Shown: in pieces, positions 1 through 64,000 of the stretch | How the letters are laid out: each line of letters begins with the position of its first letter | How positions within the stretch are numbered: the stretch's first letter is position 1 | NCBI GenBank assembly: GCA_016401345.1 | Contig: JAEACG010000005.1 | Coordinates: forward strand, 186,001-250,000 | Direction of reading: 5' to 3' | DNA from: Fictibacillus nanhaiensis | GTDB taxonomy: Bacteria > Bacillota > Bacilli > Bacillales > Fictibacillaceae | DNA length: 64,000 nucleotides | The notes under the pieces: model-generated | Seen by the model: the letters and a program-made list of their open reading frames with translations, nothing else | Database searches by the model: none | Told to the model about the DNA's origin: nothing | Position numbers and translations under genes: made by a program

Positions 1-69
1 TTCACAGCTAATGAAAACCCTTTCTTTGTCTAATAATATTAAATATTTTAAAAATTTATATAATTCCCC

Positions 70-98
70 TTGTCCCTATCTTTTTAAGCTGTTATGAT
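70..98 (+). promoter_or_regulatory. predicted sigma-A promoter of the DUF3311-symporter operon
   Basis: A -35 box TTGTCC (70-75) and a -10 box TATGAT (93-98) are separated by exactly 17 bp. Transcription would start near 105, about 40 bp before the first gene. Confidence 0.6.
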
Positions 99-145
99 TG
101 TGAACATTATCTTTCTAAAAACACCACAGAAGGGACACATGCAGC

Positions 146-346
146 ATGAAGAAATTATTATTGATCGTATTGATCTCCGCTCCATTTATCGCACAACTGG
201 TCGTTCTACCGTTCGTAAACAGGATCGATCCTATCATTTTCGGACTACCGTTTCTTCAGTTTTGGTTGTTTTTGTGGATTGTGCTAACTCCTTTTTGCAC
301 ATTAGGAATCTATCAACTTCAGAAATCAGAAGGGAGCCTGGACTAA
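146..346 (+). CDS. DUF3311 small membrane protein, symporter partner
   Basis: A 66-residue protein with two hydrophobic segments (about 3-24 and 33-55). It resembles the DUF3311 proteins that lie directly upstream of sodium:solute symporters, such as the B. subtilis yhjC-yhjB pair. An AAGGGA ribosome site sits about 10 nt before this ATG. Its TAA stop is immediately followed by the ATG of the symporter gene, so the two are translationally coupled. A role as a small accessory subunit of the transporter is inferred from this conserved pairing; no activity is known. Confidence 0.8.
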   Translation: MKKLLLIVLISAPFIAQLVVLPFVNRIDPIIFGLPFLQFWLFLWIVLTPFCTLGIYQLQKSEGSLD

Positions 347-1849
347 ATGCAGCAAGGTAATCTTACAGCACTATCTATCACGATTTTTATTATCTTAACA
401 GTCGTTCTGATCGGCTTTCTTGCCGGAAGGGACAAAGCTACCCGAAGCTCAGTTGAAGAATGGTCTGTTGGCGGAAGACGCTTTGGCGGCTTACTCGTTT
501 GGTTTCTAGTGGGTGCAGATCTTTACACAGCTTATACGTTCCTAGGTTTAACGAGTACCGCTTACACAGCAGGAAGTCTCGCCTTCTTCGCGATTCCCTA
601 CTCGGTTCTGGCGTATTTTATCTCTTATTTTTTCCTTCCGAAGTTATGGAAAGTGGCGAATGAGCATAAGTTAACCACTCTAGCAGACTATGCTCGCGAA
701 CGTTTTGACTCTAAGTTATTATCTTCACTCATCGCCATCGTCGGCGTACTTATGCTGATTCCGTATATCTGTTTGCAGCTGAGTGGTATTCAAGATACGC
801 TTCAGGTTGCTGGGACAGGCTTTATCAATGTAAAAGTGGTCGTGATCACCTCTTTCTTGCTTGTTGCACTTTATACATTTTTCAGTGGGATCAAAGGACC
901 GACTTATACAGCGATTATTAAGGATGTTTTAGTGTGGGCAATCATGTTATTCATGGTCGTGTCTCTTCCAATCATGCACTTTGGCGGCTGGAATCCTATG
1001 GTTGATAAAATCGTAACGGAAGCTCCTCACCTCTTAACGATTCCAGACTCTGGACCAAAAGGTGTTACATGGTTCATTACAGCAGCTTTTGTATCATCAC
1101 TCGCTCTTTTTATGTGGGCACATGCGGCAACAGGCGTTTTCACAGCAAAAAGTGCAGATGCCATTCGAAAAAATGCACTGTTTCTGCCGCTTTATAATAT
1201 CGTTTTAATTCTTGTTGTTTTCCTTGGATTCATCGCTTTTCTTGTTTTACCAGATGGGACGGATCCTAGGTTTGCTCTTCTTGCGTTGATTCAAACGTCT
1301 TATGGTGGAATCGGTCAGGGTTTAGCGTACTCAACAATCGCACTGGCTTCACTCATTCCTTGTTCCATCATGGCGATTGGTGCATCGAACCTATTTGCAA
1401 ACAACATCTATCGTGACCTCATCAATCCGAAAGTAAAAGGACCGAAACTAACGATGATCACTCGCGGCATGGTTTTCGTTGTTATCGGACTTGCGTTATT
1501 GTTCGGTCTTGTGTTTCCACAAGCGCTCGTTTCCCTACAGTTGCTTGGTGTATCAGGAATGGTGCAGATTTTCCCTGCAATCGTTATCAGCTTGTTCTGG
1601 AGAAGTCAATCTAGAGAAGCTACCATTATTGGCCTGATTGTCGGACTTGTCGTTACCTTCACAGTCTACTCAACAGGTACAAGCCTTGGAATCTATGAAG
1701 GTTTCTGGGGATTGATGGCTAACTTTATAACGGTAGTTGGGTTGAACCCTTTCTTCGTTAAAAAAGCGAAGCATTCCTCAAACGCTGTAAAGAAATACTT
1801 GTTTGATCAGTCATCAAAAGAAGAACAACTTGTACGAAAAGGAGCATAA
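347..1849 (+). CDS. sodium:solute symporter family protein (YhjB-like)
   Basis: A 500-residue polytopic membrane protein of the SSS family, the usual length for 12-13 helices. Family features include the N-terminal segment rich in small residues (GGRRFGGLLVWF near 45), SGIKGPTYTAIIKD near 180 and the conserved middle region around ALASLIPCSIMAIGASNLF. It should import an organic solute with Na+ across the cytoplasmic membrane. The substrate cannot be read from sequence; YhjB-type members are orphan transporters. The gene abuts the DUF3311 gene and ends at a strong terminator. The C-terminal 25 residues are hydrophilic and probably cytoplasmic. Confidence 0.88.
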   Translation: MQQGNLTALSITIFIILTVVLIGFLAGRDKATRSSVEEWSVGGRRFGGLLVWFLVGADLYTAYTFLGLTSTAYTAGSLAFFAIPYSVLAYFISYFFLPKLWKVANEHKLTTLADYARERFDSKLLSSLIAIVGVLMLIPYICLQLSGIQDTLQVAGTGFINVKVVVITSFLLVALYTFFSGIKGPTYTAIIKDVLVWAIMLFMVVSLPIMHFGGWNPMVDKIVTEAPHLLTIPDSGPKGVTWFITAAFVSSLALFMWAHAATGVFTAKSADAIRKNALFLPLYNIVLILVVFLGFIAFLVLPDGTDPRFALLALIQTSYGGIGQGLAYSTIALASLIPCSIMAIGASNLFANNIYRDLINPKVKGPKLTMITRGMVFVVIGLALLFGLVFPQALVSLQLLGVSGMVQIFPAIVISLFWRSQSREATIIGLIVGLVVTFTVYSTGTSLGIYEGFWGLMANFITVVGLNPFFVKKAKHSSNAVKKYLFDQSSKEEQLVRKGA

Positions 1850-1862
1850 CTTTTACTCCACA

Positions 1863-1904
1863 AAAAAAGCTTGAGTCCAAAAATCTTCGGACTCAAGCTT
1901 TTTT
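1863..1904. terminator. bidirectional intrinsic terminator
   Basis: A 16-bp perfect stem (1863-1878 with 1889-1904) has A and T runs at its base, so it works on both strands. It separates the converging symporter and DUF1801 genes. Confidence 0.9.
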
Positions 1905-1914
1905 AATGAACAAA

Positions 1915-2256
1915 TCATAAAGAACTCGAAGCTTCTTTGACAAAAGAAACCAGTTGTTCAGAATCAATCGTGTCACCTTTCCGCAGCTTAATGGTTTTAC
2001 GTTCTGGCGGACCACTATACAGACCTTCTGGAAGTTTTAATGAATTTGCATTAAAAATCGTAAAACTTACTGCATCTTTGGATGTCGATATCACTGGAGC
2101 GTATTTTCCGTTTTTTAAGAAGTGAGGCTTTTTATATTGAATCCGCTCATGAACGTCAGGTATCGCCTGATGAACAACTCCGCGTAGATTCATAGACAGC
2201 TCCACCTGCCAGGATTCTTTTAATTCATCAATAAATTGAGTCACATCGTTACTCAT
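1915..2256 (-). CDS. DUF1801 domain protein (YdhG-like)
   Basis: A 113-residue soluble protein covering one DUF1801/YdhG-like domain. The pattern around VHERIQYKKPHFLKNGK followed by a beta-rich half (YAPVIST, VSFTIFNA) is typical of the family. The biochemical role is not established; relatives have been called iron-chaperone-like on weak grounds. The start has a good site (AAGGAGACAG) and overlaps the stop of the upstream small gene by 8 bp, so translation is coupled. Confidence 0.8.
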   Translation of the reverse strand: MSNDVTQFIDELKESWQVELSMNLRGVVHQAIPDVHERIQYKKPHFLKNGKYAPVISTSKDAVSFTIFNANSLKLPEGLYSGPPERKTIKLRKGDTIDSEQLVSFVKEASSSL

Positions 2257-2419
2257 CGTTTACTGTCTCCTTTATTGTTGTCCTATCGGCCTTTTGCAAC
2301 ATATATATATGTTCTTCTAAATCCTTTTTCAGACTTTCTTTACTTGGGATCGAAAGTGGTGGCTTTCGACGTAATGAATAATTTCCCTTGCTTTCTACTT
2401 TACCTCTCTGATATCGCAT
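2249..2419 (-). CDS. small basic hypothetical protein
   Basis: A 56-residue hydrophilic protein starting MRYQRGK. I chose this internal ATG because AAAGGAGG lies about 10 nt before it. The open frame extends further upstream, but that part has no ribosome site. The first half is basic (RGKVESKGNYSLRRK) and the second half is a charged helix-like stretch. It overlaps the DUF1801 start, so the two genes form a unit. I do not recognise the family. Confidence 0.6.
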   Translation of the reverse strand: MRYQRGKVESKGNYSLRRKPPLSIPSKESLKKDLEEHIYMLQKADRTTIKETVNDE

Positions 2420-2511
2420 CCATCGTTTCCTCCTTTGGATTGTGATCAGCTTTCCTACCTTAACTACGAAACTGAACATCTATAATCGACTAGGTTTGAA
2501 AAAAACTTCGT

Positions 2512-3765
2512 TCAAGACTCACATTCTTTTACTCTTTCCATCAGAAGGCTTTTCTCTTTATCATTCTTAGTCATGGATGCAGCGCGTTTAAATTCTATAC
2601 GTGCGTCATCAAATCTTCCCAACTTAAAAAGAAAATCTCCACGCACACTATATAGAAGGTGATATTCCCGTAAAGAAGGTTCCCTACTTAATTCATCTAC
2701 AAGTTGAAGTCCTATTGAAGGACCAAATGCCATTGAGATAGCTACGGCATGATTTAGTTCCACAATAGGAGAAGGGGAAATCCTGTATAACGCCTCATAA
2801 AGCGCAGCTATTTTTACCCAATTCGTTTCTTCAACGGAATGAGCTTCTGCATGACAAGCAGAGATTTTCGCTTGAATCGCATATTGTCCGAGTGGTACAC
2901 CTATCCTTTCACTCCGCTCGAGTGCCGCTAATCCACGACGAATCAGTAAACGGTCCCATTGTGCTCGATTTTGATCCATGAGTAAGATTGGTTCCCCTTT
3001 TGCATTTATCCTAGTCTTCAACCGTGAAGATTGTATTTCCATTAATGCTACTAGACCATGTACTTCTGATTCACTTTGGGCGAGCTCAGCAAGAACGCGC
3101 CCTAATCTCAATGCCTCCTGACACAATAAAGGACGAACCCAATGATCGCCTGATGTTGCCGCATACCCTTCGTTATACATCAGATAAATAACTTCAAGCA
3201 CCGTTGATAGACGTTCTTTTCGATCTTCTTTTGCTGGAACTTCAAAAGGTATATTTTCAGATTTAAGTGTCCTTTTGGCACGTACAATTCGTTGCGCTAC
3301 AGTAGATTCTGACAGAAGAAAAGAACGGGCGATCTCATCAGTAGTTAAACCACATAATAAACGCAATGTTAGTGCAACCCGAGCTTCTTGCGATAACACC
3401 GGATGACAGGTCATAAAGATTAAACGAAGAAGTTCATCTCCAATTTCTTCGTTTATCACCTGATCAACATCTTCTTCCGTGTACAGATCAGTTCCTCTGG
3501 CCAGCTCGGAATATTTTTGTTCACGTTTTTTTGTACGCCTTATTAAGTCAATCGCACGCCGTTTGGCCACAGTCATCAGCCATGCCCCCGGATTATCTGG
3601 TATACCGATATTTGGCCATTTTTCTAATGCGACGATTAATGCATCATGAGCAATATCTTCAGCGATACCTACATCTCGCAGCATGTGCGTTAAGCTTGCG
3701 ACCAACTTCGCAGATTCTATTCTCCATATCTCTTCGATCGCTCGATTTACATCCACCACTGTCAC
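2512..3765 (-). CDS. ECF sigma factor with long C-terminal extension (ECF42-like)
   Basis: A 417-residue sigma-70-family protein. Region 2 spans about residues 10-75 (EDIAHDALIVALEKWP, NPGAWLMTVAKRRAID) and region 4 about 115-170 (LRLLCGLTTDEIARSFL). A C-terminal extension of roughly 230 residues is helical and TPR-like. This architecture, next to a YCII/DGPF protein, matches the ECF42 group, in which the extension replaces an anti-sigma factor in control. The start overlaps the stop of the YCII gene by 4 bp (ATGA). The target promoters are unknown. The hydrolase gene upstream may be part of the regulon. Confidence 0.9.
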   Translation of the reverse strand: MTVVDVNRAIEEIWRIESAKLVASLTHMLRDVGIAEDIAHDALIVALEKWPNIGIPDNPGAWLMTVAKRRAIDLIRRTKKREQKYSELARGTDLYTEEDVDQVINEEIGDELLRLIFMTCHPVLSQEARVALTLRLLCGLTTDEIARSFLLSESTVAQRIVRAKRTLKSENIPFEVPAKEDRKERLSTVLEVIYLMYNEGYAATSGDHWVRPLLCQEALRLGRVLAELAQSESEVHGLVALMEIQSSRLKTRINAKGEPILLMDQNRAQWDRLLIRRGLAALERSERIGVPLGQYAIQAKISACHAEAHSVEETNWVKIAALYEALYRISPSPIVELNHAVAISMAFGPSIGLQLVDELSREPSLREYHLLYSVRGDFLFKLGRFDDARIEFKRAASMTKNDKEKSLLMERVKECES

Positions 3766-4196
3766 GCTTTTTGTTGCTCCTCAGCCTTTTTTCGAAGTTC
3801 TCTTTCTTTCATTAAATGAATAGGGTTTTCCATTATTTCCTCCGCTTCAAAAACCTGTCGCAGTTCAATCTCACCATGCCCATATCCATGTGGATCCGGC
3901 ATACGCAGAGCCCACTGAATTGCTTCTTCTCTTGACTTCACTTCAATGAGCGTATAGCCTGCAATTAGTTCTTTTACTTCTGTAAACGGGCCGTCAATTA
4001 CTTTAGGACGACCCCCCCGTTCCGGGTAAGAAATTCGTATACCACTTGAACTGGGTTGTAAGCCGTCTGCAGCAAGAAGCACACCTGCCTTTACTAACTC
4101 CTCGTTATATTTTTGCATGGCATCTATTAATTCCTGACTCGGCATTACCCCCGCCTCTGAATCTGCAGTCGCTTTAACGATCATCATAAATCTCAT
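3762..4196 (-). CDS. YCII/DGPF-domain protein, ECF sigma partner
   Basis: A 144-residue YCII-related protein with the signature DGPFTEVKE and the ferredoxin-like pattern MRFMMIVKA at the N terminus and YTLIEVKSREEAIQWA in the second half. I start it at MRFMM because GAGGAGG lies 9 nt upstream; the longer frame would place that site inside the coding sequence. DGPF proteins are the standard neighbours of ECF42 sigma factors. Their exact part in signalling is unknown. The gene is transcribed first and overlaps the sigma gene by 4 bp. Confidence 0.88.
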   Translation of the reverse strand: MRFMMIVKATADSEAGVMPSQELIDAMQKYNEELVKAGVLLAADGLQPSSSGIRISYPERGGRPKVIDGPFTEVKELIAGYTLIEVKSREEAIQWALRMPDPHGYGHGEIELRQVFEAEEIMENPIHLMKERELRKKAEEQQKA

Positions 4197-4304
4197 GTGT
4201 AGTTGCCTCCTCATTTTTAACTCTTCATATTAATGATCTGCACGATAAATCTATAAAAAGGTTTCGGTATTTGTTAAAAAAATCCTTTAGTGATTTTCTC
4301 TAGT

Positions 4305-5114
4305 TTATACAGCAGAAAAAAATAAGACGAGCTCAGAAGAAATACTTTTAACATTGAGCTGTTTCGTATGTCCAAGCCCCTTCTTACTTATTAATTCAGC
4401 ATTAGAAAGCACTTTTACTAAAGCATCTGCTCCGTCACGAAGCATTAAAGGACTTTCTGTACCTTTAAGTACAATTGTTGGCACTGTTACGTTATTCCAA
4501 AAATCTTCAGGCAATGACTTTCCTTCCATATATCCTTCTAATAATGTCGCATCGTACGGAAGGGTATGTGCAACCGCCATAAGCTTGGACCAAACACCAG
4601 GCATCATACGCATCATAGTTACAACGAATGAAGGAGCCCCCATGCCCTTCGTCATGAAATATTTAATCGTATCCGCACTGCGATCATCAGCAACAAGTTC
4701 ACTAACCTTTTTTGAAAAATCCCTTGGTGGTACATGATCTTTGTCATTGACGATAAATGGTGGTTCGTGGAGCGCTAATTTTGCAATACTCGCTCCATGA
4801 GCAGCTGCTTGTAAAGCAAGAACAGCTCCTGATGATAACCCCCAAACGAATGCCATTCCTCCTGCTTTTGAGATAATTGCATCCAGATCTTCATACTCTC
4901 GTACGGGTTCATACTGTTCTGCGTCACCACTATCACCACGGCCACGTCGGTCGTATGTGTAAACTGTAAAATGGTCTGATAATAATTTTGCAAGTTTAAC
5001 CATGCCTGGGAACTTTCGATAACTGAATGCGCCTCCGATTAAGATGAGTGAAGGTCCATTTCCTACCTTGTCATAAACAATTTTTGTTCCATCTTTTGAA
5101 ATTACAGTATTCAT
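4305..5114 (-). CDS. alpha/beta-fold hydrolase
   Basis: A 269-residue alpha/beta hydrolase. The oxyanion-loop segment LILIGGAF, the strand-turn YTYDRRGRGDS and the nucleophile elbow GLSSG (Ser94) are clear. The C-terminal LGHTKQ supplies the likely catalytic His. There is no signal peptide, so it is cytoplasmic. The substrate is unknown; small ester or lactone cleavage is typical. It lies 108 bp upstream of the YCII-sigma pair on the same strand and could be co-transcribed or a regulon member. Confidence 0.82.
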   Translation of the reverse strand: MNTVISKDGTKIVYDKVGNGPSLILIGGAFSYRKFPGMVKLAKLLSDHFTVYTYDRRGRGDSGDAEQYEPVREYEDLDAIISKAGGMAFVWGLSSGAVLALQAAAHGASIAKLALHEPPFIVNDKDHVPPRDFSKKVSELVADDRSADTIKYFMTKGMGAPSFVVTMMRMMPGVWSKLMAVAHTLPYDATLLEGYMEGKSLPEDFWNNVTVPTIVLKGTESPLMLRDGADALVKVLSNAELISKKGLGHTKQLNVKSISSELVLFFSAV

Positions 5115-5229
5115 ATGAATCTCTCCTTAGCATTTCAATTGTTTTTTAAGCTGATTTACTTATACAACGAAGAGGAGACGATAATATCGACACACTTTTT
5201 TATACTTTTCAGTTTTTTTACAGAAAAGA

Positions 5230-5257
5230 ATAATCGCAACGAAGTCGCTGCGATTAT
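5230..5257 (-). terminator. intrinsic terminator after DUF3021 gene
   Basis: A 9-bp stem (5230-5238 with 5249-5257) is followed on the minus strand by a T-rich run. It ends the LytTR-DUF3021 unit. Confidence 0.65.
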
Positions 5258-5297
5258 GATTGTTACCCCACTATACTCTTAAAAAAAATTCTATAAA

Positions 5298-5741
5298 CTA
5301 GCGAACTTGATTCTGCTCTCGATAATGCTGCATCTTCTGATTGAATTGAAATCCTAGCACTTTAAAATAGATGGTGAATCCAAGTATGCCGCCCAGATAA
5401 AGAATGTGAAACAGAACCAGCATCATATAAAATGTTTTGCTTCCCCACTCGAACCAGTTAAATACTTGGGACATCCCTATTAAAACGAAGCCGAGAATAA
5501 AATATTGTATGATCAGCTTCCAACTATTTGTTAACTTCACTTTAGTGTCCTCAGTCCAAAATAAGTAATGCAAACCAGTAACCAGAATACTGATAAAAAA
5601 GATTTGGACGATTATCTCAAATGAGATCTCCCTTTTTCCGAGCATATAGCCGAACACAACATAAATGATGATTCCTCCCGAAAAGAATAAACTCATAATC
5701 GTTTTAAATGCTACCGTATACGCCATAATTTTTTTAAACAT
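5298..5741 (-). CDS. DUF3021 four-helix membrane protein
   Basis: A 147-residue membrane protein with four hydrophobic segments (about 12-32, 43-60, 75-95, 108-130), matching DUF3021. These proteins are nearly always encoded just after a small LytTR DNA-binding protein and are thought to modulate it at the membrane. An AAAGGAGG site precedes the ATG, and the gap to the LytTR stop is 18 bp. The pair resembles known LytTR regulatory systems, in which the membrane partner inhibits the regulator; that role is inferred here. Confidence 0.85.
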   Translation of the reverse strand: MFKKIMAYTVAFKTIMSLFFSGGIIIYVVFGYMLGKREISFEIIVQIFFISILVTGLHYLFWTEDTKVKLTNSWKLIIQYFILGFVLIGMSQVFNWFEWGSKTFYMMLVLFHILYLGGILGFTIYFKVLGFQFNQKMQHYREQNQVR

Positions 5742-5759
5742 ATCATCGCCTCCTTTAAT

Positions 5760-6197
5760 TTAAAAACCTAACTTTTCCTTTAAAACAGGCACATACTGAC
5801 GGGACACTAATAGGTTCTCTCCGTTCTCCATCTTCACTTCTAACCTGCCCCCAATTCGCGGGGAAATGGATTGTAATCGATCGAGATTCAATATACTTGC
5901 TTTTGTAGCACGAAAAAAATTCACATCACCGAACAGCTCTTCAATTTGATACAACCTTAATGACACCTCATAGACCGAGTTTTCGGTATAAGCAAATGTC
6001 TTTTTATCAACTGACTCAAAATAATAAATATCATTTGGTAAAAGAAGATAGACCTTTCCATCCTTTGTACCCAATACTTTTCTTTCAAGGGACCTCAACG
6101 AAGTTAGAACTTTTATAACTTCATCATTTAACATTTTGCATTTCACAATGATTTCCAAGCCTTCATGATCATCACTTTCATGTATTGTTAGCTTCAT
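5760..6197 (-). CDS. LytTR-family transcriptional regulator
   Basis: A 145-residue protein made mainly of a LytTR DNA-binding domain (about residues 45-145), with the typical ending LLVSRQYVPVLKEKLGF and the strand segments DIYYFESVDKKTFAYT and FFRATKASILNL. There is no receiver domain, so it is not a classical response regulator. An AAAGGGGG site lies 6 nt before the ATG. Paired with DUF3021, it most likely autoregulates the two-gene operon and perhaps membrane-stress genes. Confidence 0.9.
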   Translation of the reverse strand: MKLTIHESDDHEGLEIIVKCKMLNDEVIKVLTSLRSLERKVLGTKDGKVYLLLPNDIYYFESVDKKTFAYTENSVYEVSLRLYQIEELFGDVNFFRATKASILNLDRLQSISPRIGGRLEVKMENGENLLVSRQYVPVLKEKLGF

Positions 6198-6390
6198 CTC
6201 ACGCCCCCTTTATGTGTTTCACTTTATTTTCAACCAGTATATGTCATGATCTTCTCATCGTAAATCCACTTCTGACCAACCTGTCACAAACCGTTACCAA
6301 GTTGCACAGCCAGCTACATGAAAACAAAAAATTATTACCGTACAGTTTATTAGAAATGCTAGTTACTCCAAATCCATAATTTTAATCATT

Positions 6391-6418
6391 AAAAAAACAC
6401 TTGTAAGTTACACAAGTG
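6391..6418 (-). terminator. intrinsic terminator after spermidine-synthase-like gene
   Basis: A 7-bp stem (6398-6404 with 6412-6418) is followed on the minus strand by seven T. It lies 10 bp after the stop of the gene ending at 6428. Confidence 0.8.
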
Positions 6419-6427
6419 CTATCTATG

Positions 6428-7417
6428 TCAATTATTCAATTCTCTTCTTACAATATCTAAGAGGACGGTGTTCTGATCCGTCTGTATATCACCTTTGTTT
6501 TCAAGGTTCTTCAAGTAGTACGGTAGTTCCAACACATCCTTCAGTCTTCCTTCTGTTAAGAATGGAACGGTAACTTTTAATCGGATGTCATCTCGCTGTA
6601 CCGGTAATGTCGAAGCGAGGACATAACCCCAATCCACACCCGTCTTGTTAGAGAAATTATGAAAGGGAATTGTGAAAAGTCCACATTCTTTTAACGTCTT
6701 TTCGATGCTCCACATATATTCTGGCATCAGGTTGACGGTTGAACAAGCAATGGATACAACACCACCCGGGTTTAAGTGTTCTTTTAATTGATGATAAAAC
6801 TCTAAAGAAAACAATTGGGATAGACTTGGACATCTTTCAGTCGGTTCTGGTATGTCTACAATGATCACATCCCACGTTTCTAGGCTTTCTTCTACAAAAT
6901 GTCTGCCATCTTCAATCACCGTTCTCACTCTGTGATGATTTAATGAACCCTCATTGAATGTAACTAAACGATCGAAGTTCTTTCCAAGATCCATCATCTC
7001 CGCATCAACATCTACAGCGATAATTTCCTCAACGTTCTCATAGTGCAAAACCTCTCGCACACTGATTCCGCCTCCGCCACCGATGATTAAGATGCGTTTG
7101 GTCTCTTTCGCTGCGGCCATCGGAACATGTACAATCACTTCTGCATACTCATTTTCATCTTGTTTCGTGCCAAACATGATTTCACCATTGCTGTAGACCC
7201 ATACTTCTCCTGAGACATCGATTAGTGCAATTCTTTGTGTCAATGTTTTGAACGTCTGAATCAGTTTGAAGTCTCTTTCGGGTCTCTGACCTTCATTTAT
7301 ATAGAGTTTAAGTGAGCCACTTCCCAAAAACCTCCAATATAAATAACCACCCGCTTCTATTATAAAAACTGCGGCTGCACCGATCGTTAGCCACATAAGT
7401 TCATCCACTATAAACAC
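6428..7417 (-). CDS. membrane-anchored spermidine-synthase-like protein
   Basis: A 329-residue protein with one N-terminal membrane helix (about 8-30) and a spermine/spermidine-synthase-type Rossmann domain. The glycine loop ILIIGGGGGISVREVL, the acidic strand IIAVDVDAEMM and VIEDGRHFVEE match the family. The motif VDIPEP is close to the usual DxxDP of polyamine synthases. No SpeE/SpeD partner is nearby, so aminopropyl transfer is not assured; many such anchored proteins have unknown substrates. The gene stands alone, divergent from the ferritin-like gene. Confidence 0.8.
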   Translation of the reverse strand: MFIVDELMWLTIGAAAVFIIEAGGYLYWRFLGSGSLKLYINEGQRPERDFKLIQTFKTLTQRIALIDVSGEVWVYSNGEIMFGTKQDENEYAEVIVHVPMAAAKETKRILIIGGGGGISVREVLHYENVEEIIAVDVDAEMMDLGKNFDRLVTFNEGSLNHHRVRTVIEDGRHFVEESLETWDVIIVDIPEPTERCPSLSQLFSLEFYHQLKEHLNPGGVVSIACSTVNLMPEYMWSIEKTLKECGLFTIPFHNFSNKTGVDWGYVLASTLPVQRDDIRLKVTVPFLTEGRLKDVLELPYYLKNLENKGDIQTDQNTVLLDIVRRELNN

Positions 7418-7551
7418 TCCTTATTTTTCAACGAGCTATATGCTCATTCTTATTCATGCATCGGACATGTGGTGTTTAAATCTTTGTGTATAAACAAAAT
7501 TTAGGCGTGTGCATATACTAATGCGACAATCATTTTTTTGGAGGTTATCTT

Positions 7552-8313
7552 ATGAGCTATATGAACCCACAACAACAGCAACAAGACACCGGACAACAGC
7601 AAAGTGATGGGCAGCAGCAAGCACTTCAACTATCTCTGCAACTTATCAGGGAAGCTGTTGCTGGCGAAAGAGAAGATGAATTATTTTACGATTACTTAAT
7701 TTCTGAAGCACCCACAAACGAGCAAAAATTAATCATTGCATCCATTCGAGATGATGAGAAAAGACATAACAAGCTTTTCAGAATGATCTACAAAGACCTT
7801 ACTGGCCAAGAAGTTCCACCAATGAACGGAGAAGAGTTTCAGAAGCCCAAAACGTATAAAGACGGCCTTGTAAAAGCGCTGTTTGGGGAACTTGCTGCCG
7901 TAGAAAAATATCGCGTTATTCGCCAAGGACTTCCTAATACGTATTATCGAGACATTCTGTTTAACATCATTACAGATGAGATAAAGCACAGCGCAAAGTA
8001 CAACTATTTATTCACGTTAAACAGTACATCAAGTGCTCCTCGTTCTTTTCATCAAGAACACAGAATGCCTCAAACGGAGAGCTTAGCTGATCAATGGGTT
8101 TCGTACATTGATCCGTTAGTACAAAGAGCATTAAAAGAGACCGAAGAAGGCATTAACTTAACTCATCTCTATCAGGAATTTATTTTATCTGGTGTTCTTG
8201 TTGGTCAAGGATTCACACCTCAACAAGCTATTGAACAGGTAGAAGAGTGGGAAAAAACAGGAGAGTCTCAGCTGTTGAAAAAGAGCAAGATGATGGGAAA
8301 CCAAGGAAGATAG
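7552..8313 (+). CDS. ferritin-like (rubrerythrin-type) protein, YhjR-like
   Basis: A 253-residue protein with a Gln-rich N terminus (residues 5-27), then a four-helix ferritin-like core. Two ExxH motifs, DDEKRHNKLF and TDEIKHSAKY, are the expected di-iron ligands. It resembles B. subtilis YhjR. A role in iron or peroxide handling fits the next gene, a peroxiredoxin 12 bp downstream. The GGAGG site ends 8 nt before the ATG. The C-terminal 90 residues are a further helical domain not typical of rubrerythrins, and there is no rubredoxin domain. Confidence 0.8.
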   Translation: MSYMNPQQQQQDTGQQQSDGQQQALQLSLQLIREAVAGEREDELFYDYLISEAPTNEQKLIIASIRDDEKRHNKLFRMIYKDLTGQEVPPMNGEEFQKPKTYKDGLVKALFGELAAVEKYRVIRQGLPNTYYRDILFNIITDEIKHSAKYNYLFTLNSTSSAPRSFHQEHRMPQTESLADQWVSYIDPLVQRALKETEEGINLTHLYQEFILSGVLVGQGFTPQQAIEQVEEWEKTGESQLLKKSKMMGNQGR

Positions 8314-8325
8314 GAGAAGAGAGGA

Positions 8326-9003
8326 ATGGAATCTACACAAACATTTTCAAAGCCTTTTATTGGCGATCAATTTCCGGAGATGACGATTCATACAACCCTT
8401 GGGGAACTTGTCCTCCCAACAAGCTATCAAGGTCATTGGTTTGTCCTCTTTAGCCATCCGGGTGACTTTACACCCGTATGCACAACGGAGTTTGTTGCGT
8501 TTCAAAAGCTCATGCCCGAGTTTAGAAAGCTCAACACTTACTTAATCGGATTATCTGTAGAACAAGTATACTCACACTTAAAGTGGATCGAATGGATACA
8601 GCAGAATTTAAAAGTAGAGATTACTTTTCCGATCATCGCGGATAGTCTAGGGAGGATTGCTACTAGACTTGGAATGATACACCCTACGATGGGAACAAGA
8701 ACGGTCAGAAGTGTTTATATCGTAGATCCGACAGGTAAAATTCGTCTTATCCTTACGTATCCCGAAAATGTTGGTCGTAATATCAATGAGATTCTAAGAG
8801 CGGTGAAGGCGTTGCAGACAGCAGATCGAAATAAAGGAGCAACACCTGCAAACTGGCCGAAAAACGAACTAGTCGGAGACCGTCTGATCGTTCCAGCACC
8901 TACAACCGTACAAGAAGCGAAAAAACGGGCAGAACAAGCACAAGCAGGAGAGATTGAATGCTACGATTGGTGGTTATGTACAAAGCCACTTCATGACAGA
9001 TAA
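8326..9003 (+). CDS. peroxiredoxin, archaeal-type Prx6 class
   Basis: A 225-residue AhpC/TSA-family peroxidase that reduces hydroperoxides. The peroxidatic Cys52 sits in [13 protein letters not shown]. The C terminus carries CYDWWLC (Cys212 and Cys218), the pair of resolving cysteines seen in archaeal-type Prx6 enzymes such as the Aeropyrum thioredoxin peroxidase; plain 1-Cys Prx6 lacks it. The ribosome site GGAGAAGAGAGGA is directly upstream. Pairing with a ferritin-like protein suggests an oxidative-stress unit in which peroxide is removed and free iron limited. Confidence 0.9.
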
Positions 9004-9036
9004 AGAGAGCAGCCTACGATTAGGCTGCTCTCTTTA
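9001..9036. terminator. terminator between peroxiredoxin and DUF454 genes
   Basis: A perfect 16-bp stem (9001-9016 with 9021-9036) with a CGAT loop includes the peroxiredoxin stop codon. It serves the converging genes; the U-run is short on both strands. Confidence 0.75.
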
Positions 9037-9050
9037 TGCCGACACATCCT

Positions 9051-9416
9051 CTATGCCGTTTTAATTTTAACGATAAAATAGTAATACTTATACATCACCA
9101 CAAGAATCAAGATCACTCTTGCGATCATACTGTCTGTAAGGATAAAAGTAATCAAGATCATTGAGTCTGAAAACAGGCTGATCATGATCTTTTTCTTTTT
9201 AGTGAGCGAACGATTCCTAACAAAATCATCTAGATGTTTTTTATAGATGTCGGTTCCTTTAAACCACACTTCAAACTTTTTTGAACCTTTTACGAAGAAA
9301 TAAGATGCCAATAATAAAAGAGGTGTGGTAGGAAGCAACGGCAAGACGATACCGATAACGCCTAAACCTAGGAAAAAGAACCCCAACATTACAAATATGA
9401 TGTTTTTAATTTTCAT
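9051..9416 (-). CDS. DUF454 (YbaN-like) membrane protein
   Basis: A 121-residue membrane protein of the YbaN/DUF454 family. The first half has FFFLGLGVIGIVLPLLPTTP, a hallmark of the family, then KGSKKFEVWF and a second hydrophobic region at the C terminus. I start at the ATG giving MKIKNII, because AAAGGAAGTGAG lies about 9 nt upstream; the frame could also use a GTG four codons earlier, which overlaps that site. The function of the family is unknown. It lies 30 bp after the thioesterase gene and is probably co-transcribed with it. Confidence 0.85.
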   Translation of the reverse strand: MKIKNIIFVMLGFFFLGLGVIGIVLPLLPTTPLLLLASYFFVKGSKKFEVWFKGTDIYKKHLDDFVRNRSLTKKKKIMISLFSDSMILITFILTDSMIARVILILVVMYKYYYFIVKIKTA

Positions 9417-9446
9417 TGGGATTCTCACTTCCTTTATCTATTAAAC

Positions 9447-9929
9447 TTAAACCATACCGTTTACATTTTTATATAACAAACGCCGTTCTTTCCGTAGTGG
9501 AGCACCTTTAAAGAGTGCTTCTTCCTCTTCTGTCTCAGGAATGACACTCGGTACCGGAAACGGCTTACCGTTTTGATCGATGGCCACCATCGTTAAGATT
9601 GACGTGGTGTTCAACGTCCTGTTCCCCGTCTCTAGATTTTGACACTCCACTTTTACGTATACTTCCATAGACGTTCTTCCCGTTGAGATCACTACACCTT
9701 CTAATATGAGGATGTCTCCCACTTTAGCCGACGATAAGAAGTTTACATTATCAATGGATGCGGTGACAACCACTTTCTTGCTGTGCTTCATGGCGGCAAT
9801 CGCTGCGATTTCATCAATGTACGATAAAACGGTACCACCGAATATCGTTCCCATGTGATTCGTGTCAGGGGGCAATACCAACTTTGTTTGAATCGTTCTT
9901 GAGATGTTTGCTGATAACTGCTGTTCCAT
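9447..9929 (-). CDS. hotdog-fold acyl-CoA thioesterase (YkhA-like)
   Basis: A 160-residue thioesterase that hydrolyses acyl-CoA. The family stretch NHMGTIFGGTVLSYIDEIAA and the strands VVVTASIDNVNF and LILEGVVISTGRTSMEVYV define a single hotdog domain of the YciA/YkhA kind. I start at MEQQLSAN because AAGAGGG lies 7 nt upstream; the longer frame runs back through a terminator and has no ribosome site. A cobalamin riboswitch and its terminator lie directly upstream on the same strand, so expression should depend on vitamin B12, which is unusual for this enzyme. Confidence 0.9.
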   Translation of the reverse strand: MEQQLSANISRTIQTKLVLPPDTNHMGTIFGGTVLSYIDEIAAIAAMKHSKKVVVTASIDNVNFLSSAKVGDILILEGVVISTGRTSMEVYVKVECQNLETGNRTLNTTSILTMVAIDQNGKPFPVPSVIPETEEEEALFKGAPLRKERRLLYKNVNGMV

Positions 9930-9990
9930 ACCATACCCTCTTTTCTGAAGCTTGAAAGCTCCTCTTATTTTGAGGGAGTTAGTGAACAAA

Positions 9991-10018
9991 GAAAAATACC
10001 CATCACGTAAGACGGGTA
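9991..10018 (-). terminator. riboswitch-associated terminator
   Basis: An 8-bp stem with one G-U pair (9997-10004 with 10011-10018) is followed on the minus strand by five T. It sits between the cobalamin aptamer and the thioesterase start, where an expression-platform terminator is expected. Confidence 0.7.
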
Positions 10019-10098
10019 CGTAAGAATACATAACAGAAAGAATGATCTATTAAATACCCCTCGTCCTATCTTCCCAACTCCCGAAGAAGATCAACGCT

Positions 10099-10259
10099 AT
10101 AAAGATGGCAGGTCTCCTGACTCGTGCATCAGCCTACTCTAAGCCCTTCCCGTCAGATAGACAGTGGTTTTGCTTATTTCGTCAGCACTTACAGTTGCGG
10201 GTACAGTCCTGGCCTCACACCAGATTCCCTATTAAGTCTGCAACAGACACCATAATTAT
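10099..10259 (-). promoter_or_regulatory. cobalamin (B12) riboswitch
   Basis: Read on the minus strand, the element contains the B12 box AGTCAGGAGACCTGCC (10107-10122). Upstream of it come the conserved blocks TAATAGGGAA, CTGGTG, CCCGCAACTGTAAGTG and CCACTGTC...GACGGGAAGG in the right order. A closing P1 stem can be drawn between the ends (10250-10259 with 10099-10108). Binding of adenosylcobalamin would favour the terminator at 9991-10018 and switch off the thioesterase gene. Confidence 0.93.
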
Positions 10260-10395
10260 CGGATCTTATGAAATTTTGAATCTATCTTATTGTACCACTA
10301 ACAATTTTTACTTTTTACAAAACCTTTTAATCTTCTTCATATGAGGTTTAAAATCTCCTGCTATTCTTATCTCAAAAGACTGGGGAGGTTTTCTA

Positions 10396-11523
10396 ATGAT
10401 ACGTCCAACAGCATTAATCCTTACAGCTAACTATGGCAGCGGTCACGTTCAAGTCGCTAATGTCCTCGCTGAAGAAATGAAGAGTAAAGGATTTCAACCT
10501 GTCATATCTGATTTATTTGGTGAAGCTCACCCCATCATGTCCCAAGTTACGCAATCCATATTTATCAAAAGCTTTTCACACGGCTCTTCTTTTTATAAAT
10601 GGTTTTATTATGGAACAAACAAATTGAATGCCAATACAATTACACAATTCTCTCGTTATTTAGGAAGAAAAAGATTTCTAGAATTGATCAAAGAACATCA
10701 ACCCCGTTTTGTAATAACAACCTTCCCCCTTCACGCTGCGCCATTTCTTATTAAAAAATCACGGTTTAACATCCCCATCTATACCGTGATCACTGATTAT
10801 TTCGCTCATCCATTTTGGATCAATCCAGCGATTGATCATTATTTTGTTGCATCTGATTCAGTCAAAAACGGACTGATTAATCATAGTGTGACTGAAAATA
10901 GAATCACAGTCAGCGGAATTCCGATCCGTACAGAATTCTATCATTCCATTGATAAAAAAGACGTGTTTGCTAAATACGGTATTACGTCTAGCAATCGTGT
11001 CGTGACGATCCTAGCTGGTGCTCAAGGTGTGCTGAAAAATGTTAAGGTTCTAGCTCAGCGTCTTTTAAACGATCCTTCTCTGCGAGTAATTGTAGTATGT
11101 GGCAAGAATAAAACGTTGTATGAGAAATTAACACCACTAGCAGAACAACATCCAGGTTCATTCCGATTATTCGCTTACGTAGACGAACTTCATGAAGTCT
11201 TAAAGATTTCACATTGCGTAGTAACCAAGCCAGGTGGCATCTCCATTACTGAAGCTGCTGCTGTAAGAGTGCCACTTATTCTATATAAACCCGTTCCTGG
11301 CCAAGAAGGAGAAAATGCTAAGTATTTTGAAGAAAAAGGTGCTGCAATTGTTGTTCATACCGCAGACGAAATTGTGGAGAATGTTCAGAGACTATTTAAT
11401 AACGAAACTTTATTATGTAGCATGCAGAAAAGTTTAGAACTCATTCATAAATCTCAATCTTCCGCATTGATTGCTGATTATGCTGTTGATGATATACAAC
11501 AGCTAACTCAAATTACACGTTAA
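10396..11523 (+). CDS. UgtP-like diacylglycerol glucosyltransferase
   Basis: A 375-residue GT28-type glycosyltransferase. It starts with the MGDG-synthase-like LILTANYGSGHVQVANVL and has the nucleotide-sugar site KPGGISITEAAA and LYKPVPGQEGENA near 290-310. It closely matches B. subtilis UgtP, which adds glucose from UDP-glucose to diacylglycerol to make membrane glycolipids and the lipoteichoic acid anchor. No signal peptide; it should be a peripheral membrane protein. A GGGGAGG site precedes the ATG. It could be a paralogue and not the main UgtP. Confidence 0.87.
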   Translation: MIRPTALILTANYGSGHVQVANVLAEEMKSKGFQPVISDLFGEAHPIMSQVTQSIFIKSFSHGSSFYKWFYYGTNKLNANTITQFSRYLGRKRFLELIKEHQPRFVITTFPLHAAPFLIKKSRFNIPIYTVITDYFAHPFWINPAIDHYFVASDSVKNGLINHSVTENRITVSGIPIRTEFYHSIDKKDVFAKYGITSSNRVVTILAGAQGVLKNVKVLAQRLLNDPSLRVIVVCGKNKTLYEKLTPLAEQHPGSFRLFAYVDELHEVLKISHCVVTKPGGISITEAAAVRVPLILYKPVPGQEGENAKYFEEKGAAIVVHTADEIVENVQRLFNNETLLCSMQKSLELIHKSQSSALIADYAVDDIQQLTQITR

Positions 11524-11834
11524 GTAGCTATTGATGGATACAGCTTCTAATAAATTTTTAGAATGCTTTGTTTAATTGACCATAATCGACCTCTAGGTGC
11601 TATTTAGGCACTCTGGATTCCTTCTATACCTGGCCTGGTATCACGGCTATTATTTCGAGAGCTTTTAGAATTAATCCTAGAAATTTCTGATTTATTCCGG
11701 CGAGTTTTACCCATAAACCGGCGAGTCGACATATCACGACAAGTAAACACTAGCTCTATACCCCCTACCTCAACATCGCGAAACAAAGTTAACTCATTCA
11801 ACGGACCCATGCTTTAATACGCGCACTCCAAACA
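11524..11834. other. non-coding stretch with a possible dispersed element
   Basis: No gene is supported here. The minus strand holds an open frame (11604-11810) rich in Arg, Lys, Ser and Asn with no ribosome site. The segment contains the direct repeat CCGGCGAGT (near 11698 and 11718). I recall similar Arg/Asn-rich frames in other Bacillus intergenic regions, so it may be part of a dispersed element, but I cannot confirm this. Confidence 0.35.
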
Positions 11835-11874
11835 AATAAACGGGCAGATTCGCTATCATCAGCGATTCTGCCCG
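11835..11874 (-). terminator. intrinsic terminator after acidic small protein gene
   Basis: A 14-bp stem with one mismatch (11841-11854 with 11861-11874) is followed on the minus strand by TTTATTTGTTT. It begins 12 bp after the stop of the gene ending at 11886. Confidence 0.8.
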
Positions 11875-11885
11875 TTCTAAATACT

Positions 11886-12098
11886 TCAATCTTCTTTAGC
11901 ACCATCTTCCGCAATTGCCCGAAGGTCTGCATAGAAAAAATCATCATTGCATAAAGGGGAATGTTCCTTTTTATTATCATAGCTCTCAACGATTTCCTTC
12001 AATTCACCCGTATCACCTTTTGCATTGATGATCTCTACTAACTCATTCATTCCGTCTGATGTTTCTTCATCGATTCGTTTCTCATTCTTATCCTTCAT
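11886..12098 (-). CDS. small acidic hypothetical protein
   Basis: A 70-residue, highly charged protein (many Asp/Glu) with no membrane segment. A GGAGGG site lies 7 nt before the ATG and a strong terminator follows, so it is a real single-gene unit. One Cys is present (SPLCNDDFFYADL). I do not recognise the family; length and charge resemble small sporulation or stress proteins, but nothing shows which. Confidence 0.7.
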   Translation of the reverse strand: MKDKNEKRIDEETSDGMNELVEIINAKGDTGELKEIVESYDNKKEHSPLCNDDFFYADLRAIAEDGAKED

Positions 12099-12152
12099 GT
12101 CTATCCCTCCTATACGTTTTTAGCTTCTCCACTCAGGAAAATTTTACACAAA

Positions 12153-12184
12153 ACAAAAAAGTCCCTAATCTATGTCAGGGACTT
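12153..12184 (-). terminator. terminator of the beta-glucoside operon
   Basis: An 8-bp stem (12159-12166 with 12177-12184) is followed on the minus strand by six T. It lies 28 bp after the beta-glucosidase stop. Confidence 0.85.
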
Positions 12185-12212
12185 CAATGGTTATTATTAT
12201 CTTAGAAATAAA

Positions 12213-13580
12213 TTAGCTTACTGAAATAGCATCTGTTTTTTTGTTGCTGTTATTGGTTCCTCTGTTTTTCACGATTTCTGCATAACGGTATGCGCTATCT
12301 TTCCAGATTCGCTCTTGAGAATCAAAATCTACGTAGATGATTCCAAATCGTTTGTCATATCCGAAGCTCCACTCAAAATTATCCATGAGAGACCATAGGT
12401 AGTACCCTTCAATATTCATGCCTTCATCGTTCAGATCAGAAACCGCTTGAAGATGCTTTTCGATATAATCCACACGGCCAGAGTCGTGGACGCGTCCGTT
12501 CTCTAGCACGTCATCAAAGGCTGCACCATTCTCGGTAATATAGATAGGAAGATCCGTATATTCCTGTCTCAATCTTCTGATCAGATCTTTAAATTCTTCT
12601 GGCGCTATGTCCCATCCCATGCCGGTCTTTTCATAATCAGAATGAGCCCCTCTATGTAAGAAGTCATTCGCTGCAGAGAACTCAACAATCCCTCGGCTAT
12701 AATAGTTGATGCCAAAGAAATCACAAGACGTTGAGATGATTTCCATATCCCCTGCTTCGATAAAATCATACGAATGAACGTATTTAGAGAACAAGTTCAT
12801 CATATCAACAGGGTACTGCCCTTTGAAAACAGGATCTAAGAACCAGCGATTGGAATACCCGTCAGCATTATTCGCTGCAAGCTGATCGTTCGCAGAATCT
12901 GTTTTTGCATAGATCGGTGAAAGGTTTAACGTAATACCGATCGGCGTTTTGGATTGAAGCTCGTTCTTTAAATATTGTACAGCTTTTCCGTGAGAAAGAA
13001 GCATGTGGTGTACCGCTTTAACAGCTTCGTCCATGTTCGTATGTCCTGGAGCATGAAATCCTTGATGATAACCTAAGAAACCAGCACACCACGGCTCGTT
13101 ATGCGTAATCCAAGAATCCACCTCTGCATCAAGCTCTTGGAAGCAAACTTTTGCTAACTCCATAAACCAATCGACTGACTCACGGTTTACCCAACCGCCT
13201 TCTTCATGAGCCCATAGTGGAAGATCCCAGTGATAAAGCGTGATCGCAGGTTTGATTCCTTCTTCACGTAAACGCTGTGTTAATTTTTTGTAGAAGTCCA
13301 TTCCCTCTGCATTCAAAACACCCTTTTCAGGAAAAATACGAGGCCAGGAAACTGAGAAGCGATACGTTTCTACGCCAAGCTTCTTAATCTGCTGAATATC
13401 TTCTTCAAACCGGTAGTAATGATCACACGCTATGCTTCCATTATGCTGTTGATATACTTTTCCAGGCGTATCACAGAACGTATCCCAGATTGAAAGTGTT
13501 CTGCCGCCTTCAAGACGAGCTCCCTCAATTTGATAAGAAGATGTTGCTGTACCAAACACGAATGACTTATTAAAATGCAT
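12213..13580 (-). CDS. GH1 beta-glucosidase
   Basis: A 455-residue glycoside hydrolase family 1 enzyme, full length. It has FGTATSSYQIEGA near the start, the acid/base Glu162 in THNEPWC and the nucleophile Glu350 in YITENGAA. The C-terminal NFEWSFGYDKRFG pattern is that of true beta-glucosidases; the phospho-binding SxxKxY signature of 6-phospho enzymes is not apparent. This fits import of the unphosphorylated sugar by the ABC system encoded upstream. It is cytoplasmic, the last gene of the operon, 15 bp after the permease, with GAGGAGAG as ribosome site. Confidence 0.93.
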   Translation of the reverse strand: MHFNKSFVFGTATSSYQIEGARLEGGRTLSIWDTFCDTPGKVYQQHNGSIACDHYYRFEEDIQQIKKLGVETYRFSVSWPRIFPEKGVLNAEGMDFYKKLTQRLREEGIKPAITLYHWDLPLWAHEEGGWVNRESVDWFMELAKVCFQELDAEVDSWITHNEPWCAGFLGYHQGFHAPGHTNMDEAVKAVHHMLLSHGKAVQYLKNELQSKTPIGITLNLSPIYAKTDSANDQLAANNADGYSNRWFLDPVFKGQYPVDMMNLFSKYVHSYDFIEAGDMEIISTSCDFFGINYYSRGIVEFSAANDFLHRGAHSDYEKTGMGWDIAPEEFKDLIRRLRQEYTDLPIYITENGAAFDDVLENGRVHDSGRVDYIEKHLQAVSDLNDEGMNIEGYYLWSLMDNFEWSFGYDKRFGIIYVDFDSQERIWKDSAYRYAEIVKNRGTNNSNKKTDAISVS

Positions 13581-13595
13581 AACTGTTTCTCTCCT

Positions 13596-14498
13596 CTATT
13601 CTTTGATAGAACCTGCTGAAATGCTGTTAACGATATATTTTGATAAAAATAGGAAAGCTACCATGATCGGCACCACGGAGATCGCGATACCTAAATACAT
13701 AGACCCCAAGTTTTGAGCCACTTGTGAACCTTTTAAGAAGCCCATCAACACAGGAAGCGTGAACTTTTCAGGTGAGAATAATACTACTAACGGCATGATG
13801 TAGTTGTTCCACGACCCGATAAACGTGAAGATAGACATCGTCGCGATCGCTGGCATCATGATTGGAATTGCGATCGTATGAAAGATTTTAAATTCACTTG
13901 CTCCATCAATTCGTGCCGCCTCAATCAAACTTGGATGCAGCGTTGTTAAAATGTACTGGCGCAGGAAGAACACCACGAAAGGACTCGCTGCTGCGGGAAT
14001 GATTAATGGAATATACGTATCCAATATCCCTAAGTTCTTACATAGCTCATAAAAGCCGATCAACCCTAACTGGCCTGGGACCATCATCATCACTAACATG
14101 AAAACGAACATCGCATTCTTGCCTTTAAACACGTAGAACGCGAATCCATAAGCTGTTAATGCTGAGAAGTAACCGGATAACAACGTTACAAGTACGGAGA
14201 TGATTAAGCTGTTCTTAAAACCCGCCCAAATATTGATATAGCTCATCATCGTTTGATAGTTTTCAACGATTGCACTACCTGGAAGCAAGGTGAAGCCTGA
14301 AAGAATTGCTTCATTTGAGCGTGTGGCGTTAACAAGCATCATTAAGAACGGAATGAAACACACGATTGCCATAACGATCAATACGGTATAGATCAGAATT
14401 TTTGGTATGCTGACTTTCCGCTTCGGTTTTGTTTCTATTGCACTTTTCTTTTCAACAGAATTTGAAAGGCTATTATCTACCGCTGTTTTTCCTATCAT
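13596..14498 (-). CDS. carbohydrate ABC transporter permease (MalG type)
   Basis: A 300-residue inner-membrane permease with six hydrophobic segments and a hydrophilic N-terminal tail of about 30 residues. The EAA loop reads EAARIDGASEFKIFHTIAIP. It is the MalG-like half of a CUT1 sugar importer. It starts 3 nt after the stop of the MalF-like gene. No ATPase is encoded in the operon, so a shared MsmX-type ATPase is expected elsewhere. Confidence 0.92.
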   Translation of the reverse strand: MIGKTAVDNSLSNSVEKKSAIETKPKRKVSIPKILIYTVLIVMAIVCFIPFLMMLVNATRSNEAILSGFTLLPGSAIVENYQTMMSYINIWAGFKNSLIISVLVTLLSGYFSALTAYGFAFYVFKGKNAMFVFMLVMMMVPGQLGLIGFYELCKNLGILDTYIPLIIPAAASPFVVFFLRQYILTTLHPSLIEAARIDGASEFKIFHTIAIPIMMPAIATMSIFTFIGSWNNYIMPLVVLFSPEKFTLPVLMGFLKGSQVAQNLGSMYLGIAISVVPIMVAFLFLSKYIVNSISAGSIKE

Positions 14499-14501
14499 GC
14501 T

Positions 14502-15401
14502 TTACACCTGCCTTGGTTGTTTACGTTCTTTCCCATACATCCCTTTGAAAATAAAAGCAGAGAAGATGAGCGTTATAACAAATAGCCCGTATGCGACTGC
14601 TGCAGCATATCCGTAATTGTTATACTTGAAGGCTTGATTGTATAAATAGAGCACCATCGTATTCAATGAGCCATCTGGTGAACCTATTCCATCTGTTAAA
14701 AGCATCGGTAGATCAAACAATTGAAGACCTCCAATGAGCGAGGTAATCATGATATAAAGCAGGATAGGCTTTAAGAGCGGAATCGTAATCTTAGAAAACG
14801 TCTGCCAGCGATTTGCACCATCGATCAATGCTGCTTCGTAGTAGTCTTTCGATATACCTGATACGCCTGCCATCACAACGATAAAAGAGTGCCCAAACCA
14901 CATCCACGTTAAAATCAATGAGATCGATAACTGTGCACTCGTTGGTTCGTTCAGCCAGTTGATCGGATCTGAGATGATTCCTACCTTCATCAACATCATG
15001 TTTAATGAACCGTGCTGCCAATCTAGTAAAATCCCGAACAGAAGAGCTACCGAACTGATCGTAATTAAATTTGGTAGATAAAAGATCGCTCGAAAAAATG
15101 CGATACCTTTTAATTTCACTCTCATATCTGAAAAGATCATAGCCAGGATAAGAGCAAGTCCCATTTGAAGTGCGAAATTCACACCCCATATTTTCCATGT
15201 GTTAAAAAAAGCTTCAACAAAATATGTGTCTGTAAGGAGTCGTTTATAGTTTGCTAAACCTACTAACTGCGCTTCACCACTGCCTGTATAATTGGTAAAA
15301 CTATAATAAAAGGTTAGGGCGACGGGATATATACTGAACACTAAGAAGACGAGCCAAAACGGAGCAATAAAAAAATAGCCATAACGGTTTAAATTTTTCA
15401 T
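14502..15401 (-). CDS. sugar ABC transporter permease (MalF type)
   Basis: A 299-residue permease with six hydrophobic segments and the EAA loop YYEAALIDGANRWQTFSKIT. I start it at MKNLNRYGYF because GGGGGAGGAG lies just upstream; the frame is open 18 codons further but that site would then be coding. It is the MalF-like partner of the next permease in a CUT1 importer for beta-glucosides or cello-oligosaccharides, judged by the linked GH1 gene. Confidence 0.92.
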   Translation of the reverse strand: MKNLNRYGYFFIAPFWLVFLVFSIYPVALTFYYSFTNYTGSGEAQLVGLANYKRLLTDTYFVEAFFNTWKIWGVNFALQMGLALILAMIFSDMRVKLKGIAFFRAIFYLPNLITISSVALLFGILLDWQHGSLNMMLMKVGIISDPINWLNEPTSAQLSISLILTWMWFGHSFIVVMAGVSGISKDYYEAALIDGANRWQTFSKITIPLLKPILLYIMITSLIGGLQLFDLPMLLTDGIGSPDGSLNTMVLYLYNQAFKYNNYGYAAAVAYGLFVITLIFSAFIFKGMYGKERKQPRQV

Positions 15402-15467
15402 CTCTCCTCCCCCTTTCAATAGATAGGCCAGTGGCGAGAAAAAGTTTCCCGCCACCGTCCATAAAAC

Positions 15468-16778
15468 TTATTTTTTCGGTACTTTGATGTCTGGATAAGC
15501 ATTTTGTGCTTTTTGATAAAATTCTTTAATCGCTTCTTTTTTAGATTTCTTACCTGTTACATATTGCTGAACGGCATTTCCGTAAAGCGTATCTAGCTGC
15601 TGATCGTACTTCGTCACGATTCCAGGTGTGATCTTAGTAGATTGATCCAGGAAGAATTGATAGTTGTTCTGTCCACCTAAGAATTTGTCGCTAAAGTCAT
15701 CTTTAATTGTCTCTGTTACAGGTAGATAAGAAAGGACATCACCTGTTTCTTTACTCCAAGATGTTAAGAACTCATCGTCTTGTGTCATCATCTTCACAAA
15801 TTTATAAGCAAGTTCTTTATTATCCGATTTGTTGTATACACCAAGCCATGTTCCACCCCAGAAATAAGGACTCGGACCACTCGTTACCGCCCAGTCACCA
15901 ACAGATTCCTTAACATTGGTTTTCAGGACGCTATGTAATCCCCATGTAGGAAGAACATATGAAAACACTTGCGTTTCTTTTTCCTTGCCACCCTCTTTTA
16001 CCTTGATCGGCTTATCCATGCCTTCGAACCAAGATGGTGACCATTCAGGTGCTAGAGCAGTGTATTGATTATCACGAAGCTTTTTCGAGTAATCCATGTA
16101 CTCCATTTTTTCTTCCGTTAGCTGAAGCTCATTCTTGTCGTTTACCCAAGGCTGTGGATTGTCACCTTGTGTGAACCAGCGGATCGCACCTTCATCTGGG
16201 AACATGCTATAGCCTTTTGACTTCATCTTTTCTGCTACTTCAAACACCTTATCCATAGAGCTCATCATTTCACCAACTTGAGTTGGATCGTCTGTTCCTA
16301 ATACTTCCTTTGCAATGCTTCGCTTATAATAGATGCCTCCTGGCGTTGTTTGCCAAGAGAGAGCGCGTACATCGCCATCTTTATCTTTACCAAGGTCAAA
16401 TACGTAAGGTACATACTTATCAGAAAGCTTATCTGCGTTATAAGGCTTTTCAGATAAGTTCTCCCAATAGCCTGCATCTACCCATTGTTTTAAGAATGCG
16501 ATCTCGCCCGTGAAAACGTCAGGAGCTCCAACACCACTCTCAAGTACAGGCTTTAACTTTGTCGGGTAGTCAGCGATCGGAACAATCGTTAACTCCACTT
16601 TTACGCCATTCTTTTCCTCAAATGTTTTGATCGGTTTCTTTAATTCATCTGTAAACGACCAGATTCTTAGATCAACATCTTTCTTGCCATTACCAGATGT
16701 TTTCGAATCGCTTGAACAACCTGCAAATAATCCCACCAACAAAATTGATACCAAAAAGATACTTAACTTCCTTTTCAT
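15468..16778 (-). CDS. sugar-binding lipoprotein of ABC importer
   Basis: A 436-residue extracellular solute-binding protein (family 1). The signal ends LLVGLFAGC, placing the lipidated residue at Cys21, so it is tethered to the outer face of the membrane. The fold pattern DLRIWSFTDELKKP and later VTSGPSPYFWGGTWLGV is typical. It should bind beta-glucosides such as cellobiose and deliver them to the two permeases. It is the first gene of the operon. Two matched LacI-type operators lie 35-83 bp upstream of its start. Confidence 0.92.
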   Translation of the reverse strand: MKRKLSIFLVSILLVGLFAGCSSDSKTSGNGKKDVDLRIWSFTDELKKPIKTFEEKNGVKVELTIVPIADYPTKLKPVLESGVGAPDVFTGEIAFLKQWVDAGYWENLSEKPYNADKLSDKYVPYVFDLGKDKDGDVRALSWQTTPGGIYYKRSIAKEVLGTDDPTQVGEMMSSMDKVFEVAEKMKSKGYSMFPDEGAIRWFTQGDNPQPWVNDKNELQLTEEKMEYMDYSKKLRDNQYTALAPEWSPSWFEGMDKPIKVKEGGKEKETQVFSYVLPTWGLHSVLKTNVKESVGDWAVTSGPSPYFWGGTWLGVYNKSDNKELAYKFVKMMTQDDEFLTSWSKETGDVLSYLPVTETIKDDFSDKFLGGQNNYQFFLDQSTKITPGIVTKYDQQLDTLYGNAVQQYVTGKKSKKEAIKEFYQKAQNAYPDIKVPKK

Positions 16779-16812
16779 GTATAAACCCCTTCCTTCTTTA
16801 AAATTTATAGAG

Positions 16813-16826
16813 CGAAAGCGGTTTCG
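16813..16826 (-). promoter_or_regulatory. LacI-family operator, proximal copy
   Basis: CGAAAGCGGTTTCG, a 14-bp near-palindrome, lies 35 bp upstream of the binding-protein start. It is the exact reverse complement of the second copy at 16848-16861; the centres are 35 bp apart. Confidence 0.8.
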
Positions 16827-16847
16827 TTTTGTTTCAAAATAAATATT

Positions 16848-16861
16848 CGAAACCGCTTTCG
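16848..16861 (-). promoter_or_regulatory. LacI-family operator, distal copy
   Basis: CGAAACCGCTTTCG matches the proximal copy in inverted orientation. Two copies flanking the promoter region would allow cooperative or looped repression by the LacI protein encoded just upstream. Similarity to cre sites means CcpA could also bind. Confidence 0.8.
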
Positions 16862-16880
16862 AATTATCCTAAAAAAATTT

Positions 16881-17891
16881 TTATTTTTTTTGTGAGCATG
16901 ATTCTCGAATGATTAGTTCGACTGGAATACGTTTGGATGTGATCAGTTTTTTCTTTTGGATAATTTGTTTCATCAACAACTTTGCTGCTTGGTATCCAAT
17001 CATATCCGTATCTTGCTTAATCGTCGTTAACTTCGGTGTAATGTATGCTGCCATTTCAATATCATCATAACCGATGATTGAAATATCTTCGGGTACAGAT
17101 AAGCCCTTCTCTTTTATGGCCTCAATTGCACCGATAGCCATATGATCTCCTGCAACAAATACCGCTGTAGGTACATCATCTAACATCAACAGCTTTTCCA
17201 TGGCCGCTTTGCCTTCACCGATTGAGAACAATCCACCATTGATAAGATAGCCATCATGAATCGGCAGGTTCAACTCATTCATCGCTTTTTTAAATCCTTT
17301 GATTCTTTCTGCACCTGCATCCGTTAAAGCATCGCCAGCGATATGAGCGATCTTTGTATGACCAAGTGAATGCAAGTAATTTACTGCGAGCTTTCCACCT
17401 TCAATATTATCCGAGAACACAAGACTGCAGTTCTGTTTGTTCATATCTATAACAACGATAGGAATCGTGCTGTTTATCATCTCTTGTACTTGCGGATCTT
17501 GTGGATCAGAACAGATCACTACAATGCCATCTACGGCACGGTAAGAAAAGTGTTCCAAATAGCTGATATCCCGATTACGCAGATTTCTTGAAGCGAAGAT
17601 CAGATCATATCCCTCTCGTTCTGCATTCTTTCTAAAACTTTCTATTATGGCACTAAAGAAAGGATGTTTCATTCCTACTTCATTCGATTCAGAAAACATC
17701 ACACCAATCGTCCAAGACTTTTTTGTAGAAAGCGATTGGGCATGTGCATTAGGCAGATATCCCATTTCTTCGACTGCTTGTAGAATCTTCTGCTTCGTTT
17801 TTTCACTCACATCAGAATAGTTATTGAGTGCCTTTGAGACGGTTGTCGTTGAGAAACCCGTCTTTTTTGCAATATCATAGATTGTAGCCAT
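16881..17891 (-). CDS. LacI-family transcriptional regulator of the beta-glucoside operon
   Basis: A 336-residue repressor. The HTH is at the N terminus (MATIYDIAKKTGFSTTTVSK, hinge ALNNYSDVSEKT), followed by a periplasmic-binding-like sensor domain (residues 60-330). I start at MATIYD because AAAGAGGAG lies 7 nt upstream; the longer frame runs through the operator and has no site. A perfect palindromic operator overlaps the leader (17909-17922), implying autoregulation. The inducer is probably the imported sugar. Confidence 0.93.
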   Translation of the reverse strand: MATIYDIAKKTGFSTTTVSKALNNYSDVSEKTKQKILQAVEEMGYLPNAHAQSLSTKKSWTIGVMFSESNEVGMKHPFFSAIIESFRKNAEREGYDLIFASRNLRNRDISYLEHFSYRAVDGIVVICSDPQDPQVQEMINSTIPIVVIDMNKQNCSLVFSDNIEGGKLAVNYLHSLGHTKIAHIAGDALTDAGAERIKGFKKAMNELNLPIHDGYLINGGLFSIGEGKAAMEKLLMLDDVPTAVFVAGDHMAIGAIEAIKEKGLSVPEDISIIGYDDIEMAAYITPKLTTIKQDTDMIGYQAAKLLMKQIIQKKKLITSKRIPVELIIRESCSQKK

Positions 17892-17908
17892 TGTTATCTC
17901 CTCTTTAC

Positions 17909-17922
17909 CGAAAGCGCTTTCG
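17909..17922 (-). promoter_or_regulatory. LacI-family operator at the repressor gene
   Basis: CGAAAGCGCTTTCG is a perfect 14-bp palindrome ending 18 bp before the repressor start. It shares the half-site CGAAAGC with the two operators at the transport operon, which supports autoregulation. It is also cre-like. Confidence 0.82.
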
Positions 17923-18033
17923 TTAATGAAAATTATAACTGACAGTAAAATAACTTTCAATATAAATTTTCTAACTTTTTCGAACAAAAAAAGACAGGGG
18001 ACTTTTTATCCAACCTATCTTGCATGACTTTAT

Positions 18034-19275
18034 TTAATCTCTAGCTAGAAACAGAGAGGAAATTTCAACTGCTTTCTCGTACTGCTTCGTATCGGCATAA
18101 TAGTGGTATAGCTGCTTTCCAAACTTATCGATCCTGCTAAATTGATTATGAGCTTGAAAAAATGGCATTGCTATATTTTCTAAGTAACTGAAATAAGCAT
18201 CCATCTCGCTTCTTAAGATATACAGGTGAAGTTGAAACAAATGCAAATATAACTGGTGCTTTAACATTTTGGCTGCTGTTAATCCTTCTTCTGCACTTTT
18301 TAAATTCTGCCTTTGAGACTGAAGTTTTCCATCGATACTATTGTCCAAAAAATTATACAATCGATTTAAATAGATCGCTGTTTTTTTATCAGCCATCTTT
18401 AACGCTTTTCGATAATAGATGTGCGCATTCTCATAATCTTTTCTTTTGAAAAATTCAAGCCCTAGATTATGCAGAAGCATTCCAATAATACCAATTTCGT
18501 TTAGCGTTTCACTATCCTGAATCAACTGAAGGTAACGGTTAACTTTTTGTTCAAATTCATGCTGAGTGGCGCATTCTATTTGAAGCAGCATGACTGATTC
18601 TGCTTGGATGGCTCTTGAGAAGTTGTTGTTTCTCTTAAAAAAGTCCACTGCTTTTTTGGCATTGATATATGCCATTGTTTTGGATTCAACCCATTGATAA
18701 GCCATCGCTAAATGATAACAGTATTCTTCATTTCCATAGGCAATCTTATCAATCGTACTCAAGAGCTCGATCGCTTTCTTGCGATTCTCAACATAAAAAT
18801 TGTTGTACTTCTCCAAATAATAGATTCCTTTTACATGCTTATACATGTTGTATTCAAAAGGAGTCAGATGCTCAGTTTTTATTCGGTTTAAAATCTCTGC
18901 TGTTTTTTGTGGCTCTTTTTTCAAAAGGTAGTAACGAGCAAGCACTAGCTGATAAAGTACTGCATGTTTTGAGGATTTAACAATCGGAAATTGATCTAAT
19001 TCACTTTTTGTCTTCTCTACTTCTTTCATTCTTTGCATGATAATAGAGTTGTGCCATTGATGTAGTTTCTTCTCCATATCTTGAAAGAACTGCATTTCCT
19101 TCTGTATGTCGATATCTAGCCGTTTGGAGAATAACGCAATAATCTCTGTTGAGTACTTCGTCTGCCCCCGCTCAATTTTACTAACATGTGTTGTCGTACA
19201 AATATCTTTGCCCAATTGCTCTTGAGAAAGTCCTCTTCTTTTACGATAAAATTTGATAATTTCTCCCTCAATCAT
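18034..19275 (-). CDS. XRE-HTH and TPR regulator, NprR/RRNPP-like
   Basis: A 413-residue protein. An XRE HTH occupies residues 4-60 (RKRRGLSQEQLGKDICTTTH, VSKIERGQTKYS). The rest is about nine helical repeats of TPR type (for example NLGLEFFKRKDYENAHIYYR). This is the layout of RRNPP quorum-sensing receptors such as NprR and PlcR, which bind exported oligopeptides. It lies directly downstream of a neutral protease gene on the same strand, the type of gene NprR controls in B. cereus. I found no convincing peptide-precursor gene next to it. Confidence 0.82.
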   Translation of the reverse strand: MIEGEIIKFYRKRRGLSQEQLGKDICTTTHVSKIERGQTKYSTEIIALFSKRLDIDIQKEMQFFQDMEKKLHQWHNSIIMQRMKEVEKTKSELDQFPIVKSSKHAVLYQLVLARYYLLKKEPQKTAEILNRIKTEHLTPFEYNMYKHVKGIYYLEKYNNFYVENRKKAIELLSTIDKIAYGNEEYCYHLAMAYQWVESKTMAYINAKKAVDFFKRNNNFSRAIQAESVMLLQIECATQHEFEQKVNRYLQLIQDSETLNEIGIIGMLLHNLGLEFFKRKDYENAHIYYRKALKMADKKTAIYLNRLYNFLDNSIDGKLQSQRQNLKSAEEGLTAAKMLKHQLYLHLFQLHLYILRSEMDAYFSYLENIAMPFFQAHNQFSRIDKFGKQLYHYYADTKQYEKAVEISSLFLARD

Positions 19276-19384
19276 ATGTGTCTCTCCTCATGAACAAATG
19301 TTTAATGATAAAAGTTTCTTTCAAAATCGGTTTTTTCCTTCAAAAGTCATGTTTTTAAGTCTTTGTGCTCACTATTTTCCCATA

Positions 19385-19416
19385 AAAAATCCACGAAAGA
19401 ATACTCTCTCGTGGAT
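19385..19416 (-). terminator. intrinsic terminator after neutral protease
   Basis: An 8-bp stem (19389-19396 with 19409-19416) is followed on the minus strand by six T. It lies 10 bp after the protease stop, so the regulator gene needs its own promoter. Confidence 0.85.
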
Positions 19417-19425
19417 CGTATAGAC

Positions 19426-21171
19426 TTATTGAGCCGGTACACCAATCGCATCGTATGCTGCAATTACAGCTTTTGTTTCGGCAGATGGAGCTCCATTACG
19501 GTCTGGATAAAGATCTCGAGCGGATTGAATCGCTGCAGCACGCATCTCTTTGAATCCTGATGACGGTACAAGATAGTTCGTTAACGCACGGTAAAAGATT
19601 TTCTCTGTTTTCGAACGTGTGATACCCGTGACTTTAACTCCGTGATGCTCTCCTCCTTCAGAGATGAGATAAGCTGCTTTATTGTTGATGGAGCTGTTAA
19701 TATGAACCCCACCCTTATCCAGCTCACCTAAGTAACGGTCTTCATAGTGATCAGGATATGAATTATCCTTCAATCCATAAGCTGAAGATAGCTTTCTGGA
19801 CTTTGGATTACTCATGGAACGAAGTCCGCCATCACCAGGTACGTTTGGTGTGTAAATGTCTTCACCCATCTCCCATTCAGATGGACTTGTTAATCCGTGT
19901 GAATGCATCTCAGACAACGCACCGAAGATATCAGCTAGTGATTCATTAATCGCACCTGATTCTCCTTGATAGGTTAGGTTTGCTGTTTTCGAGATTACAC
20001 CATGTGTCATCTCATGACCTGCAACATCCATCGCACCTGCTAATGAACTGAACAGAATACCGTCACCATCTCCATATAGCATCTGCTTTCCGTTCCATGC
20101 TGCATTGTTCCATTTAGACCCAATGTGGACCGTGCTTATGATCGGCATTCCGTTTCCATCGATACTGTTACGTTTGTGAATATTTTGGTAATACGTATTT
20201 ACTTTGATAGAGTTCGTATGAGCTGAAACCGCTGCTGGATCCGCAAAGAACGACGTACCTGTCTCTACTTCGAAACCTGAGAACCCCAAAAGTCCGGATA
20301 GTAGGATGAAAGGTGTTTCACCCATGCGGTTCGCTTTGTACGTATGAACTGGGACGATGTTCGGATTCGTCGTTGTTCCTCCTCCTATTGCCGCACCATG
20401 AAGATAGCTTTTCCCGGATGTACTATCTTTTACAGCGATAAAGTTTTGAACTTTACCGAATAAATCTAGTCCTCTTCCTGTTATCGGTGTTACTGCTGGA
20501 GCATCTGCTTCATGTACCGCGTTAAACTGATCAACGATCTCACCCGTTGTTGCATCTATAAAATAATGATAAAACCCAGGTGCAGGAACAGAAGTCGAAA
20601 CTTTAACTAAATACGTTAAGTAGTTTCTGCCTTCATGCGGATAGATTGTTAATTCTGTTTCTACTCCGTCATACTGCTTAACTTCTCCAATCTCAGCAAC
20701 TACTTGCTCTTTCGCTGTTATTTCTGCGTCTTCCTTCGATATGGATGGATCTGTAGAAATGATGGATCGACCTAGTTTCTGAGTCACCTTCCCAAATGAT
20801 GCATACACATTGTTGTTTGCATCCAGCGCAACGGTTTGTCCACTGCCGTAGATCGGGATTCCGTTGTATTGCTCAATAGTCCGCACGTGGTATGTATTTG
20901 TGCTACTATCTGCAAACTCTTTTACGATCTTAAACTGCTCTCCTATTGTAGATGCTGATTTCGCACCAACCTCGGAAACGACCTGTGATTGAAGATACGC
21001 TTTAACGATTTCAGCTTTACTCAACCCTTCAGGAGCTTGGAATAAAACAGTTGTAGGATTCGCGTGTGCATTAGATCCAGGTAATGAAAATCCTCCAAGT
21101 GTAACGGACAATGCTAGAACTGCTGGGATTACCACTTTTTTGTTCAATCGTTTTTGTCTTTTCTTTTTCAA
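19426..21171 (-). CDS. neutral metalloprotease, thermolysin (M4) family
   Basis: A 581-residue secreted zinc protease. A TTG start is chosen because GAGGTG lies 6 nt upstream; from there the protein opens with a basic stretch and a hydrophobic signal ending near PGSNAHA. An FTP/PepSY propeptide follows (to about residue 220), then the catalytic domain with HEMTH (His386, Glu387, His390) and the third ligand Glu410 in INESLAD. The C-terminal helical domain ends AAYDAIGVPAQ. It degrades extracellular protein. The downstream NprR-like gene is a likely regulator. Confidence 0.93.
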   Translation of the reverse strand: MKKKRQKRLNKKVVIPAVLALSVTLGGFSLPGSNAHANPTTVLFQAPEGLSKAEIVKAYLQSQVVSEVGAKSASTIGEQFKIVKEFADSSTNTYHVRTIEQYNGIPIYGSGQTVALDANNNVYASFGKVTQKLGRSIISTDPSISKEDAEITAKEQVVAEIGEVKQYDGVETELTIYPHEGRNYLTYLVKVSTSVPAPGFYHYFIDATTGEIVDQFNAVHEADAPAVTPITGRGLDLFGKVQNFIAVKDSTSGKSYLHGAAIGGGTTTNPNIVPVHTYKANRMGETPFILLSGLLGFSGFEVETGTSFFADPAAVSAHTNSIKVNTYYQNIHKRNSIDGNGMPIISTVHIGSKWNNAAWNGKQMLYGDGDGILFSSLAGAMDVAGHEMTHGVISKTANLTYQGESGAINESLADIFGALSEMHSHGLTSPSEWEMGEDIYTPNVPGDGGLRSMSNPKSRKLSSAYGLKDNSYPDHYEDRYLGELDKGGVHINSSINNKAAYLISEGGEHHGVKVTGITRSKTEKIFYRALTNYLVPSSGFKEMRAAAIQSARDLYPDRNGAPSAETKAVIAAYDAIGVPAQ

Positions 21172-21243
21172 CCCATTCACCTCTTCATCAAATTGTGCTT
21201 CCGGAATAATTCCAATTATTAAGAACATTACAAAAGTGGTCAA

Positions 21244-21337
21244 TTGGGTTAATTTATCCTTAGTTTTTCAAGGGTTAATGGTTTTTGAGGACTTCATTCG
21301 ACAAAAAATGTCCATATTTCTTGAATAATTAACCCAA
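21244..21337. promoter_or_regulatory. inverted repeat pair between protease and DUF4047-sipW-calY promoters
   Basis: TTGGGTTAATT (21244-21254) and its exact inverse AATTAACCCAA (21327-21337) flank the region, and a further GGGTTAA half-site lies at 21272-21278. The sites are in the divergent intergenic region, so one regulator could act on both transcription units. The protein is unknown. Confidence 0.45.
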
Positions 21338-21397
21338 TAACAATCTCAAACACATTCTGTAATAATAGGGTCAAATCACTAGACGAGGAGGGCTGAT

Positions 21398-22060
21398 ATG
21401 AAAGGCAAGCTTCATAAAGGAACTGTTCTATTGGGGTTGTGCTCTCTATCTTTTTATTGTGGTGCTCAAATTACCGGTCAAACTGAAGCTGCCTTTTCAA
21501 GCCGAGCTCAAATAAAACCGGTTGAACTTTCAGCTGCAATTGTCTTTCCAGACACAGTGGGAGATCTTAATGAAAAAGCTATGATCATTTATTTGGACAT
21601 ACTTTCTCTATACAATACCGTTCCGAACGCCGCTGAGGATGCAAGTTTACAGGAGCTAAAAAAAACGATCGAGAAGATTACAAGAATAGAACAAGCACTT
21701 CACTTACTTCTCAATGATTTTCAAGACATACATAATGAGCTCTTGAACTATGAGAAACAGGTAAGGAATCTGGATTCAAAGACATACCAGTTTGTCTATG
21801 AAGGGTGTAATGAGGCAAACGAATTGAGCAAAAAAATAAAAGAAACAGTGAACTTACAATCTATTAAACAATTACACCATTCTATTGAAGTTCGTATAAA
21901 CAAGTTAGAAGATGCTGAGAAGAAGATTGAAGGTCCCATTAAATCAGCAAAGATGAAGAATGCTACTGATCATATAGAACAAAACGAATTTGCTGATGAT
22001 TCTATTCAAAGTGAAGGAGAAACAAAACTTGACGAAAAGACTGTTGAAATTCACGACTAA
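21398..22060 (+). CDS. DUF4047 secreted protein
   Basis: A 220-residue secreted protein resembling DUF4047. The signal peptide region (residues 1-32) ends in QTEAAFSSRAQI, the AF-S pattern typical of substrates of SipW-type peptidases. The body is helical and probably coiled coil (about 60-200), with a charged acidic tail. It opens a three-gene operon with a SipW-type peptidase and a CalY/TasA protein, taking the position TapA has in B. subtilis, so an accessory role in fibre assembly or anchoring is plausible. GGAGG is 8 nt before the ATG. Confidence 0.82.
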   Translation: MKGKLHKGTVLLGLCSLSFYCGAQITGQTEAAFSSRAQIKPVELSAAIVFPDTVGDLNEKAMIIYLDILSLYNTVPNAAEDASLQELKKTIEKITRIEQALHLLLNDFQDIHNELLNYEKQVRNLDSKTYQFVYEGCNEANELSKKIKETVNLQSIKQLHHSIEVRINKLEDAEKKIEGPIKSAKMKNATDHIEQNEFADDSIQSEGETKLDEKTVEIHD

Positions 22061-22574
22061 ACTAGCAAGTACCTCTTTTATTGTATTGCTCTGCTTGCTT
22101 GCTTTTATCATCCTATCGTCCCGTGTTTCAGGATCAGAACCTTCCGTTTTTGGCTATCAGATTAAAGCGGTATTATCTGGATCGATGGAGCCTATCTTTC
22201 AAACAGGGTCTATCATCTCTATTAAACAGACAGACGATAACACTACCTTTAAAAAAGGCGACATTATCACTTTTCAAATGGAAGATAAGCTGATTACTCA
22301 TAGAATTATTGATGTTGAAAATAAAAACGGACAAATTTCCTATCACACAAAGGGCGATAACAATGACGGACCTGATATGTGGTCAGTTCCTTCAAATGAT
22401 GTGGTTGGAAGCTACACAGGATTTACGATTCCTTATGCCGGATATGCATTAAATGTAACTCAATCTAAGGAAGCATCTGCACTTTTGTTATTTATTCCAG
22501 GGTTCTTATTATTTAGTTCAGCTGTCTTTTCTATAGTGAAAGCAGCTAGAAAACTAGATGTCGAAAAAGCATAA
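22029..22574 (+). CDS. sipW: SipW-type signal peptidase I
   Basis: A 181-residue membrane peptidase of the ER type. The catalytic Ser52 is in VLSGSMEP and His91 replaces the usual Lys in LITHRII. Membrane segments lie near 15-35 and 150-172. A TTG start is chosen because AAGGAG lies 9 nt upstream; the gene then overlaps the DUF4047 frame by 32 bp. It should process both neighbours, which carry the matching signal type. Confidence 0.9.
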   Translation: MTKRLLKFTTKLASTSFIVLLCLLAFIILSSRVSGSEPSVFGYQIKAVLSGSMEPIFQTGSIISIKQTDDNTTFKKGDIITFQMEDKLITHRIIDVENKNGQISYHTKGDNNDGPDMWSVPSNDVVGSYTGFTIPYAGYALNVTQSKEASALLLFIPGFLLFSSAVFSIVKAARKLDVEKA

Positions 22575-22656
22575 ACTTGGGTTAGATCTCTATGTATTTA
22601 AATCATACATACGAGTTTAATAAATTTATATTACATATCTATGGAGGTTGAGAAGA

Positions 22657-23271
22657 ATGGGGTTTACGAAGACAATTAGCAAAGGCGTTATGACAGCTGC
22701 ACTAGGTTTATCTTTAATGGGAGGAGGAACGTTCGCTTACTTTAGTGACACGTTTGAAACGAAGAACACTTTCGCTGCAGGTACGTTAGATCTTTCCATC
22801 AATCCAAACGCTGTGGTTAACATTGACAACATCAAACCAGGCGATGAAGTGTACCGTGAATTTACGTTTGAGAATAAGGGTTCTCTAGACATCTATCAAG
22901 TACTACTAGATACGAAATATACAGTTGAAGATGCAAAATCAGATAATACAGATGATCTAGCAAACCACATTAAGATTACAATCATGTACAACACGAGCAG
23001 TGCAACTGTTCCTGTTGTTGAGACAACATTGGCTCAACTTAAAGAACAACAACCTGATCTAACAGCAATTGATGAATTCGTTGGTACTGTTCAGCGTCCT
23101 GATGGTATTCCTCCAGGTGAGAAAGAAAAAATGTTCGTATTGTTCCAGTTCGTAGATAATGGCGAAGATCAAAACCAGTTCCAAGGAGACAAGCTTAAAG
23201 TGGATTGGACGTTCAACGCGAAACAAGCCCCAGGTGCTTATAACGACGATACAGATCCAGAGAATAACTAA
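22657..23271 (+). CDS. calY: CalY/TasA family matrix protein (camelysin-like)
   Basis: A 204-residue secreted protein of the TasA/camelysin family. The signal ends LMGGGTFAYFSDT, the SipW-type cleavage region. The mature part is beta-rich (TFAAGTLDLSINP, KPGDEVYREFTFENKGS) and ends in an acidic tail. TasA/CalY proteins form the amyloid-like fibres of the biofilm matrix. I start at the ATG giving MGFTKT since GGAGG lies 9 nt upstream; a TTG three codons earlier is too close to it. Whether the ortholog is TasA or CalY cannot be settled here. Confidence 0.9.
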   Translation: MGFTKTISKGVMTAALGLSLMGGGTFAYFSDTFETKNTFAAGTLDLSINPNAVVNIDNIKPGDEVYREFTFENKGSLDIYQVLLDTKYTVEDAKSDNTDDLANHIKITIMYNTSSATVPVVETTLAQLKEQQPDLTAIDEFVGTVQRPDGIPPGEKEKMFVLFQFVDNGEDQNQFQGDKLKVDWTFNAKQAPGAYNDDTDPENN

Positions 23272-23286
23272 GTTTCAGAACAAGCT

Positions 23287-23310
23287 AGAACTGCTAACCT
23301 TAGCAGTTCT
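23287..23310 (+). terminator. intrinsic terminator after calY
   Basis: A 9-bp stem AGAACTGCT/AGCAGTTCT (23287-23295 with 23302-23310) is followed by TTGCTGTTCT. It is only moderately U-rich. Confidence 0.6.
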
Positions 23311-23343
23311 TTGCTGTTCTATCCTAAGTTACAACGTTATTAT

Positions 23344-24444
23344 TTATACTAAAGTTCTTGTCTTCAACTTTTTATTCAGCAGTGTGAACATCTTTTTTAA
23401 ATCATTATTAGGTACTTCTAGATAATTGTCACCTAGACTTACCTCAAAGAAACAACGATTCTCACCATTCTCGCGAAGATGTCCAGTTAATCCAACTCCA
23501 CTCTCACTATAAGTGTCTGCCAAAATGCGTTCCATTTCATGTTTTGGTGCCTGAATATGAACATGAAACATATTTGAAACAGGCGTTATCGGAAGTGTGC
23601 GTATACCTTCACACGCGTTATAGAGTGCTGCTAATTCCTTTGCACCCTCATAATATTCTTCCATTTTTTTAACTCGTTGATCGAAATAGAAATCCGCGCT
23701 TATGATATATGGATAAAGACTGATCAAATCACCGCCATGACGTCTTTTCCAAACCTTTGATTTCTCAGTAAAGTCTTTTGGCCCTGCTAAGACTGCACCT
23801 GCGACTCCACCAATTCCCTTGTAGAAAGAAACATAAACACTATCAAAAAGAGCACAAACTTCAGCGGCCGTCTTTTTATAAAAGGGCAGAATTTCAAACA
23901 GTCTTGCTCCATCCAGATGAAGTTTAATTCCTTTTTCTCTGCAGTAATCAGAAGTAGCTTGTAACTCTTCAAAACTCGGCAGCTGGCCACCGATCTCTCG
24001 CTGAGGAAGTTCCAATAATAAACAAGAAACGTCTTCCTTCATGTTGACTACATCATCCAGTTTAATAATTTTATTAGGGTCACTAAGCAGCACAGGTTCA
24101 ATGTGGTGAAGTTCTTTCAAACCATCTTCTTCGTGAATTTCCAAGTGGCATAGTGGATGATACGCAACTTTTTGGATACCCTTTTCATCACACCAAATGC
24201 GCATCGCAATCTGTTGAGCCATCGTCCCACTCGGGAAAAACACAGCAGATTCTTTTCCTAAATAATCAGCCATCTTTTCTTGAAAGCTATCAATGATGTG
24301 ACCGCTGCCATACATATCACTTTCTTCCTGCCCTGTTTGATTTGAAATAGAATCTAACAGGACAGACACATCTCTTTTTCCATGTCCGGTTACTTGGTAT
24401 TTTGCATTTTTGTAGGCAGCAATTAAAGTGTTTTTGTTTTCCAA
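23344..24444 (-). CDS. beta-eliminating lyase / L-threonine aldolase family protein
   Basis: A 366-residue PLP enzyme (fold type I). The Schiff-base Lys209 lies in VSFYKGIGG and the aspartate that pairs with the cofactor in KLHLDGARLFE. FFPSGTMAQQIA near 70 is the phosphate-binding segment. The family cleaves L-threonine or allo-threonine to glycine and acetaldehyde, but substrate range is broad. A TTG start is used, with GGGGAG upstream. It lies 16 bp downstream of the gene ending at 24461 and may be read with it. Confidence 0.87.
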   Translation of the reverse strand: MENKNTLIAAYKNAKYQVTGHGKRDVSVLLDSISNQTGQEESDMYGSGHIIDSFQEKMADYLGKESAVFFPSGTMAQQIAMRIWCDEKGIQKVAYHPLCHLEIHEEDGLKELHHIEPVLLSDPNKIIKLDDVVNMKEDVSCLLLELPQREIGGQLPSFEELQATSDYCREKGIKLHLDGARLFEILPFYKKTAAEVCALFDSVYVSFYKGIGGVAGAVLAGPKDFTEKSKVWKRRHGGDLISLYPYIISADFYFDQRVKKMEEYYEGAKELAALYNACEGIRTLPITPVSNMFHVHIQAPKHEMERILADTYSESGVGLTGHLRENGENRCFFEVSLGDNYLEVPNNDLKKMFTLLNKKLKTRTLV

Positions 24445-24460
24445 CGTAACAAGCTCCCCT

Positions 24461-25168
24461 CTATTCGTTTATCCAGCTAATATCACCATTTATCTCAATA
24501 TTGTTAGGTACTTTTAATAGAATAAAATCACGGCCGATCACAGAGCTGCGATTTTCTTGAGTAAAGTGTCCCCCCTTAGAGAACTGACTGTATGCAAAGC
24601 CTGGTGAAAATCTCGAGAAGCTAACTGTCACTAAAGCTGGGTTATTTACGGTTAGCTGTTGTCCGTTTAACAAAAGCTCTGGCGAATGCACTTTGTCTGT
24701 AAAATCTACCCCATCGATATAAGATTTCCCTACATGATACGTAGCCTCAATCTCACCATCATTTTCGCTTTTTCGCTCAGCAAAAACACTCATGATGCCT
24801 GTTTCCCCCTCTGTTAAAACAATGTCTAACGACTTTTCATTAAAAGGAAAAGACCATTTTTTCTTTTCAGAAAAAACTTTATCTAGATCGACTACGTTTC
24901 CTGAATACAAATTGTCTATCGCTTTGGTTTGAGCGTCTTCTATTCTGCTCATTTCAGCTGCCGTAGCTATTTTTTCATCATTCTTATGGTTTGGAAGGAT
25001 GCTTAGTGAAATAACTGTAGCAATCGCTAGAATCATTGTATATCCGCCAAGGATCCAGCGGATTTTTCTTGTTCCTAAGCTTAATTTAGTGTTTGATCTC
25101 ATGACTCCAATTCCAAAAGCGACGATAATAAACACTATCAAAATTGGCAAGAAAGACATAATAATCAT
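24461..25168 (-). CDS. hypothetical membrane protein of the YtrA-type operon
   Basis: A 235-residue protein with two N-terminal membrane helices (about 5-22 and 38-58) and an extracytoplasmic domain of about 170 residues rich in beta strand (AFVERKS-like, YSQFSKGGHF). I do not recognise the family. The start overlaps the permease stop by 4 bp (ATGA), so it is part of the ABC operon. A GGAGG site precedes it by 7 nt. It may be a sensor or accessory protein of the exporter. Confidence 0.7.
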   Translation of the reverse strand: MIIMSFLPILIVFIIVAFGIGVMRSNTKLSLGTRKIRWILGGYTMILAIATVISLSILPNHKNDEKIATAAEMSRIEDAQTKAIDNLYSGNVVDLDKVFSEKKKWSFPFNEKSLDIVLTEGETGIMSVFAERKSENDGEIEATYHVGKSYIDGVDFTDKVHSPELLLNGQQLTVNNPALVTVSFSRFSPGFAYSQFSKGGHFTQENRSSVIGRDFILLKVPNNIEINGDISWINE

Positions 25169-25908
25169 TTTCTTACCTCCATTCTGTTAGAGATTCCTAA
25201 GCTAGTCAGCAGTAAAAACGACGAAACGATAACTATTTTACAAATAAACAGAATAAATGATGTTTCTTCTCCAAAAAACATGGTTACATTTACAATAACC
25301 CTAGAATCGCCACCTATTCCATCCAATATTAAGCCGCCAAACAAGATAGTAGGAATAATTAACAAGAAACCTTTATGCAGCTGAATTAAAATTCCAACAA
25401 GATATCCTGCGCTAGCAAATAGAAAAATATAAAGAATGGAAGTAATCATTCCCATGACGAATTCAGTAACCGTTAATGAATCAACGATGATTGAATAATT
25501 ATCTTTGAAGTAAAAAGCTAAGATCTGAAACAGATGAGTAGAAAGATAAACCGTTATACCTGCAAAAATACTAGCAGATAAGAGAAATAGAATGTTAGAA
25601 ACCACGCTGATGGCACGATTGGTTACAAAAGAAAAATCGTCATACCGATACGCTCTCGTTGTAATTATGATCGCTGTTATGAACGCCCAAATCATCATAA
25701 AAATGAGGATGATGTCACTTGTGTAATAGTAAAAATCATATTGTATTGAATTAGATGAGCCACTTCCCGAACCGGTACCATTAAAAGAAAAAAGAATCGC
25801 CAGCATCTGGATCACGATTAACGACGTAAACACACCGAAATATGATTTCAGCTTATAGCGATATTGTTTCTTTACGATGTCCCAAGCCTTAACCTCTGCT
25901 AAATACAT
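25165..25908 (-). CDS. ABC-2 type permease
   Basis: A 247-residue membrane protein with six hydrophobic segments, typical of small ABC-2 permeases that pair with YtrB-like ATPases. I start at MYLAEVKAW because AAAGGTGGG is 7 nt upstream; the coding region then overlaps the ATPase gene by 20 bp. The substrate is unknown; related Ytr systems respond to cell-wall-active antibiotics. Confidence 0.8.
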   Translation of the reverse strand: MYLAEVKAWDIVKKQYRYKLKSYFGVFTSLIVIQMLAILFSFNGTGSGSGSSNSIQYDFYYYTSDIILIFMMIWAFITAIIITTRAYRYDDFSFVTNRAISVVSNILFLLSASIFAGITVYLSTHLFQILAFYFKDNYSIIVDSLTVTEFVMGMITSILYIFLFASAGYLVGILIQLHKGFLLIIPTILFGGLILDGIGGDSRVIVNVTMFFGEETSFILFICKIVIVSSFLLLTSLGISNRMEVRK

Positions 25909-26791
25909 GATCAATCCCACCTTTTGTTTTACTTGTTAAATAACTGCAAATATCTTCTGCAGAAACTGGCGTGACTTCTAATCCTAACTGTCTAGCATCC
26001 TCTAACTCTTTTATCGAACGATCGTTCCTTATGACCGCGTATGACATATTTGCGCCGATCTCTTGCACGGAAATGGGTTCCATCTTCTCTGTCCACTTCT
26101 CTACGTTAACTGTCTTTCCTCTCACGCCAATCGCGTACTCCTTTAACTGATCGATGGATAAGTGAAGACACTTTTCACCAGACTTAATGAGTAGAACCTC
26201 TTCTAACAAATCTTCTACTTCATCTAATAGATGGCTAGAAAGAATGATTGTTCTTGGATAGGCGATGTATTCTTTTAATAATGCTCGGTAAAAGTCCTTA
26301 CGTGTCGCAGAATCCATTCCGCTTGTCGGCTCATCCATGATCGTCAGTGGGCAGCGTGCAGCTAAACCAACGATCATATTAAACGTACTCTTCATCCCCT
26401 TTGAGAGATTTCCATGATATTGATTAGGATTAAAAGAAAAATAATCAAATAATTTCATCGCTAAGTCGTGGTTCCAATTTGGGTAAAAACTCCCCGCTGT
26501 TTCAAGCAGTTCTTTTAATGTTAACCCTTGTGAGAAACTCATCTCGTTATCGATGAAGATTGTATTTGCCGCAACCTTTAAATTATTGAACGGATTTTCA
26601 GAGAAAACCTGTATGTCACCCGCAGAATGATGAAGATAACCAGCAATTATTTTTAATAATGTTGTTTTTCCTGCTCCGTTCCTTCCAATTAAACCGGTAA
26701 TTTTATTTTCCGCTATCTGAAAGGTCATATTTTGGATTGCTTTCGATCGACCATATTGTTTAGTCAGTTCATGACAAACGACAACATTCAT
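25889..26791 (-). CDS. ABC transporter ATP-binding protein (YtrB-like)
   Basis: A 300-residue ATPase. Walker A GRNGAGKTT (36-44), a divergent signature NLSKGMKS instead of LSGGQ, and Walker B LTIMDEPTSGMDS are clear. The C-terminal 80 residues form an extra domain common to this subfamily. It overlaps the GntR gene by 4 bp and the permease by 20 bp. Function with the permease is probably export or membrane protection. Confidence 0.88.
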   Translation of the reverse strand: MNVVVCHELTKQYGRSKAIQNMTFQIAENKITGLIGRNGAGKTTLLKIIAGYLHHSAGDIQVFSENPFNNLKVAANTIFIDNEMSFSQGLTLKELLETAGSFYPNWNHDLAMKLFDYFSFNPNQYHGNLSKGMKSTFNMIVGLAARCPLTIMDEPTSGMDSATRKDFYRALLKEYIAYPRTIILSSHLLDEVEDLLEEVLLIKSGEKCLHLSIDQLKEYAIGVRGKTVNVEKWTEKMEPISVQEIGANMSYAVIRNDRSIKELEDARQLGLEVTPVSAEDICSYLTSKTKGGIDHVFSRG

Positions 26792-27174
26792 GATTGCTCC
26801 TCCTTTATTCTTTGGTGCATATCCCTGATCATCGTTACTAGTTCATCTTCTTCGACTTGCAGCTGAATGGCTTCTTGCGCTAACTCGGTTACAAGTGAAT
26901 GCAGCTTAGAACTTTTTCTTTTACCGAGGATAATTTTTCTTGCATCCGCCGCAACAAACATTCCTAGTCCCCTTTTCTTATAAAGAACGTTATCGTCCGC
27001 CAATAAGTTTATGCCTTTACCAGCAGTAGCTGGATTCACATTAAACATCTCAGCCAGTTGATATTGCGAATATATTTTTTCATCTGCTGAAATCGATTCG
27101 TTCAAGATCTCGTTCTCGAGCCATTCTGAAATCTGAACATAAATCGGCTTCATACTATCAGCATTTAGCAGCAA
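26788..27174 (-). CDS. GntR-family regulator (YtrA-like)
   Basis: A 128-residue regulator with an N-terminal winged helix (residues 8-75: SQYQLAEMFNVNPATAGKGI, KRGLGMFV) and a short helical tail. This short GntR type is the first gene of ytr-like ABC operons, which it represses. A nearly perfect 28-bp palindrome lies 27-54 bp upstream of the start. The next gene begins inside its stop (ATGA). Confidence 0.9.
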   Translation of the reverse strand: MLLNADSMKPIYVQISEWLENEILNESISADEKIYSQYQLAEMFNVNPATAGKGINLLADDNVLYKKRGLGMFVAADARKIILGKRKSSKLHSLVTELAQEAIQLQVEEDELVTMIRDMHQRIKEEQS

Positions 27175-27200
27175 ATGTACCTCACCTCCAACTTACCACT

Positions 27201-27228
27201 ATAGTGCATTACATATGTAATGTACTAT
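27201..27228 (-). promoter_or_regulatory. operator of the GntR/ABC operon
   Basis: A 28-bp inverted repeat (ATAGTGCATTACAT and its mirror half) has one mismatch. It lies just before the GntR gene. The core TGCATTACAT-ATGTAATGTA fits the long operators of YtrA regulators. Confidence 0.75.
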
Positions 27229-27267
27229 ACATTTCCAATATATGCAATATGTTGTTTATGATGACAT

Positions 27268-27300
27268 AAAAAAGACACTCTCCTGTATAAGGAAACTGTC
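27268..27300 (-). terminator. intrinsic terminator after VWA gene
   Basis: GACA...TCCT pairs with AGGA...TGTC around an internal loop (27274-27300). Six T follow on the minus strand. It lies 13 bp after the VWA stop. Confidence 0.7.
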
Positions 27301-27312
27301 TCTGAGTTAATG

Positions 27313-27897
27313 TTATTTATTTCTTCGCTGTATGATCTCTTCACTCATCATGGAGTATAAATTTTCTATCCCATCATGAGTAGCATCAAAACTAAACGCG
27401 TCTTTTTCTTTAATACCGAGATTTTGCGCATCAGCTATAACATCAATATTTGCACCCATAAAAATAAATTCCCAATTGTATCTCTCTTGCTGATGTTCAA
27501 TAAGCTTCTTTACCTTTTCGTGTGTAAATTCAGAGCTCGCGTTCTCCATTCCATCTGTCGTAATAACAAAAATCACTTTACCTGGTCTATCGTGTTCTTC
27601 AGTGCGTGATAGCCTGTAACCCACATCCAATATGGTTTTGCCTACAGCATCCAAAAGCGCTGTAGTTCCGCGGACATAATAGTCCTTCCTCGTTAACTGG
27701 ACTTGTTCTGCAGGTACACCGCTCCATAGAATTTCATACTGATCATCAAATAAAACGGTCGTAAGAAGTGTTTTTCCCTTCCGCTCAACTTGCCTTTTTA
27801 CGAACGAGTTAAACCCTCCAATAGTGTCCTTCTCCAGCCCTGACATCGAACCACTTCGATCAAGCAAAAATACGATTTCTGTTACGTTTTTGTTCAC
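27313..27897 (-). CDS. VWA-domain protein (TerY-like)
   Basis: A 194-residue von Willebrand A domain protein with an intact MIDAS: LLDRSGSMSG (Asp13, Ser15, Ser17), a Thr in RGTTALLDA and Asp in ITTDGMENA. No signal peptide, so it is cytoplasmic. I use the GTG start (VNKNVTEIV) because GGGAG lies about 10 nt upstream; an ATG nine codons earlier would be almost at the likely transcription start. It is divergent from an HTH gene 97 bp away. VWA proteins of this sort occur in TerY-type stress or conflict systems, but the partner proteins are missing here. Confidence 0.8.
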   Translation of the reverse strand: MNKNVTEIVFLLDRSGSMSGLEKDTIGGFNSFVKRQVERKGKTLLTTVLFDDQYEILWSGVPAEQVQLTRKDYYVRGTTALLDAVGKTILDVGYRLSRTEEHDRPGKVIFVITTDGMENASSEFTHEKVKKLIEHQQERYNWEFIFMGANIDVIADAQNLGIKEKDAFSFDATHDGIENLYSMMSEEIIQRRNK

Positions 27898-27994
27898 CTT
27901 TAACCATCTCCCAACATTTGTCATGCTATAATTATAGCTAGAAAGATCCAGTAAATGGTCGCCTGTGAAGCGACATTTTAGGAGGTGGTCGGAT

Positions 27995-28495
27995 ATGCTT
28001 GATCAAAAACTTTTATTACAATTAGAAACCTACCTGATTGATTATTTCATAATGGAATTAGAAGGTTGTCAGTCTTCTAAAATGATGGAGGAATGTTTAG
28101 AAGAAAACAGTCTCCGTTTTGAGTTAGATGCGTTTATTCATCAAAACAAAAAGCCAACGTTACAGGAAAAACTTTTTCAACTGATTGATGAAAAAGGTGT
28201 GACCGACGCAGATGTTTATAAGAAGGCCGGTTTAGATCGAAAGCACTTTTCTAAGATTCGCTCTAAATCAGATTACCGACCAAAGAAAAATACGATTCTT
28301 GCGCTGGCTCTTGGTTTGGAATTGGACAAAGATGACACAGAAGAGCTTCTGGAAAGTGCAGGATACTCACTATCTTTCAGCGATACAAACGACTTAATCT
28401 TTAAGTTTTTTATTAATAAAAAAATCTATGATATAGATGCTGTCAATGAGTACCTGGTGTATTTCAGCTTAAAGCCAATTGGAAGTACCATATAA
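27995..28495 (+). CDS. helix-turn-helix protein paired with VWA gene
   Basis: A 166-residue protein. The N-terminal half is a helical region of unknown type (LLLQLETYLIDYFIMELEG). The C-terminal half (65-150) has an HTH-like unit with DADVYKKAGLDRKHFSKIR and NTILALALGLELD. AGGAGGTGG lies 6 nt before this ATG, so I reject a GTG start ten codons upstream. Families with this HTH end are found next to VWA or macro-domain genes in Firmicutes; here it probably regulates the divergent VWA gene. Confidence 0.78.
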   Translation: MLDQKLLLQLETYLIDYFIMELEGCQSSKMMEECLEENSLRFELDAFIHQNKKPTLQEKLFQLIDEKGVTDADVYKKAGLDRKHFSKIRSKSDYRPKKNTILALALGLELDKDDTEELLESAGYSLSFSDTNDLIFKFFINKKIYDIDAVNEYLVYFSLKPIGSTI

Positions 28496-28529
28496 AAAGA
28501 CAACTCACTTAAGTGGAAGTTGTCTTTTT
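28494..28529. terminator. bidirectional terminator after HTH gene
   Basis: A 12-bp stem (28494-28505 with 28518-28529) has A/T runs at its base; the loop holds CACTTAAGTG. It lies between converging genes and starts inside the HTH stop codon. Confidence 0.88.
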
Positions 28530-28538
28530 TCATAGCCA

Positions 28539-29651
28539 TTATTCAATTGCACCAGATACATCATAGTTAGATATATCTAGTTCTGTAGATTTTCCTAACG
28601 CAAGCTTCGCAAGTTCAGCTCCTAAGTAAGGTCCACTTGTAAGCCCTGATGCACCAAGGCCGTTCGCGACCAAAATGTTATTAAAATTAGGAAGCGGTCC
28701 GATTACTGGTAAAAAACCTGGCGTGAACGGTCGGAAGCCCACTCTTGTTTCAAGAAGTGATCCTTCTGACAGGCCAGGTGCGACAGGTAAGGCTTTTGAG
28801 AGTATGTCATGAATACCGCCTGCCGTTACCCGGTTATCAAAACCTACCTCATCTTCGTGTGTAGCTCCTACGACTACTCGATCATCAAAAGTGAGAATGT
28901 ACTGATTTGTCGGCGGCATCACCACTGGCCAATCGTCTGTATCTGTTTTTTGCAACTCCAAGTGGATGATCTGTGCTTTTTGTGGAGTTACTTTAAAGTT
29001 GATTCCAAGTGGCTTTAAAATTTCATTCGACCATGCTCCTGCTGTTATGATGATTTGATCAGCGAAGATTTTTTGTCCATTAAGAGAAACACCCGAAACT
29101 ACTTTTCCTTCATAAAGTAGAGCAGCATGACCATGAAGAAGCTTCGCACCGTTTTTCTTAGCTCCATTCAACAGAGCGTCACGCATCGCTCTTCCGTTTA
29201 CACGAGCACCGCCACTTACAAAGACCGAACCGAATTCGTCGGATAAGGGTGGAAAGCGTTTCTTCGTTTCTTCAGGAGAAAGAATCGTGATCTCACCAAT
29301 TTCCGGAGCATCTTCTCTACGTTTCAAAGCCCGTTCTGCCATTTTCTCAAGTTTTTCAGGATCTGCATGTAAGCTGAGTGTACCTACACGTTTGTAACCC
29401 GTATCGGTTTCACCGTCTTCTTCAAGCATCTTGATGAGTTCAGGATAATACCGAGCTCCGCCCTTTGCTAACTGATACCAAGCTTTGTTACGGCGCTGAG
29501 ATAGCCACGGACACACAATGCCTGCTGCTGCATCTGTCGCTTGTCCCCTATCTTTTCTATCGATTATTAGAACCTCTGCATCAGATTTACTAAGATGATA
29601 AGCGGTAGACGCTCCCAAAATTCCGGATCCGATAACAATTATTTTTTTCAT
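28539..29651 (-). CDS. FAD-dependent oxidoreductase (DadA/glycine oxidase type)
   Basis: A 370-residue DAO-family flavoprotein. The FAD-binding GSGILGASTAYHLSK (residues 8-22) and the acidic end of the second strand (LIIDRKD) are intact. Conserved blocks VVVGATHEDEVGFDNR and LVANGLGASGLTSGPYLG appear later. It should oxidise a D-amino or N-substituted amino acid in the cytoplasm. Substrate cannot be fixed. It is a single gene convergent with the HTH gene. Confidence 0.87.
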   Translation of the reverse strand: MKKIIVIGSGILGASTAYHLSKSDAEVLIIDRKDRGQATDAAAGIVCPWLSQRRNKAWYQLAKGGARYYPELIKMLEEDGETDTGYKRVGTLSLHADPEKLEKMAERALKRREDAPEIGEITILSPEETKKRFPPLSDEFGSVFVSGGARVNGRAMRDALLNGAKKNGAKLLHGHAALLYEGKVVSGVSLNGQKIFADQIIITAGAWSNEILKPLGINFKVTPQKAQIIHLELQKTDTDDWPVVMPPTNQYILTFDDRVVVGATHEDEVGFDNRVTAGGIHDILSKALPVAPGLSEGSLLETRVGFRPFTPGFLPVIGPLPNFNNILVANGLGASGLTSGPYLGAELAKLALGKSTELDISNYDVSGAIE

Positions 29652-29715
29652 ATTCCAACATCCCTACTATCCCGTTATATATGTATCTAACTATAGTATT
29701 TTCTTAAACAAAACT

Positions 29716-29742
29716 CAAAAAACCCTGACTTTTCATCAGGGT
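29716..29742 (-). terminator. intrinsic terminator after SDR gene
   Basis: A 7-bp stem (29722-29728 with 29736-29742) is followed by a T-run on the minus strand, 21 bp after the SDR stop. Confidence 0.8.
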
Positions 29743-29762
29743 CTCCTCAGATGTTGATTACT

Positions 29763-30548
29763 TTATATTTTCATTTCCCAACGTTCTTTCTCCGTTTTCT
29801 TTAACTGTTCTTCTACTTCCTGTGGGTGAACAGTTCGGAAATGGTGTTGCTCAGCCGGGATGATCCCAATCATTTTCTTCATCATGTCCTCTGGATCATA
29901 TTGATTCTTCAGCTTCTCTTCTTGCTTCTTCATATCTTCTCTTCTTGTAAAATTCTTTTCGGGGTCATACCATTTGTATTTTTCTTCTGCACTTCGATCA
30001 TTGAAGCCTGTTGCATAAGCACCTGGATTGATGGTTGCCACTTTTACACCGAACTCTTGAAGCTCAGCCTGCATCGTTTGAGCAATTCCTTCAATCGCAT
30101 GCTTTGTTGCCGTATACGGGCCAACATATGGTGTCGCTGATATACCTGCCATAGAACTTAAAAAGATAATTTTCCCGCTACGCTTCTCGACAAATTTTTT
30201 CGCTGCTAGCTGAACGGATTCCAGCGTAGCAAATACGTTAACTTCAAATAGTGCACGAACGCGGTCCATCGGAACTTCGGCTAATGGGCCTCCCTCATTG
30301 ATCGCTGCATTTGCTACAAATATATCAAAGTCATATTTCTCTATTTGTTTTAAATCTCGTTCATTTGTAATATCAAGTTTGAACACCTCAATATCAAGAC
30401 CTAGATCCTTAGATTCTTCTAAAAGGGCTGTTTTTTGTGATGTCGTTTCAGTTGTGGCGATGATTGCGTGCCCTTTTTTAGCGAGTCCGATTGCGGCACC
30501 TTTTCCTAATCCACTTCCTGCACCTGTTATAAATATAGTTTTACTCAT
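29763..30548 (-). CDS. SDR-family oxidoreductase
   Basis: A 261-residue short-chain dehydrogenase. The NAD(P) motif TGAGSGLGKG (residues 8-17), the NAA-type strand FVANAAINEG, the catalytic Ser in LSSMAGISA and YTATK are all present. The C terminus (KTEKERWEMKI) is charged. Substrate unknown; cytoplasmic. GGAGG precedes the ATG. Confidence 0.88.
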   Translation of the reverse strand: MSKTIFITGAGSGLGKGAAIGLAKKGHAIIATTETTSQKTALLEESKDLGLDIEVFKLDITNERDLKQIEKYDFDIFVANAAINEGGPLAEVPMDRVRALFEVNVFATLESVQLAAKKFVEKRSGKIIFLSSMAGISATPYVGPYTATKHAIEGIAQTMQAELQEFGVKVATINPGAYATGFNDRSAEEKYKWYDPEKNFTRREDMKKQEEKLKNQYDPEDMMKKMIGIIPAEQHHFRTVHPQEVEEQLKKTEKERWEMKI

Positions 30549-30631
30549 TCAATCTGCCTCCCAGTCTTATGTCTACTCTATCTCTTCCCACACCTGTTGA
30601 AAGTAAACTTTGTTGTGTTCACAAACAAACA

Positions 30632-30660
30632 AAAAAAGCAGGATCAGCTCCTGCTTTTTT
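30632..30660. terminator. strong terminator, OYE gene
   Basis: A perfect 12-bp stem (30632-30643 with 30649-30660) with A and T runs on both sides. It lies 8 bp after the OYE stop and can act on both strands. Confidence 0.9.
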
Positions 30661-30668
30661 ATCAATTA

Positions 30669-31790
30669 TTAAACTCCCGGAAACCATCCTGGTGCGTTCA
30701 AGACTGCGTTCCACAACGGATCTGGTACTACAAGTTCATCTTGCTTTGATTTATCAAGTTTCGTTACGATTTCAGACTCTTTGCCTTGTTCGATCTTTTG
30801 TACCCAGTCTGGATCAATGATCAGTTCACGCCCTAAAGCAATGAATGGCACTCCTGTTTCTAAAGCTTTGATCGCATCATCTGCTGTATAGATTGATCCT
30901 ACTCCCATAACAGGTACACGATCGCCTACTCTTTCGTTAATAATCTCAATGCGTGAACGTGTATCTTCAACTCCTCGTCTAGGTTCAGACCAGAAATCCA
31001 TTACCGAAACGTGAAGATAATCTAATTTCTTTGCACTAAGAGCATCAACAAGCGCTAACGTATCAGCCATCGTAATTCCTGGTGTTTCAGGTTCTTCTGG
31101 TGAGAAGCGGTAGCCTACGATGAATGAGTCATCTGCATATTCAGCGACTACTTTTTTCACTGAATCTACAACCGCTAAAGGAAACGCCATACGTTTCTCT
31201 AACGAGCCGCCCCATTGGTCTTCACGGCGATTAGCGTGTGGCGAAAAGAACTGCTGAATCAGATAGCCGTTCGCACCGTGGATCTCAACACCGTCATAAC
31301 CCGCTTCAATCGCTCGTCGAGTGGTTTCACCAAAATCACGAATGATAGAAGATACTTCTTCTGAAGTCAGTTCGCGTGGCACAGGTTTTCCTTCAGCTGA
31401 AGGAATATTGCTCGCACTTACAACATCTCCGTTCGGAACAAGCTCAGGCGGTACTTCACGACCACCATGAAAGATTTGTAGAATCGCTTTTGATCCTTTT
31501 GCTTTTATGGAAGAAGCTAAACGACGAAGACTCGGAATCATTTCATCCGTATCTCCAGCGAACTCTCCCGGAAATCCTTTACCGTTAGCCGTAACATTCG
31601 TACAAGCTGTAATCACCATTCCAACACCTTCAGAACGGCGCTCGTAGTAGCGAATTTCTTCATCTGTTACAGTTCCGTCTTCATTTGAAGAAAAGTTTGT
31701 CATCGGTGCCATGACAACACGGTTCTTAAGTTCAACTCCATTTTTAAAACGATAAGATTCAAACAATGGTGCATATTTTTTATTCATCAT
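30669..31790 (-). CDS. NADH:flavin oxidoreductase (OYE family, YqiG-like)
   Basis: A 373-residue FMN-binding barrel of the old yellow enzyme family, closely similar to B. subtilis YqiG along its whole length. KNRVVMAPMTN and the EGVGMVITACTNVT strand lie at the FMN site; DGVEIHGANGYLIQQFFSP and RFSPEEPETPG are family blocks. It reduces activated double bonds using NAD(P)H. A GAGGTGG site precedes the first ATG; a second ATG follows directly. Confidence 0.92.
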   Translation of the reverse strand: MMNKKYAPLFESYRFKNGVELKNRVVMAPMTNFSSNEDGTVTDEEIRYYERRSEGVGMVITACTNVTANGKGFPGEFAGDTDEMIPSLRRLASSIKAKGSKAILQIFHGGREVPPELVPNGDVVSASNIPSAEGKPVPRELTSEEVSSIIRDFGETTRRAIEAGYDGVEIHGANGYLIQQFFSPHANRREDQWGGSLEKRMAFPLAVVDSVKKVVAEYADDSFIVGYRFSPEEPETPGITMADTLALVDALSAKKLDYLHVSVMDFWSEPRRGVEDTRSRIEIINERVGDRVPVMGVGSIYTADDAIKALETGVPFIALGRELIIDPDWVQKIEQGKESEIVTKLDKSKQDELVVPDPLWNAVLNAPGWFPGV

Positions 31791-32188
31791 GTTTGTCTTC
31801 CACCTCTTATTTTTATTGGGCTCTTCAAGTCGTTTTTGCTTTTATCTTTTTTCTTCCATGAAAGTTGATTGAAGTGCAAGATGCGAGACTCCTGGGGGAT
31901 CAGAGGGACAGGTGAGACTCTTAACAGCGCAGAGCGCTAAGAGGCTCACCGCACTCCCCCCGGAAAGCGAGCATTCTGGAACGGAAATCAACCACATACA
32001 TTACTAACTATGAAATAGCCCGAATTATAACTTTCTTTTTTAAAGTAACTATTATAATAATACCCTCAGTTCCCAAATGCAAAAAATACGCTTGTGGTTT
32101 TAAGAATAATTTAAAAAGGGAACAGTATAATTCTAAGAAATATAGACAATTGCTTACACGATTCCCACTACAACCCAGGAGGTAAATC
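31791..32188. other. intergenic stretch holding a structured repeat
   Basis: No gene is supported. The repeat at 31863-31993 fills one third. A frame on the minus strand (32008-32220) overlaps the tspO start and has no ribosome site. The rest is AT-rich and should hold the tspO promoter. Confidence 0.6.
31863..31993. repeat. structured dispersed intergenic repeat
   Basis: About 131 bp bounded by GTTGATT (31864) and AATCAAC (to 31992). The middle forms a long GC-rich hairpin (31911-31950, GGTGAG...CTCACC with further pairing of CTCTTA and TAAGAG), and outer parts GGGGGA and TCCCCC can pair. The wording GCGAGACTCC and AAAGCGAGCAT is that of a repeat I know from several Bacillus-group genomes. 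Its function is not established. Confidence 0.8.
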
Positions 32189-32647
32189 ATGAAAAAATCC
32201 AGTATAGTCGTCTTTGTCATTATCTTTGCCCTGTTCTATGTTTCCAGTTTTCTATTTCCGGTCGATCGCGAGTGGTATGATGCATTGAACAAGCCATCAT
32301 GGACTCCGTCAGGACAGACAATCGGTATTATATGGGCCGTTTTGTTCTTTTTAATCGCTCTATCCGCAACTCTTATCTACAATCAATATGGTTTTAAACC
32401 CATTGGCTTTTGGATTCTATTTGCGATCAACTATGTATTCAATCAAGCTTTCGGTTATTTTCAGTTTACACAAAAAGATTTATTCGCAGCGAGCATCGAC
32501 GCACTATTGATTGCGGTGACGACTTTACTTTTAGTCATATATGCCGGTCGATTAAGGAAAGTTTCAGGATGGCTCCTCCTCCCTTATCTTCTCTGGAGTT
32601 CGTTTGCTACCTACTTATCATGGACCATCTATAGCATGAACGCATAA
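32189..32647 (+). CDS. tspO: TspO/MBR family protein
   Basis: A 152-residue five-helix membrane protein. The loop WYDALNKPSWTPSGQTIGI and the segment NYVFNQAFGYFQFTQKD (with a less common F for the usual WS/P pattern) match TspO/MBR. It binds tetrapyrroles and is implicated in porphyrin transport or breakdown and stress response. CAGGAGG lies 8 nt before the ATG. Single-gene unit closed by a strong terminator. Confidence 0.9.
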   Translation: MKKSSIVVFVIIFALFYVSSFLFPVDREWYDALNKPSWTPSGQTIGIIWAVLFFLIALSATLIYNQYGFKPIGFWILFAINYVFNQAFGYFQFTQKDLFAASIDALLIAVTTLLLVIYAGRLRKVSGWLLLPYLLWSSFATYLSWTIYSMNA

Positions 32648-32653
32648 GCAAAT

Positions 32654-32693
32654 AGAGATCTAGCCTTTTAAAAAGAAAAGGCTAGATCTCTTT
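32654..32693. terminator. bidirectional terminator, tspO / VCBS gene
   Basis: A perfect 16-bp stem (32654-32669 with 32676-32691). T-rich on the plus side and weaker on the minus side, between converging genes. Confidence 0.85.
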
Positions 32694-32694
32694 A

Positions 32695-33408
32695 TTACGT
32701 TCCAGAAATCGCTACGTATTGATTCTGAAGAACAAATTGATTATTCTCCCATCCAAGCGTGTTCACCACATACCCTAGAGCGTCTGCGTTATATAACCCT
32801 GCGATCTTTTGATAAGCCGAAAGTTCGTAAATTCCATTGGAATCAAAATCGATCGGATATAGACCACTTAATGGATTCACAAAGCCGGTAATTGGCTTCT
32901 TCAACTTTCCGTTCACATCATATATTTCATTTAAATACTCTTTGTCTCGTTTTGATAGATCAATGATATACGTTTTCTTATTACGTTTACTAACAACTCG
33001 AACTTTGTAGTTATTCTCATAGATCACATCATATTCATAAGCAGCATTGTAAGCGTTGAAATTAAACATCTCTTGCGGTGTGTTCCCTACAAACGAATAC
33101 ACATAATGATACATGAATCCTCCGCTGCCACCAGAATTGATGCTGACCAACACGTCTGAAACACCGTTACCTGTAAAATCTCCTAAAAACAAAGTGGGGT
33201 TGTATCCAGCATTGTCAGAAAGAGATACTCTTGTCTGAGCACCTGTTCTTCCGTTTTTTACAAAAAGCGTAATGTTCTCAATGAATGGGCTGTCCTGACT
33301 CTTCGTACCTGTTAGATATACATCGTCTGGTACACGATCTCCAGTCACATCTCCCTTAGCGAACGCAACAACACTCGGAGTTACTCTATAATTGTAATGG
33401 TTATACAT
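32695..33408 (-). CDS. VCBS/FG-GAP repeat protein
   Basis: A 237-residue protein without signal peptide or membrane helix. FG-GAP-like calcium-loop repeats are visible as AKGDVTGDRVPDDVYLTG, LGDFTGNGVSDVLVSI and PIDFDSNGIYELSAY. It would fold as part of a beta propeller. Such proteins occur in Bacillus with unknown function; surface, spore or cell-wall location cannot be read here. GGAGC precedes the start; TAC-rich N terminus MYNHYNYRV. Confidence 0.75.
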   Translation of the reverse strand: MYNHYNYRVTPSVVAFAKGDVTGDRVPDDVYLTGTKSQDSPFIENITLFVKNGRTGAQTRVSLSDNAGYNPTLFLGDFTGNGVSDVLVSINSGGSGGFMYHYVYSFVGNTPQEMFNFNAYNAAYEYDVIYENNYKVRVVSKRNKKTYIIDLSKRDKEYLNEIYDVNGKLKKPITGFVNPLSGLYPIDFDSNGIYELSAYQKIAGLYNADALGYVVNTLGWENNQFVLQNQYVAISGT

Positions 33409-33519
33409 AACATGCTCCTTAGATATCGTTTACTAACATGTTATGGGCACCTGGCGAGAATGACACAATCTTTATTCAACAAAAAAGCCCCGCGCCATAT
33501 GAAAATCACGGAGACTGAT

Positions 33520-34611
33520 TTATTGCTGATTCTCATAAACATCACTTTTAGAATGGAATCCATCACGAAAAATCGTTACTTCAAGATTCCCCTTATCAAC
33601 CGCAATCGGTGATAATAAAACAGAAGGAACCTCCATTTTACCGTTGTTTATCTTTCGTTCTACTTTTATCGTTTCTCCTTTTGCCATCTTCACTGCCAAT
33701 TCTGCAGCTTTCTCTGATAAAGCCTGAATCGGTTTATATACCGTCATCACTTGAGTTCCACGCACGATCCGCCGCACGCCAGCAAGTTCGGCATCTTGTC
33801 CAGCTACCGGAATCTTCCCTGCGAGCCCTTGTGCTCCAAGCGCTTGTATGACACCACCCGCAGTAGCATCGTTTGCTGCAATTACCGCATGAATCTCATT
33901 GTTGTTAGCTTTCAAAGCTGACTCCATATTTTTAAAAGCATTAGCAGGCGTCCAGTCTTTGGACCATTGATCGTACACGACCGTGATAACCCCTTTATCA
34001 ATCAAAGGCTGCAGAACTCGGAAAACCCCTTTTTTAAACAGATGAGCATTGTTATCCGTTTCAGCTCCTCCTATATACACGTACTTTCCATTCGGAACGA
34101 GCTTTGTTATCGCTCGAGCTTGAAGCTCGCCTACCTTTTCGTTGTCAAAAGATACGTACATATCAAGGTCTGCATTTTTGACTAGGCGGTCGTATGCCAT
34201 CACCTTAATCCCTGCTGAATGTGCTTTTTTTACGATCGCCGCCATAGCTTCAGCGTTATGAGGAACAACGACAAGAAGGTCAACCTCATTTTGGATGAGT
34301 GTTTCAGCCTGTGCAATCTGCAAAGAATCATCACCGTTGGCTGCAAGAATCTCTACTTCAGCCCCAAGATTCTCTACGGCTTTTTTAAAGAGTTCTTTGT
34401 CTTTGAGCCACCGTTCTTCCAATAACGTATCCATGGAAAAACCGATTCTAATCTTTTCCTCTTCCGTTGTCTCGCTGCCCACTTTTTCATTTTTAGAAGA
34501 AATCGCTTTTCCAAGTGTCTCATTACTCGTACTGTCTTTGTCGCATCCGGAAGCACATATCATGGCTATGAATAACAGGACGAGGCATACACAATTTATA
34601 ATGTTTCTCAT
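33520..34611 (-). CDS. sugar-binding lipoprotein (XylF/ChvE type), sensor-linked copy
   Basis: A 363-residue periplasmic-binding lipoprotein; the signal ends ICASGC with the lipidated Cys23. I start at MRNIIN because AAAGGAG lies 8 nt upstream. The blocks IRIGFSMDTLLEERW, NEVDLLVVVPHNAE and VMAYDRLVKNADLD are shared with the importer-encoded binding protein near 42 kb. It is the last gene of the sensor-kinase-regulator operon, 23 bp after the regulator. It may feed the importer or buffer the ligand for the sensor. Confidence 0.88.
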   Translation of the reverse strand: MRNIINCVCLVLLFIAMICASGCDKDSTSNETLGKAISSKNEKVGSETTEEEKIRIGFSMDTLLEERWLKDKELFKKAVENLGAEVEILAANGDDSLQIAQAETLIQNEVDLLVVVPHNAEAMAAIVKKAHSAGIKVMAYDRLVKNADLDMYVSFDNEKVGELQARAITKLVPNGKYVYIGGAETDNNAHLFKKGVFRVLQPLIDKGVITVVYDQWSKDWTPANAFKNMESALKANNNEIHAVIAANDATAGGVIQALGAQGLAGKIPVAGQDAELAGVRRIVRGTQVMTVYKPIQALSEKAAELAVKMAKGETIKVERKINNGKMEVPSVLLSPIAVDKGNLEVTIFRDGFHSKSDVYENQQ

Positions 34612-34634
34612 GAATGATACTCCTTTACGTACCT

Positions 34635-36155
34635 TCATCCTTTTTTTCCAAGAACAGTTCTACGATATTCTGTAGGTGAAAGCGTAACCATTTTTTTGAA
34701 CACTTTGCTGAAATAGTTAGGTTCGTGATATCCAACCTCAAACGTGATTTCTTTTAAGCTTTTTTCTGGATCTGCCATCAGTTTCTTCGCCTTTTCAATC
34801 CTGCATTCTGTCAGAAAATCAATATAGTTGATTCCTAGTTTTTCTTTAAACATCTTACTGATATAGATAGGACTCATCCCCACTTTTCTTCCTAACGTCT
34901 CAAGAGAGATGTCTTCATGCGAATGCTTTACGATATATTGTTTAATCTGATGAATCGTATCCGCCTCAAGCTGTTCATAATGCTCTTCGTATGAAGTCCG
35001 CATCTGTTTTAATAAATGTTCTGATTCAAAACGAAGCTGACGGTAATCTTGAGATTGATAGGAAAAGAAAGGCGTTTCTGTCTCCACTCCCATCTCGCTC
35101 ATCACTCTTGCTGTGACCCAGAGCAATTCGAGAACACGCTGCTGCGTTTGGAGCAAATCCACCGCCTCATTTTCGCACCGTTTGATGAGATCCATTACAT
35201 TCTTATGAACTTCATTCCACTTTCCTAACCTAATCTCATCCAAGAACTGTTTTTCACGCTGCTTGGATTGAGGTCTGTCCTCTGTACTCCCAAGCACTGG
35301 AACATCATGATAAAAGCGATATTTAACAGGCAAGGAGGAATCCATCGTAGCAATAAGAGATTCTTGATAGGACTGCCGAACTTGATCTAAAGAATGACAC
35401 ACATTTCCGATTCCGATAAACCATCCATCATCTGAATTTACTTTTTGCAGTGAGAGAATATCTTTTGCAAGAGAAATGGCTTGAGAACGGAACGAACAGT
35501 CTGGTTTACGAAAAACGATAATAGGAAGCTGGTGGCCATACAATGCTCCAACCCACCCACTCGCCGATTTCCTAACCTTTTCTTTGATCAACGAATAAAG
35601 GTTTTCTCCCCCTTGTGGAAGTAGAATACTCATCACAAATGATTCATGAGTGGAAGAAATGTCGAGCATATCAACAAGCATATCCAGATGGACGTCATGT
35701 ACATGATCAAACAACAGCTGTGTGACAACATCTGTTTCCACGAGCGGTAACGTACTTTCCAAAACCTTGAGAGATCTGCGTTCTTCTGCAATTTCCATTA
35801 AGACTTTCCCGACCGTTTCCTCAATCTCGCTCACTCTGCTTGGCTTCAATAAATAATCCTTCACCCCTAGTTTGATCGCCTGACGAGCATAATCAAACAT
35901 ATCAAAAGCTGTAATCATCACAAATTTAATAAAAGGATCCGTGGATGTAATCTGCTGAATCGCTTCTAGTCCGTTCATTCCTGGCATCTGAATGTCCATC
36001 ATCACTAAGTCAGGCTTTAATTCCGCCGCAACTTGTACAGCGACCTTCCCATTTTTCGCTTCATGAATCTCGAGATTAGGAAATGCCTTCTGCAGAATCA
36101 CTTGTAGCCCTTCTCGTTCAATCTGCTCGTCATCAACGATCAAGAGTTTGAGCAT
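34635..36155 (-). CDS. YesN-type response regulator with AraC domain
   Basis: A 506-residue regulator. The receiver domain is at 1-120 (phosphoacceptor Asp54 in LVMMDIQMPG; KDYLLKPSR follows). A long middle region (130-400) links to an AraC-type double HTH (about 405-506: LGRKVGMSPIYISKMFKEKL, ITFEVGYHEPNYFSKVFKK). I start at the ATG for MLKLLIVDDE because GAGGGGG lies 10 nt upstream. It should activate the sugar importer operon once phosphorylated. Confidence 0.92.
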   Translation of the reverse strand: MLKLLIVDDEQIEREGLQVILQKAFPNLEIHEAKNGKVAVQVAAELKPDLVMMDIQMPGMNGLEAIQQITSTDPFIKFVMITAFDMFDYARQAIKLGVKDYLLKPSRVSEIEETVGKVLMEIAEERRSLKVLESTLPLVETDVVTQLLFDHVHDVHLDMLVDMLDISSTHESFVMSILLPQGGENLYSLIKEKVRKSASGWVGALYGHQLPIIVFRKPDCSFRSQAISLAKDILSLQKVNSDDGWFIGIGNVCHSLDQVRQSYQESLIATMDSSLPVKYRFYHDVPVLGSTEDRPQSKQREKQFLDEIRLGKWNEVHKNVMDLIKRCENEAVDLLQTQQRVLELLWVTARVMSEMGVETETPFFSYQSQDYRQLRFESEHLLKQMRTSYEEHYEQLEADTIHQIKQYIVKHSHEDISLETLGRKVGMSPIYISKMFKEKLGINYIDFLTECRIEKAKKLMADPEKSLKEITFEVGYHEPNYFSKVFKKMVTLSPTEYRRTVLGKKG

Positions 36156-37596
36156 GCTGTTCAATCCCCCTCGTCTTAGGAATTCTTATTAACACCTTCG
36201 TTCCTGCACCCATCTCACTTTGAATATCCATCAAGTTTTCCATACCATAAAAAAGTCGGAGCCGTTTCACAACATTCGTAAACCCTATACCTGTTGAAGC
36301 ACGATTCGTCTCGATCAGCTCACCGTTTAAGATCTGTCTCCTAATATTCTCAGGAATACCAGGGCCATCGTCCTCCACTTCAATCATCACCATGTTATCG
36401 TCATCTATGATTCGAAGCCAGATCTGTCCGCCATCTTCTCTTGGTTCAACTGCATAGATCACGGCGTTCTCAATTATGGGTTGCAGAGTCAAGCCAGGAA
36501 GTTGAACCTCTAAACAAGACTGATCAATATCGAGGTGCAACGTCAGCCGGTCAGTAAACCTTGCTTTTTGAATGTTCATATATTGCTGAATTACCATCAC
36601 TTCATCTTGAAGCGTAACGGATTTATCTAACCACTTTAAGTTGTATCTTAAAAGACCAGCCACACTTACAAGTAAATCACTCGTTTCTTCTGATCCTTCC
36701 AAGTAGGCCTTTTTTGAGAGCGTATTCAGCGTATTAAATAAAAAGTGCGGATTAATCTGGCTTTGTAGATTCTTAAGCTGACTCTCTTGCAACAGAAGCT
36801 TGTTTTGCTGCAATTCATGCTCAAGCTGCGCCTTCTGCTGTATTTCCTGAAACAGATTATTAATATTGATGCGCATTCGGTTAAAGGTTTGAGCAAGAAA
36901 TGAGATCTCATCATTCGATTCAACTTTGATCTCTTTATCAAACTTTCCCGCAGACAGCTCGTTCGCTGCACGTGTTAACTGCTGCACAGGTCTTGTGATA
37001 CTTAAACTAAACCAATACGTAATTACGAGCAACACAAGTGTGATGAGAAGCATCAGCCAGATTCCTAATTTCTTAAACTCTGCAGACTGATCGATGATAC
37101 CTCTATAAAATACGTCGTAAGTCCTTAGCTCTGTATCGATCAAGGTAAGGGTCATTTCTGAAATATATTTTGAGAGACGCGTCGCTTCGGTGAATTCTTT
37201 GTTTGAGGTCTCGGTGTCAGATTCTTCGTAGAACATAAGAGAGCGGTCTGTTGTTTCGATCAAACTATCAATAAGATTCATATAATTCATGAGTGCAAAT
37301 TCATTTTCAGAGTTTCTTAGCTTTCCGATTTCCCCTTTTGCCTCGTTAAGTTTTACTTTGCTTTGATTGAGTTTATCTACATTTTCTTCAGAGGGATCCA
37401 GCAAGAAATTATTGAGATCTGTCACCACTTGTTGACTGCTGCTTGTAACTTCATTCATGCTCAAGTATCGCTGCAGAATGTCATTGTATTGATTTTGCGT
37501 TTGTTGATTATAGTAGGTAAGCGCTATCCAAATAATAGCCATGATGATCAGAACGACTGATGCGAGCATCCATATTTTTTTCTGTATTCTGTTCAT
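36133..37596 (-). CDS. LytS/YesM-type sensor histidine kinase
   Basis: A 487-residue kinase. It has two membrane helices (about 8-28 and 178-198) around a helical extracytoplasmic domain, a HAMP domain (200-250), and the His-kinase domain with His284 in INPHFLFNTLN. The ATPase has EVEDDGPGIPENIRR and GIGFTNVVKRL. The start overlaps the sensor gene by 4 bp and the end overlaps the response-regulator frame by 23 bp. The anchored binding protein encoded just upstream probably passes the sugar signal to it. Confidence 0.93.
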   Translation of the reverse strand: MNRIQKKIWMLASVVLIIMAIIWIALTYYNQQTQNQYNDILQRYLSMNEVTSSSQQVVTDLNNFLLDPSEENVDKLNQSKVKLNEAKGEIGKLRNSENEFALMNYMNLIDSLIETTDRSLMFYEESDTETSNKEFTEATRLSKYISEMTLTLIDTELRTYDVFYRGIIDQSAEFKKLGIWLMLLITLVLLVITYWFSLSITRPVQQLTRAANELSAGKFDKEIKVESNDEISFLAQTFNRMRININNLFQEIQQKAQLEHELQQNKLLLQESQLKNLQSQINPHFLFNTLNTLSKKAYLEGSEETSDLLVSVAGLLRYNLKWLDKSVTLQDEVMVIQQYMNIQKARFTDRLTLHLDIDQSCLEVQLPGLTLQPIIENAVIYAVEPREDGGQIWLRIIDDDNMVMIEVEDDGPGIPENIRRQILNGELIETNRASTGIGFTNVVKRLRLFYGMENLMDIQSEMGAGTKVLIRIPKTRGIEQHAQTLDR

Positions 37597-38570
37597 CTCT
37601 CATCCATCGCCTTTATCATTCGAATTTCACTAGAATAACCATCCGCATCAAGAGGAACGGTTTCGTTCTTCAGCCACTGCATCAAAACATCTACACTTTT
37701 TCTTCCCATCATCTCCGGTGACTGCTCAATCACACCATCCAACTTCTTTTGTTTAAGTAATGTGATCGATTCAGATCCATCATCAAAAGAATAAATAAAA
37801 TAGGGTTCTACTTGTCCGCGTCTACCAATCTCCTGAATCATGGCCCCAGCCGTATTAGCGTTCACGGCAATAAAGCCGTCCGCCTCGGGATACTGATTCA
37901 AAAGGTCTCTTGTTTTTGCAATAACTTGCTCTCTCGTCTCAGGTGTTTCTGCATAAACCGTCTTTACGTTAGGAAAGCTTTGAAGCACTTCTTTAATGCC
38001 TGAAAGCCGCTCTTCCTGATAATACTCCTTTTGGCTATCGCTTAATAAAATCACTTGCCCTTCTTGCCCCATGTCAGACAACATGAGTTTAGCGATCATC
38101 ATTCCAGCTAAGTGCTGATTAGAACCTACGTATGTTTTTCGGAGGCTTTCTGCTTTAGGTACGTCATTACCTACCGTAATAATAGGAATGCCATAAAACG
38201 CCGCTTTAACCTTCGTCAATTCTTTAAAACGATCTGTATCAAGTCCCTGTACAATAATGCCGTCTACTTTTGACTGAATAGCAATCTCAAGCTTCTTCAA
38301 AAAATCATCCTGGTTCTTGCCGTAGCTTCCCCATACTTCAAGACTTGCTCCACTTTTTTGAGCTTGTTGTTCCGCACCTTTTCCAACCTTATCCCAGAAA
38401 GGCGTATCTAACTCTTGAGTAATAAGAACAATACGAAAACGATCTTCTTTATGAGAAGAAGCTACAGGTAGTTTCCAATCAGATTGAAACGCTTTTTGTG
38501 CCGTTATAAACGTTAAATAACTGAGGAAGATACATATGAAACTTAGAACGATTATCCCAGCTTTGCGCAA
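37593..38570 (-). CDS. membrane-anchored sugar-binding sensor protein (RbsB-like)
   Basis: A 325-residue periplasmic-binding-fold protein (LITQELDTPFWDKVGKG, KVDGIIVQGLDTDRF, PIITVGNDVP). It has an uncleaved N-terminal helix and no lipobox, so it stays anchored next to the kinase. The start is TTG with AAGGGG about 9 nt upstream. The arrangement binding protein-kinase-regulator is the XylFII-LytS-YesN type described in clostridia, where the complex senses xylose and activates xylFGH. The ligand here is not known. Confidence 0.9.
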   Translation of the reverse strand: MRKAGIIVLSFICIFLSYLTFITAQKAFQSDWKLPVASSHKEDRFRIVLITQELDTPFWDKVGKGAEQQAQKSGASLEVWGSYGKNQDDFLKKLEIAIQSKVDGIIVQGLDTDRFKELTKVKAAFYGIPIITVGNDVPKAESLRKTYVGSNQHLAGMMIAKLMLSDMGQEGQVILLSDSQKEYYQEERLSGIKEVLQSFPNVKTVYAETPETREQVIAKTRDLLNQYPEADGFIAVNANTAGAMIQEIGRRGQVEPYFIYSFDDGSESITLLKQKKLDGVIEQSPEMMGRKSVDVLMQWLKNETVPLDADGYSSEIRMIKAMDER

Positions 38571-38630
38571 GTGAAGTATCCCCTTTTTTTCCGATAATTT
38601 ACTAATCTTATTTTATCATAAGATACTTGA

Positions 38631-38644
38631 TGCAAACGCTTACC
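38631..38644 (-). promoter_or_regulatory. cre-like site before the sensor operon
   Basis: TGCAAACGCTTACC matches the CcpA consensus except at two flanking positions. It lies about 61 bp upstream of the TTG start, in the promoter region. Confidence 0.55.
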
Positions 38645-38684
38645 TGTTTTCCAATTATAGGTAAATGCTAAACGTATAAGAGTT

Positions 38685-38725
38685 AAAAAAGTGAAGACAT
38701 CTTTTATCACGATGTCTCCACTTTT
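38685..38725 (-). terminator. terminator of the sugar importer operon
   Basis: A 15-bp stem with one mismatch (38687-38701 with 38711-38725) is followed on the minus strand by T-rich DNA. It isolates the importer operon from the sensor operon. Confidence 0.88.
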
Positions 38726-38746
38726 AACGAACTACGAGTTTAAGTT

Positions 38747-39922
38747 TTATCCTCTCTTTTTACGTGTCATCACATCAAACAATACTGCTGCAACTAACAC
38801 TCCACCTCTAATCATGTACTGCATGGATACCCCAACCCCAAGAAGGTTCATCCCGCTTGATAAGGAAGCCATAACAATGGCACCGATGATGGCACCCGTT
38901 ACTTTTCCGACACCACCGGCTGACGATACACCACCCACGTATGCTGCTGCAATCGCATCAAGCTCAAAAAGCGTTCCTGCTGTTGTTGTAGCCGATTGAA
39001 GACGCGAAGTAAAAAGAATACCAGAAAGTGCAGCAAGCATTCCCATAGAACCAAACACCATGTACGTAATTTTATTTACATTGATTCCGCTGAGATGTGC
39101 AGCTTCTGGGTTACTTCCTACTGCGTAAATGTGACGGCCAAGCACCGTTTTCGTCGTTAAGAAATGATACGCTACAACGACAAGAAGCATAATAACAACG
39201 GTCCAAGAAAAGCCGTTATAACCTGCTAGGATCCAAGTTACATAGGCGATAATCGCTGAAACAAAAATGAGTTTAAACGTAAATATCCCTTTAGATACAA
39301 CGTCGAACTGATATTTAATCTTGTTCCGACGAGTAGAGATCTCGCTATAAATGTACAGTAATATCGATAGTAGACCTAGAATTAAAGATAAAAGATGCAA
39401 GCCGTTTACGATCATAAGAGAAGGAATAAATCCGTTGCCGATCGCGTTGAACGCATCGTCTTTGATAATAATTGTTCCTGTTTTTTCCGTTACTTGTAAA
39501 AGCGCACCGCGGAAAATCAACATTCCGGCAAGCGTAGCTACGAACGAAGGGATTGCATATTTGGCGATCAACAAACCGTTAAACAGACCAATAACGATTC
39601 CAAGCACCAGAATCACCGGTATTGTCACATAGATAGGCAGCCCCATCTTTGTTAAAAGAATGGCCGCGATCGCACCAAGAAATCCTGCTGCGAACCCGAC
39701 AGATAGATCGATATGACGAATAACGATAACAAGTGTCATTCCTACTGCGAGTACAGCGATATAACCAGTAGAATCTAATAGATTACTAATATTACGTGAT
39801 GACATGAACAGCCCATCCGTCATGATGGAGAAGGTAAGCATAATCACAAACAAAGCGATATACATCCCATAATCACGGATATTCTCTTTCACTAACATTC
39901 TTGCTTCTTTAATAAATCCCAT
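38747..39922 (-). CDS. sugar ABC transporter permease (XylH/GguB type)
   Basis: A 391-residue permease with about 10 hydrophobic segments. It has the family wording LLDSTGYIAVLAVGMTLVIV and GRHIYAVGSNPEAAHLSGI (permease loop). It resembles XylH and GguB, the multiple-monosaccharide permeases. It lies 12 bp after the ATPase gene with GGGGG at its site. Confidence 0.92.
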   Translation of the reverse strand: MGFIKEARMLVKENIRDYGMYIALFVIMLTFSIMTDGLFMSSRNISNLLDSTGYIAVLAVGMTLVIVIRHIDLSVGFAAGFLGAIAAILLTKMGLPIYVTIPVILVLGIVIGLFNGLLIAKYAIPSFVATLAGMLIFRGALLQVTEKTGTIIIKDDAFNAIGNGFIPSLMIVNGLHLLSLILGLLSILLYIYSEISTRRNKIKYQFDVVSKGIFTFKLIFVSAIIAYVTWILAGYNGFSWTVVIMLLVVVAYHFLTTKTVLGRHIYAVGSNPEAAHLSGINVNKITYMVFGSMGMLAALSGILFTSRLQSATTTAGTLFELDAIAAAYVGGVSSAGGVGKVTGAIIGAIVMASLSSGMNLLGVGVSMQYMIRGGVLVAAVLFDVMTRKKRG

Positions 39923-39933
39923 GTGTTAACCCC

Positions 39934-41454
39934 CTATTGCGTTGCAAGCTGCATGATGTTTTCTTGATTGGCTTCTTCAATCGGCAGCTCGCCTTTCATT
40001 CTTCCTTCAGCCATGACGTAGACACGATCACTCATTCCCAGCACTTCACCAAGTTCAGAAGAAATCATGATAATACTCATACCCTCGCTGATTAATTGGT
40101 TCATAATCGTATAGATCTCAAATTTGGCACCTACATCGATACCACGAGTAGGCTCATCCAAAATCAATATCTTTGGCCCAACGAACAGCCACTTTCCGAG
40201 TGATACCTTCTGCTGATTTCCTCCACTCAAGTTACCGACCGTTTGCTCTAGTGAGGATGCTTTAATATACATGGACCTCTTGTATTCTGTTGCTCTTTTT
40301 ACCTCTTCATTCTCGTTGATGATGCCCTTATCAGCGACTTCGTTAAGATTTGCCGCCGTTATGTTGTTCTTAATATCTTGAATGAGAAACAGCCCGTCAC
40401 CTTTTCGGTCTTCTGTGACATAAGCGATGCCTGACTTAATCGCGTCACTCGTGTGCTTGAACGTTTTTTCCACACCTAAGACTTTTAGGTGACCTTCTAG
40501 TTTGTAATTTTTCGGATTTCCAAACACACTTAGTGCAAGTTCTGTTCGTCCTGAGCCCATAAGCCCAGCGATTCCGACGATTTCCCCTTTTTTCACATGA
40601 AAGTCGATGTCTCTTAACACATGTCTGCCAAGCTCGGTACTATAAGCAGACCAATCATTCAGCTCGAGTATTGTTTCACCGATCTTTTTATCTGGTCTCT
40701 TCGGATAAATATCATCAATATCCCGTCCGACCATATTTTTAATGATCATGTTCTCTGATATTTCTCCTTTAGAAGCATCGAGCGTACAGATTGTTTTGCC
40801 ATCACGCAGGACCGTCGCTTGATCAGCAATCGATATGACTTCTTTTAGCTTGTGTGAAATCATAATACTCGTGATGCCCTGTTTCTTAAGCTCACCTAGG
40901 AGTTTTAAAAGATTCTCACTGTCATCTTCATTCAGTGCGGCGGTCGGTTCATCTAAAATTAGCAGCTTAACGTCCTTACTTAGCGCTTTGGCGATCTCGA
41001 CCAACTGCTGCTTTCCTACACTCAAGTCTTTTACGAGTGTTTCAGGATTCACGTCAAGCCCCACCCGTTTCAGCATTTTCTTTGCTTCAGCAATCGTCTG
41101 ATTCCAGTCCACCAAGTTTCCGCGTTTAACTTCGTTTCCAACAAAAATATTTTCATAAACCGTGAGATCCGGAAATAAAGCTAACTCCTGATAGATGATA
41201 ACGATGCCGGTTTGAACACTGTCACTAATCTTATTGAACTGCTGAACACTTTCTTCAAACACGATGTCTCCTTCATACGTTCCATAAGGATAAACCCCAC
41301 TTAGCACTTTCATCAGCGTGGATTTCCCTGCTCCGTTCTCCCCGATCAAACAGTGTATCTCGCCTTTTCTTACTTTAAAATTTACATTGCTGAGCGCTTT
41401 CACTCCGGTAAACGATTTGGAGATCTCGTTCATCTCCAAAATATATCCGCTCAT
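39934..41454 (-). CDS. sugar ABC transporter ATPase (XylG/GguA type)
   Basis: A 506-residue tandem ATPase. The first half has Walker A GENGAGKST, signature DLSVGKQQLVEIAKAL and LLILDEPTAAL. The second has a degenerate Walker A (GLMGSGRTE) and signature NLSGGNQQKVSLGKWL, as is normal for the CUT2 class. I start at the second of two adjacent ATGs, 6 nt after GGAGGG; the longer frame gives no site. It pairs with the XylH-like permease. Confidence 0.93.
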   Translation of the reverse strand: MSGYILEMNEISKSFTGVKALSNVNFKVRKGEIHCLIGENGAGKSTLMKVLSGVYPYGTYEGDIVFEESVQQFNKISDSVQTGIVIIYQELALFPDLTVYENIFVGNEVKRGNLVDWNQTIAEAKKMLKRVGLDVNPETLVKDLSVGKQQLVEIAKALSKDVKLLILDEPTAALNEDDSENLLKLLGELKKQGITSIMISHKLKEVISIADQATVLRDGKTICTLDASKGEISENMIIKNMVGRDIDDIYPKRPDKKIGETILELNDWSAYSTELGRHVLRDIDFHVKKGEIVGIAGLMGSGRTELALSVFGNPKNYKLEGHLKVLGVEKTFKHTSDAIKSGIAYVTEDRKGDGLFLIQDIKNNITAANLNEVADKGIINENEEVKRATEYKRSMYIKASSLEQTVGNLSGGNQQKVSLGKWLFVGPKILILDEPTRGIDVGAKFEIYTIMNQLISEGMSIIMISSELGEVLGMSDRVYVMAEGRMKGELPIEEANQENIMQLATQ

Positions 41455-41497
41455 CATGATCCCTCCAATTAGCCACTCCACAGTCTTCATTGTGAAA

Positions 41498-41528
41498 AAT
41501 AGTGATAGACGTAGAATCTATCACTATT
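41498..41528 (-). terminator. intercistronic hairpin after binding-protein gene
   Basis: A perfect 12-bp stem (41498-41509 with 41517-41528) is followed by TTT on the minus strand. Between the binding-protein and ATPase genes it probably acts as a partial terminator or mRNA stabiliser that keeps the binding protein in excess. Confidence 0.6.
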
Positions 41529-41546
41529 TCTCGTCCTGCTATTTTC

Positions 41547-42647
41547 TTATTCAAGCCCTGTAAAATCGTCGGCTTTATAATAATCAGAATCAATTAGTTC
41601 TTTCTTAACGTTGTCTTTGTTTACAACGATTACGTTCGTTTGTTTTGCTTTTACTTCCACGTTTCCATTGTCGTATGAACCTGTTGTTTCTGGCTTCTTC
41701 TCATCAAGGATCTCAACTGCCATTCCCATTGCATCCTTAACAAGTGTACGAACATCCTTAAATACAGTCATCGATTGTTTGCCATCAATCACATATTGGA
41801 TAGAAGCTTTTTCTGCATCCTGTCCTGTTACGAGGTAGCTAGAAACCGCGCTGTCTGATCCAAATACATCTGCGATCGAACGAGCTGTTCCATCGTTTGG
41901 AGCTAGAATCGCAACATCACCTTTCAAGTCTGCCTTAGCAGCCGTCAAATGTGTTTGCGCTTTGTTCTTCGCTTCGTTTGCGTCCCAGTTCGTTGTTACT
42001 TGGCCGATGATCTTGCTCAGCTCATCGCGAGAAAGTTCAGCTTTATCTTTTAAAGCTTCAGCTTCACTAGAGTTAGCGATCTTGAATGTGCCGTCAGCAA
42101 TCTTAGGTTGAAGTACTTTCCAAGCTCCTTCAAAGAATAAGAATGCATTGTTATCAGAAGCCGCTCCAGCATAAAGGTAAAGCGGAGTGTTAGATCCTTT
42201 AGCGTTGTCGATCAAGTATTGACCTTGTGCAGCACCCACTGCCAAGCTGTCAAACGTTACATAATAATCAACCGCATCCGTATTCGTGATCAAACGGTCA
42301 TACGCAATAACCGTGATGTCATCTTTTTTTGCTGCTTCTACTGCCGCAGCTGCTGCATCACCGTCTTGTGGACAGATGATAAGAACATCGATTCCTTTGT
42401 TGATCAATGTTTCAACGTTTTCTTTTTCTTTTGCAGAAGATCCTTGGCTGAACAGAATCTCAGTCGTGTAATCCGTTCCTTTTAAAGCATCCTTAAATCT
42501 TTGCTCGTCCTGCACCCATCTAGGCTCATCTTTCGTAGGTAAGACGATACCCACGCTTACCTCACTATTGCTGTCACTGCAACCAGCTGCAACAAGCATA
42601 AGCATGACAACAGCAAGCATCAGAGATAGTAATTTACTTTTCTTCAT
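41547..42647 (-). CDS. sugar-binding lipoprotein of importer (XylF/ChvE type)
   Basis: A 366-residue lipoprotein (LMLVAAGC, Cys23) of the CUT2 binding family: VSVGIVLPTKDEPRWVQDEQ, VIAYDRLITNTDAVDYYV and DNNAFLFFEGAW. It should carry xylose, arabinose or galactose-type sugars to the permease. First gene of the importer operon. A cre-like site lies 61-74 bp upstream of the start. Confidence 0.92.
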   Translation of the reverse strand: MKKSKLLSLMLAVVMLMLVAAGCSDSNSEVSVGIVLPTKDEPRWVQDEQRFKDALKGTDYTTEILFSQGSSAKEKENVETLINKGIDVLIICPQDGDAAAAAVEAAKKDDITVIAYDRLITNTDAVDYYVTFDSLAVGAAQGQYLIDNAKGSNTPLYLYAGAASDNNAFLFFEGAWKVLQPKIADGTFKIANSSEAEALKDKAELSRDELSKIIGQVTTNWDANEAKNKAQTHLTAAKADLKGDVAILAPNDGTARSIADVFGSDSAVSSYLVTGQDAEKASIQYVIDGKQSMTVFKDVRTLVKDAMGMAVEILDEKKPETTGSYDNGNVEVKAKQTNVIVVNKDNVKKELIDSDYYKADDFTGLE

Positions 42648-42707
42648 TATCAGTTCCCCCTTTAAAGAGTACTTACAAGGTAATTATAGCTACGAAAAAA
42701 GAAGGTT

Positions 42708-42721
42708 TGAAAGCGCTATCA
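42708..42721 (-). promoter_or_regulatory. cre site (CcpA) at sugar importer
   Basis: TGAAAGCGCTATCA fully fits the CcpA consensus TGWAARCGYTWNCW. It lies 61 bp upstream of the binding-protein start, so the importer should be glucose-repressed. Confidence 0.75.
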
Positions 42722-42779
42722 TTAGCACTTTATTAATATCGTCTGTATTTTTTTAACTAAGGGGTTTTTTTACAGCCGC

Positions 42780-42814
42780 AAAAAAAGACAACGCCAATAT
42801 ACTAGCGTTGTCTT
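42780..42814 (-). terminator. intrinsic terminator after VOC gene
   Basis: A perfect 10-bp stem (42785-42794 with 42805-42814) is followed on the minus strand by seven T, 12 bp after the VOC stop. Confidence 0.88.
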
Positions 42815-42826
42815 CACCATTATTAT

Positions 42827-43222
42827 CTATTTCGCATTCTCATCAGGCTGATGAATGCCGAAAATATTGCCTTCTGTATCTATGTAGTATCCTTGCCAAG
42901 CCATTCCTGGCAGCGCGTACTTCGGCATCGCTACTTTTCCGCCTTGCTCTAAAATCTTGGCTTCTGTTTCATCATAGCTTTCAACACCCATCGTACATGC
43001 ATATCCATTTAATGCTTGGTTCGGTTCAGGCGGCGGGCTCTGTCTTTGCATCAAAGCACCATTGATCCCCATTTCTTTGTCGTCCCCAGTCACTGCACCG
43101 TAATATGGCATTCCGGCAAATTCACTCCAATCTTGAAATGACCAGCCAAACACCTCACCGTAAAACTTCATTGCCCGCTCCATGTCATCCACATGAATTT
43201 CAAAATGCACTAATCTTCCCAT
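42827..43222 (-). CDS. VOC-family (glyoxalase-like) protein
   Basis: A 131-residue vicinal oxygen chelate protein. HFEIHVDDMERAMKFYGEVF at the start and YYIDTEGNIFGIHQPDE near the end are the two beta-alpha-beta halves, with likely metal ligands in these motifs. Activity is not defined: this group includes lyases, antibiotic-binding proteins and isomerases. AGGAGG lies 7 nt before the ATG. Single-gene unit. Confidence 0.87.
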   Translation of the reverse strand: MGRLVHFEIHVDDMERAMKFYGEVFGWSFQDWSEFAGMPYYGAVTGDDKEMGINGALMQRQSPPPEPNQALNGYACTMGVESYDETEAKILEQGGKVAMPKYALPGMAWQGYYIDTEGNIFGIHQPDENAK

Positions 43223-43311
43223 GAGTAACCTCCTGATTTTTTTATAATAAAACCACTTAAGTCATTCCATACACATAATAGTAATTCCTTTAAACGAGAA
43301 AATACGGCAAC

Positions 43312-43350
43312 AAAAAGGCACCTTCAACGCTAAACAACGTCTCAGGTGCC
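43312..43350 (-). terminator. intrinsic terminator after sstT
   Basis: GGCACCT (43317-43323) pairs with AGGTGCC (43344-43350), with a second inner helix, and is followed by five T on the minus strand. Confidence 0.78.
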
Positions 43351-43355
43351 ATCTA

Positions 43356-44594
43356 TTATGCTGCTTTTTGAATATTAATTTCTTTTCCTTCTTTACGCCA
43401 CTCTTTGTACTCAGCAGCCGCTGTAAAAAGTACGTCTGTTGATGAATTTAGAGCTGTTTCAAAAGAATCTTGTAAAACACCGATGATAAAGCCGACACCA
43501 ACTACTTGCATCGCCACATCACCTGGGATGCCGAACAGACTACACGCTAGAGGGATCAATAATAACGATCCACCAGCAACCCCTGAAGCGCCACACGCGC
43601 ACACAGCGGATAAAACACTTAGAAGAATAGCTGTTCCGAGATCAACCTGAATGTTTAGTGTATGAACCGCGGCAAGCGTTAAAACAGAAATCGTAACCGC
43701 AGCACCTGCCATATTGATCGTCGCCCCTAATGGGATGGATACAGAATAATTATCCTTGTCCAAACCAAGCTTCTCACATAACTTCATGTTAACAGGAATA
43801 TTGGAAGCAGAGCTACGTGTGAAGAATGCTGTTATTCCACTTTCTTTCAAGCATTTGAAAACAAGCGGATAAGGATTTTGTCTGATTGCTGCGAAAACAA
43901 TAAGTGGATTCACAATCAAGGCAACAAATAACATACAACCAATTAAAAGTCCTAACAACTTGCTATAACCCAATAATGATTCAATACCGTTTGACGTAAT
44001 TGATTCAACGACTAGTCCCATGATTCCCAGAGGTGCTAACTTAATGACCCATGTTACCAATTTAGCTACAGCGTCCGAAACGTTTGAAATCATCGTTTTT
44101 GTCGTTTCCTGTGCACTTCTTAAAGCAAGTCCTAAAAGCACTGCCCATGCCAGGATACCGATATAATTCGCGTTAACCAAAGCGTTGAATGGATTATCAA
44201 CAACGTTCATCAGCAGCGTTTTTAGTACTTCAGCAACACCACCCGGAGGGGTAACCCCTTCAGCTCCCTTACCAAGAGTCAGACCTACAGGGAAGATAAA
44301 ACTTGCAATAACAGCTGTTAATCCAGCTAAGAATGTACCTATAAGATAAAATAAAATAATGGCTTTCATGTTCGTCTGATGGCCCGCTTTATGTTGCGCG
44401 ATCGCCGACATAACCAAGAATAATACTAATACAGGTGCGATTGCTTTTAGTGCACCTACAAATAAAGTGCCAAAAATAATAACAGGTTTTGCTGCTTGCG
44501 GAATCGTTACAGCTAGGATAATACCAACAATCAATCCTATAATGATCTGTTTAACAAGACTTAACTGATTCCACTTTTTCAGTATACGTTTCAT
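43356..44594 (-). CDS. sstT: serine/threonine transporter SstT
   Basis: A 412-residue Na+-coupled symporter of the DAACS family; eight or nine hydrophobic segments and the two re-entrant loops. [21 protein letters not shown] and [17 protein letters not shown] match SstT closely. It imports L-serine and L-threonine. I start at MKRILKK because GGTGA lies about 8 nt upstream; the frame is open five codons further with weak support. The promoter region upstream has no T-box that I can see. Confidence 0.9.
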
Positions 44595-44832
44595 AGATGT
44601 CATCACCAATCTAGTTAGAATTGTAAAGCTGTTTATCTGAATAAACCTGTAGCATACGTCTTTTAACAGATAGGAATAAGAAAGCCCACCAAATTAAATC
44701 CACCTGAAAAAGACAATTGTCCTTCTATTAAATAGTATTATAGTGAGTATTTCGACTTAATACAATGTATTTATAAAAGTTGTAATAATTAGAATATTTT
44801 GATAAATATTAACGGGTTTGTTTTACTAGAAT
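44595..44832. other. intergenic region between sstT and neutral protease
   Basis: About 240 bp of AT-rich DNA that must hold the sstT promoter. I see no gene, riboswitch or clear operator. Confidence 0.5.
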
Positions 44833-44862
44833 AAAACCTCAGGATATTATTCCTGAGGTTTT
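44833..44862 (-). terminator. intrinsic terminator after second neutral protease
   Basis: A perfect 12-bp stem (44833-44844 with 44851-44862). The minus strand continues TTTTATT, 30 bp after the stop. Confidence 0.85.
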
Positions 44863-44892
44863 CATTTTGTATTACAGCTACCAATGGTTCGA

Positions 44893-46560
44893 TTAATTAA
44901 TACCAACCGCATCAAAGCCTGCGTTAACTGCTGTTACTTCAGTACTTCCTGAACCATAAAGATCTGTTGCAGCTTGTACGATGGCTTGACGAGCTTCACT
45001 AAAGTTAGAATTCGATGTTAAGTAGACCGATAGTGCACGGTAATAAATTTTACCTAATTTTTCTCTACCAAGCTCCTCACCAATCAGATATGCAGCATGA
45101 TTCGTAATGGAAGAGTTCACATGTACACCACCATTATCTACATTCAGCGGCATGTTATAATATTCATCCATATGTGCTGGATAGACCCCACTGCCATATG
45201 CCGCCCTTTGCGGGTTGCTGACAACAACACTGTTCGGGTCGCTTAAGCTACGCAATCTCGTTACGCCATCTGCTTTTGCAGCCGGTGCCATGATGTCCTC
45301 ACCCATTTCCCAATCACTATCATCAACGAGTGCACCAAAAACGTCAGCGAATGATTCATTAAGTGCTCCCGATTGGTTACGGTAAGCTAGATTTGCGGTA
45401 TGCGTAATCACACCATGTGTCATTTCATGTGCCGCAACATCAAGACCTGCAGATAATGGAATGAAAAATTCTCCGTCACCATCTCCGTAGGCCATATAAC
45501 GTCCATTCCAGAATGCATTATTGTAATCGACTCCCATGTGTACATAGGAATTGATCGCCATACCTTCTCCATCCAAAGAATTCCGGCCATGCTCATTCAA
45601 ATAATACTCATAGACCTTTTCAGAATTATAGTGTGCATCAACAGCAGCTCGGTCATAGTCACTCGTAAAGGAAGCTGAATTCCCCGTATAAATCTTATCA
45701 TTACTAGAGTCCCAATCACTCGTAGCATCATACGTAAAGATTCCTTCAAGATTTTCATGAGAATAATCTGCTAAAGCAAACCTTGTACCAGATTTCGGCT
45801 CTTTCACTCGTGTAATATGTAATTTTCTATGTTCACCATGAACGCCAAGGCCAGAGCCTGTTTGCGTTTTATGTTCATCAGCATGCATGAGCCCATTATA
45901 CTGATCGATGACTTCTCCTGTCTTAGCATCTACAAATACAAACCAGTTTCCAGGTTCTTCACCCATAAAGTTAACGTTTATTTTATAAGCGGTGTGATTC
46001 TTATTTTCAAATGGATAGATAACGAGCTCAGATGTTGGTTCATACGTTAGCTCTTGAGGAGCTTTAACCGATGATAAAGCAGATTGTAGCGCAGCTTGTT
46101 TACTGATGGCAGCTTGTGTATCTACGAGTTGATCGACAATCGTTTGATTCGTTCTTCCATTCACAGAAACGATCTCATGATTTTTATTAAAATGGGCAAC
46201 GACTTCGGAACCTTCTACAGGAATCCCATTGACTGCTTGTGAAAACCGTACGTGAGTCATTCCAAGTTCATCTTTATTTACACTTTTTACTTTTAAATTT
46301 TTTTCCGGACTTTTAATACCTGTTTTATCTTGATTTTTCTTTAAATAATTTAGTGCGTTAGAAGAACTGCTTGAGGAAAACTTCTCTGCATTTCTTTCCT
46401 TCACAAAAAAAGGTACACTCGCTTTCTCATTCCATTCTTTAGCCACTTGAACACGGTTGACTTCACTTGAATGAACAGGTTGTGCAAGTACATTAACCGG
46501 AATGGAACTTAATAGAAATGCAGATGACAAAATGACGGAACCTATAAGCTTTTTCTTCAC
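44893..46560 (-). CDS. neutral metalloprotease (M4, bacillolysin type)
   Basis: A 555-residue secreted zinc protease. The signal ends IPVNVLAQ, followed by an FTP/PepSY propeptide to about residue 225. The catalytic domain has AAHEMTH (His378, Glu379, His382) and Glu402 in LNESFAD, and the thermolysin C-terminal domain ends FDAVGIN. A GTG start is supported by AGGAGGT 8 nt upstream. It is shorter than and distinct from the protease at 19.4 kb, with no regulator nearby. A TATAAT lies 33-38 bp before the start. Confidence 0.94.
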   Translation of the reverse strand: MKKKLIGSVILSSAFLLSSIPVNVLAQPVHSSEVNRVQVAKEWNEKASVPFFVKERNAEKFSSSSSSNALNYLKKNQDKTGIKSPEKNLKVKSVNKDELGMTHVRFSQAVNGIPVEGSEVVAHFNKNHEIVSVNGRTNQTIVDQLVDTQAAISKQAALQSALSSVKAPQELTYEPTSELVIYPFENKNHTAYKINVNFMGEEPGNWFVFVDAKTGEVIDQYNGLMHADEHKTQTGSGLGVHGEHRKLHITRVKEPKSGTRFALADYSHENLEGIFTYDATSDWDSSNDKIYTGNSASFTSDYDRAAVDAHYNSEKVYEYYLNEHGRNSLDGEGMAINSYVHMGVDYNNAFWNGRYMAYGDGDGEFFIPLSAGLDVAAHEMTHGVITHTANLAYRNQSGALNESFADVFGALVDDSDWEMGEDIMAPAAKADGVTRLRSLSDPNSVVVSNPQRAAYGSGVYPAHMDEYYNMPLNVDNGGVHVNSSITNHAAYLIGEELGREKLGKIYYRALSVYLTSNSNFSEARQAIVQAATDLYGSGSTEVTAVNAGFDAVGIN

Positions 46561-46861
46561 GAAACGATACCTCCTATTAATTGGTTATTATCATTATATA
46601 GGAGAGGAAAAAATTCCGAATGAACAATAAGAATTATCTTAATTTTACAAAAATATAAATATTAACTATGGGCATGAGCGTCGTATAGGTGAAATCTACT
46701 AATTAAGACTAACGTGTTCAAAAATTCAAAGGAGAATCTCTCACTAGTTTTCAGCCCCATAAAAAAAGAAAAAAGCATAGGTATCACCTGCTTTCTTCTT
46801 CATAAAAAAATCTCTACTTTAAATTTAATTCCTATCAGATTCATTTTCCGAATGATATGAC
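46561..46861. other. intergenic region upstream of second protease
   Basis: About 300 bp. A TATAAT on the minus strand (46593-46598) is a likely -10 box for the protease. An imperfect hairpin near 46770-46795 followed by T-rich DNA on the minus strand may end the peptidase E-like gene. I see nothing else. Confidence 0.5.
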
Positions 46862-47539
46862 CTATGAACTAACTTTACTTAAAAGTTTCCAATGTCCTTC
46901 AGAAATCACTTCAGTCTCACCATTAATTACTTTGATTGCGGTATCATCATCAATAGCATATGCTGGTCCATTAATCTCAGCAGCCCATTGTTCTGCAGCT
47001 GCCATGGTGTTTTCCGGCAGCATCTCGTGATCAACATGTGGAAAGATTGAAAAATCGACGAATCCAAGTGCTTGATCTTCACCGCTCGGTGGAGTCCAGC
47101 CAACGAAATCTTTCCCAATCTTAGGTGTCATCACCATACTACCTGCACTCATTCCCACATATACTGCACGAAGAGATGGTAATATCTCTGCTAGCCCCGA
47201 CTGCTGCATCCAATGATACAGGTAAAGAGCGTCTCCGCCCGAAACTAAAAAGACGTCGGTCTCCTTTACGAGGGGTACCCAGCGTTCTTTGTCTATGCTT
47301 GGCAGCGCAGTAAGCTCGAGCACACCTACTGACTTCCAGCCTAGGTTAACCATAGGATTTTCCTCTTTCCCGGTGATGAACTCCCAAGCTTTCACGCCTG
47401 GTCCCACCCAGGGATGTCCGTACATGGCAGTAGGTATACAAAGGGCGTTGCAATCAGCAATTGGCTTGTCCAACATATCAACGAGCGCCTCATGTATGCT
47501 TTTGTTAATCACGCCTCCAGATGTGAGCAGTAATTTCAT
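46862..47539 (-). CDS. peptidase E-like (S51) protein
   Basis: A 225-residue class I glutamine-amidotransferase-fold protein of the dipeptidase E family. The nucleophile Ser131 is in YVGMSAGSMV, after the strand DVFLVSGGDALYLYHW. FPHVDHEMLP supplies a His near the active site. The family cleaves Asp-X dipeptides or is involved in cyanophycin-like peptide use; here the substrate is unknown. AAGGAGGAG precedes the ATG. Confidence 0.85.
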   Translation of the reverse strand: MKLLLTSGGVINKSIHEALVDMLDKPIADCNALCIPTAMYGHPWVGPGVKAWEFITGKEENPMVNLGWKSVGVLELTALPSIDKERWVPLVKETDVFLVSGGDALYLYHWMQQSGLAEILPSLRAVYVGMSAGSMVMTPKIGKDFVGWTPPSGEDQALGFVDFSIFPHVDHEMLPENTMAAAEQWAAEINGPAYAIDDDTAIKVINGETEVISEGHWKLLSKVSS

Positions 47540-47640
47540 AACGTAACTCCTCCTTGCTTTTCCATGAATGTATCTATAATTCTACAGAAGCTGTCACCTT
47601 CCTCTTATACACCTTGTGGAGTTACTTTTAGACTCAGTTA

Positions 47641-48243
47641 TTACTTCATATAATTCTCAATTAATTCAAAGCATCTCTTCTCTGTAAGATTGTTTATTGT
47701 TCTTACATATTCGTATTGCTCCAATGTACCGCCTTCATATTTAAGAGATTCCTTTTTAGCTATATTTTCCCTATTAATTAACCATTCACGTTGTTCTTTT
47801 CTTAATTGGTTCATCTCTTCTTTATTGAGTTGCTTCTCTAGTACTCCATAAATTTCGTTTAACAAGTCATCTAATAGTTCGTATGCATCGCCTTCCACTT
47901 TCTTCAAAGCGAATGTTGTATCATCTAGTGGATTCTTTCTCATCTCTGCTACTTTATTCTTCATCTCTTCCCATTTTTGAAGATATTTTTCTTTTGTACT
48001 TTCCTTAATTTCAGAAGCATCTTTCTGAGACATATCTACCTTTTCATTAGTATGCTCACTTCCTGAAGCTTTTTCAATATCATCTTTATTTGAAATATCT
48101 GCACCTGATTTTTGAGTTGATTTTTCATTTTTTGATTCGTTATCCGTTGATCCATTTGAAGGATCGATTGAATTTCCACAAGCGGATACTATAACGAGCA
48201 GAACGGTTACAACAATGATTAACAACTTCCGATTGTTTTTCAT
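47641..48243 (-). CDS. lipoprotein with LprI-like (DUF1311) domain
   Basis: A 200-residue lipoprotein (VLLVIVSAC, Cys22). A Ser/Asn/Lys-rich linker follows (25-80). The C-terminal 110 residues have the LprI-like pattern (LDDLLNEIYGVLEKQLNKEE, LRKEQREWLINRENIAKKES). LprI relatives inhibit lysozyme; that function is inferred at most. GGGAGG precedes the ATG. Single-gene unit. Confidence 0.82.
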   Translation of the reverse strand: MKNNRKLLIIVVTVLLVIVSACGNSIDPSNGSTDNESKNEKSTQKSGADISNKDDIEKASGSEHTNEKVDMSQKDASEIKESTKEKYLQKWEEMKNKVAEMRKNPLDDTTFALKKVEGDAYELLDDLLNEIYGVLEKQLNKEEMNQLRKEQREWLINRENIAKKESLKYEGGTLEQYEYVRTINNLTEKRCFELIENYMK

Positions 48244-48332
48244 GAACGTACCTCCCTTTTGTATTTGATCTAGCAGTTGTTAGCTTCACCTTAACATAAA
48301 TTACCTCTTGATGAATTTAATGGATTCAAATC

Positions 48333-48370
48333 AAAAAAACAGCATGTACCCATAAGGTATCATACTGTTT
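48333..48370 (-). terminator. intrinsic terminator after dihydrouridine synthase
   Basis: A long imperfect stem (48337-48350 with 48356-48370) is followed on the minus strand by a run of T. It lies 33 bp after the stop. Confidence 0.8.
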
Positions 48371-48402
48371 TTCAATCTATTTCTTTATTCTTTTAGAAGT
48401 TA

Positions 48403-49359
48403 TTAATGATTGATTTGATCTAGCAACGCTCTCACTTCATCCGTTGATTTTGTGTTCATCAACTGATTGCGTAATTCTGCCGCTCCTGGGAATCCTTTTA
48501 CATAGATTTTGAAAAAGCGGTGAAGTCCTGTGATAGAACGCGGCACTTCTTCCGCGTATTGATCTTGAAGATCAAGCTGCAGTCTTAACAGATCAAGATA
48601 TTCTTTGCTGCTGTGCTCTCTTGGCTCTTTTTCAAAAGCAAAAGGATTTTTAAAGATTCCTCGTCCGATCATAACACCATCAATTCCGTATTTTTCAGCA
48701 AGCTCTAGCCCTACTTGACGGTCCGGAATGTCTCCGTTAATCGTTAGTAACGTATCTGGTGCAATTCGGTCACGCAGCTTTTTAATCTCAGGAATAAGCT
48801 CCCAATGAGCATCTACAAGACTCATTTCCTCTCTTGTGCGCAAATGGATAGAAAGGTTTGCAATATCCTGCTCTAAAATATGCGTAAGCCACGCTTCCCA
48901 CTCATCAATTTCTTTAAACCCAAGTCGTGTTTTCACACTAACAGGCAGTCCGCCAGCTTTAGCCGCCTGAATTAATTCAGCCGCTACATCTGGACGTAGA
49001 ATAAGGCCACTTCCTTTTCCTCTTTGTGCGACATTCGGTACAGGGCAGCCCATGTTAATGTCGATTCCTTTAAAGCCCATCTCTTTCATGCCAATACTCA
49101 TTTTACGGAAATATTCAGGGTTATCTCCCCATATATGTGCCACCATCGGCTGTTCATCTTCTGTAAACGTCAAACGGCCGCGAACACTTTTTAATCCCTC
49201 TGGATGACAATAGCTATCTGAGTTTGTAAACTCCGTAAAAAACACATCCGGTCGCCCAGCCTTACTTACAACATGACGAAAAACAACATCTGTCACGTCC
49301 TCCATTGGAGCAAGTACAAAAAACGGACGCGGCAGATCACGCCAAAAATTATCTATCAT
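48403..49359 (-). CDS. dus: tRNA-dihydrouridine synthase
   Basis: A 318-residue FMN enzyme. [14 protein letters not shown] near the N terminus is the FMN-binding start of the barrel, Cys105 in NMGCPVPN the catalytic acid, and [18 protein letters not shown] the phosphate site. It reduces a uridine in tRNA to dihydrouridine. The C-terminal helical domain binds tRNA. GAGAGGA precedes the ATG. Which position is modified cannot be read. Confidence 0.92.
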
Positions 49360-49614
49360 TGATGCTCAAATCCTCTCACTATAATGCAACTTCAAAATCC
49401 CGGTAAAATAAATATTCTTTTACTCTTATATCATGATTGTTCACTCAATATCAATCACTGCACATTTATAATTTATGGAAATTTACAAATGTACAAAAAA
49501 GCCTCTCGATGATTATGATATCAATACCTTCTTTTTCGTCCCTGCCCTTCTCACCTGCAGGTCTGCACCTTTATTAACTTTTAAAGTTATTTAAATATTT
49601 CATGTTTAATTAAT

Positions 49615-50529
49615 TCAATCCTTTTTTAAATAGCCCATTCTCTTCAGTTCCTCGTATACGATCCAAGAGAACTTTTTTCTGCCCTCACTGTTTAAATGAT
49701 CGGGGTCGATAAAATATTCTTGCTTGTTTACGAATCTTGGATCACTCATATAATTTAACAATGGAACATCTAGATTTAGAGCTTCTAAATGCTGAAAAAC
49801 AAGTCTATTCATAACTTCTTTATTGAAATATTTTTGATAAGACTGATGAACGGGCTCCATGGTCAACACGACGTGGTAGCCTTTATCGCTGCAATAATCT
49901 ACAATTTCTTCTAACTGCTTTACATTTGGTTCAATGTTATTGTTTTCTATTGCTTCCTGGTACTGTTCTTCTATTTTCTCATATTTTCTTTCTGAATAAT
50001 CTTTACCGTTATTTGACCAAGGTTGATGAGAATTCCATCTTAAGTCTTTTAGTTTACCCGTAATTGCAGAGCTAAGACTCCCAGTATTTGTCCCAGGTAA
50101 ATTCAAGTAAGTGTAATAATCAATAATATTATACGGTTCAATATCACTACGATCTAAAACTCTATAATAGTTCCCAATGTTCTTAGCCTCAGAATTGGCG
50201 AAAGTCATCTGAGAGATGGAAACGAGAACGACACCACCAGGTTTAAGATGCTCACCATACTCTTTCAACAATTTAGAGTCGTATTGAATGGTCTGAGAAG
50301 GAAGCGCTAAGTCCAGATGGGACAAACCAGTGGGCTTAAAATAATAACCATACATCGAATGAGATGCACCTAGATTGATGAGATCAACAGGATGTGGTTG
50401 TTTCTTAAATGCCAGTATGTCATGATCAATATTGTAATCATATGAATCCTTAACGAATTGATTGATCGGCATAAAAAGTAGGATAACAACACCGATGATA
50501 ATTGTTAACTTGATGAATAAACGTAACAT
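49615..50529 (-). CDS. SGNH-type membrane protein, DltD/AlgX-like partner of MBOAT
   Basis: A 304-residue protein with one N-terminal membrane helix (about 4-22) and an extracytoplasmic SGNH-like domain. The block LGASHSMYG (nucleophile Ser56) and the C-terminal FIDPDHLNSEGRKKFS (Asp and His of a catalytic pair) are the family hallmarks. I start at MLRLFIK as AAAGGA lies 6 nt upstream. As last gene of the ACP-adenylase-MBOAT operon, it is the probable last step in acyl transfer to an extracellular acceptor, as DltD is in the Dlt system. Confidence 0.82.
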   Translation of the reverse strand: MLRLFIKLTIIIGVVILLFMPINQFVKDSYDYNIDHDILAFKKQPHPVDLINLGASHSMYGYYFKPTGLSHLDLALPSQTIQYDSKLLKEYGEHLKPGGVVLVSISQMTFANSEAKNIGNYYRVLDRSDIEPYNIIDYYTYLNLPGTNTGSLSSAITGKLKDLRWNSHQPWSNNGKDYSERKYEKIEEQYQEAIENNNIEPNVKQLEEIVDYCSDKGYHVVLTMEPVHQSYQKYFNKEVMNRLVFQHLEALNLDVPLLNYMSDPRFVNKQEYFIDPDHLNSEGRKKFSWIVYEELKRMGYLKKD

Positions 50530-50598
50530 AGCAAATCCTTTCAACACCGTGTATCTTTTATCAAATCTTCACCTAAACTACACATGGAAGTTGTTGTA

Positions 50599-52050
50599 TC
50601 AAAATCCACCATAAACAAATCCATTCTCTGTAACACCTAATATAAGAACTGAAAAAATAAGAAAAATATAAAATGCCAATCTAGTAAATGTGGAGCGCTT
50701 TGATAGGAATTCCCATGCTGAACCATTGTTTCTTTCTATATATTGAAACAGTTGTAGAATAATAAAGAAAAAAATAAAAAGTAACAGATCAAATAACGGA
50801 AAAATTTCAAAAGCTTTAACCATTCCCACCGGGCTCCAAGAGCTGATGCTCAAGAAAAGTTTTGCGTGATCAAATGCTTGTGCTACGGTATCCGATCGAA
50901 AAAAAACTCTAGAAAAGCAGACTAGAAGAAAGGTTATTGCAATCTTCAACCACCTATGAAGCACTGGAGTTCTATCCAATCGAATAAACGAAGCCATACT
51001 TTCACGATAAGATTTCGTTGCATCTCCAAACACGCGATAAAACCCATGAATGAGACCCCATAATACAAAAGTCCAAGCTGCTCCGTGCCAGATGCCGCTT
51101 ACTAAAAAAGTAATCACAATGGCAAAATAGATTTCACTTCTCTTTTTTTTCCTCTTACCTAACGGGAAGAAAATATAGTCCCTAAGCCATGTGGAGAGCG
51201 TTATATGCCATCTACTCCAAAAATCTGAAATCGAAACAGCAAAGTGCGGCTGCCTAAAGTTTTCAGTTAAATTGATTCCCAACATTCTTGCGCTACCAAT
51301 GGCAATGTCACTGCATGCTGAAAAATCAGCGTATAACTGTATCGAGAATAAGATAGTAGCTAGTACGATTTCAGAACCAGACGGGTTAGGACTATCGTAA
51401 ACACTAGCAACGATTGGAGCTAGTCGATCTGCAATCAATGTCTTTTTAAAAAAACCCCATGCGATTCTCTTCATTCCATATACTAAATTTTCATAGTTTA
51501 AACGCTGTTCGACTTTCAATTGTGGAATTAATTTTTTGGCACGTTCAATTGGCCCTGCAACCAGTTGTGGAAAAAATGCAAAATAGACCGAAAAATAACC
51601 ATAATGTCTTTCAGCTTTTTGCTTTCCATAGAAAATATCCACAAGATAACTTACAGCCTGAAATGTATAAAATGAAATGGCTAATGGCAGAACAATCTCT
51701 TGGTAGGGTATCGCATAATTCCAACCCATGGATGTCGCCAACGACCGAAGCGATTCATTCACAAAATTAAAATATTTAAACCAACCAAGAAAAAACAACA
51801 ATACAGAAATACCAACGATCATGGCTTTTTTCTTCTGTTTTTTGGTCTCCTGTTTTTCAATGAAAATTCCAGTGAAATAAGTAAAAGCTGTGCTAATTAA
51901 GAGTAATAGTATAAATTGAATACTTAAACTAGCGTAAAACACATAACTTGCAACCAATAAAAGAACCCATCTCAATCGATGGGGGATTATATAATTCAAC
52001 AAAACGGTTATTGCGAGAAATAGAAGAAACTCAATTGATATAAAAGTCAT
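50599..52050 (-). CDS. MBOAT acyltransferase (DltB/AlgI type)
   Basis: A 483-residue polytopic membrane protein with about 11 hydrophobic segments. The catalytic His322 lies in VSGIWHGAAWTF and His282 in SRWHITLSTWLRDYIFFPLG. Family length and ending agree with AlgI/DltB. It moves an acyl group from a carrier across the membrane. The carrier is presumably the ACP encoded upstream; the SGNH protein follows 69 bp downstream. AGGTGATTG precedes the ATG. Confidence 0.92.
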   Translation of the reverse strand: MTFISIEFLLFLAITVLLNYIIPHRLRWVLLLVASYVFYASLSIQFILLLLISTAFTYFTGIFIEKQETKKQKKKAMIVGISVLLFFLGWFKYFNFVNESLRSLATSMGWNYAIPYQEIVLPLAISFYTFQAVSYLVDIFYGKQKAERHYGYFSVYFAFFPQLVAGPIERAKKLIPQLKVEQRLNYENLVYGMKRIAWGFFKKTLIADRLAPIVASVYDSPNPSGSEIVLATILFSIQLYADFSACSDIAIGSARMLGINLTENFRQPHFAVSISDFWSRWHITLSTWLRDYIFFPLGKRKKKRSEIYFAIVITFLVSGIWHGAAWTFVLWGLIHGFYRVFGDATKSYRESMASFIRLDRTPVLHRWLKIAITFLLVCFSRVFFRSDTVAQAFDHAKLFLSISSWSPVGMVKAFEIFPLFDLLLFIFFFIILQLFQYIERNNGSAWEFLSKRSTFTRLAFYIFLIFSVLILGVTENGFVYGGF

Positions 52051-52174
52051 TCAATCACCTGATAAAAAATTACCTTATATTTTTTTCTGATAAAACGAAC
52101 TAGAAATTATGCATAAATGGCATTGCAACACGTTGAACAGATGGTGGTCGGTCATAGAGATCACCAACTATAAA

Positions 52175-53569
52175 TTAGCCAAGTTTAGGGAGGTTTGAAT
52201 AGAGGATTTTTCCAAAGTGATTCCGTGGGATTTCCTCAATTCTCATAATCTTAAAGCCCTTCAAGTTTAATTTTTCCTTGACTATTTTTTTTATCTGAAC
52301 ATAATCATCTCTTAATGTGTAGATATACATTTGGTCATCACTTCCAGCACAGATACAATCGTGGCCATGCTCATGTAAAAACAATTCTACATCATCAAGA
52401 CTGATGCGGTTTCCATACACTTTTATCATTCTTTTAATGCGTCCTGATATGAAGAAATACCCATCCTCATCAAAGTAAGCCATATCTCCTGTACGCAAAA
52501 CACCTTTATTCTCATCTTTTTTAGAAAGATCGAATAACGACTCAGCATACCCTAAGGAAACATTAGGCCCTTTGTATATCAATTCACCTGTCAAATGAGG
52601 TGCTGTAATTTTGTTTCCCTTGTCATCTTGAATGAATAGCTCTCCACCTGGAATAGCAATACCGATACTCCCTGCTTTTTCAAGATTTTTCTCATAGGGT
52701 AGATAGGTCATCCGGGCTGTCGCCTCTGTTTGACCGTACATGGTAAAAAACTGAATCCCTTTCTGATTACACACATTAGCAAATTTGCGAGAAAGCGTTT
52801 CGTTCAATTTGCCACCTGCTTGAGTTAGTTTTTTTAAACTTGGCAGACTAAGCTCTTCAAACTTCATCCTGTCAAGCATCTCATACACAAAAGGAACTCC
52901 ACCAAAAGTTGTGACTTGCTGTTCCTTACATAAATTCCAAAAATCCTTACTCATTAAAGAAGCCCCCGTTACAACGACTGTGGCTCCACATACGAAATGG
53001 CTGTTAATAATAGAAAGCCCGTAGGAGTAATTCATTGGTAGTGTAGTGATCGGTTTTTCGTTTTCATGGATATCAAGGTACTTTGCTATTGATACAGCGT
53101 TTTCAAAAATATTTTCATAGCTTAAACGAACAAATTTGGGGCTCCCCGTACTTCCAGAGGTTGTTAAGAGTAGAGCAAGATGTTCATGAAGATTATGTTG
53201 AAAATGGGTAGGACATTTATATAATGTGTAATCTCCATATACAAATGAAGAATCCATTGTCTTTGAGAGATCTTGATTATTACTACTTGCCCAGATGTAA
53301 GCAGGCTTATAAAGATGAACCAGTCTTCGTAACCGATCTATATGGATGGATGCATCCAAAAGCACGGGGACAATGCCACCTCTAATAAAGCCCACGTAAC
53401 CAAATAAAGACTCTTTATTATTTGAGCACAAACAAAAAACGAGCGTTCTTTCACCCACATTACCGCAGATGGCATCCGATAATTCTACCATTTCTGAGTA
53501 TGAATATTCTCGGTCTGCATATACAGCTGTGCGGTTCCCAAACTGCTCCATTTTTTTGAAGTTATTCAT
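52175..53569 (-). CDS. AMP-binding adenylating enzyme (DltA-like)
   Basis: A 464-residue ANL-superfamily enzyme. The P-loop LLLTTSGSTGSPK, FFTMYGQTEATARM, LRTGDMAYFDEDG and GRIKRMIKVYGNRIS give the full core; the C-terminal Lys is in NHFGKILYSN. It should activate a carboxylate with ATP and load it on the adjacent carrier protein. D-Ala specificity (as DltA) is possible, but the chain is short and I cannot name the acid. The start overlaps the ACP stop by 8 bp. Confidence 0.9.
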   Translation of the reverse strand: MNNFKKMEQFGNRTAVYADREYSYSEMVELSDAICGNVGERTLVFCLCSNNKESLFGYVGFIRGGIVPVLLDASIHIDRLRRLVHLYKPAYIWASSNNQDLSKTMDSSFVYGDYTLYKCPTHFQHNLHEHLALLLTTSGSTGSPKFVRLSYENIFENAVSIAKYLDIHENEKPITTLPMNYSYGLSIINSHFVCGATVVVTGASLMSKDFWNLCKEQQVTTFGGVPFVYEMLDRMKFEELSLPSLKKLTQAGGKLNETLSRKFANVCNQKGIQFFTMYGQTEATARMTYLPYEKNLEKAGSIGIAIPGGELFIQDDKGNKITAPHLTGELIYKGPNVSLGYAESLFDLSKKDENKGVLRTGDMAYFDEDGYFFISGRIKRMIKVYGNRISLDDVELFLHEHGHDCICAGSDDQMYIYTLRDDYVQIKKIVKEKLNLKGFKIMRIEEIPRNHFGKILYSNLPKLG

Positions 53570-53813
53570 TAATAATGTTCACTCCCGAACGTTCCAATAG
53601 CTCAATTCCAGACTGATAAGAATTGAATTCCGTCATCCATTCTGAATCTAATGAGACATCAAATGCATCCTCAATCTCACAAATGAGCGCCATATGTGCG
53701 ATTGAATCCCATTCTGCTGATTCTGCTAATACTAAATTCTCAACTACTTCATCTTCCTCTAGTTCCAACACATTAATAAAGGCATTTCTATATTTTTCGA
53801 TGTTCCTCATCAT
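53562..53813 (-). CDS. acyl carrier protein (DltC-like)
   Basis: An 83-residue acidic four-helix carrier. Ser37 in AEWDSIAHMALI is the phosphopantetheine site. It has the single-domain length and acid bias of ACP/DltC. It is the first gene of the operon; AAAGGGTG lies directly upstream of two adjacent ATGs (53813 or 53810). It should carry the acid activated by the next gene product and hand it to the MBOAT protein. Confidence 0.92.
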   Translation of the reverse strand: MMRNIEKYRNAFINVLELEEDEVVENLVLAESAEWDSIAHMALICEIEDAFDVSLDSEWMTEFNSYQSGIELLERSGVNIINE

Positions 53814-53988
53814 TTACACCCTTTCATTTGAAGACCAAACAAGTTCTATATACCTAATCAATCTCCAGACACTTCGGAGAATAAGATTTTTCTGTCAAAG
53901 TTACTACAAACTACGACAAACTACAGGATCGTAAGTAATTATTAATAAGAACTATACAACATGTACAAACTATTATTGCGTTTCTTAT

Positions 53989-54003
53989 TGATAATAATTA
54001 TCA
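53989..54003 (-). promoter_or_regulatory. Fur box (7-1-7)
   Basis: TGATAATAATTATCA is a perfect 7-1-7 repeat that fully matches the B. subtilis Fur consensus TGATAATNATTATCA. It lies just downstream of the predicted start point of the promoter at 54016-54044, in a position suited to block transcription toward the ACP operon. Confidence 0.82.
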
Positions 54004-54015
54004 TTCCCAAGCATG

Positions 54016-54044
54016 ATTCTAGCATATCGACTTTTGAAAAACAA
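54016..54044 (-). promoter_or_regulatory. predicted promoter of the ACP-MBOAT operon
   Basis: On the minus strand, -35 TTGTTT (54039-54044) and -10 TAGAAT (54016-54021) are 17 bp apart, with an extended TG before the -10. Transcription would begin near 54009 and reach the ACP start after about 196 nt of leader. Confidence 0.6.
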
Positions 54045-54149
54045 TAACACTTGCAAACTGTTAAAATTAGGAATGCAATATCTACTTCAGCCCTAACTGT
54101 GACACACATTTCGTGAGCAGTCTGCAAAGTCATCTTCACAGTCAAAATA

Positions 54150-54183
54150 AAAAAAGAAGTGAGCCCTCTTGAAGGCTCACTTC
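54150..54183 (-). terminator. intrinsic terminator, distal to rlmCD
   Basis: A perfect 10-bp stem (54156-54165 with 54174-54183) is followed on the minus strand by a seven-T run. It ends the rlmCD transcript and shields the ACP operon. Confidence 0.88.
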
Positions 54184-54213
54184 CTGTAATTATCAATACT
54201 CATTTTCATTCAT

Positions 54214-54341
54214 TTACAATCTTGTCACATCTTGCCCACACTGCTGATACGTTCCCTTCAAAACAATGCCAAAGTCATTGTCTTTATCTCTACGGCATCC
54301 TTACAATTCGAACAGTAAGTATAAAAGGAATATATAGCCAT
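54214..54341 (-). pseudogene. possible frameshifted small zinc-ribbon gene
   Basis: After rlmCD the minus strand encodes MAIYSFYTYCSNCKD and continues to 54258. One base shift near ACTTTGGC gives a further frame reading GTYQQCGQDVTRL, ending at a TAA at 54214. Together they look like a short CxxC zinc-ribbon protein broken by one indel. No ribosome site is evident, so it may be a decayed gene or chance. Confidence 0.3.
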
Positions 54342-54354
54342 TTTTATTTTATAA

Positions 54355-55731
54355 TTAGTTAAGCTCAAGCAATGCAACAGCTTCAACATGCGTCGTCTGA
54401 GGAAACATATCGACCGGCTGGACTTTCTGCGTTTTAAATCCACCATCTTCAAGTACGCGTAAATCACGTGCTAGTGTGGCTGGGTTACAGCTCACATAGA
54501 CTACGCGCTTAGGCTTCATTTCGATGATAGTTTTTAATAACTCCTCGTCACAGCCTTTTCGTGGTGGATCCACGACGATCACATCTGGCGTGATGCCTTG
54601 TTTTTTCCACTCGGGAATCACATCTTCTGATTTACCAACAGCAAACTCAGCGTTATGAATGTTATTTAACTCCGCATTGCGGCGCGCGTCTTCAATCGCT
54701 TCTGGTACGATTTCTACACCGTACACTTTTTTTGCTTTTTGTGCGAGGAACAGGGAGATTGTCCCGATTCCGCAATACGCATCGATGACCGTTTCATCAC
54801 CATTCAGTTCCGCATATTGTAACGCTTGATCATAAAGCACTTTCGTCTGGTCTGGATTGATCTGATAAAACGAACGCGCTGAGATGGCAAACTTGATGTC
54901 GCCAATAAAATCATAAATATATTCAGCACCCCAAAGCACGCGTGTTTCTTCACCAAAAATCACGTTCGTACGTTTTGAGTTCACATTTTGAACGATTGAT
55001 TTAATCTCAGGTAGTGCTTTTCGGATATCTTCTACTATCTTCTTACGCTGCGGCAGGTCTTGACCGTTCGTTACGAGTACAATCATTAAATCACCTGTCG
55101 TTTTCCCGTATCGCGCAATGATATGACGAAGAATACCTTTATGTTTTTCTTCATTATAAGCACTGATATTGTACTGATTCACGATTTCTTTCACAGCTTG
55201 TACCGCGTCGTCGTTCGTATCCCCCGTGATGATACAGCTGTCCATCTCTACAATTTCATGGCTGCGCTTCTGGTAAAAACCTGTGATGATGCGGCCGTTG
55301 CGTTCACCAACTGGCACTTGCGCTTTATTACGATAACGCCAAGGTTCTTCTCCCATGCCAAGTGTTGAGAGAACTGGAACGTCTTCTAACTTTCCGATTC
55401 TCGCTAGAACGTCTTCTACTAACTTGCGTTTGTATTCCAACTGTCCTTCATAGGATAGATGCTGAAGCTGACACCCTCCACACCATTTATAGATCGGACA
55501 AGGTGGTTCAACACGTTCAGGGCTCTCTTCGATCAGCTCTTCTAAACGACCAAAACCGAATCCTTTTTTCACACCTACAACCTTGATCTTCGCACGCTCG
55601 CCAGGCAATGTATTCGGCACAAACAAAGTAAACCCATTTACACGAGCAACTCCTGCCCCCTCATGGGTTAAATCCACTATATCTACTTCATAACTTTCAT
55701 TTTTATGAACAGGCAAATCAGCCTTTGTCAT
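54355..55731 (-). CDS. rlmCD: 23S rRNA uracil-C5-methyltransferase (RlmCD, TrmA family)
   Basis: A 458-residue SAM methyltransferase. TRAM domain at 8-65 ([19 protein letters not shown]), an iron-sulphur motif [17 protein letters not shown] site [16 protein letters not shown], and the catalytic Cys in [13 protein letters not shown]. It resembles B. subtilis RlmCD (YefA), which modifies 23S rRNA. Two ATGs, 6 bp apart, follow AAAAGGGAC; I use the second (MTKADLP), and the first at 55737 is possible. Confidence 0.93.
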
Positions 55732-55804
55732 TGTCATCGTCCCTTTTTGTCTCTTATGCTTTTCTGATTGTAGCATAACTGTTAGTGGACACCAAATGCT
55801 TACA

Positions 55805-55833
55805 TAAAAAAACGGACCACCTATATGTGGCCC
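55805..55833 (-). terminator. intrinsic terminator after DUF1259 gene
   Basis: A 7-bp stem with one mismatch (55814-55820 with 55827-55833) is followed on the minus strand by seven T. Confidence 0.75.
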
Positions 55834-55848
55834 AGACGTAAGAATTTT

Positions 55849-56253
55849 TTAAGAAGAAGGGTAACTCGATAAATAAGAAAAAGAACGGCTTACCTTTTGA
55901 GCAAAATTTAAAGGTGGTTCGACGGATTGAACATGCATGTACATAATCTGCGGATTAACGTATAGCCAGTGATTATGAAGCGCACTTACAATGAGCCCCT
56001 GGTGAACAACGGCATACATAAAACGTGGTATTTCTTCCTGTAGAACAGCAATTTCTAATAGGTTCAAAGCATTTCCGCTTTGATCCAAAGACTCAAACGA
56101 TACCCCTACTGGAAGTACCGCTTTACTTGGTTTTCCTTGCACAGTAGCTGAAAACGTTCGGTGCAGGGAGACCGAACAAACACCTTGGTGATTTTGTGAA
56201 CGACCATTTAATATTTTGGCAAACTGCTCGCACAGATTCTGGTTGCTATCCAT
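55849..56253 (-). CDS. DUF1259 protein (LppY/LpqO-like)
   Basis: A 134-residue protein with the DUF1259 pattern, seen in HRTFSATVQGK, IAVLQEEIPRFMYAVVHQGL and ALHNHWLYVNPQIMYMHV. No signal peptide. The function of this domain is unknown; histidines in HNHW and MHV could bind a metal. AAAGGAG lies 9 nt before the ATG. It ends at its own terminator, 118 bp before rlmCD. Confidence 0.8.
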   Translation of the reverse strand: MDSNQNLCEQFAKILNGRSQNHQGVCSVSLHRTFSATVQGKPSKAVLPVGVSFESLDQSGNALNLLEIAVLQEEIPRFMYAVVHQGLIVSALHNHWLYVNPQIMYMHVQSVEPPLNFAQKVSRSFSYLSSYPSS

Positions 56254-56398
56254 CTTCTAAAAACTCCTTTGGAAGCAAGGGAATATGAAATAGAGCGTTA
56301 TGCCCCCTGAAATCTATTTTACTTTTCAACTTACAAAGCTATGACAGGGTTTTTTTATGATTAAATAGATGTCTTATATGGACAGCTGTATCATTAAA

Positions 56399-56863
56399 TT
56401 AGCATTCGTATTCCATTTTTATAAACTTAAATTCACTACCGTTTGTAGCTTGCATAAAAGTCTTAATTTCTTTAAAACCCATTTTTCCATAAACGTTAAT
56501 CGCTCTTTGATTAAATGTCGCTACAGATAATGTTATTTTTTTTGGTTTGTATTCACTTTTCACAAACTCTATCCCTGATTTCAGAAATTTGAAGCCTATA
56601 CCTTTACCGGTTAAGTCTGGTCTCATTCCTAAACCAATATCATATATCCGTTCATCTTCTTTATTAACGCTAAAAAAACCAATTAGTTCATTATTATTAA
56701 GGACTGAATACACAGATTCCCCTCTCTTTTCTTGGTTAATAAATTCTGCTAAATCATCTCTATCTGACTCCATATTATAGAAAGAATACTCTCCATCATA
56801 GTGCCATTGAAACGCAATCTCCTCAGCTTGTTCTTGAGTCATAACCTGAAATAGGTAAGTCAT
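56399..56863 (-). CDS. GNAT-family N-acetyltransferase
   Basis: A 154-residue acetyltransferase. The acetyl-CoA motif A reads LGMRPDLTGKGIGFKFL, with FNQRAINVYGKMGFKE as motif B. I start at the second ATG (MTYLFQ) because GGGAG lies 6 nt upstream. Substrate is unknown; the RimI/PhnO-like length suits acetylation of a small molecule or protein amino group. Confidence 0.87.
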   Translation of the reverse strand: MTYLFQVMTQEQAEEIAFQWHYDGEYSFYNMESDRDDLAEFINQEKRGESVYSVLNNNELIGFFSVNKEDERIYDIGLGMRPDLTGKGIGFKFLKSGIEFVKSEYKPKKITLSVATFNQRAINVYGKMGFKEIKTFMQATNGSEFKFIKMEYEC

Positions 56864-56891
56864 AAACATCTCCCGTTACTCATTTTTTAAT

Positions 56892-56930
56892 AAAAAAGAA
56901 CACTCAGCAGATTTCGCTTCAGTATTCTTT
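56892..56930 (-). terminator. intrinsic terminator after dagK
   Basis: A 10-bp stem with one mismatch (56895-56904 with 56921-56930) is followed on the minus strand by T-rich DNA. Confidence 0.72.
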
Positions 56931-56942
56931 GACATGGTTGGT

Positions 56943-57848
56943 TTAAGGTTTAAGTCGTTCTTTTGGTACGAGTAGTTCAAAGTGATGGTGTAAATTTTCA
57001 AACTCACCAGGCAGGATGCCTCCGAGCTCTCCATCTAGGTTGATCTGCATCTTTTCGCGAGGCGTTACTTTAACACGCTTTGCCTTCTTATAAATGACAT
57101 GATCATCATGAATGTGTTCCCCACGGATCGCAAGAGATGCAATACGTACAAATTCTGCAAGATTCGTTTTCTTTAAGATGATTACATCAAAAAGACCGTC
57201 ATGGAATTCTGATGATGGAGCAAGCTTCTCAAAGCCTCCAACTGAATTTGTGTTAGCTACTAAGAAGAGCATGATCTCGCCTTCGTATTTTTCTTTATCA
57301 TCGAATTCGATCTCTACAAATGTAGGACGAATCGACGGCAACATCTCTATTCCTTTTAGGAAATACGCCAGTTGTCCGATCATCGTCTTCAGCTTGCTTG
57401 GCACTTCATACGTTAGCTCTGTTATACGACCGCCACCTGCGATGTTAATGAAGAACCTGTCGTTTACTTTACCAATATCAACAGGCATATGTACACCACC
57501 GCATAGAACGTCACAAGCTCCTTCAATCGTGCGCGGCACACCTACTGCACGTGCAAAGTCATTCGTAGTTCCCGCAGGAATGATTCCTAGCATTGGGCGA
57601 TCTTCTAGTCCTGCTAATCCATTGACCACTTCATAGATCGTTCCGTCTCCACCAGCTGCGATAACCAGGTCGAAGCCTCTTTCCCCTGCTGCACGTGCAG
57701 CGCGAGTCGCGCAACCTTCTTCGGGTGTTGTTGCATGACATGACGTTTCATATCCTGCATTTTCAAGTCTGTCTAGAATATAAGGAAGCTGTTTTTTTAC
57801 CGTTTCTCTTCCCGAACTTGGATTATATATTAGTCGAGCTCGTTTCAT
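56943..57848 (-). CDS. dagK: diacylglycerol kinase (DagK/DgkB type)
   Basis: A 301-residue lipid kinase. RLIYNPSSGRE at the N terminus and IAAGGDGTIYEVVNG are the nucleotide-binding blocks, GIIPAGTTNDFARA the next. It closely matches B. subtilis DgkB, which phosphorylates diacylglycerol released by lipoteichoic acid synthesis. I start at MKRARLIYN because GAAGGTGA lies about 5-7 nt upstream. A promoter and a hairpin with a U-run lie between 57915 and 57988. Confidence 0.92.
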   Translation of the reverse strand: MKRARLIYNPSSGRETVKKQLPYILDRLENAGYETSCHATTPEEGCATRAARAAGERGFDLVIAAGGDGTIYEVVNGLAGLEDRPMLGIIPAGTTNDFARAVGVPRTIEGACDVLCGGVHMPVDIGKVNDRFFINIAGGGRITELTYEVPSKLKTMIGQLAYFLKGIEMLPSIRPTFVEIEFDDKEKYEGEIMLFLVANTNSVGGFEKLAPSSEFHDGLFDVIILKKTNLAEFVRIASLAIRGEHIHDDHVIYKKAKRVKVTPREKMQINLDGELGGILPGEFENLHHHFELLVPKERLKP

Positions 57849-57914
57849 ATCTTTCACCTTCATTGTTTGACTTCTTTTAAAAGTTTTAACCTAAATTTGT
57901 TTGTTGTATAACTG

Positions 57915-57939
57915 CAAAAAACAGCCCACTGCCGGACTG
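57915..57939 (-). terminator. hairpin and U-run in the dagK leader
   Basis: A 6-bp stem with one G-U pair (57922-57927 with 57934-57939) is followed on the minus strand by six T. No gene lies upstream on this strand, so it could only act in the dagK leader or end a very short transcript. Confidence 0.5.
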
Positions 57940-57959
57940 CTTCTGTCGATTCCTCTTAT

Positions 57960-57988
57960 ATTATAGTGATACCTGTCTTAAATTGCAA
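57960..57988 (-). promoter_or_regulatory. predicted promoter of dagK
   Basis: On the minus strand TTGCAA (57983-57988) and TATAAT (57960-57965) are 17 bp apart. Start would be near 57953, about 105 nt before dagK. Confidence 0.65.
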
Positions 57989-58215
57989 AGCAGTTATCTC
58001 CCAGTATGTGTTAAAATTGTGTCTAAATTGTAGGGGGTCTGTCCCGGGGTCTGACCCCGGGACAGACCCCTTAAAGGATTTCTTACATTTTTTGTAGAAT
58101 TATACAATTAAAGCAGCTTACGGCCTGGACAAGCTTCATCTCTTTCTTGATTCGCATATATAAGGAATAACAACATACGGTAACGAGTAACAACACAATT
58201 TAAGGAGGTGCTTCT
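57989..58215. other. intergenic region with a large palindrome
   Basis: No gene is supported. It holds the palindrome at 58034-58070 and AT-rich DNA that should carry the promoter of the small membrane protein at 58216. Confidence 0.6.
58034..58070. repeat. 37-bp perfect GC-rich palindrome
   Basis: Arms of 18 bp (58034-58051 and 58053-58070) pair perfectly with a single central base. Its wording GGGGTCTGTCCCGGGG occurs as a dispersed palindrome in other Bacillus genomes, as far as I recall. It is not followed by a T-run, so it is not a normal terminator. Confidence 0.8.
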
Positions 58216-58428
58216 ATGTTTTGGCTATACATTTTAGGACCTATCGCCGCGGTGACTTTACTAGCCGCAATCGTCAACTGGAGAACAAGGCTAAAGTACA
58301 GAAGGTATAACTACAAATACGAGCTTGAAGAGCATGTTAGTGATCAAAACAAGATCAATAATGCAGCAGCCTGGAACGCATCCCAACATAATCACCACTC
58401 GGGTGGTAGCGGTGGTGGAGGATTTTAA
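58216..58428 (+). CDS. small membrane protein with Gly-rich tail
   Basis: A 70-residue protein with one N-terminal membrane helix (about 3-20), a basic middle (RTRLKYRRYNYKYE) and a tail SQHNHHSGGSGGGGF. AAGGAGG lies 8 nt before the ATG and a terminator follows. I do not recognise the family. Confidence 0.72.
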   Translation: MFWLYILGPIAAVTLLAAIVNWRTRLKYRRYNYKYELEEHVSDQNKINNAAAWNASQHNHHSGGSGGGGF

Positions 58429-58456
58429 AAGACAGGATCTCATTTCCTGTCTTTTT
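58427..58456 (+). terminator. intrinsic terminator after small membrane protein
   Basis: An 11-bp stem (58427-58437 with 58445-58455) leads into a T-run. Confidence 0.88.
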
Positions 58457-58477
58457 TATATTATCTAGGAGGTTAAG

Positions 58478-59308
58478 ATGACACATACAATCGGCATTTC
58501 TGGCAGTACCATCATGTCTGATGAAACAAAATTCAACGATCTGTTTCGAGTTCATGAGCAGATCACACATATTGAGATTGGAGAATTCGAAAATGAAGAT
58601 GCCTTTCAGAGGTTTCTATCACTTCTAAAGAATAGCAACAAAACCTTTGGCATCCACTCTCCCATCTATAGAAATGGAAGTAAATATGATTTATTAGAGA
58701 AGTTTCAATATACACCTGAACAAGCATGGACCTTGTTCGAAAAGGAAATTCAGCGTCTCGTTGAATTAGGCGCCCAGTATATCCTTGTTCATTTCCCTTA
58801 TTTTCAAGGATGCGCCCGTAATCCCGATAAGTTAATTGAGCAGGGTCTGAAACGATTATCTGAACTACAGCAAACATACAACTTGCCGATCGTCTGCGAA
58901 CCAAAGCTTGGATTGGATAAATCGCCAAAAGGAATACAGTACCTAAATGATTTTCCTATCACAGTATGGAAAAAATACGGACTGAAGCTGTGCATCGATA
59001 TTGGTGATTACCTATTAGCGGCAGATGAAAAGGCTCTAAACATGATTCAGAAGTGGAAAGATCACATTAAAGTTGTCCATCTACACAACATTGAATATAT
59101 GGATGACAAATACATATGGGTTCCGATCCATCCATCACATGAAGATGACGGACGACATTATTCCCTTAAGGAAATTCTCCACGTTTTATCAAGTTACCCC
59201 GATCTTATTTGGATACTTGAACATACACCGCACTCAAATCCTTCTGAGACATTTATTCAAGAAGGAATCGACTGGTTGGCAAAAGATGTTTTTCTGAAAA
59301 AATACTGA
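58478..59308 (+). CDS. sugar phosphate isomerase/epimerase-like TIM barrel protein
   Basis: A 276-residue protein of the xylose-isomerase-like/AP endonuclease 2 fold. HIEIGEF, FGIHSPIY, YILVHFPYF, IVCEPKLGL, LCIDIGDYLL and HLHNIEYMDD follow the eight strands; likely metal ligands lie in these. Substrate unknown. AGGAGG precedes the ATG. It lies 128 bp upstream of the ABC transporter operon, from which a terminator separates it. Confidence 0.8.
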   Translation: MTHTIGISGSTIMSDETKFNDLFRVHEQITHIEIGEFENEDAFQRFLSLLKNSNKTFGIHSPIYRNGSKYDLLEKFQYTPEQAWTLFEKEIQRLVELGAQYILVHFPYFQGCARNPDKLIEQGLKRLSELQQTYNLPIVCEPKLGLDKSPKGIQYLNDFPITVWKKYGLKLCIDIGDYLLAADEKALNMIQKWKDHIKVVHLHNIEYMDDKYIWVPIHPSHEDDGRHYSLKEILHVLSSYPDLIWILEHTPHSNPSETFIQEGIDWLAKDVFLKKY

Positions 59309-59331
59309 TGATTTCCATTCAGTATTTTTTT
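59297..59331 (+). terminator. intrinsic terminator after TIM-barrel gene
   Basis: An 8-bp core stem extended by A-T pairs (59301-59308 with 59319-59326) is followed by a seven-T run. It overlaps the stop codon. Confidence 0.85.
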
Positions 59332-59436
59332 GTTGGAAATTTAATACATAACGCTATTCAAAAGACATGTCAATTCGTTTACAATTATTACATACAGATT
59401 ATTCTGTTAACTACAGCTACAAAAAGAGGTGTATAA

Positions 59437-60255
59437 ATGAACTTTTCATTTACGAGTTATCTGAAGAGGCTTCGGTCGATCTTGATCGGCGTTTTGATCA
59501 TCAGTTTTCTTCCTTCTATCTTTTTTGGCATCGCACCACTTCAAAGCATGAAGCTTTGGGAGTACACCATCGAGAATCGAAAATATAGTCTTTTTCCGGA
59601 TATTTTTGATAAGTTTTTTTACTCGATGACGATTTTCTTTACAGCCCTACTCCTAGGTCTCCTAGTAGCGTTACTGCTTACCTTCTTAGCGACACTGCTG
59701 CCAAGACCCATAAAGCGCGCTGTCTATGGATTTTTAACACTATTAGAATCATTACCAGATCTTTTTATCGTTATCGCGCTACAAGTCTCAGCAGTATATA
59801 TCTTTAAGAAGACTGGATTATTAATCGCGAACGTTTCTGGTGCCTACGACAACCGCATCTTCTTTTTTCCGATTCTAACACTATCTGTCCTGCCAACGAT
59901 TCAACTCTTTAAGATTACCTTTCTACTAATGAAAGAAGAGCAAAACAAACCATACATAACCGTAGCACGAGCGATGGGACTCGGAAACCTCTACATCACG
60001 CTCAATCATGTGTTCCGTAATATTATGACGAGTCTCTTTCAATATTCCAAGACCATCTTTGTTTTCATGCTTTCGAACTTATTCATTCTAGAATACGTCT
60101 TTAACTTGAACGGAATCATGACAATCATGCTGAACACGCAAGGTGTTTCGTTTATCATAACGGTCTTGTTTATCGCGATTCCTTTCTCCTTCCTGTTCGA
60201 GGTCATGGAATCTTACCGCGGAGGCTTAAACGTCCAAAAGGAGGATGCAGCATGA
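59437..60255 (+). CDS. peptide-type ABC permease (OppB-like)
   Basis: A 272-residue permease with five or six hydrophobic segments. The EAA-type loop reads ARAMGLGNLYITLNHVFRN. It is shorter than usual for OppB (about 310) and its N terminus is divergent. GAGGTG precedes the ATG. The stop overlaps the next start by 4 bp (ATGA). Confidence 0.82.
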   Translation: MNFSFTSYLKRLRSILIGVLIISFLPSIFFGIAPLQSMKLWEYTIENRKYSLFPDIFDKFFYSMTIFFTALLLGLLVALLLTFLATLLPRPIKRAVYGFLTLLESLPDLFIVIALQVSAVYIFKKTGLLIANVSGAYDNRIFFFPILTLSVLPTIQLFKITFLLMKEEQNKPYITVARAMGLGNLYITLNHVFRNIMTSLFQYSKTIFVFMLSNLFILEYVFNLNGIMTIMLNTQGVSFIITVLFIAIPFSFLFEVMESYRGGLNVQKEDAA

Positions 60256-61172
60256 TCGTTCGATTGCTTAAACAGCCGCAGTTCTTAATCGGGTTTCTAT
60301 TTATCGTAAGTTTAATTTTATTAAGCTTTATTTATCCGTCTATCATGGATGTTCAGAAGGAATCTAAGTTTTTATATGACGAGAATGAAGTCATCGTTGG
60401 TGTTGCTCCTTTCTCACCAAAAGACATGCCTCCTTTTGGAACGGATATGAACGGAAAGCACTTATTGTATCTTGTTTTAGAAGGCGCAAAGTATACGATC
60501 CTCATCACTTTAGTCATCACTTTTCTTAGAATTTTCTTCGCCCTTTTCTTTTCCTTGTTTCATAGAAAATCGAAGAGTACGTTCTTTGACGATATCGTAC
60601 AAGCTACTCTCTATATTCCAACAGCGATCTTAGCTTATATGTTCATGGTTCCGCTCTTTGTAAAAGATGCCACTGAGCCGATGGGCATGATGACTCTGAT
60701 TGTCGTGCAGTGCTTGATTCTCGTTGGTATTGGTGTACCGCCTTTAGTATCAACGTTTTCTGAAGAGATACGCTCTATCCTAGCAAAAGATTATATTGTT
60801 AGCACCTTTTCATTAGGATCGAAAAAGCCATATGTCTATTACAAGCATGTCCTGCCTGAACTGAGCTCAAAACTCCTGCTTTTATTTGCTCAGCAAGCCA
60901 TTCAAACATTAATTTTGTTAGCACACTTAGGTGTTCTTGCCGTTTTTATCGGTGGATCTAAAACCGTAATGATGGGTGATATCTTTAACTTAACGCCTGC
61001 AACCATTTCATTAAGCGGCGAATGGGCTGGTATCATCGGCCAATCATATCAGAAGCTCTTAACGGCTCCTTGGATTATTTTAGTGCCACTATCATTCTTT
61101 GCTTTTACGATTTTCTCGATCAATCTCATGATACAAGGTATACAGAACAGCCTCGAATCCAACAAATCATAA
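60252..61172 (+). CDS. peptide-type ABC permease (OppC-like)
   Basis: A 306-residue permease with six hydrophobic segments and an extracytoplasmic loop near 35-70 (GVAPFSPKDMPPFGTDMNGK, the OppC landmark). Signature loop LAKDYIVSTFSLGSKKPYVY. It pairs with the preceding permease. AAAAGGAGG is 6 nt before the ATG. Confidence 0.85.
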   Translation: MIVRLLKQPQFLIGFLFIVSLILLSFIYPSIMDVQKESKFLYDENEVIVGVAPFSPKDMPPFGTDMNGKHLLYLVLEGAKYTILITLVITFLRIFFALFFSLFHRKSKSTFFDDIVQATLYIPTAILAYMFMVPLFVKDATEPMGMMTLIVVQCLILVGIGVPPLVSTFSEEIRSILAKDYIVSTFSLGSKKPYVYYKHVLPELSSKLLLLFAQQAIQTLILLAHLGVLAVFIGGSKTVMMGDIFNLTPATISLSGEWAGIIGQSYQKLLTAPWIILVPLSFFAFTIFSINLMIQGIQNSLESNKS

Positions 61173-61186
61173 GTGAGGTGTGAAAC

Positions 61187-62167
61187 ATGTCTAACAGACT
61201 TTTAGAAATAAACAATCTAAACATAGCTTTCGGCAGTGGAAAGAACGTATTTAATGCGGTTACTGATTTAAGTCTCTCCGTCAGTAAAGGACAGACTGCC
61301 GCTCTTATCGGCGAATCAGGTTCTGGAAAAAGTGTCACTTCTCTTTCAGTGTTGAAAATTCTACCAGCCAATGGTCGAGCAGAGTCAGGCTCGATCCGTT
61401 TTGACGATAAAGAGATTTTGCAGATGACAGAAAAAGAGATGCAAAAAATACGAGGCAACGAGATCTCCATGATCTTTCAGGACGCGATCGCCTCACTGAA
61501 TCCTGCTATGAAAGTGGGAATTCAGATCACAGAAGGCTTGAAATATCATAAACAGATAGCAAAATCAGAGCTTAGAACCGTGGCGCTCTCCCTTCTCGAA
61601 CAAGTAGGTTTTCATAATCCTGCACATATTTTTGATCAATATCCTTCTCAGCTGTCAGGAGGCATGAAACAACGTATCTTAATCGCAATGGCCATATCCT
61701 GTAGACCTAAACTGATAATTGCGGATGAACCAACGACCGCGTTAGACGTAACGATTCAAAGGCAGGTATTGGATTTGATCGCTGATTATAAAATACGTGA
61801 AGACGCTTCTGTTTTAATGATCACACATGATTTTGGTGTTGTGGCAGAATATGCTGACTGGGTGTATGTCATGTTTGGAGGAAGAATCGTAGAATCAGGA
61901 GATGTGTTTACGATCTTTAATAATCCCATCCACCCTTATACAAAAGGCTTGATCGGCTGCATTCCAAGTATGGAGAGCGACAGCGAGCGTTTAAAGAGCG
62001 TTTACGATTATTCGTTTGAAGAAGCAGGGTATAAGGGAAGAAAATTCGCACCAGAGACTTATTCTATGGAGAGCAAAGTCTATCATGCTCCGTCTTCCCT
62101 TATCGAAGTGGAACCTGGGCATTATGTTCGTCTTTTTGATGAGAACGAGGTGACGATCGTTGGATAA
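61187..62167 (+). CDS. ABC transporter ATPase (OppD/DppD type)
   Basis: A 326-residue ATPase. Walker A GESGSGKS, signature LSGGMKQRILIAMA, Walker B LIIADEPTTALDV, and the Opp-type C terminus with HPYTKGLIGCIPSM. It powers the preceding permeases. Its stop overlaps the next start. Confidence 0.92.
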   Translation: MSNRLLEINNLNIAFGSGKNVFNAVTDLSLSVSKGQTAALIGESGSGKSVTSLSVLKILPANGRAESGSIRFDDKEILQMTEKEMQKIRGNEISMIFQDAIASLNPAMKVGIQITEGLKYHKQIAKSELRTVALSLLEQVGFHNPAHIFDQYPSQLSGGMKQRILIAMAISCRPKLIIADEPTTALDVTIQRQVLDLIADYKIREDASVLMITHDFGVVAEYADWVYVMFGGRIVESGDVFTIFNNPIHPYTKGLIGCIPSMESDSERLKSVYDYSFEEAGYKGRKFAPETYSMESKVYHAPSSLIEVEPGHYVRLFDENEVTIVG

Positions 62168-63089
62168 ACACTTGATAACCATCCAAAACCTTTCTAAGTA
62201 TTTTATGACGAAGACAGGAATCCATAAAGCAATCGATGGAATAACTCTCGATATTTTTAAAGGCGAAACATTAGGTATTGTTGGGGAGTCTGGATCTGGT
62301 AAGACGACCCTTGGCCGAACGATCATGCGATTATATGAACCAGAGCACGGAAACATTACGTTTGATGGTCTGGACATCACACATATGCCCGAAAAAAAGT
62401 TGCGGCCATACCGTAAAGAATTTCAGATGATCTTTCAAAATCCTTATGAATCACTCAGCCCTCGTTTAACGGTCGGGGAAATTTTAGAAGAACCGCTTGT
62501 TATTCAGAGGATGTTAAGTAAAGAAGAGCGTACGAAGAAAGCTTACAATCTATTAGAAAAAGTCGGATTGCCGAAGACTTCTTATCTAAAAAAGATCCAC
62601 GAGTTCTCCGGTGGGCAGCGTCAGCGGATCGGAATCGCTCGTGCATTGATGCTAGATCCTAAGTTTATTATTGCAGATGAACCCGTATCAGCGCTCGATG
62701 TATCTGTTCAAGCACAAGTGTTGAATCTATTAAAAGATCTTCAGTCCGAACTAGACCTAACCTGTTTGTTCATCTCACATGACCTTGGCGTGGTTCATTA
62801 TATGAGTGATCGAGTTGCAGTCATGTACCTTGGCCATCTGATCGAATTGGCCCCAAAAGATGAATTGTACCGAAATCCGATCCATCCTTATACGAAATCT
62901 CTTTTATCATCCATTCCGATCGCAGACCCTGAGCGTCGAAATGCATACAGAGAACCTATCATTCTGCCAGATAAACCGCTCTATCCGCCACAGTTGATTC
63001 ATGTTGGTAGCGATCATTACGTGTCTGCGAACATGATCAATATTAAAGAGTTTGAGATTGAAAATAATAGAAACCTCATTCGTAATTGA
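62160..63089 (+). CDS. ABC transporter ATPase (OppF/DppF type)
   Basis: A 309-residue ATPase. Walker A GESGSGKTT, signature FSGGQRQRIGIARAL, Walker B IIADEPVSALDVS, ending with HPYTKSLLSSIP. A TTG start is used, GAGGTGA lying 6 nt upstream; it overlaps the preceding gene by 8 bp. The C-terminal 40 residues (VGSDHYVSANMI) are unlike typical OppF. No solute-binding gene is in the operon. Confidence 0.92.
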   Translation: MDKHLITIQNLSKYFMTKTGIHKAIDGITLDIFKGETLGIVGESGSGKTTLGRTIMRLYEPEHGNITFDGLDITHMPEKKLRPYRKEFQMIFQNPYESLSPRLTVGEILEEPLVIQRMLSKEERTKKAYNLLEKVGLPKTSYLKKIHEFSGGQRQRIGIARALMLDPKFIIADEPVSALDVSVQAQVLNLLKDLQSELDLTCLFISHDLGVVHYMSDRVAVMYLGHLIELAPKDELYRNPIHPYTKSLLSSIPIADPERRNAYREPIILPDKPLYPPQLIHVGSDHYVSANMINIKEFEIENNRNLIRN

Positions 63090-63101
63090 GCAAATGAAAA
63101 G

Positions 63102-63128
63102 AGACTGCGTTCTAAGCAGTCTCCCTTT
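63102..63128 (+). terminator. intrinsic terminator after the ABC operon
   Basis: An 8-bp stem (63102-63109 with 63117-63124) is followed by CCTTTT. It lies 12 bp after the last stop and ends close to the convergent gene. Confidence 0.7.
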
Positions 63129-63140
63129 TAAACTGAATAA

Positions 63141-63647
63141 TTATTTTCGCAAAATCACAAACATACTCACGCTCATTGCTCCTATAGTAAAAATAGACGC
63201 AATGATTACACCAATCCATACCATGAATAGATCGTCTCCTGGATAAGCGGGTTCAAGTGTTGCATGATACCAAAGAATCCACCCTAAGAAAAAGAGAAAA
63301 AACGTGCTTCCGATGAACGCCATCCTCACTTTATCCTTCCACGATCCTCTCCACACTTCAGAAAATAGCATCCACGTAAAAAGACTGAGCGGTATGCACA
63401 GGCATAGCCCCACCATAGCACCGTAAGGCAGAAAGAAAAGAATTACAAAAGCTAGTGCGAATAATGCAGCGTTCGCAACAAATAATGTTATACCTGCTTG
63501 CCAGTAGTTCGTACTTAAAGAACGACTCTTCAATTTATGGGTAATGTTTCTTACAATCCCAACAGTGGCAATATCTCTTTGTTTAGTTATGAGGATTAAC
63601 GTAAACAAGATTCCAGCTAACAATAAAACCGTCAAAAAAACACCCAC
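63141..63647 (-). CDS. hypothetical four-helix membrane protein
   Basis: A 168-residue membrane protein with about five hydrophobic segments (1-20, 50-72, 76-95, 110-128, 142-164). The family is not recognised. The frame starts with GTG; a TTG four codons later (LTVLLL) has GGGTG 6 nt upstream and may be the true start. No partner gene nearby. Confidence 0.65.
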   Translation of the reverse strand: MGVFLTVLLLAGILFTLILITKQRDIATVGIVRNITHKLKSRSLSTNYWQAGITLFVANAALFALAFVILFFLPYGAMVGLCLCIPLSLFTWMLFSEVWRGSWKDKVRMAFIGSTFFLFFLGWILWYHATLEPAYPGDDLFMVWIGVIIASIFTIGAMSVSMFVILRK

Positions 63648-63737
63648 TTTTTTACAATAAATTCATCTTATATTATCATTAAAGTAGAGAACTAGAATAT
63701 AGCTATTTGGTAGGAGACGTAAAAGGAGGCGCCATAG

Positions 63738-64000
63738 ATGTTTAAACTATTTTTTTTATTTTTCGCCATAGTCGTAATCGCTCCCCTAGTTATTAAATTC
63801 ACCACTAAACCGAATTATCAAAAGGTGGCAGAAAAAACTGAACTTCCACCTAACTTGGGGATCCGTGAAGATTTACATTTACAAAAAAGTATAAGAAATA
63901 TGGAGAGAGCTCTCCCTCGTGAATTTAAAGAAAAAATAAAACGCAGATATCTTTCAGAACACCCAATGGCAACAGAAGCCTACTTTGAAGTTGTATATTA
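63738..64000 (+). CDS. partial hypothetical membrane-anchored protein
   Basis: A gene starting at an ATG with AAAAGGAGG 8 nt upstream and running open off the right edge (87 full codons). An N-terminal membrane helix (MFKLFFLFFAIVVIAPLVI) is followed by a charged region (ALPREFKEKIKRRYLSEHP). The family cannot be judged from this part. Confidence 0.7.
   Translation, partial: MFKLFFLFFAIVVIAPLVIKFTTKPNYQKVAEKTELPPNLGIREDLHLQKSIRNMERALPREFKEKIKRRYLSEHPMATEAYFEVVY

Follow-up and report, generated by a model that had tools for sequence, protein, structure and literature searches.

A four-gene cassette of a soil bacterium probably charges a carrier protein with a small acid, which is then moved across the membrane and fixed to a target outside the cell. 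The cassette lies in the 64,000-nucleotide stretch of DNA analysed here (the window) and encodes an acyl carrier protein (ACP), an adenylate-forming enzyme, an MBOAT acyltransferase and a membrane-anchored SGNH protein. We favor, with moderate confidence, a broader proposal in which the cassette is a mobile, Fur-repressed system for transmembrane acylation of a hydroxyl group on an envelope or secreted glycan and would help the cell to obtain iron or to cope with its scarcity. Among the papers listed by searches of the open-licence PMC literature, none describes this system.

A conserved four-gene unit and its proteins

The four genes form a real, conserved unit. All four minus-strand frames in the window are open at the positions first assigned to them, and the first-pass annotation, which had described four adjacent minus-strand genes, is confirmed down to Ser37 of the ACP and His322 of the MBOAT protein. 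The order ACP, adenylase, MBOAT, SGNH is fixed in 36 distinct Bacillales loci (window included, duplicates removed), one of them plasmid-borne, an arrangement far beyond chance because the same four genes keep the same order throughout; the adenylases share 61–97% identity. In the window, the insertion context (48403–55776, minus strand) consists of a Dus gene (48403–49359) and an RlmD-like methyltransferase gene (54355–55776) flanking the cassette. These two genes adjoin in 8 of 10 Fictibacillus genomes that have no cassette, with zero matches to any of the four cassette proteins between them; in the other two, the retrieved stretch did not reveal the RlmD-like gene. No shared function emerged among ten neighbor proteins from six cassette loci, and no Rfam element reached the gathering threshold in 48000–55000.

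The ACP (53562–53813, minus strand; 83 residues) matches the PP-binding Pfam family at 21.2 bits (cut-off 20.8), and its phosphopantetheine site, Ser37 (codon 53703–53705) in EWDSIAHM, is invariant together with Asp36 in an alignment of 15 sequences. Overlapping it by 8 bp is the gene for a putative acid:ACP ligase (52175–53569, minus strand; 464 residues), with an AMP-binding Pfam match of 154 bits. An Asp and a Cys occupy the D-Ala pocket in all eight DltA proteins aligned, whereas the same positions hold Ser or Thr and Ala in all 13 cassette-family adenylases aligned (window included), namely Ser182 (codon 53024–53026), at the amino-binding Asp position, and Ala251 in the window enzyme. Excerpts of PMC8972799 name DltA Asp197 (amino group) and Cys268 (D-selectivity); we ourselves matched these residues to the Asp of FSFD and the Cys of FCGE in the alignment. 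An α-amino acid substrate is rejected on the basis of this pocket, which lacks the DltA Asp and Cys. From family and pocket, we infer that the substrate is instead a small carboxylic acid. Among solved structures, an oxalate-CoA ligase matches the adenylase best in sequence, and a 2-oxoglutaryl-ACP ligase model is one of its matches at 107 bits (cut-off 370). RfbL, which may be a glycan-module relative, is linked with 2,4-dihydroxybutanoate in excerpts of PMC12208996; by analogy this would suggest small hydroxy acids as candidate substrates.

The MBOAT protein (50599–52050, minus strand; 483 residues) has a Pfam match of 96 bits. DltB is nearest to it among solved structures, and a predicted structure, a model of moderate quality, gives DltB 6bug as best fold match and places two further helices near the C terminus, at residues 418–441 and 453–470. 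The protein ends in F478-V-Y480-G-G-F483 (50602–50619, minus strand), an instance of the FXYXXF acyl-shuttle motif described in parts of PMC12148441, and the motif ends the MBOAT protein in 36 of 36 distinct cassette loci. Across all six frames of 49360–54400, FXYXXF stands directly before a stop codon only at this tail, and the gaps contain no DltX-like frame. The first-pass annotation correctly noted that no separate dltX lies at the locus, but this absence needs no special explanation, since the MBOAT protein carries the shuttle motif itself. The SGNH protein (49615–50547, minus strand; 310 residues) carries Ser62 (codon 50362–50364) and His284; Met7 (ATG at 50529), which does not vary across alignments of 15 and 20 sequences, is its likelier start. 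It has no Pfam match above cut-off; its predicted fold (pLDDT 71, moderate) matches SGNH hydrolases, with DltD 6o93 ranking third. A point against the mechanism proposed below is that, in Metabacillus and six Exiguobacterium loci, Asn replaces the Asp that stands three residues before His284.

Probable iron control and iron-transporter neighbors

Upstream of the operon lies its probable operator, a Fur box, TGATAATTATTATCA (53989–54003, minus strand), which is a 7-1-7 palindrome with no mismatch to the consensus as used in excerpts of PMC5467902. The box sits 12 bp downstream of promoter-like elements identified by eye on the minus strand: a −35-like TTGTTT (54039–54044), a 17-nt spacer and a −10-like TAGAAT (54016–54021), which is preceded by TGC as in an extended −10. 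A sigma-70 consensus scan did not list these boxes and returned 12 sites versus 19.2 in shuffles. Among eight Fictibacillus loci the Fur box is invariant, and the −35-like element sits in a nearly invariant block. The box is the sole window site with two or fewer mismatches, for which 0.82 is expected by chance, and is one of two perfect sites in the 4.28-Mb genome.

A box with at most two mismatches precedes 34 of 36 distinct cassettes versus 1 of 56 loci where a related adenylase gene has a different setting (three of 59 controls were dropped as their upstream DNA was too short). At the same threshold it is found in 18/18 fetched cassette loci within 400 bp and in 19/21 named loci within 450 bp, falling to 17/21 within 350 bp. 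In the two exceptions, L088 and L106, the best site within 450 bp has three mismatches, and the L088 cassette sits behind an FbpABC-type operon that bears a 1-mismatch Fur site. In this genome, which has three Fur-family genes, the motif marks iron genes. Four of the seven other sites with at most one mismatch head siderophore or iron-uptake genes: a diaminobutyrate transaminase with a decarboxylase, FecCD-type and FecB-type genes (both matches below cut-off), and an FbpA/FbpB-type locus. The diaminobutyrate locus stands behind the genome's other perfect box, and two IucA/IucC genes follow farther along on that strand. The remaining three sites precede a heavy-metal P-type ATPase gene, precede an AhpC-like gene followed by a Dps-like one, or fall inside an open reading frame. 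The operator sequence suggests that the operon is Fur-controlled and expressed in iron shortage.

FbpA and FbpB occur together in the fetched flanks of 4 of 35 distinct cassette loci, three of which have FbpC as well, versus 0 of 59 controls; the other 31 of the 35 scanned are not near FbpABC. For the FbpA-type protein, the description ‘ferric’ comes from record annotation, NCBIfam giving only other substrate-binding models below cut-off. Matches to FbpC only (~28–38% identity; ten further cassette rows and two controls) were taken for generic ABC ATPases and discounted, as were those at two fusion loci, L199 and L201. Similar transporters accompany a distant architecture, in which an adenylase–ACP fusion carries an AT3-like membrane domain. 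Of 19 such loci read, 9 have FbpABC-type genes alongside: 8/8 in Mycobacteriales, 1/9 in Alphaproteobacteria and 0/2 in Micrococcales. Between the actinobacterial and the Bacillus versions of FbpA and FbpB, identity is only ~25–28%. The first-pass annotation noted the lack of a wall-polymer gene nearby; the telling features of the context are the probable Fur operator and, in some relatives, the iron transporters.

Proposed mechanism and alternatives

These features can be combined in a working model. When iron is scarce, Fur would leave the operator and the operon would be transcribed. The adenylase would activate a small, non-α-amino carboxylic acid and charge the ACP with it at the Ser37-bound phosphopantetheine. 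Next, by analogy with DltB–DltX and PatA, the MBOAT protein could take the acyl group from the carrier onto Tyr480 of its own FXYXXF tail, which would pass it on, outside the cell, to the anchored SGNH protein at Ser62. Finally, the SGNH protein would esterify a hydroxyl group of a glycan that is either secreted or part of the envelope. The benefit of the modification would lie in obtaining iron or in adapting to its scarcity, most likely in concert with FbpABC-type uptake.

A more specific version, which we regard as rather unlikely, is a wall-tethered iron trap. In iron starvation, a small chelating hydroxy-, keto- or dicarboxylic acid, activated by the adenylase and exported by the MBOAT–SGNH pair, would be attached to an envelope polymer, which would retain ferric iron at the surface and pass it to FbpABC-type transporters; Actinomycetota would have arrived at this chemistry through an AT3-like acyltransferase. 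The oxalate-CoA ligase match, the 2-oxoglutaryl-ACP ligase model and the FbpABC-type genes beside both architectures are hints of this kind. If a chelating acyl group does sit on the wall, Gram-positive bacteria would gain covalent, surface-bound iron gathering beside diffusible siderophores.

It is also conceivable, if somewhat unlikely, that the cassette tailors a siderophore or metallophore, acylating a secreted small iron chelator such as the genome's siderophore instead of an envelope polymer. The Fur box, the diaminobutyrate and IucA/IucC-type locus behind the other perfect box, and the FbpABC-type neighbors of four in 35 cassettes would fit this possibility. However, inspection by eye showed no gene for siderophore synthesis next to nine cassettes, and FbpABC transporters classically carry ferric iron rather than siderophores. 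In addition, the MBOAT–SGNH pairs presented in excerpts of PMC12148441 act on polymers.

A Pat/Alg-like acylation of the envelope for general purposes such as protection, adhesion or biofilm formation, with incidental iron control, seems clearly improbable to us. It could explain why a fused-shuttle MBOAT is paired with an SGNH partner, as described for PatAB in parts of PMC12148441, and why the MBOAT protein is 35% identical to an AlgI-like MBOAT of the same genome; excerpts of PMC6311696 even supply a precedent, the dlt operon of Clostridioides difficile being induced in low iron. The recurrence of FbpABC-type transporters beside the adenylase–carrier pair in Bacillota, Actinomycetota and one Pararhizobium points instead to iron acquisition itself.

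Ordinary D-alanylation by a divergent Dlt system, in a genome without a canonical operon, is very improbable. The division of labor is indeed that of DltC, DltA, DltB and DltD, as first proposed, and the MBOAT protein has DltB as its nearest solved structure. A canonical dlt operon was sought elsewhere in the genome and none was found; a search for MBOAT proteins, DltD and DltA above cut-off gave no other Dlt-like set. The cassette is the only Dlt-like set found, which the first-pass annotation would have taken as the mark of an ordinary variant; this applies in form only. The adenylase scores 109 and 117 bits against DltA models with cut-offs of 560 and 476, and the MBOAT protein 158 bits against the curated DltB model TIGR04091 (cut-off 375). 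The DltD family PF04914 has zero matches in the SGNH protein or the genome, and in 28 related genomes it has one, a partial match over cut-off elsewhere in the genome of a cassette carrier (G006). Moreover, one cassette-carrying MAG (1 of 21 named) also has a canonical DltA. We conclude that the system is very probably not D-alanylation: its adenylase lacks the pocket Asp and Cys, and neither a DltD in the genome nor a DltX at the locus turned up. The suspicion that it is distinct from Dlt is borne out, the adenylase pocket not being that of D-Ala DltA.

The chance that the Fur site is coincidental and the operon not iron-regulated is very small: sites with at most two mismatches are expected 0.82 times per window and Fur control is predicted from sequence, but this site has zero mismatches, occupies a promoter position, is kept across genera while neighboring DNA diverges, and sets cassettes (34/36) apart from related adenylase loci (1/56). 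Whichever reading holds, the operator offers an immediate experimental handle on the link between surface chemistry and iron hunger.

Comparison with known acylation systems

In DltABCD–DltX, as by sequence in the cassette, an adenylase and carrier feed an MBOAT protein and an SGNH protein completes transfer. The cassette differs in having a non-amino-acid pocket in place of the D-Ala pocket, a shuttle motif on the MBOAT protein in place of the DltX microprotein, an SGNH protein outside the DltD Pfam family, the order ACP–adenylase–MBOAT–SGNH and a Fur box. The PatA–PatB and AlgI–AlgJX systems for O-acetylation of peptidoglycan and alginate share with the cassette an MBOAT protein with C-terminal FXYXXF and a separate SGNH protein, as described in parts of PMC12148441. 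Their donor is acetyl-CoA, whereas the cassette has, judging from its genes, a dedicated ACP with its own ligase in 36/36 loci.

The closest adenylase and ACP relatives outside the cassette (~40–51% identity) lie, in the loci read, in O-antigen, capsule and flagellin-glycosylation modules. The pocket motifs LPM.Y[ST]YGLS and YGQ.EATARM are common to five of six aligned glycan-module relatives, the sixth having LPL. Modules of such make-up, described in excerpts of PMC7874193 and PMC4875605 and likened here by description rather than by sequence, combine an ACP and an AMP-dependent synthetase, in some cases with SDR, LuxE and LuxC; the cassette shares the ACP and adenylase. The glycan-module loci differ in their precursor gene clusters, with an MBOAT gene near 4/59 and a Fur-like site at 1/56. 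Adenylase–ACP–AT3-like fusions of Rhodococcus, Mycolicibacterium and Pararhizobium share with the cassette the adenylase subfamily, the carrier, a transmembrane acyltransferase-like domain and iron-transporter neighbors. The actinobacterial fusion adenylases are ~38–40% identical to the cassette enzyme, and Cys replaces Ser182 in those with FbpABC. In contrast with the cassette, these are single fused proteins with an AT3-like domain instead of an MBOAT–SGNH pair; PF01757 scores 30.5 and 22.5 bits (cut-off 31) in two of three fusions tested and gives no match in the third.

More broadly, an envelope acylation tied to iron starvation would have a parallel in other phyla. Judged by its sequence, the cassette is a hybrid, joining a Dlt-like carrier donor to a Pat/Alg-like fused shuttle, and would represent a third layout of bacterial transmembrane acylation, in which a carrier-protein donor serves an MBOAT protein with its own shuttle.

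Gene content and spread of the cassette

All four minus-strand open reading frames that the first-pass annotation placed at 49615-53813 were confirmed, and its ACP, adenylase and MBOAT identities stood on Pfam and NCBIfam matches; the SGNH identity comes solely from the predicted fold, for which a search ranked E. faecalis DltD third and N. gonorrhoeae PatB 41-42. The SGNH and MBOAT models are moderate (pLDDT 71 and 67, respectively). The ACP and adenylase genes overlap by 8 bp, followed by gaps of 124 bp and then 51 bp. At SGNH residue 281, the Asp of the dyad, six Exiguobacterium loci and Metabacillus have Asn and retain D283; in alignments, residue 283 is Asn in further loci, such as the named-scan locus L092.

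At E 1e-60 or better, 8 of the family's 34 genomes, the window's among them, have a match to the adenylase, and all 8 belong to a single one of its four genera; at 1e-40, the order yields matches in 29 of 397 genomes, again counting the window's. All 17 genomes besides the window's with identity of at least 61% in these searches reproduce the four-gene order, and the cassette is also present on a Metabacillus plasmid. A scan of named genomes kept, among the matches listed, 80 of 401 confirmed adenylase relatives. At identities of at least 63%, 21/21 listed loci carry the four genes in order, in Fictibacillus, Solibacillus, Lysinibacillus, Planococcus, Planomicrobium, Exiguobacterium, Pseudoneobacillus, Bacillus and a Bacillales MAG. 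The remaining 59 listed relatives (~45-51% identity), which served as controls, have an MBOAT downstream in three (L155, L159 and L160); another, L115, has an MBOAT fragment ~6 kb upstream. Because four named loci (L087, L092, L094 and L095) duplicate loci from other searches, the MBOAT of L087 being identical to that of L052, distinct cassette loci, window counted, number at least 36.

Of 10 cassette-less Fictibacillus genomes, 8 have the flanking RlmD-like and Dus genes adjacent, their aligned ends about 170-665 bp apart, and the stretch between them showed no Fur-like site in these eight; in the other two, the RlmD-like gene was not visible in the fetched stretch. As judged by genome comparison, the cassette is an accessory module, gained or lost whole. 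Elsewhere in the window, three genes at 21398-23271 presumably resemble a TapA-SipW-TasA matrix-fibre cluster, and those at 19426-21243 and 44893-46560 we take to be neutral-protease-like (HExTH, secreted).

Adenylase pocket and acyl-shuttle tail

The cassette had been proposed as a Dlt-like operon, perhaps a distinct system, and its sequence features point away from D-alanylation. A search of the own genome found no DltD and no DltA above the model cut-off; few genomes of the order (8 of 120) have canonical DltA, and among the matches listed it occurs in one of the 21 named genomes with the cassette, a MAG. PMC8972799 names the DltA residues concerned, an Asp thought here to bind the D-Ala amino group and a Cys for enantiomer choice; their placement on alignment columns is our own assignment. 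When 8 DltA proteins, each over the DltA cut-off, were aligned with 13 adenylases of the window protein's family (7 from cassettes, the window's included, and 6 others), all eight DltA had both residues, and all 13 adenylases had Ser or Thr plus Ala. The window's pocket thus differs from that of D-Ala DltA, with Ser182 and Ala251 in place of Asp and Cys. Ser182 is unchanged across 14/14 aligned cassette adenylases and is Cys in the actinobacterial adenylase-ACP fusion proteins that were read; the active-site K454 and the ATP motifs are retained. A pocket without the DltA Asp and Cys most likely accepts a carboxylic acid that lacks an alpha-amino group. The solved structures nearest to the adenylase in sequence are an oxalate-CoA ligase and luciferases, along with MenE and some others, and DltA comes in about twentieth place.

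At its C terminus, the window MBOAT has FVYGGF, an instance of the FXYXXF shuttle motif described in PMC12148441. Among the matches listed, the tail F[VI]YG[GR]F occurs in 39/39 rows (18 fetched plus 21 named relatives) and the shuttle motif in 36/36 distinct loci, window counted; no further FXYXXF directly before a stop was found in 49360-54400. The MBOAT model, whose top fold match is DltB, has two predicted helices (418-441 and 453-470) preceding a tail of pLDDT <50. Tail motif, helices and ACP-adenylase partners together mark this protein, at the level of sequence, as a carrier-fed MBOAT carrying its own shuttle. The sole other MBOAT found in the own genome is AlgI-like, ends FIYFRF and adjoins an AlgX/DHHW protein.

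Related arrangements occur in MAGs. A Roseburia cluster (L155:5467-12950) combines an adenylase of the window's subfamily, an ACP, a DltA-like ligase that retains the pocket Asp, a second ACP and an MBOAT ending FIYQQF, apparently also carrier-fed with a fused shuttle; its 490 aa protein is SGNH-like by eye, without a Pfam match. Two Clostridiales loci (L159:1454-5118 and L160:6845-10471) have consecutive adenylase-ACP-MBOAT genes, the MBOATs ending FIYAAY, in which Tyr replaces the final Phe of the motif.

Fur box and iron-uptake neighborhoods

Upstream of the ACP gene, a predicted Fur box at 53989-54003 (TGATAATTATTATCA) perfectly matches the B. subtilis consensus in the form used in PMC5467902. 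It is the single site with at most two mismatches in 64 kb (0.82 expected) and one of two perfect Fur sites genome-wide. The box lies 12 bp downstream of a putative promoter read by eye (TTGTTT-17-TAGAAT), and this block is nearly invariant in eight Fictibacillus loci whose flanks diverge. Sites with at most two mismatches lie within 400 bp of 18/18 fetched cassettes and, among the matches listed, within 450 bp of 19/21 named cassettes (17/21 at 350 bp); with duplicates removed, they accompany 34/36 listed cassettes, L088 and L106 having a three-mismatch site instead. Only 1/56 listed non-cassette relatives has such a site, 3 of the 59 having been dropped because their upstream sequence was too short.

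The motif is informative in its own genome because four of seven other sites with at most one mismatch head siderophore or iron-uptake-type genes: one a diaminobutyrate/IucA-IucC siderophore locus and three iron-uptake-type genes. The rest precede a metal P-type ATPase or an AhpC-like gene, or fall within an ORF. The diaminobutyrate transaminase, P-type ATPase and IucA/IucC genes alone pass the curated cut-off, the transporter names being weaker. At the AhpC-like gene (L085:3036-4747, own genome), behind which lies a Dps-like gene, the one-mismatch site may belong to PerR or Fur.

Among the matches listed, FbpABC-type genes lie within the fetched flanks of 4 of 35 distinct cassette loci, a set that excludes the window (L042, L088, L090 and L093, two having the genes upstream and the other two downstream), and of 0/59 control loci; the L090 locus ends before the position where FbpC could be seen. 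In distant adenylases, one polypeptide joins the enzyme to an ACP and a polytopic C-terminal domain, which matched AT3 weakly in two of three proteins tested; the actinobacterial ones are ~38-40% identical to the window adenylase. Of 82 plasmid records matching most of the R. fascians fusion, 19 were read, chosen for taxonomic spread rather than at random; in nine of the 19, a complete FbpABC-type transporter adjoins the fusion gene (Mycobacteriales 8/8, Alphaproteobacteria 1/9, Micrococcales 0/2). These nine (L045, L192-L196 and L202-L204) are plasmid loci with the transporter upstream in Mycolicibacterium, downstream in Rhodococcus and divergent in Pararhizobium, the alphaproteobacterial case. 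The transporters of the actinobacterial loci carry iron-transporter annotations, their FbpA and FbpB only ~25-28% identical to the Bacillus proteins. On two Rhizobium plasmids (L200 and L206), the genes after the fusion have the annotations AAA family ATPase, YcaO-like and TfuA-like. The fusion-FbpABC linkage is a parallel independent of the cassette, so the adenylase-carrier pair, with two different transmembrane acyltransferase families, by gene neighborhood recurs near iron-uptake genes in a minority of the lineages read.

Proposed function and its rivals

In the best-supported reading of these genomic features, iron starvation would switch on a transmembrane acylation that places a small non-amino acid on an envelope or secreted glycan. 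We propose that iron starvation would induce the operon and that the ACP would be loaded as carrier. The acyl group could then move onto Tyr480 of the MBOAT tail, and from acyl-Tyr480 SGNH Ser62 would pass it to an external hydroxyl. The main rival holds that the cassette tailors a secreted chelator. Alternatively, the cassette could serve a general envelope protection that is under iron control, which has precedent in a known Dlt system: according to PMC6311696, the C. difficile dlt operon rises in low iron.
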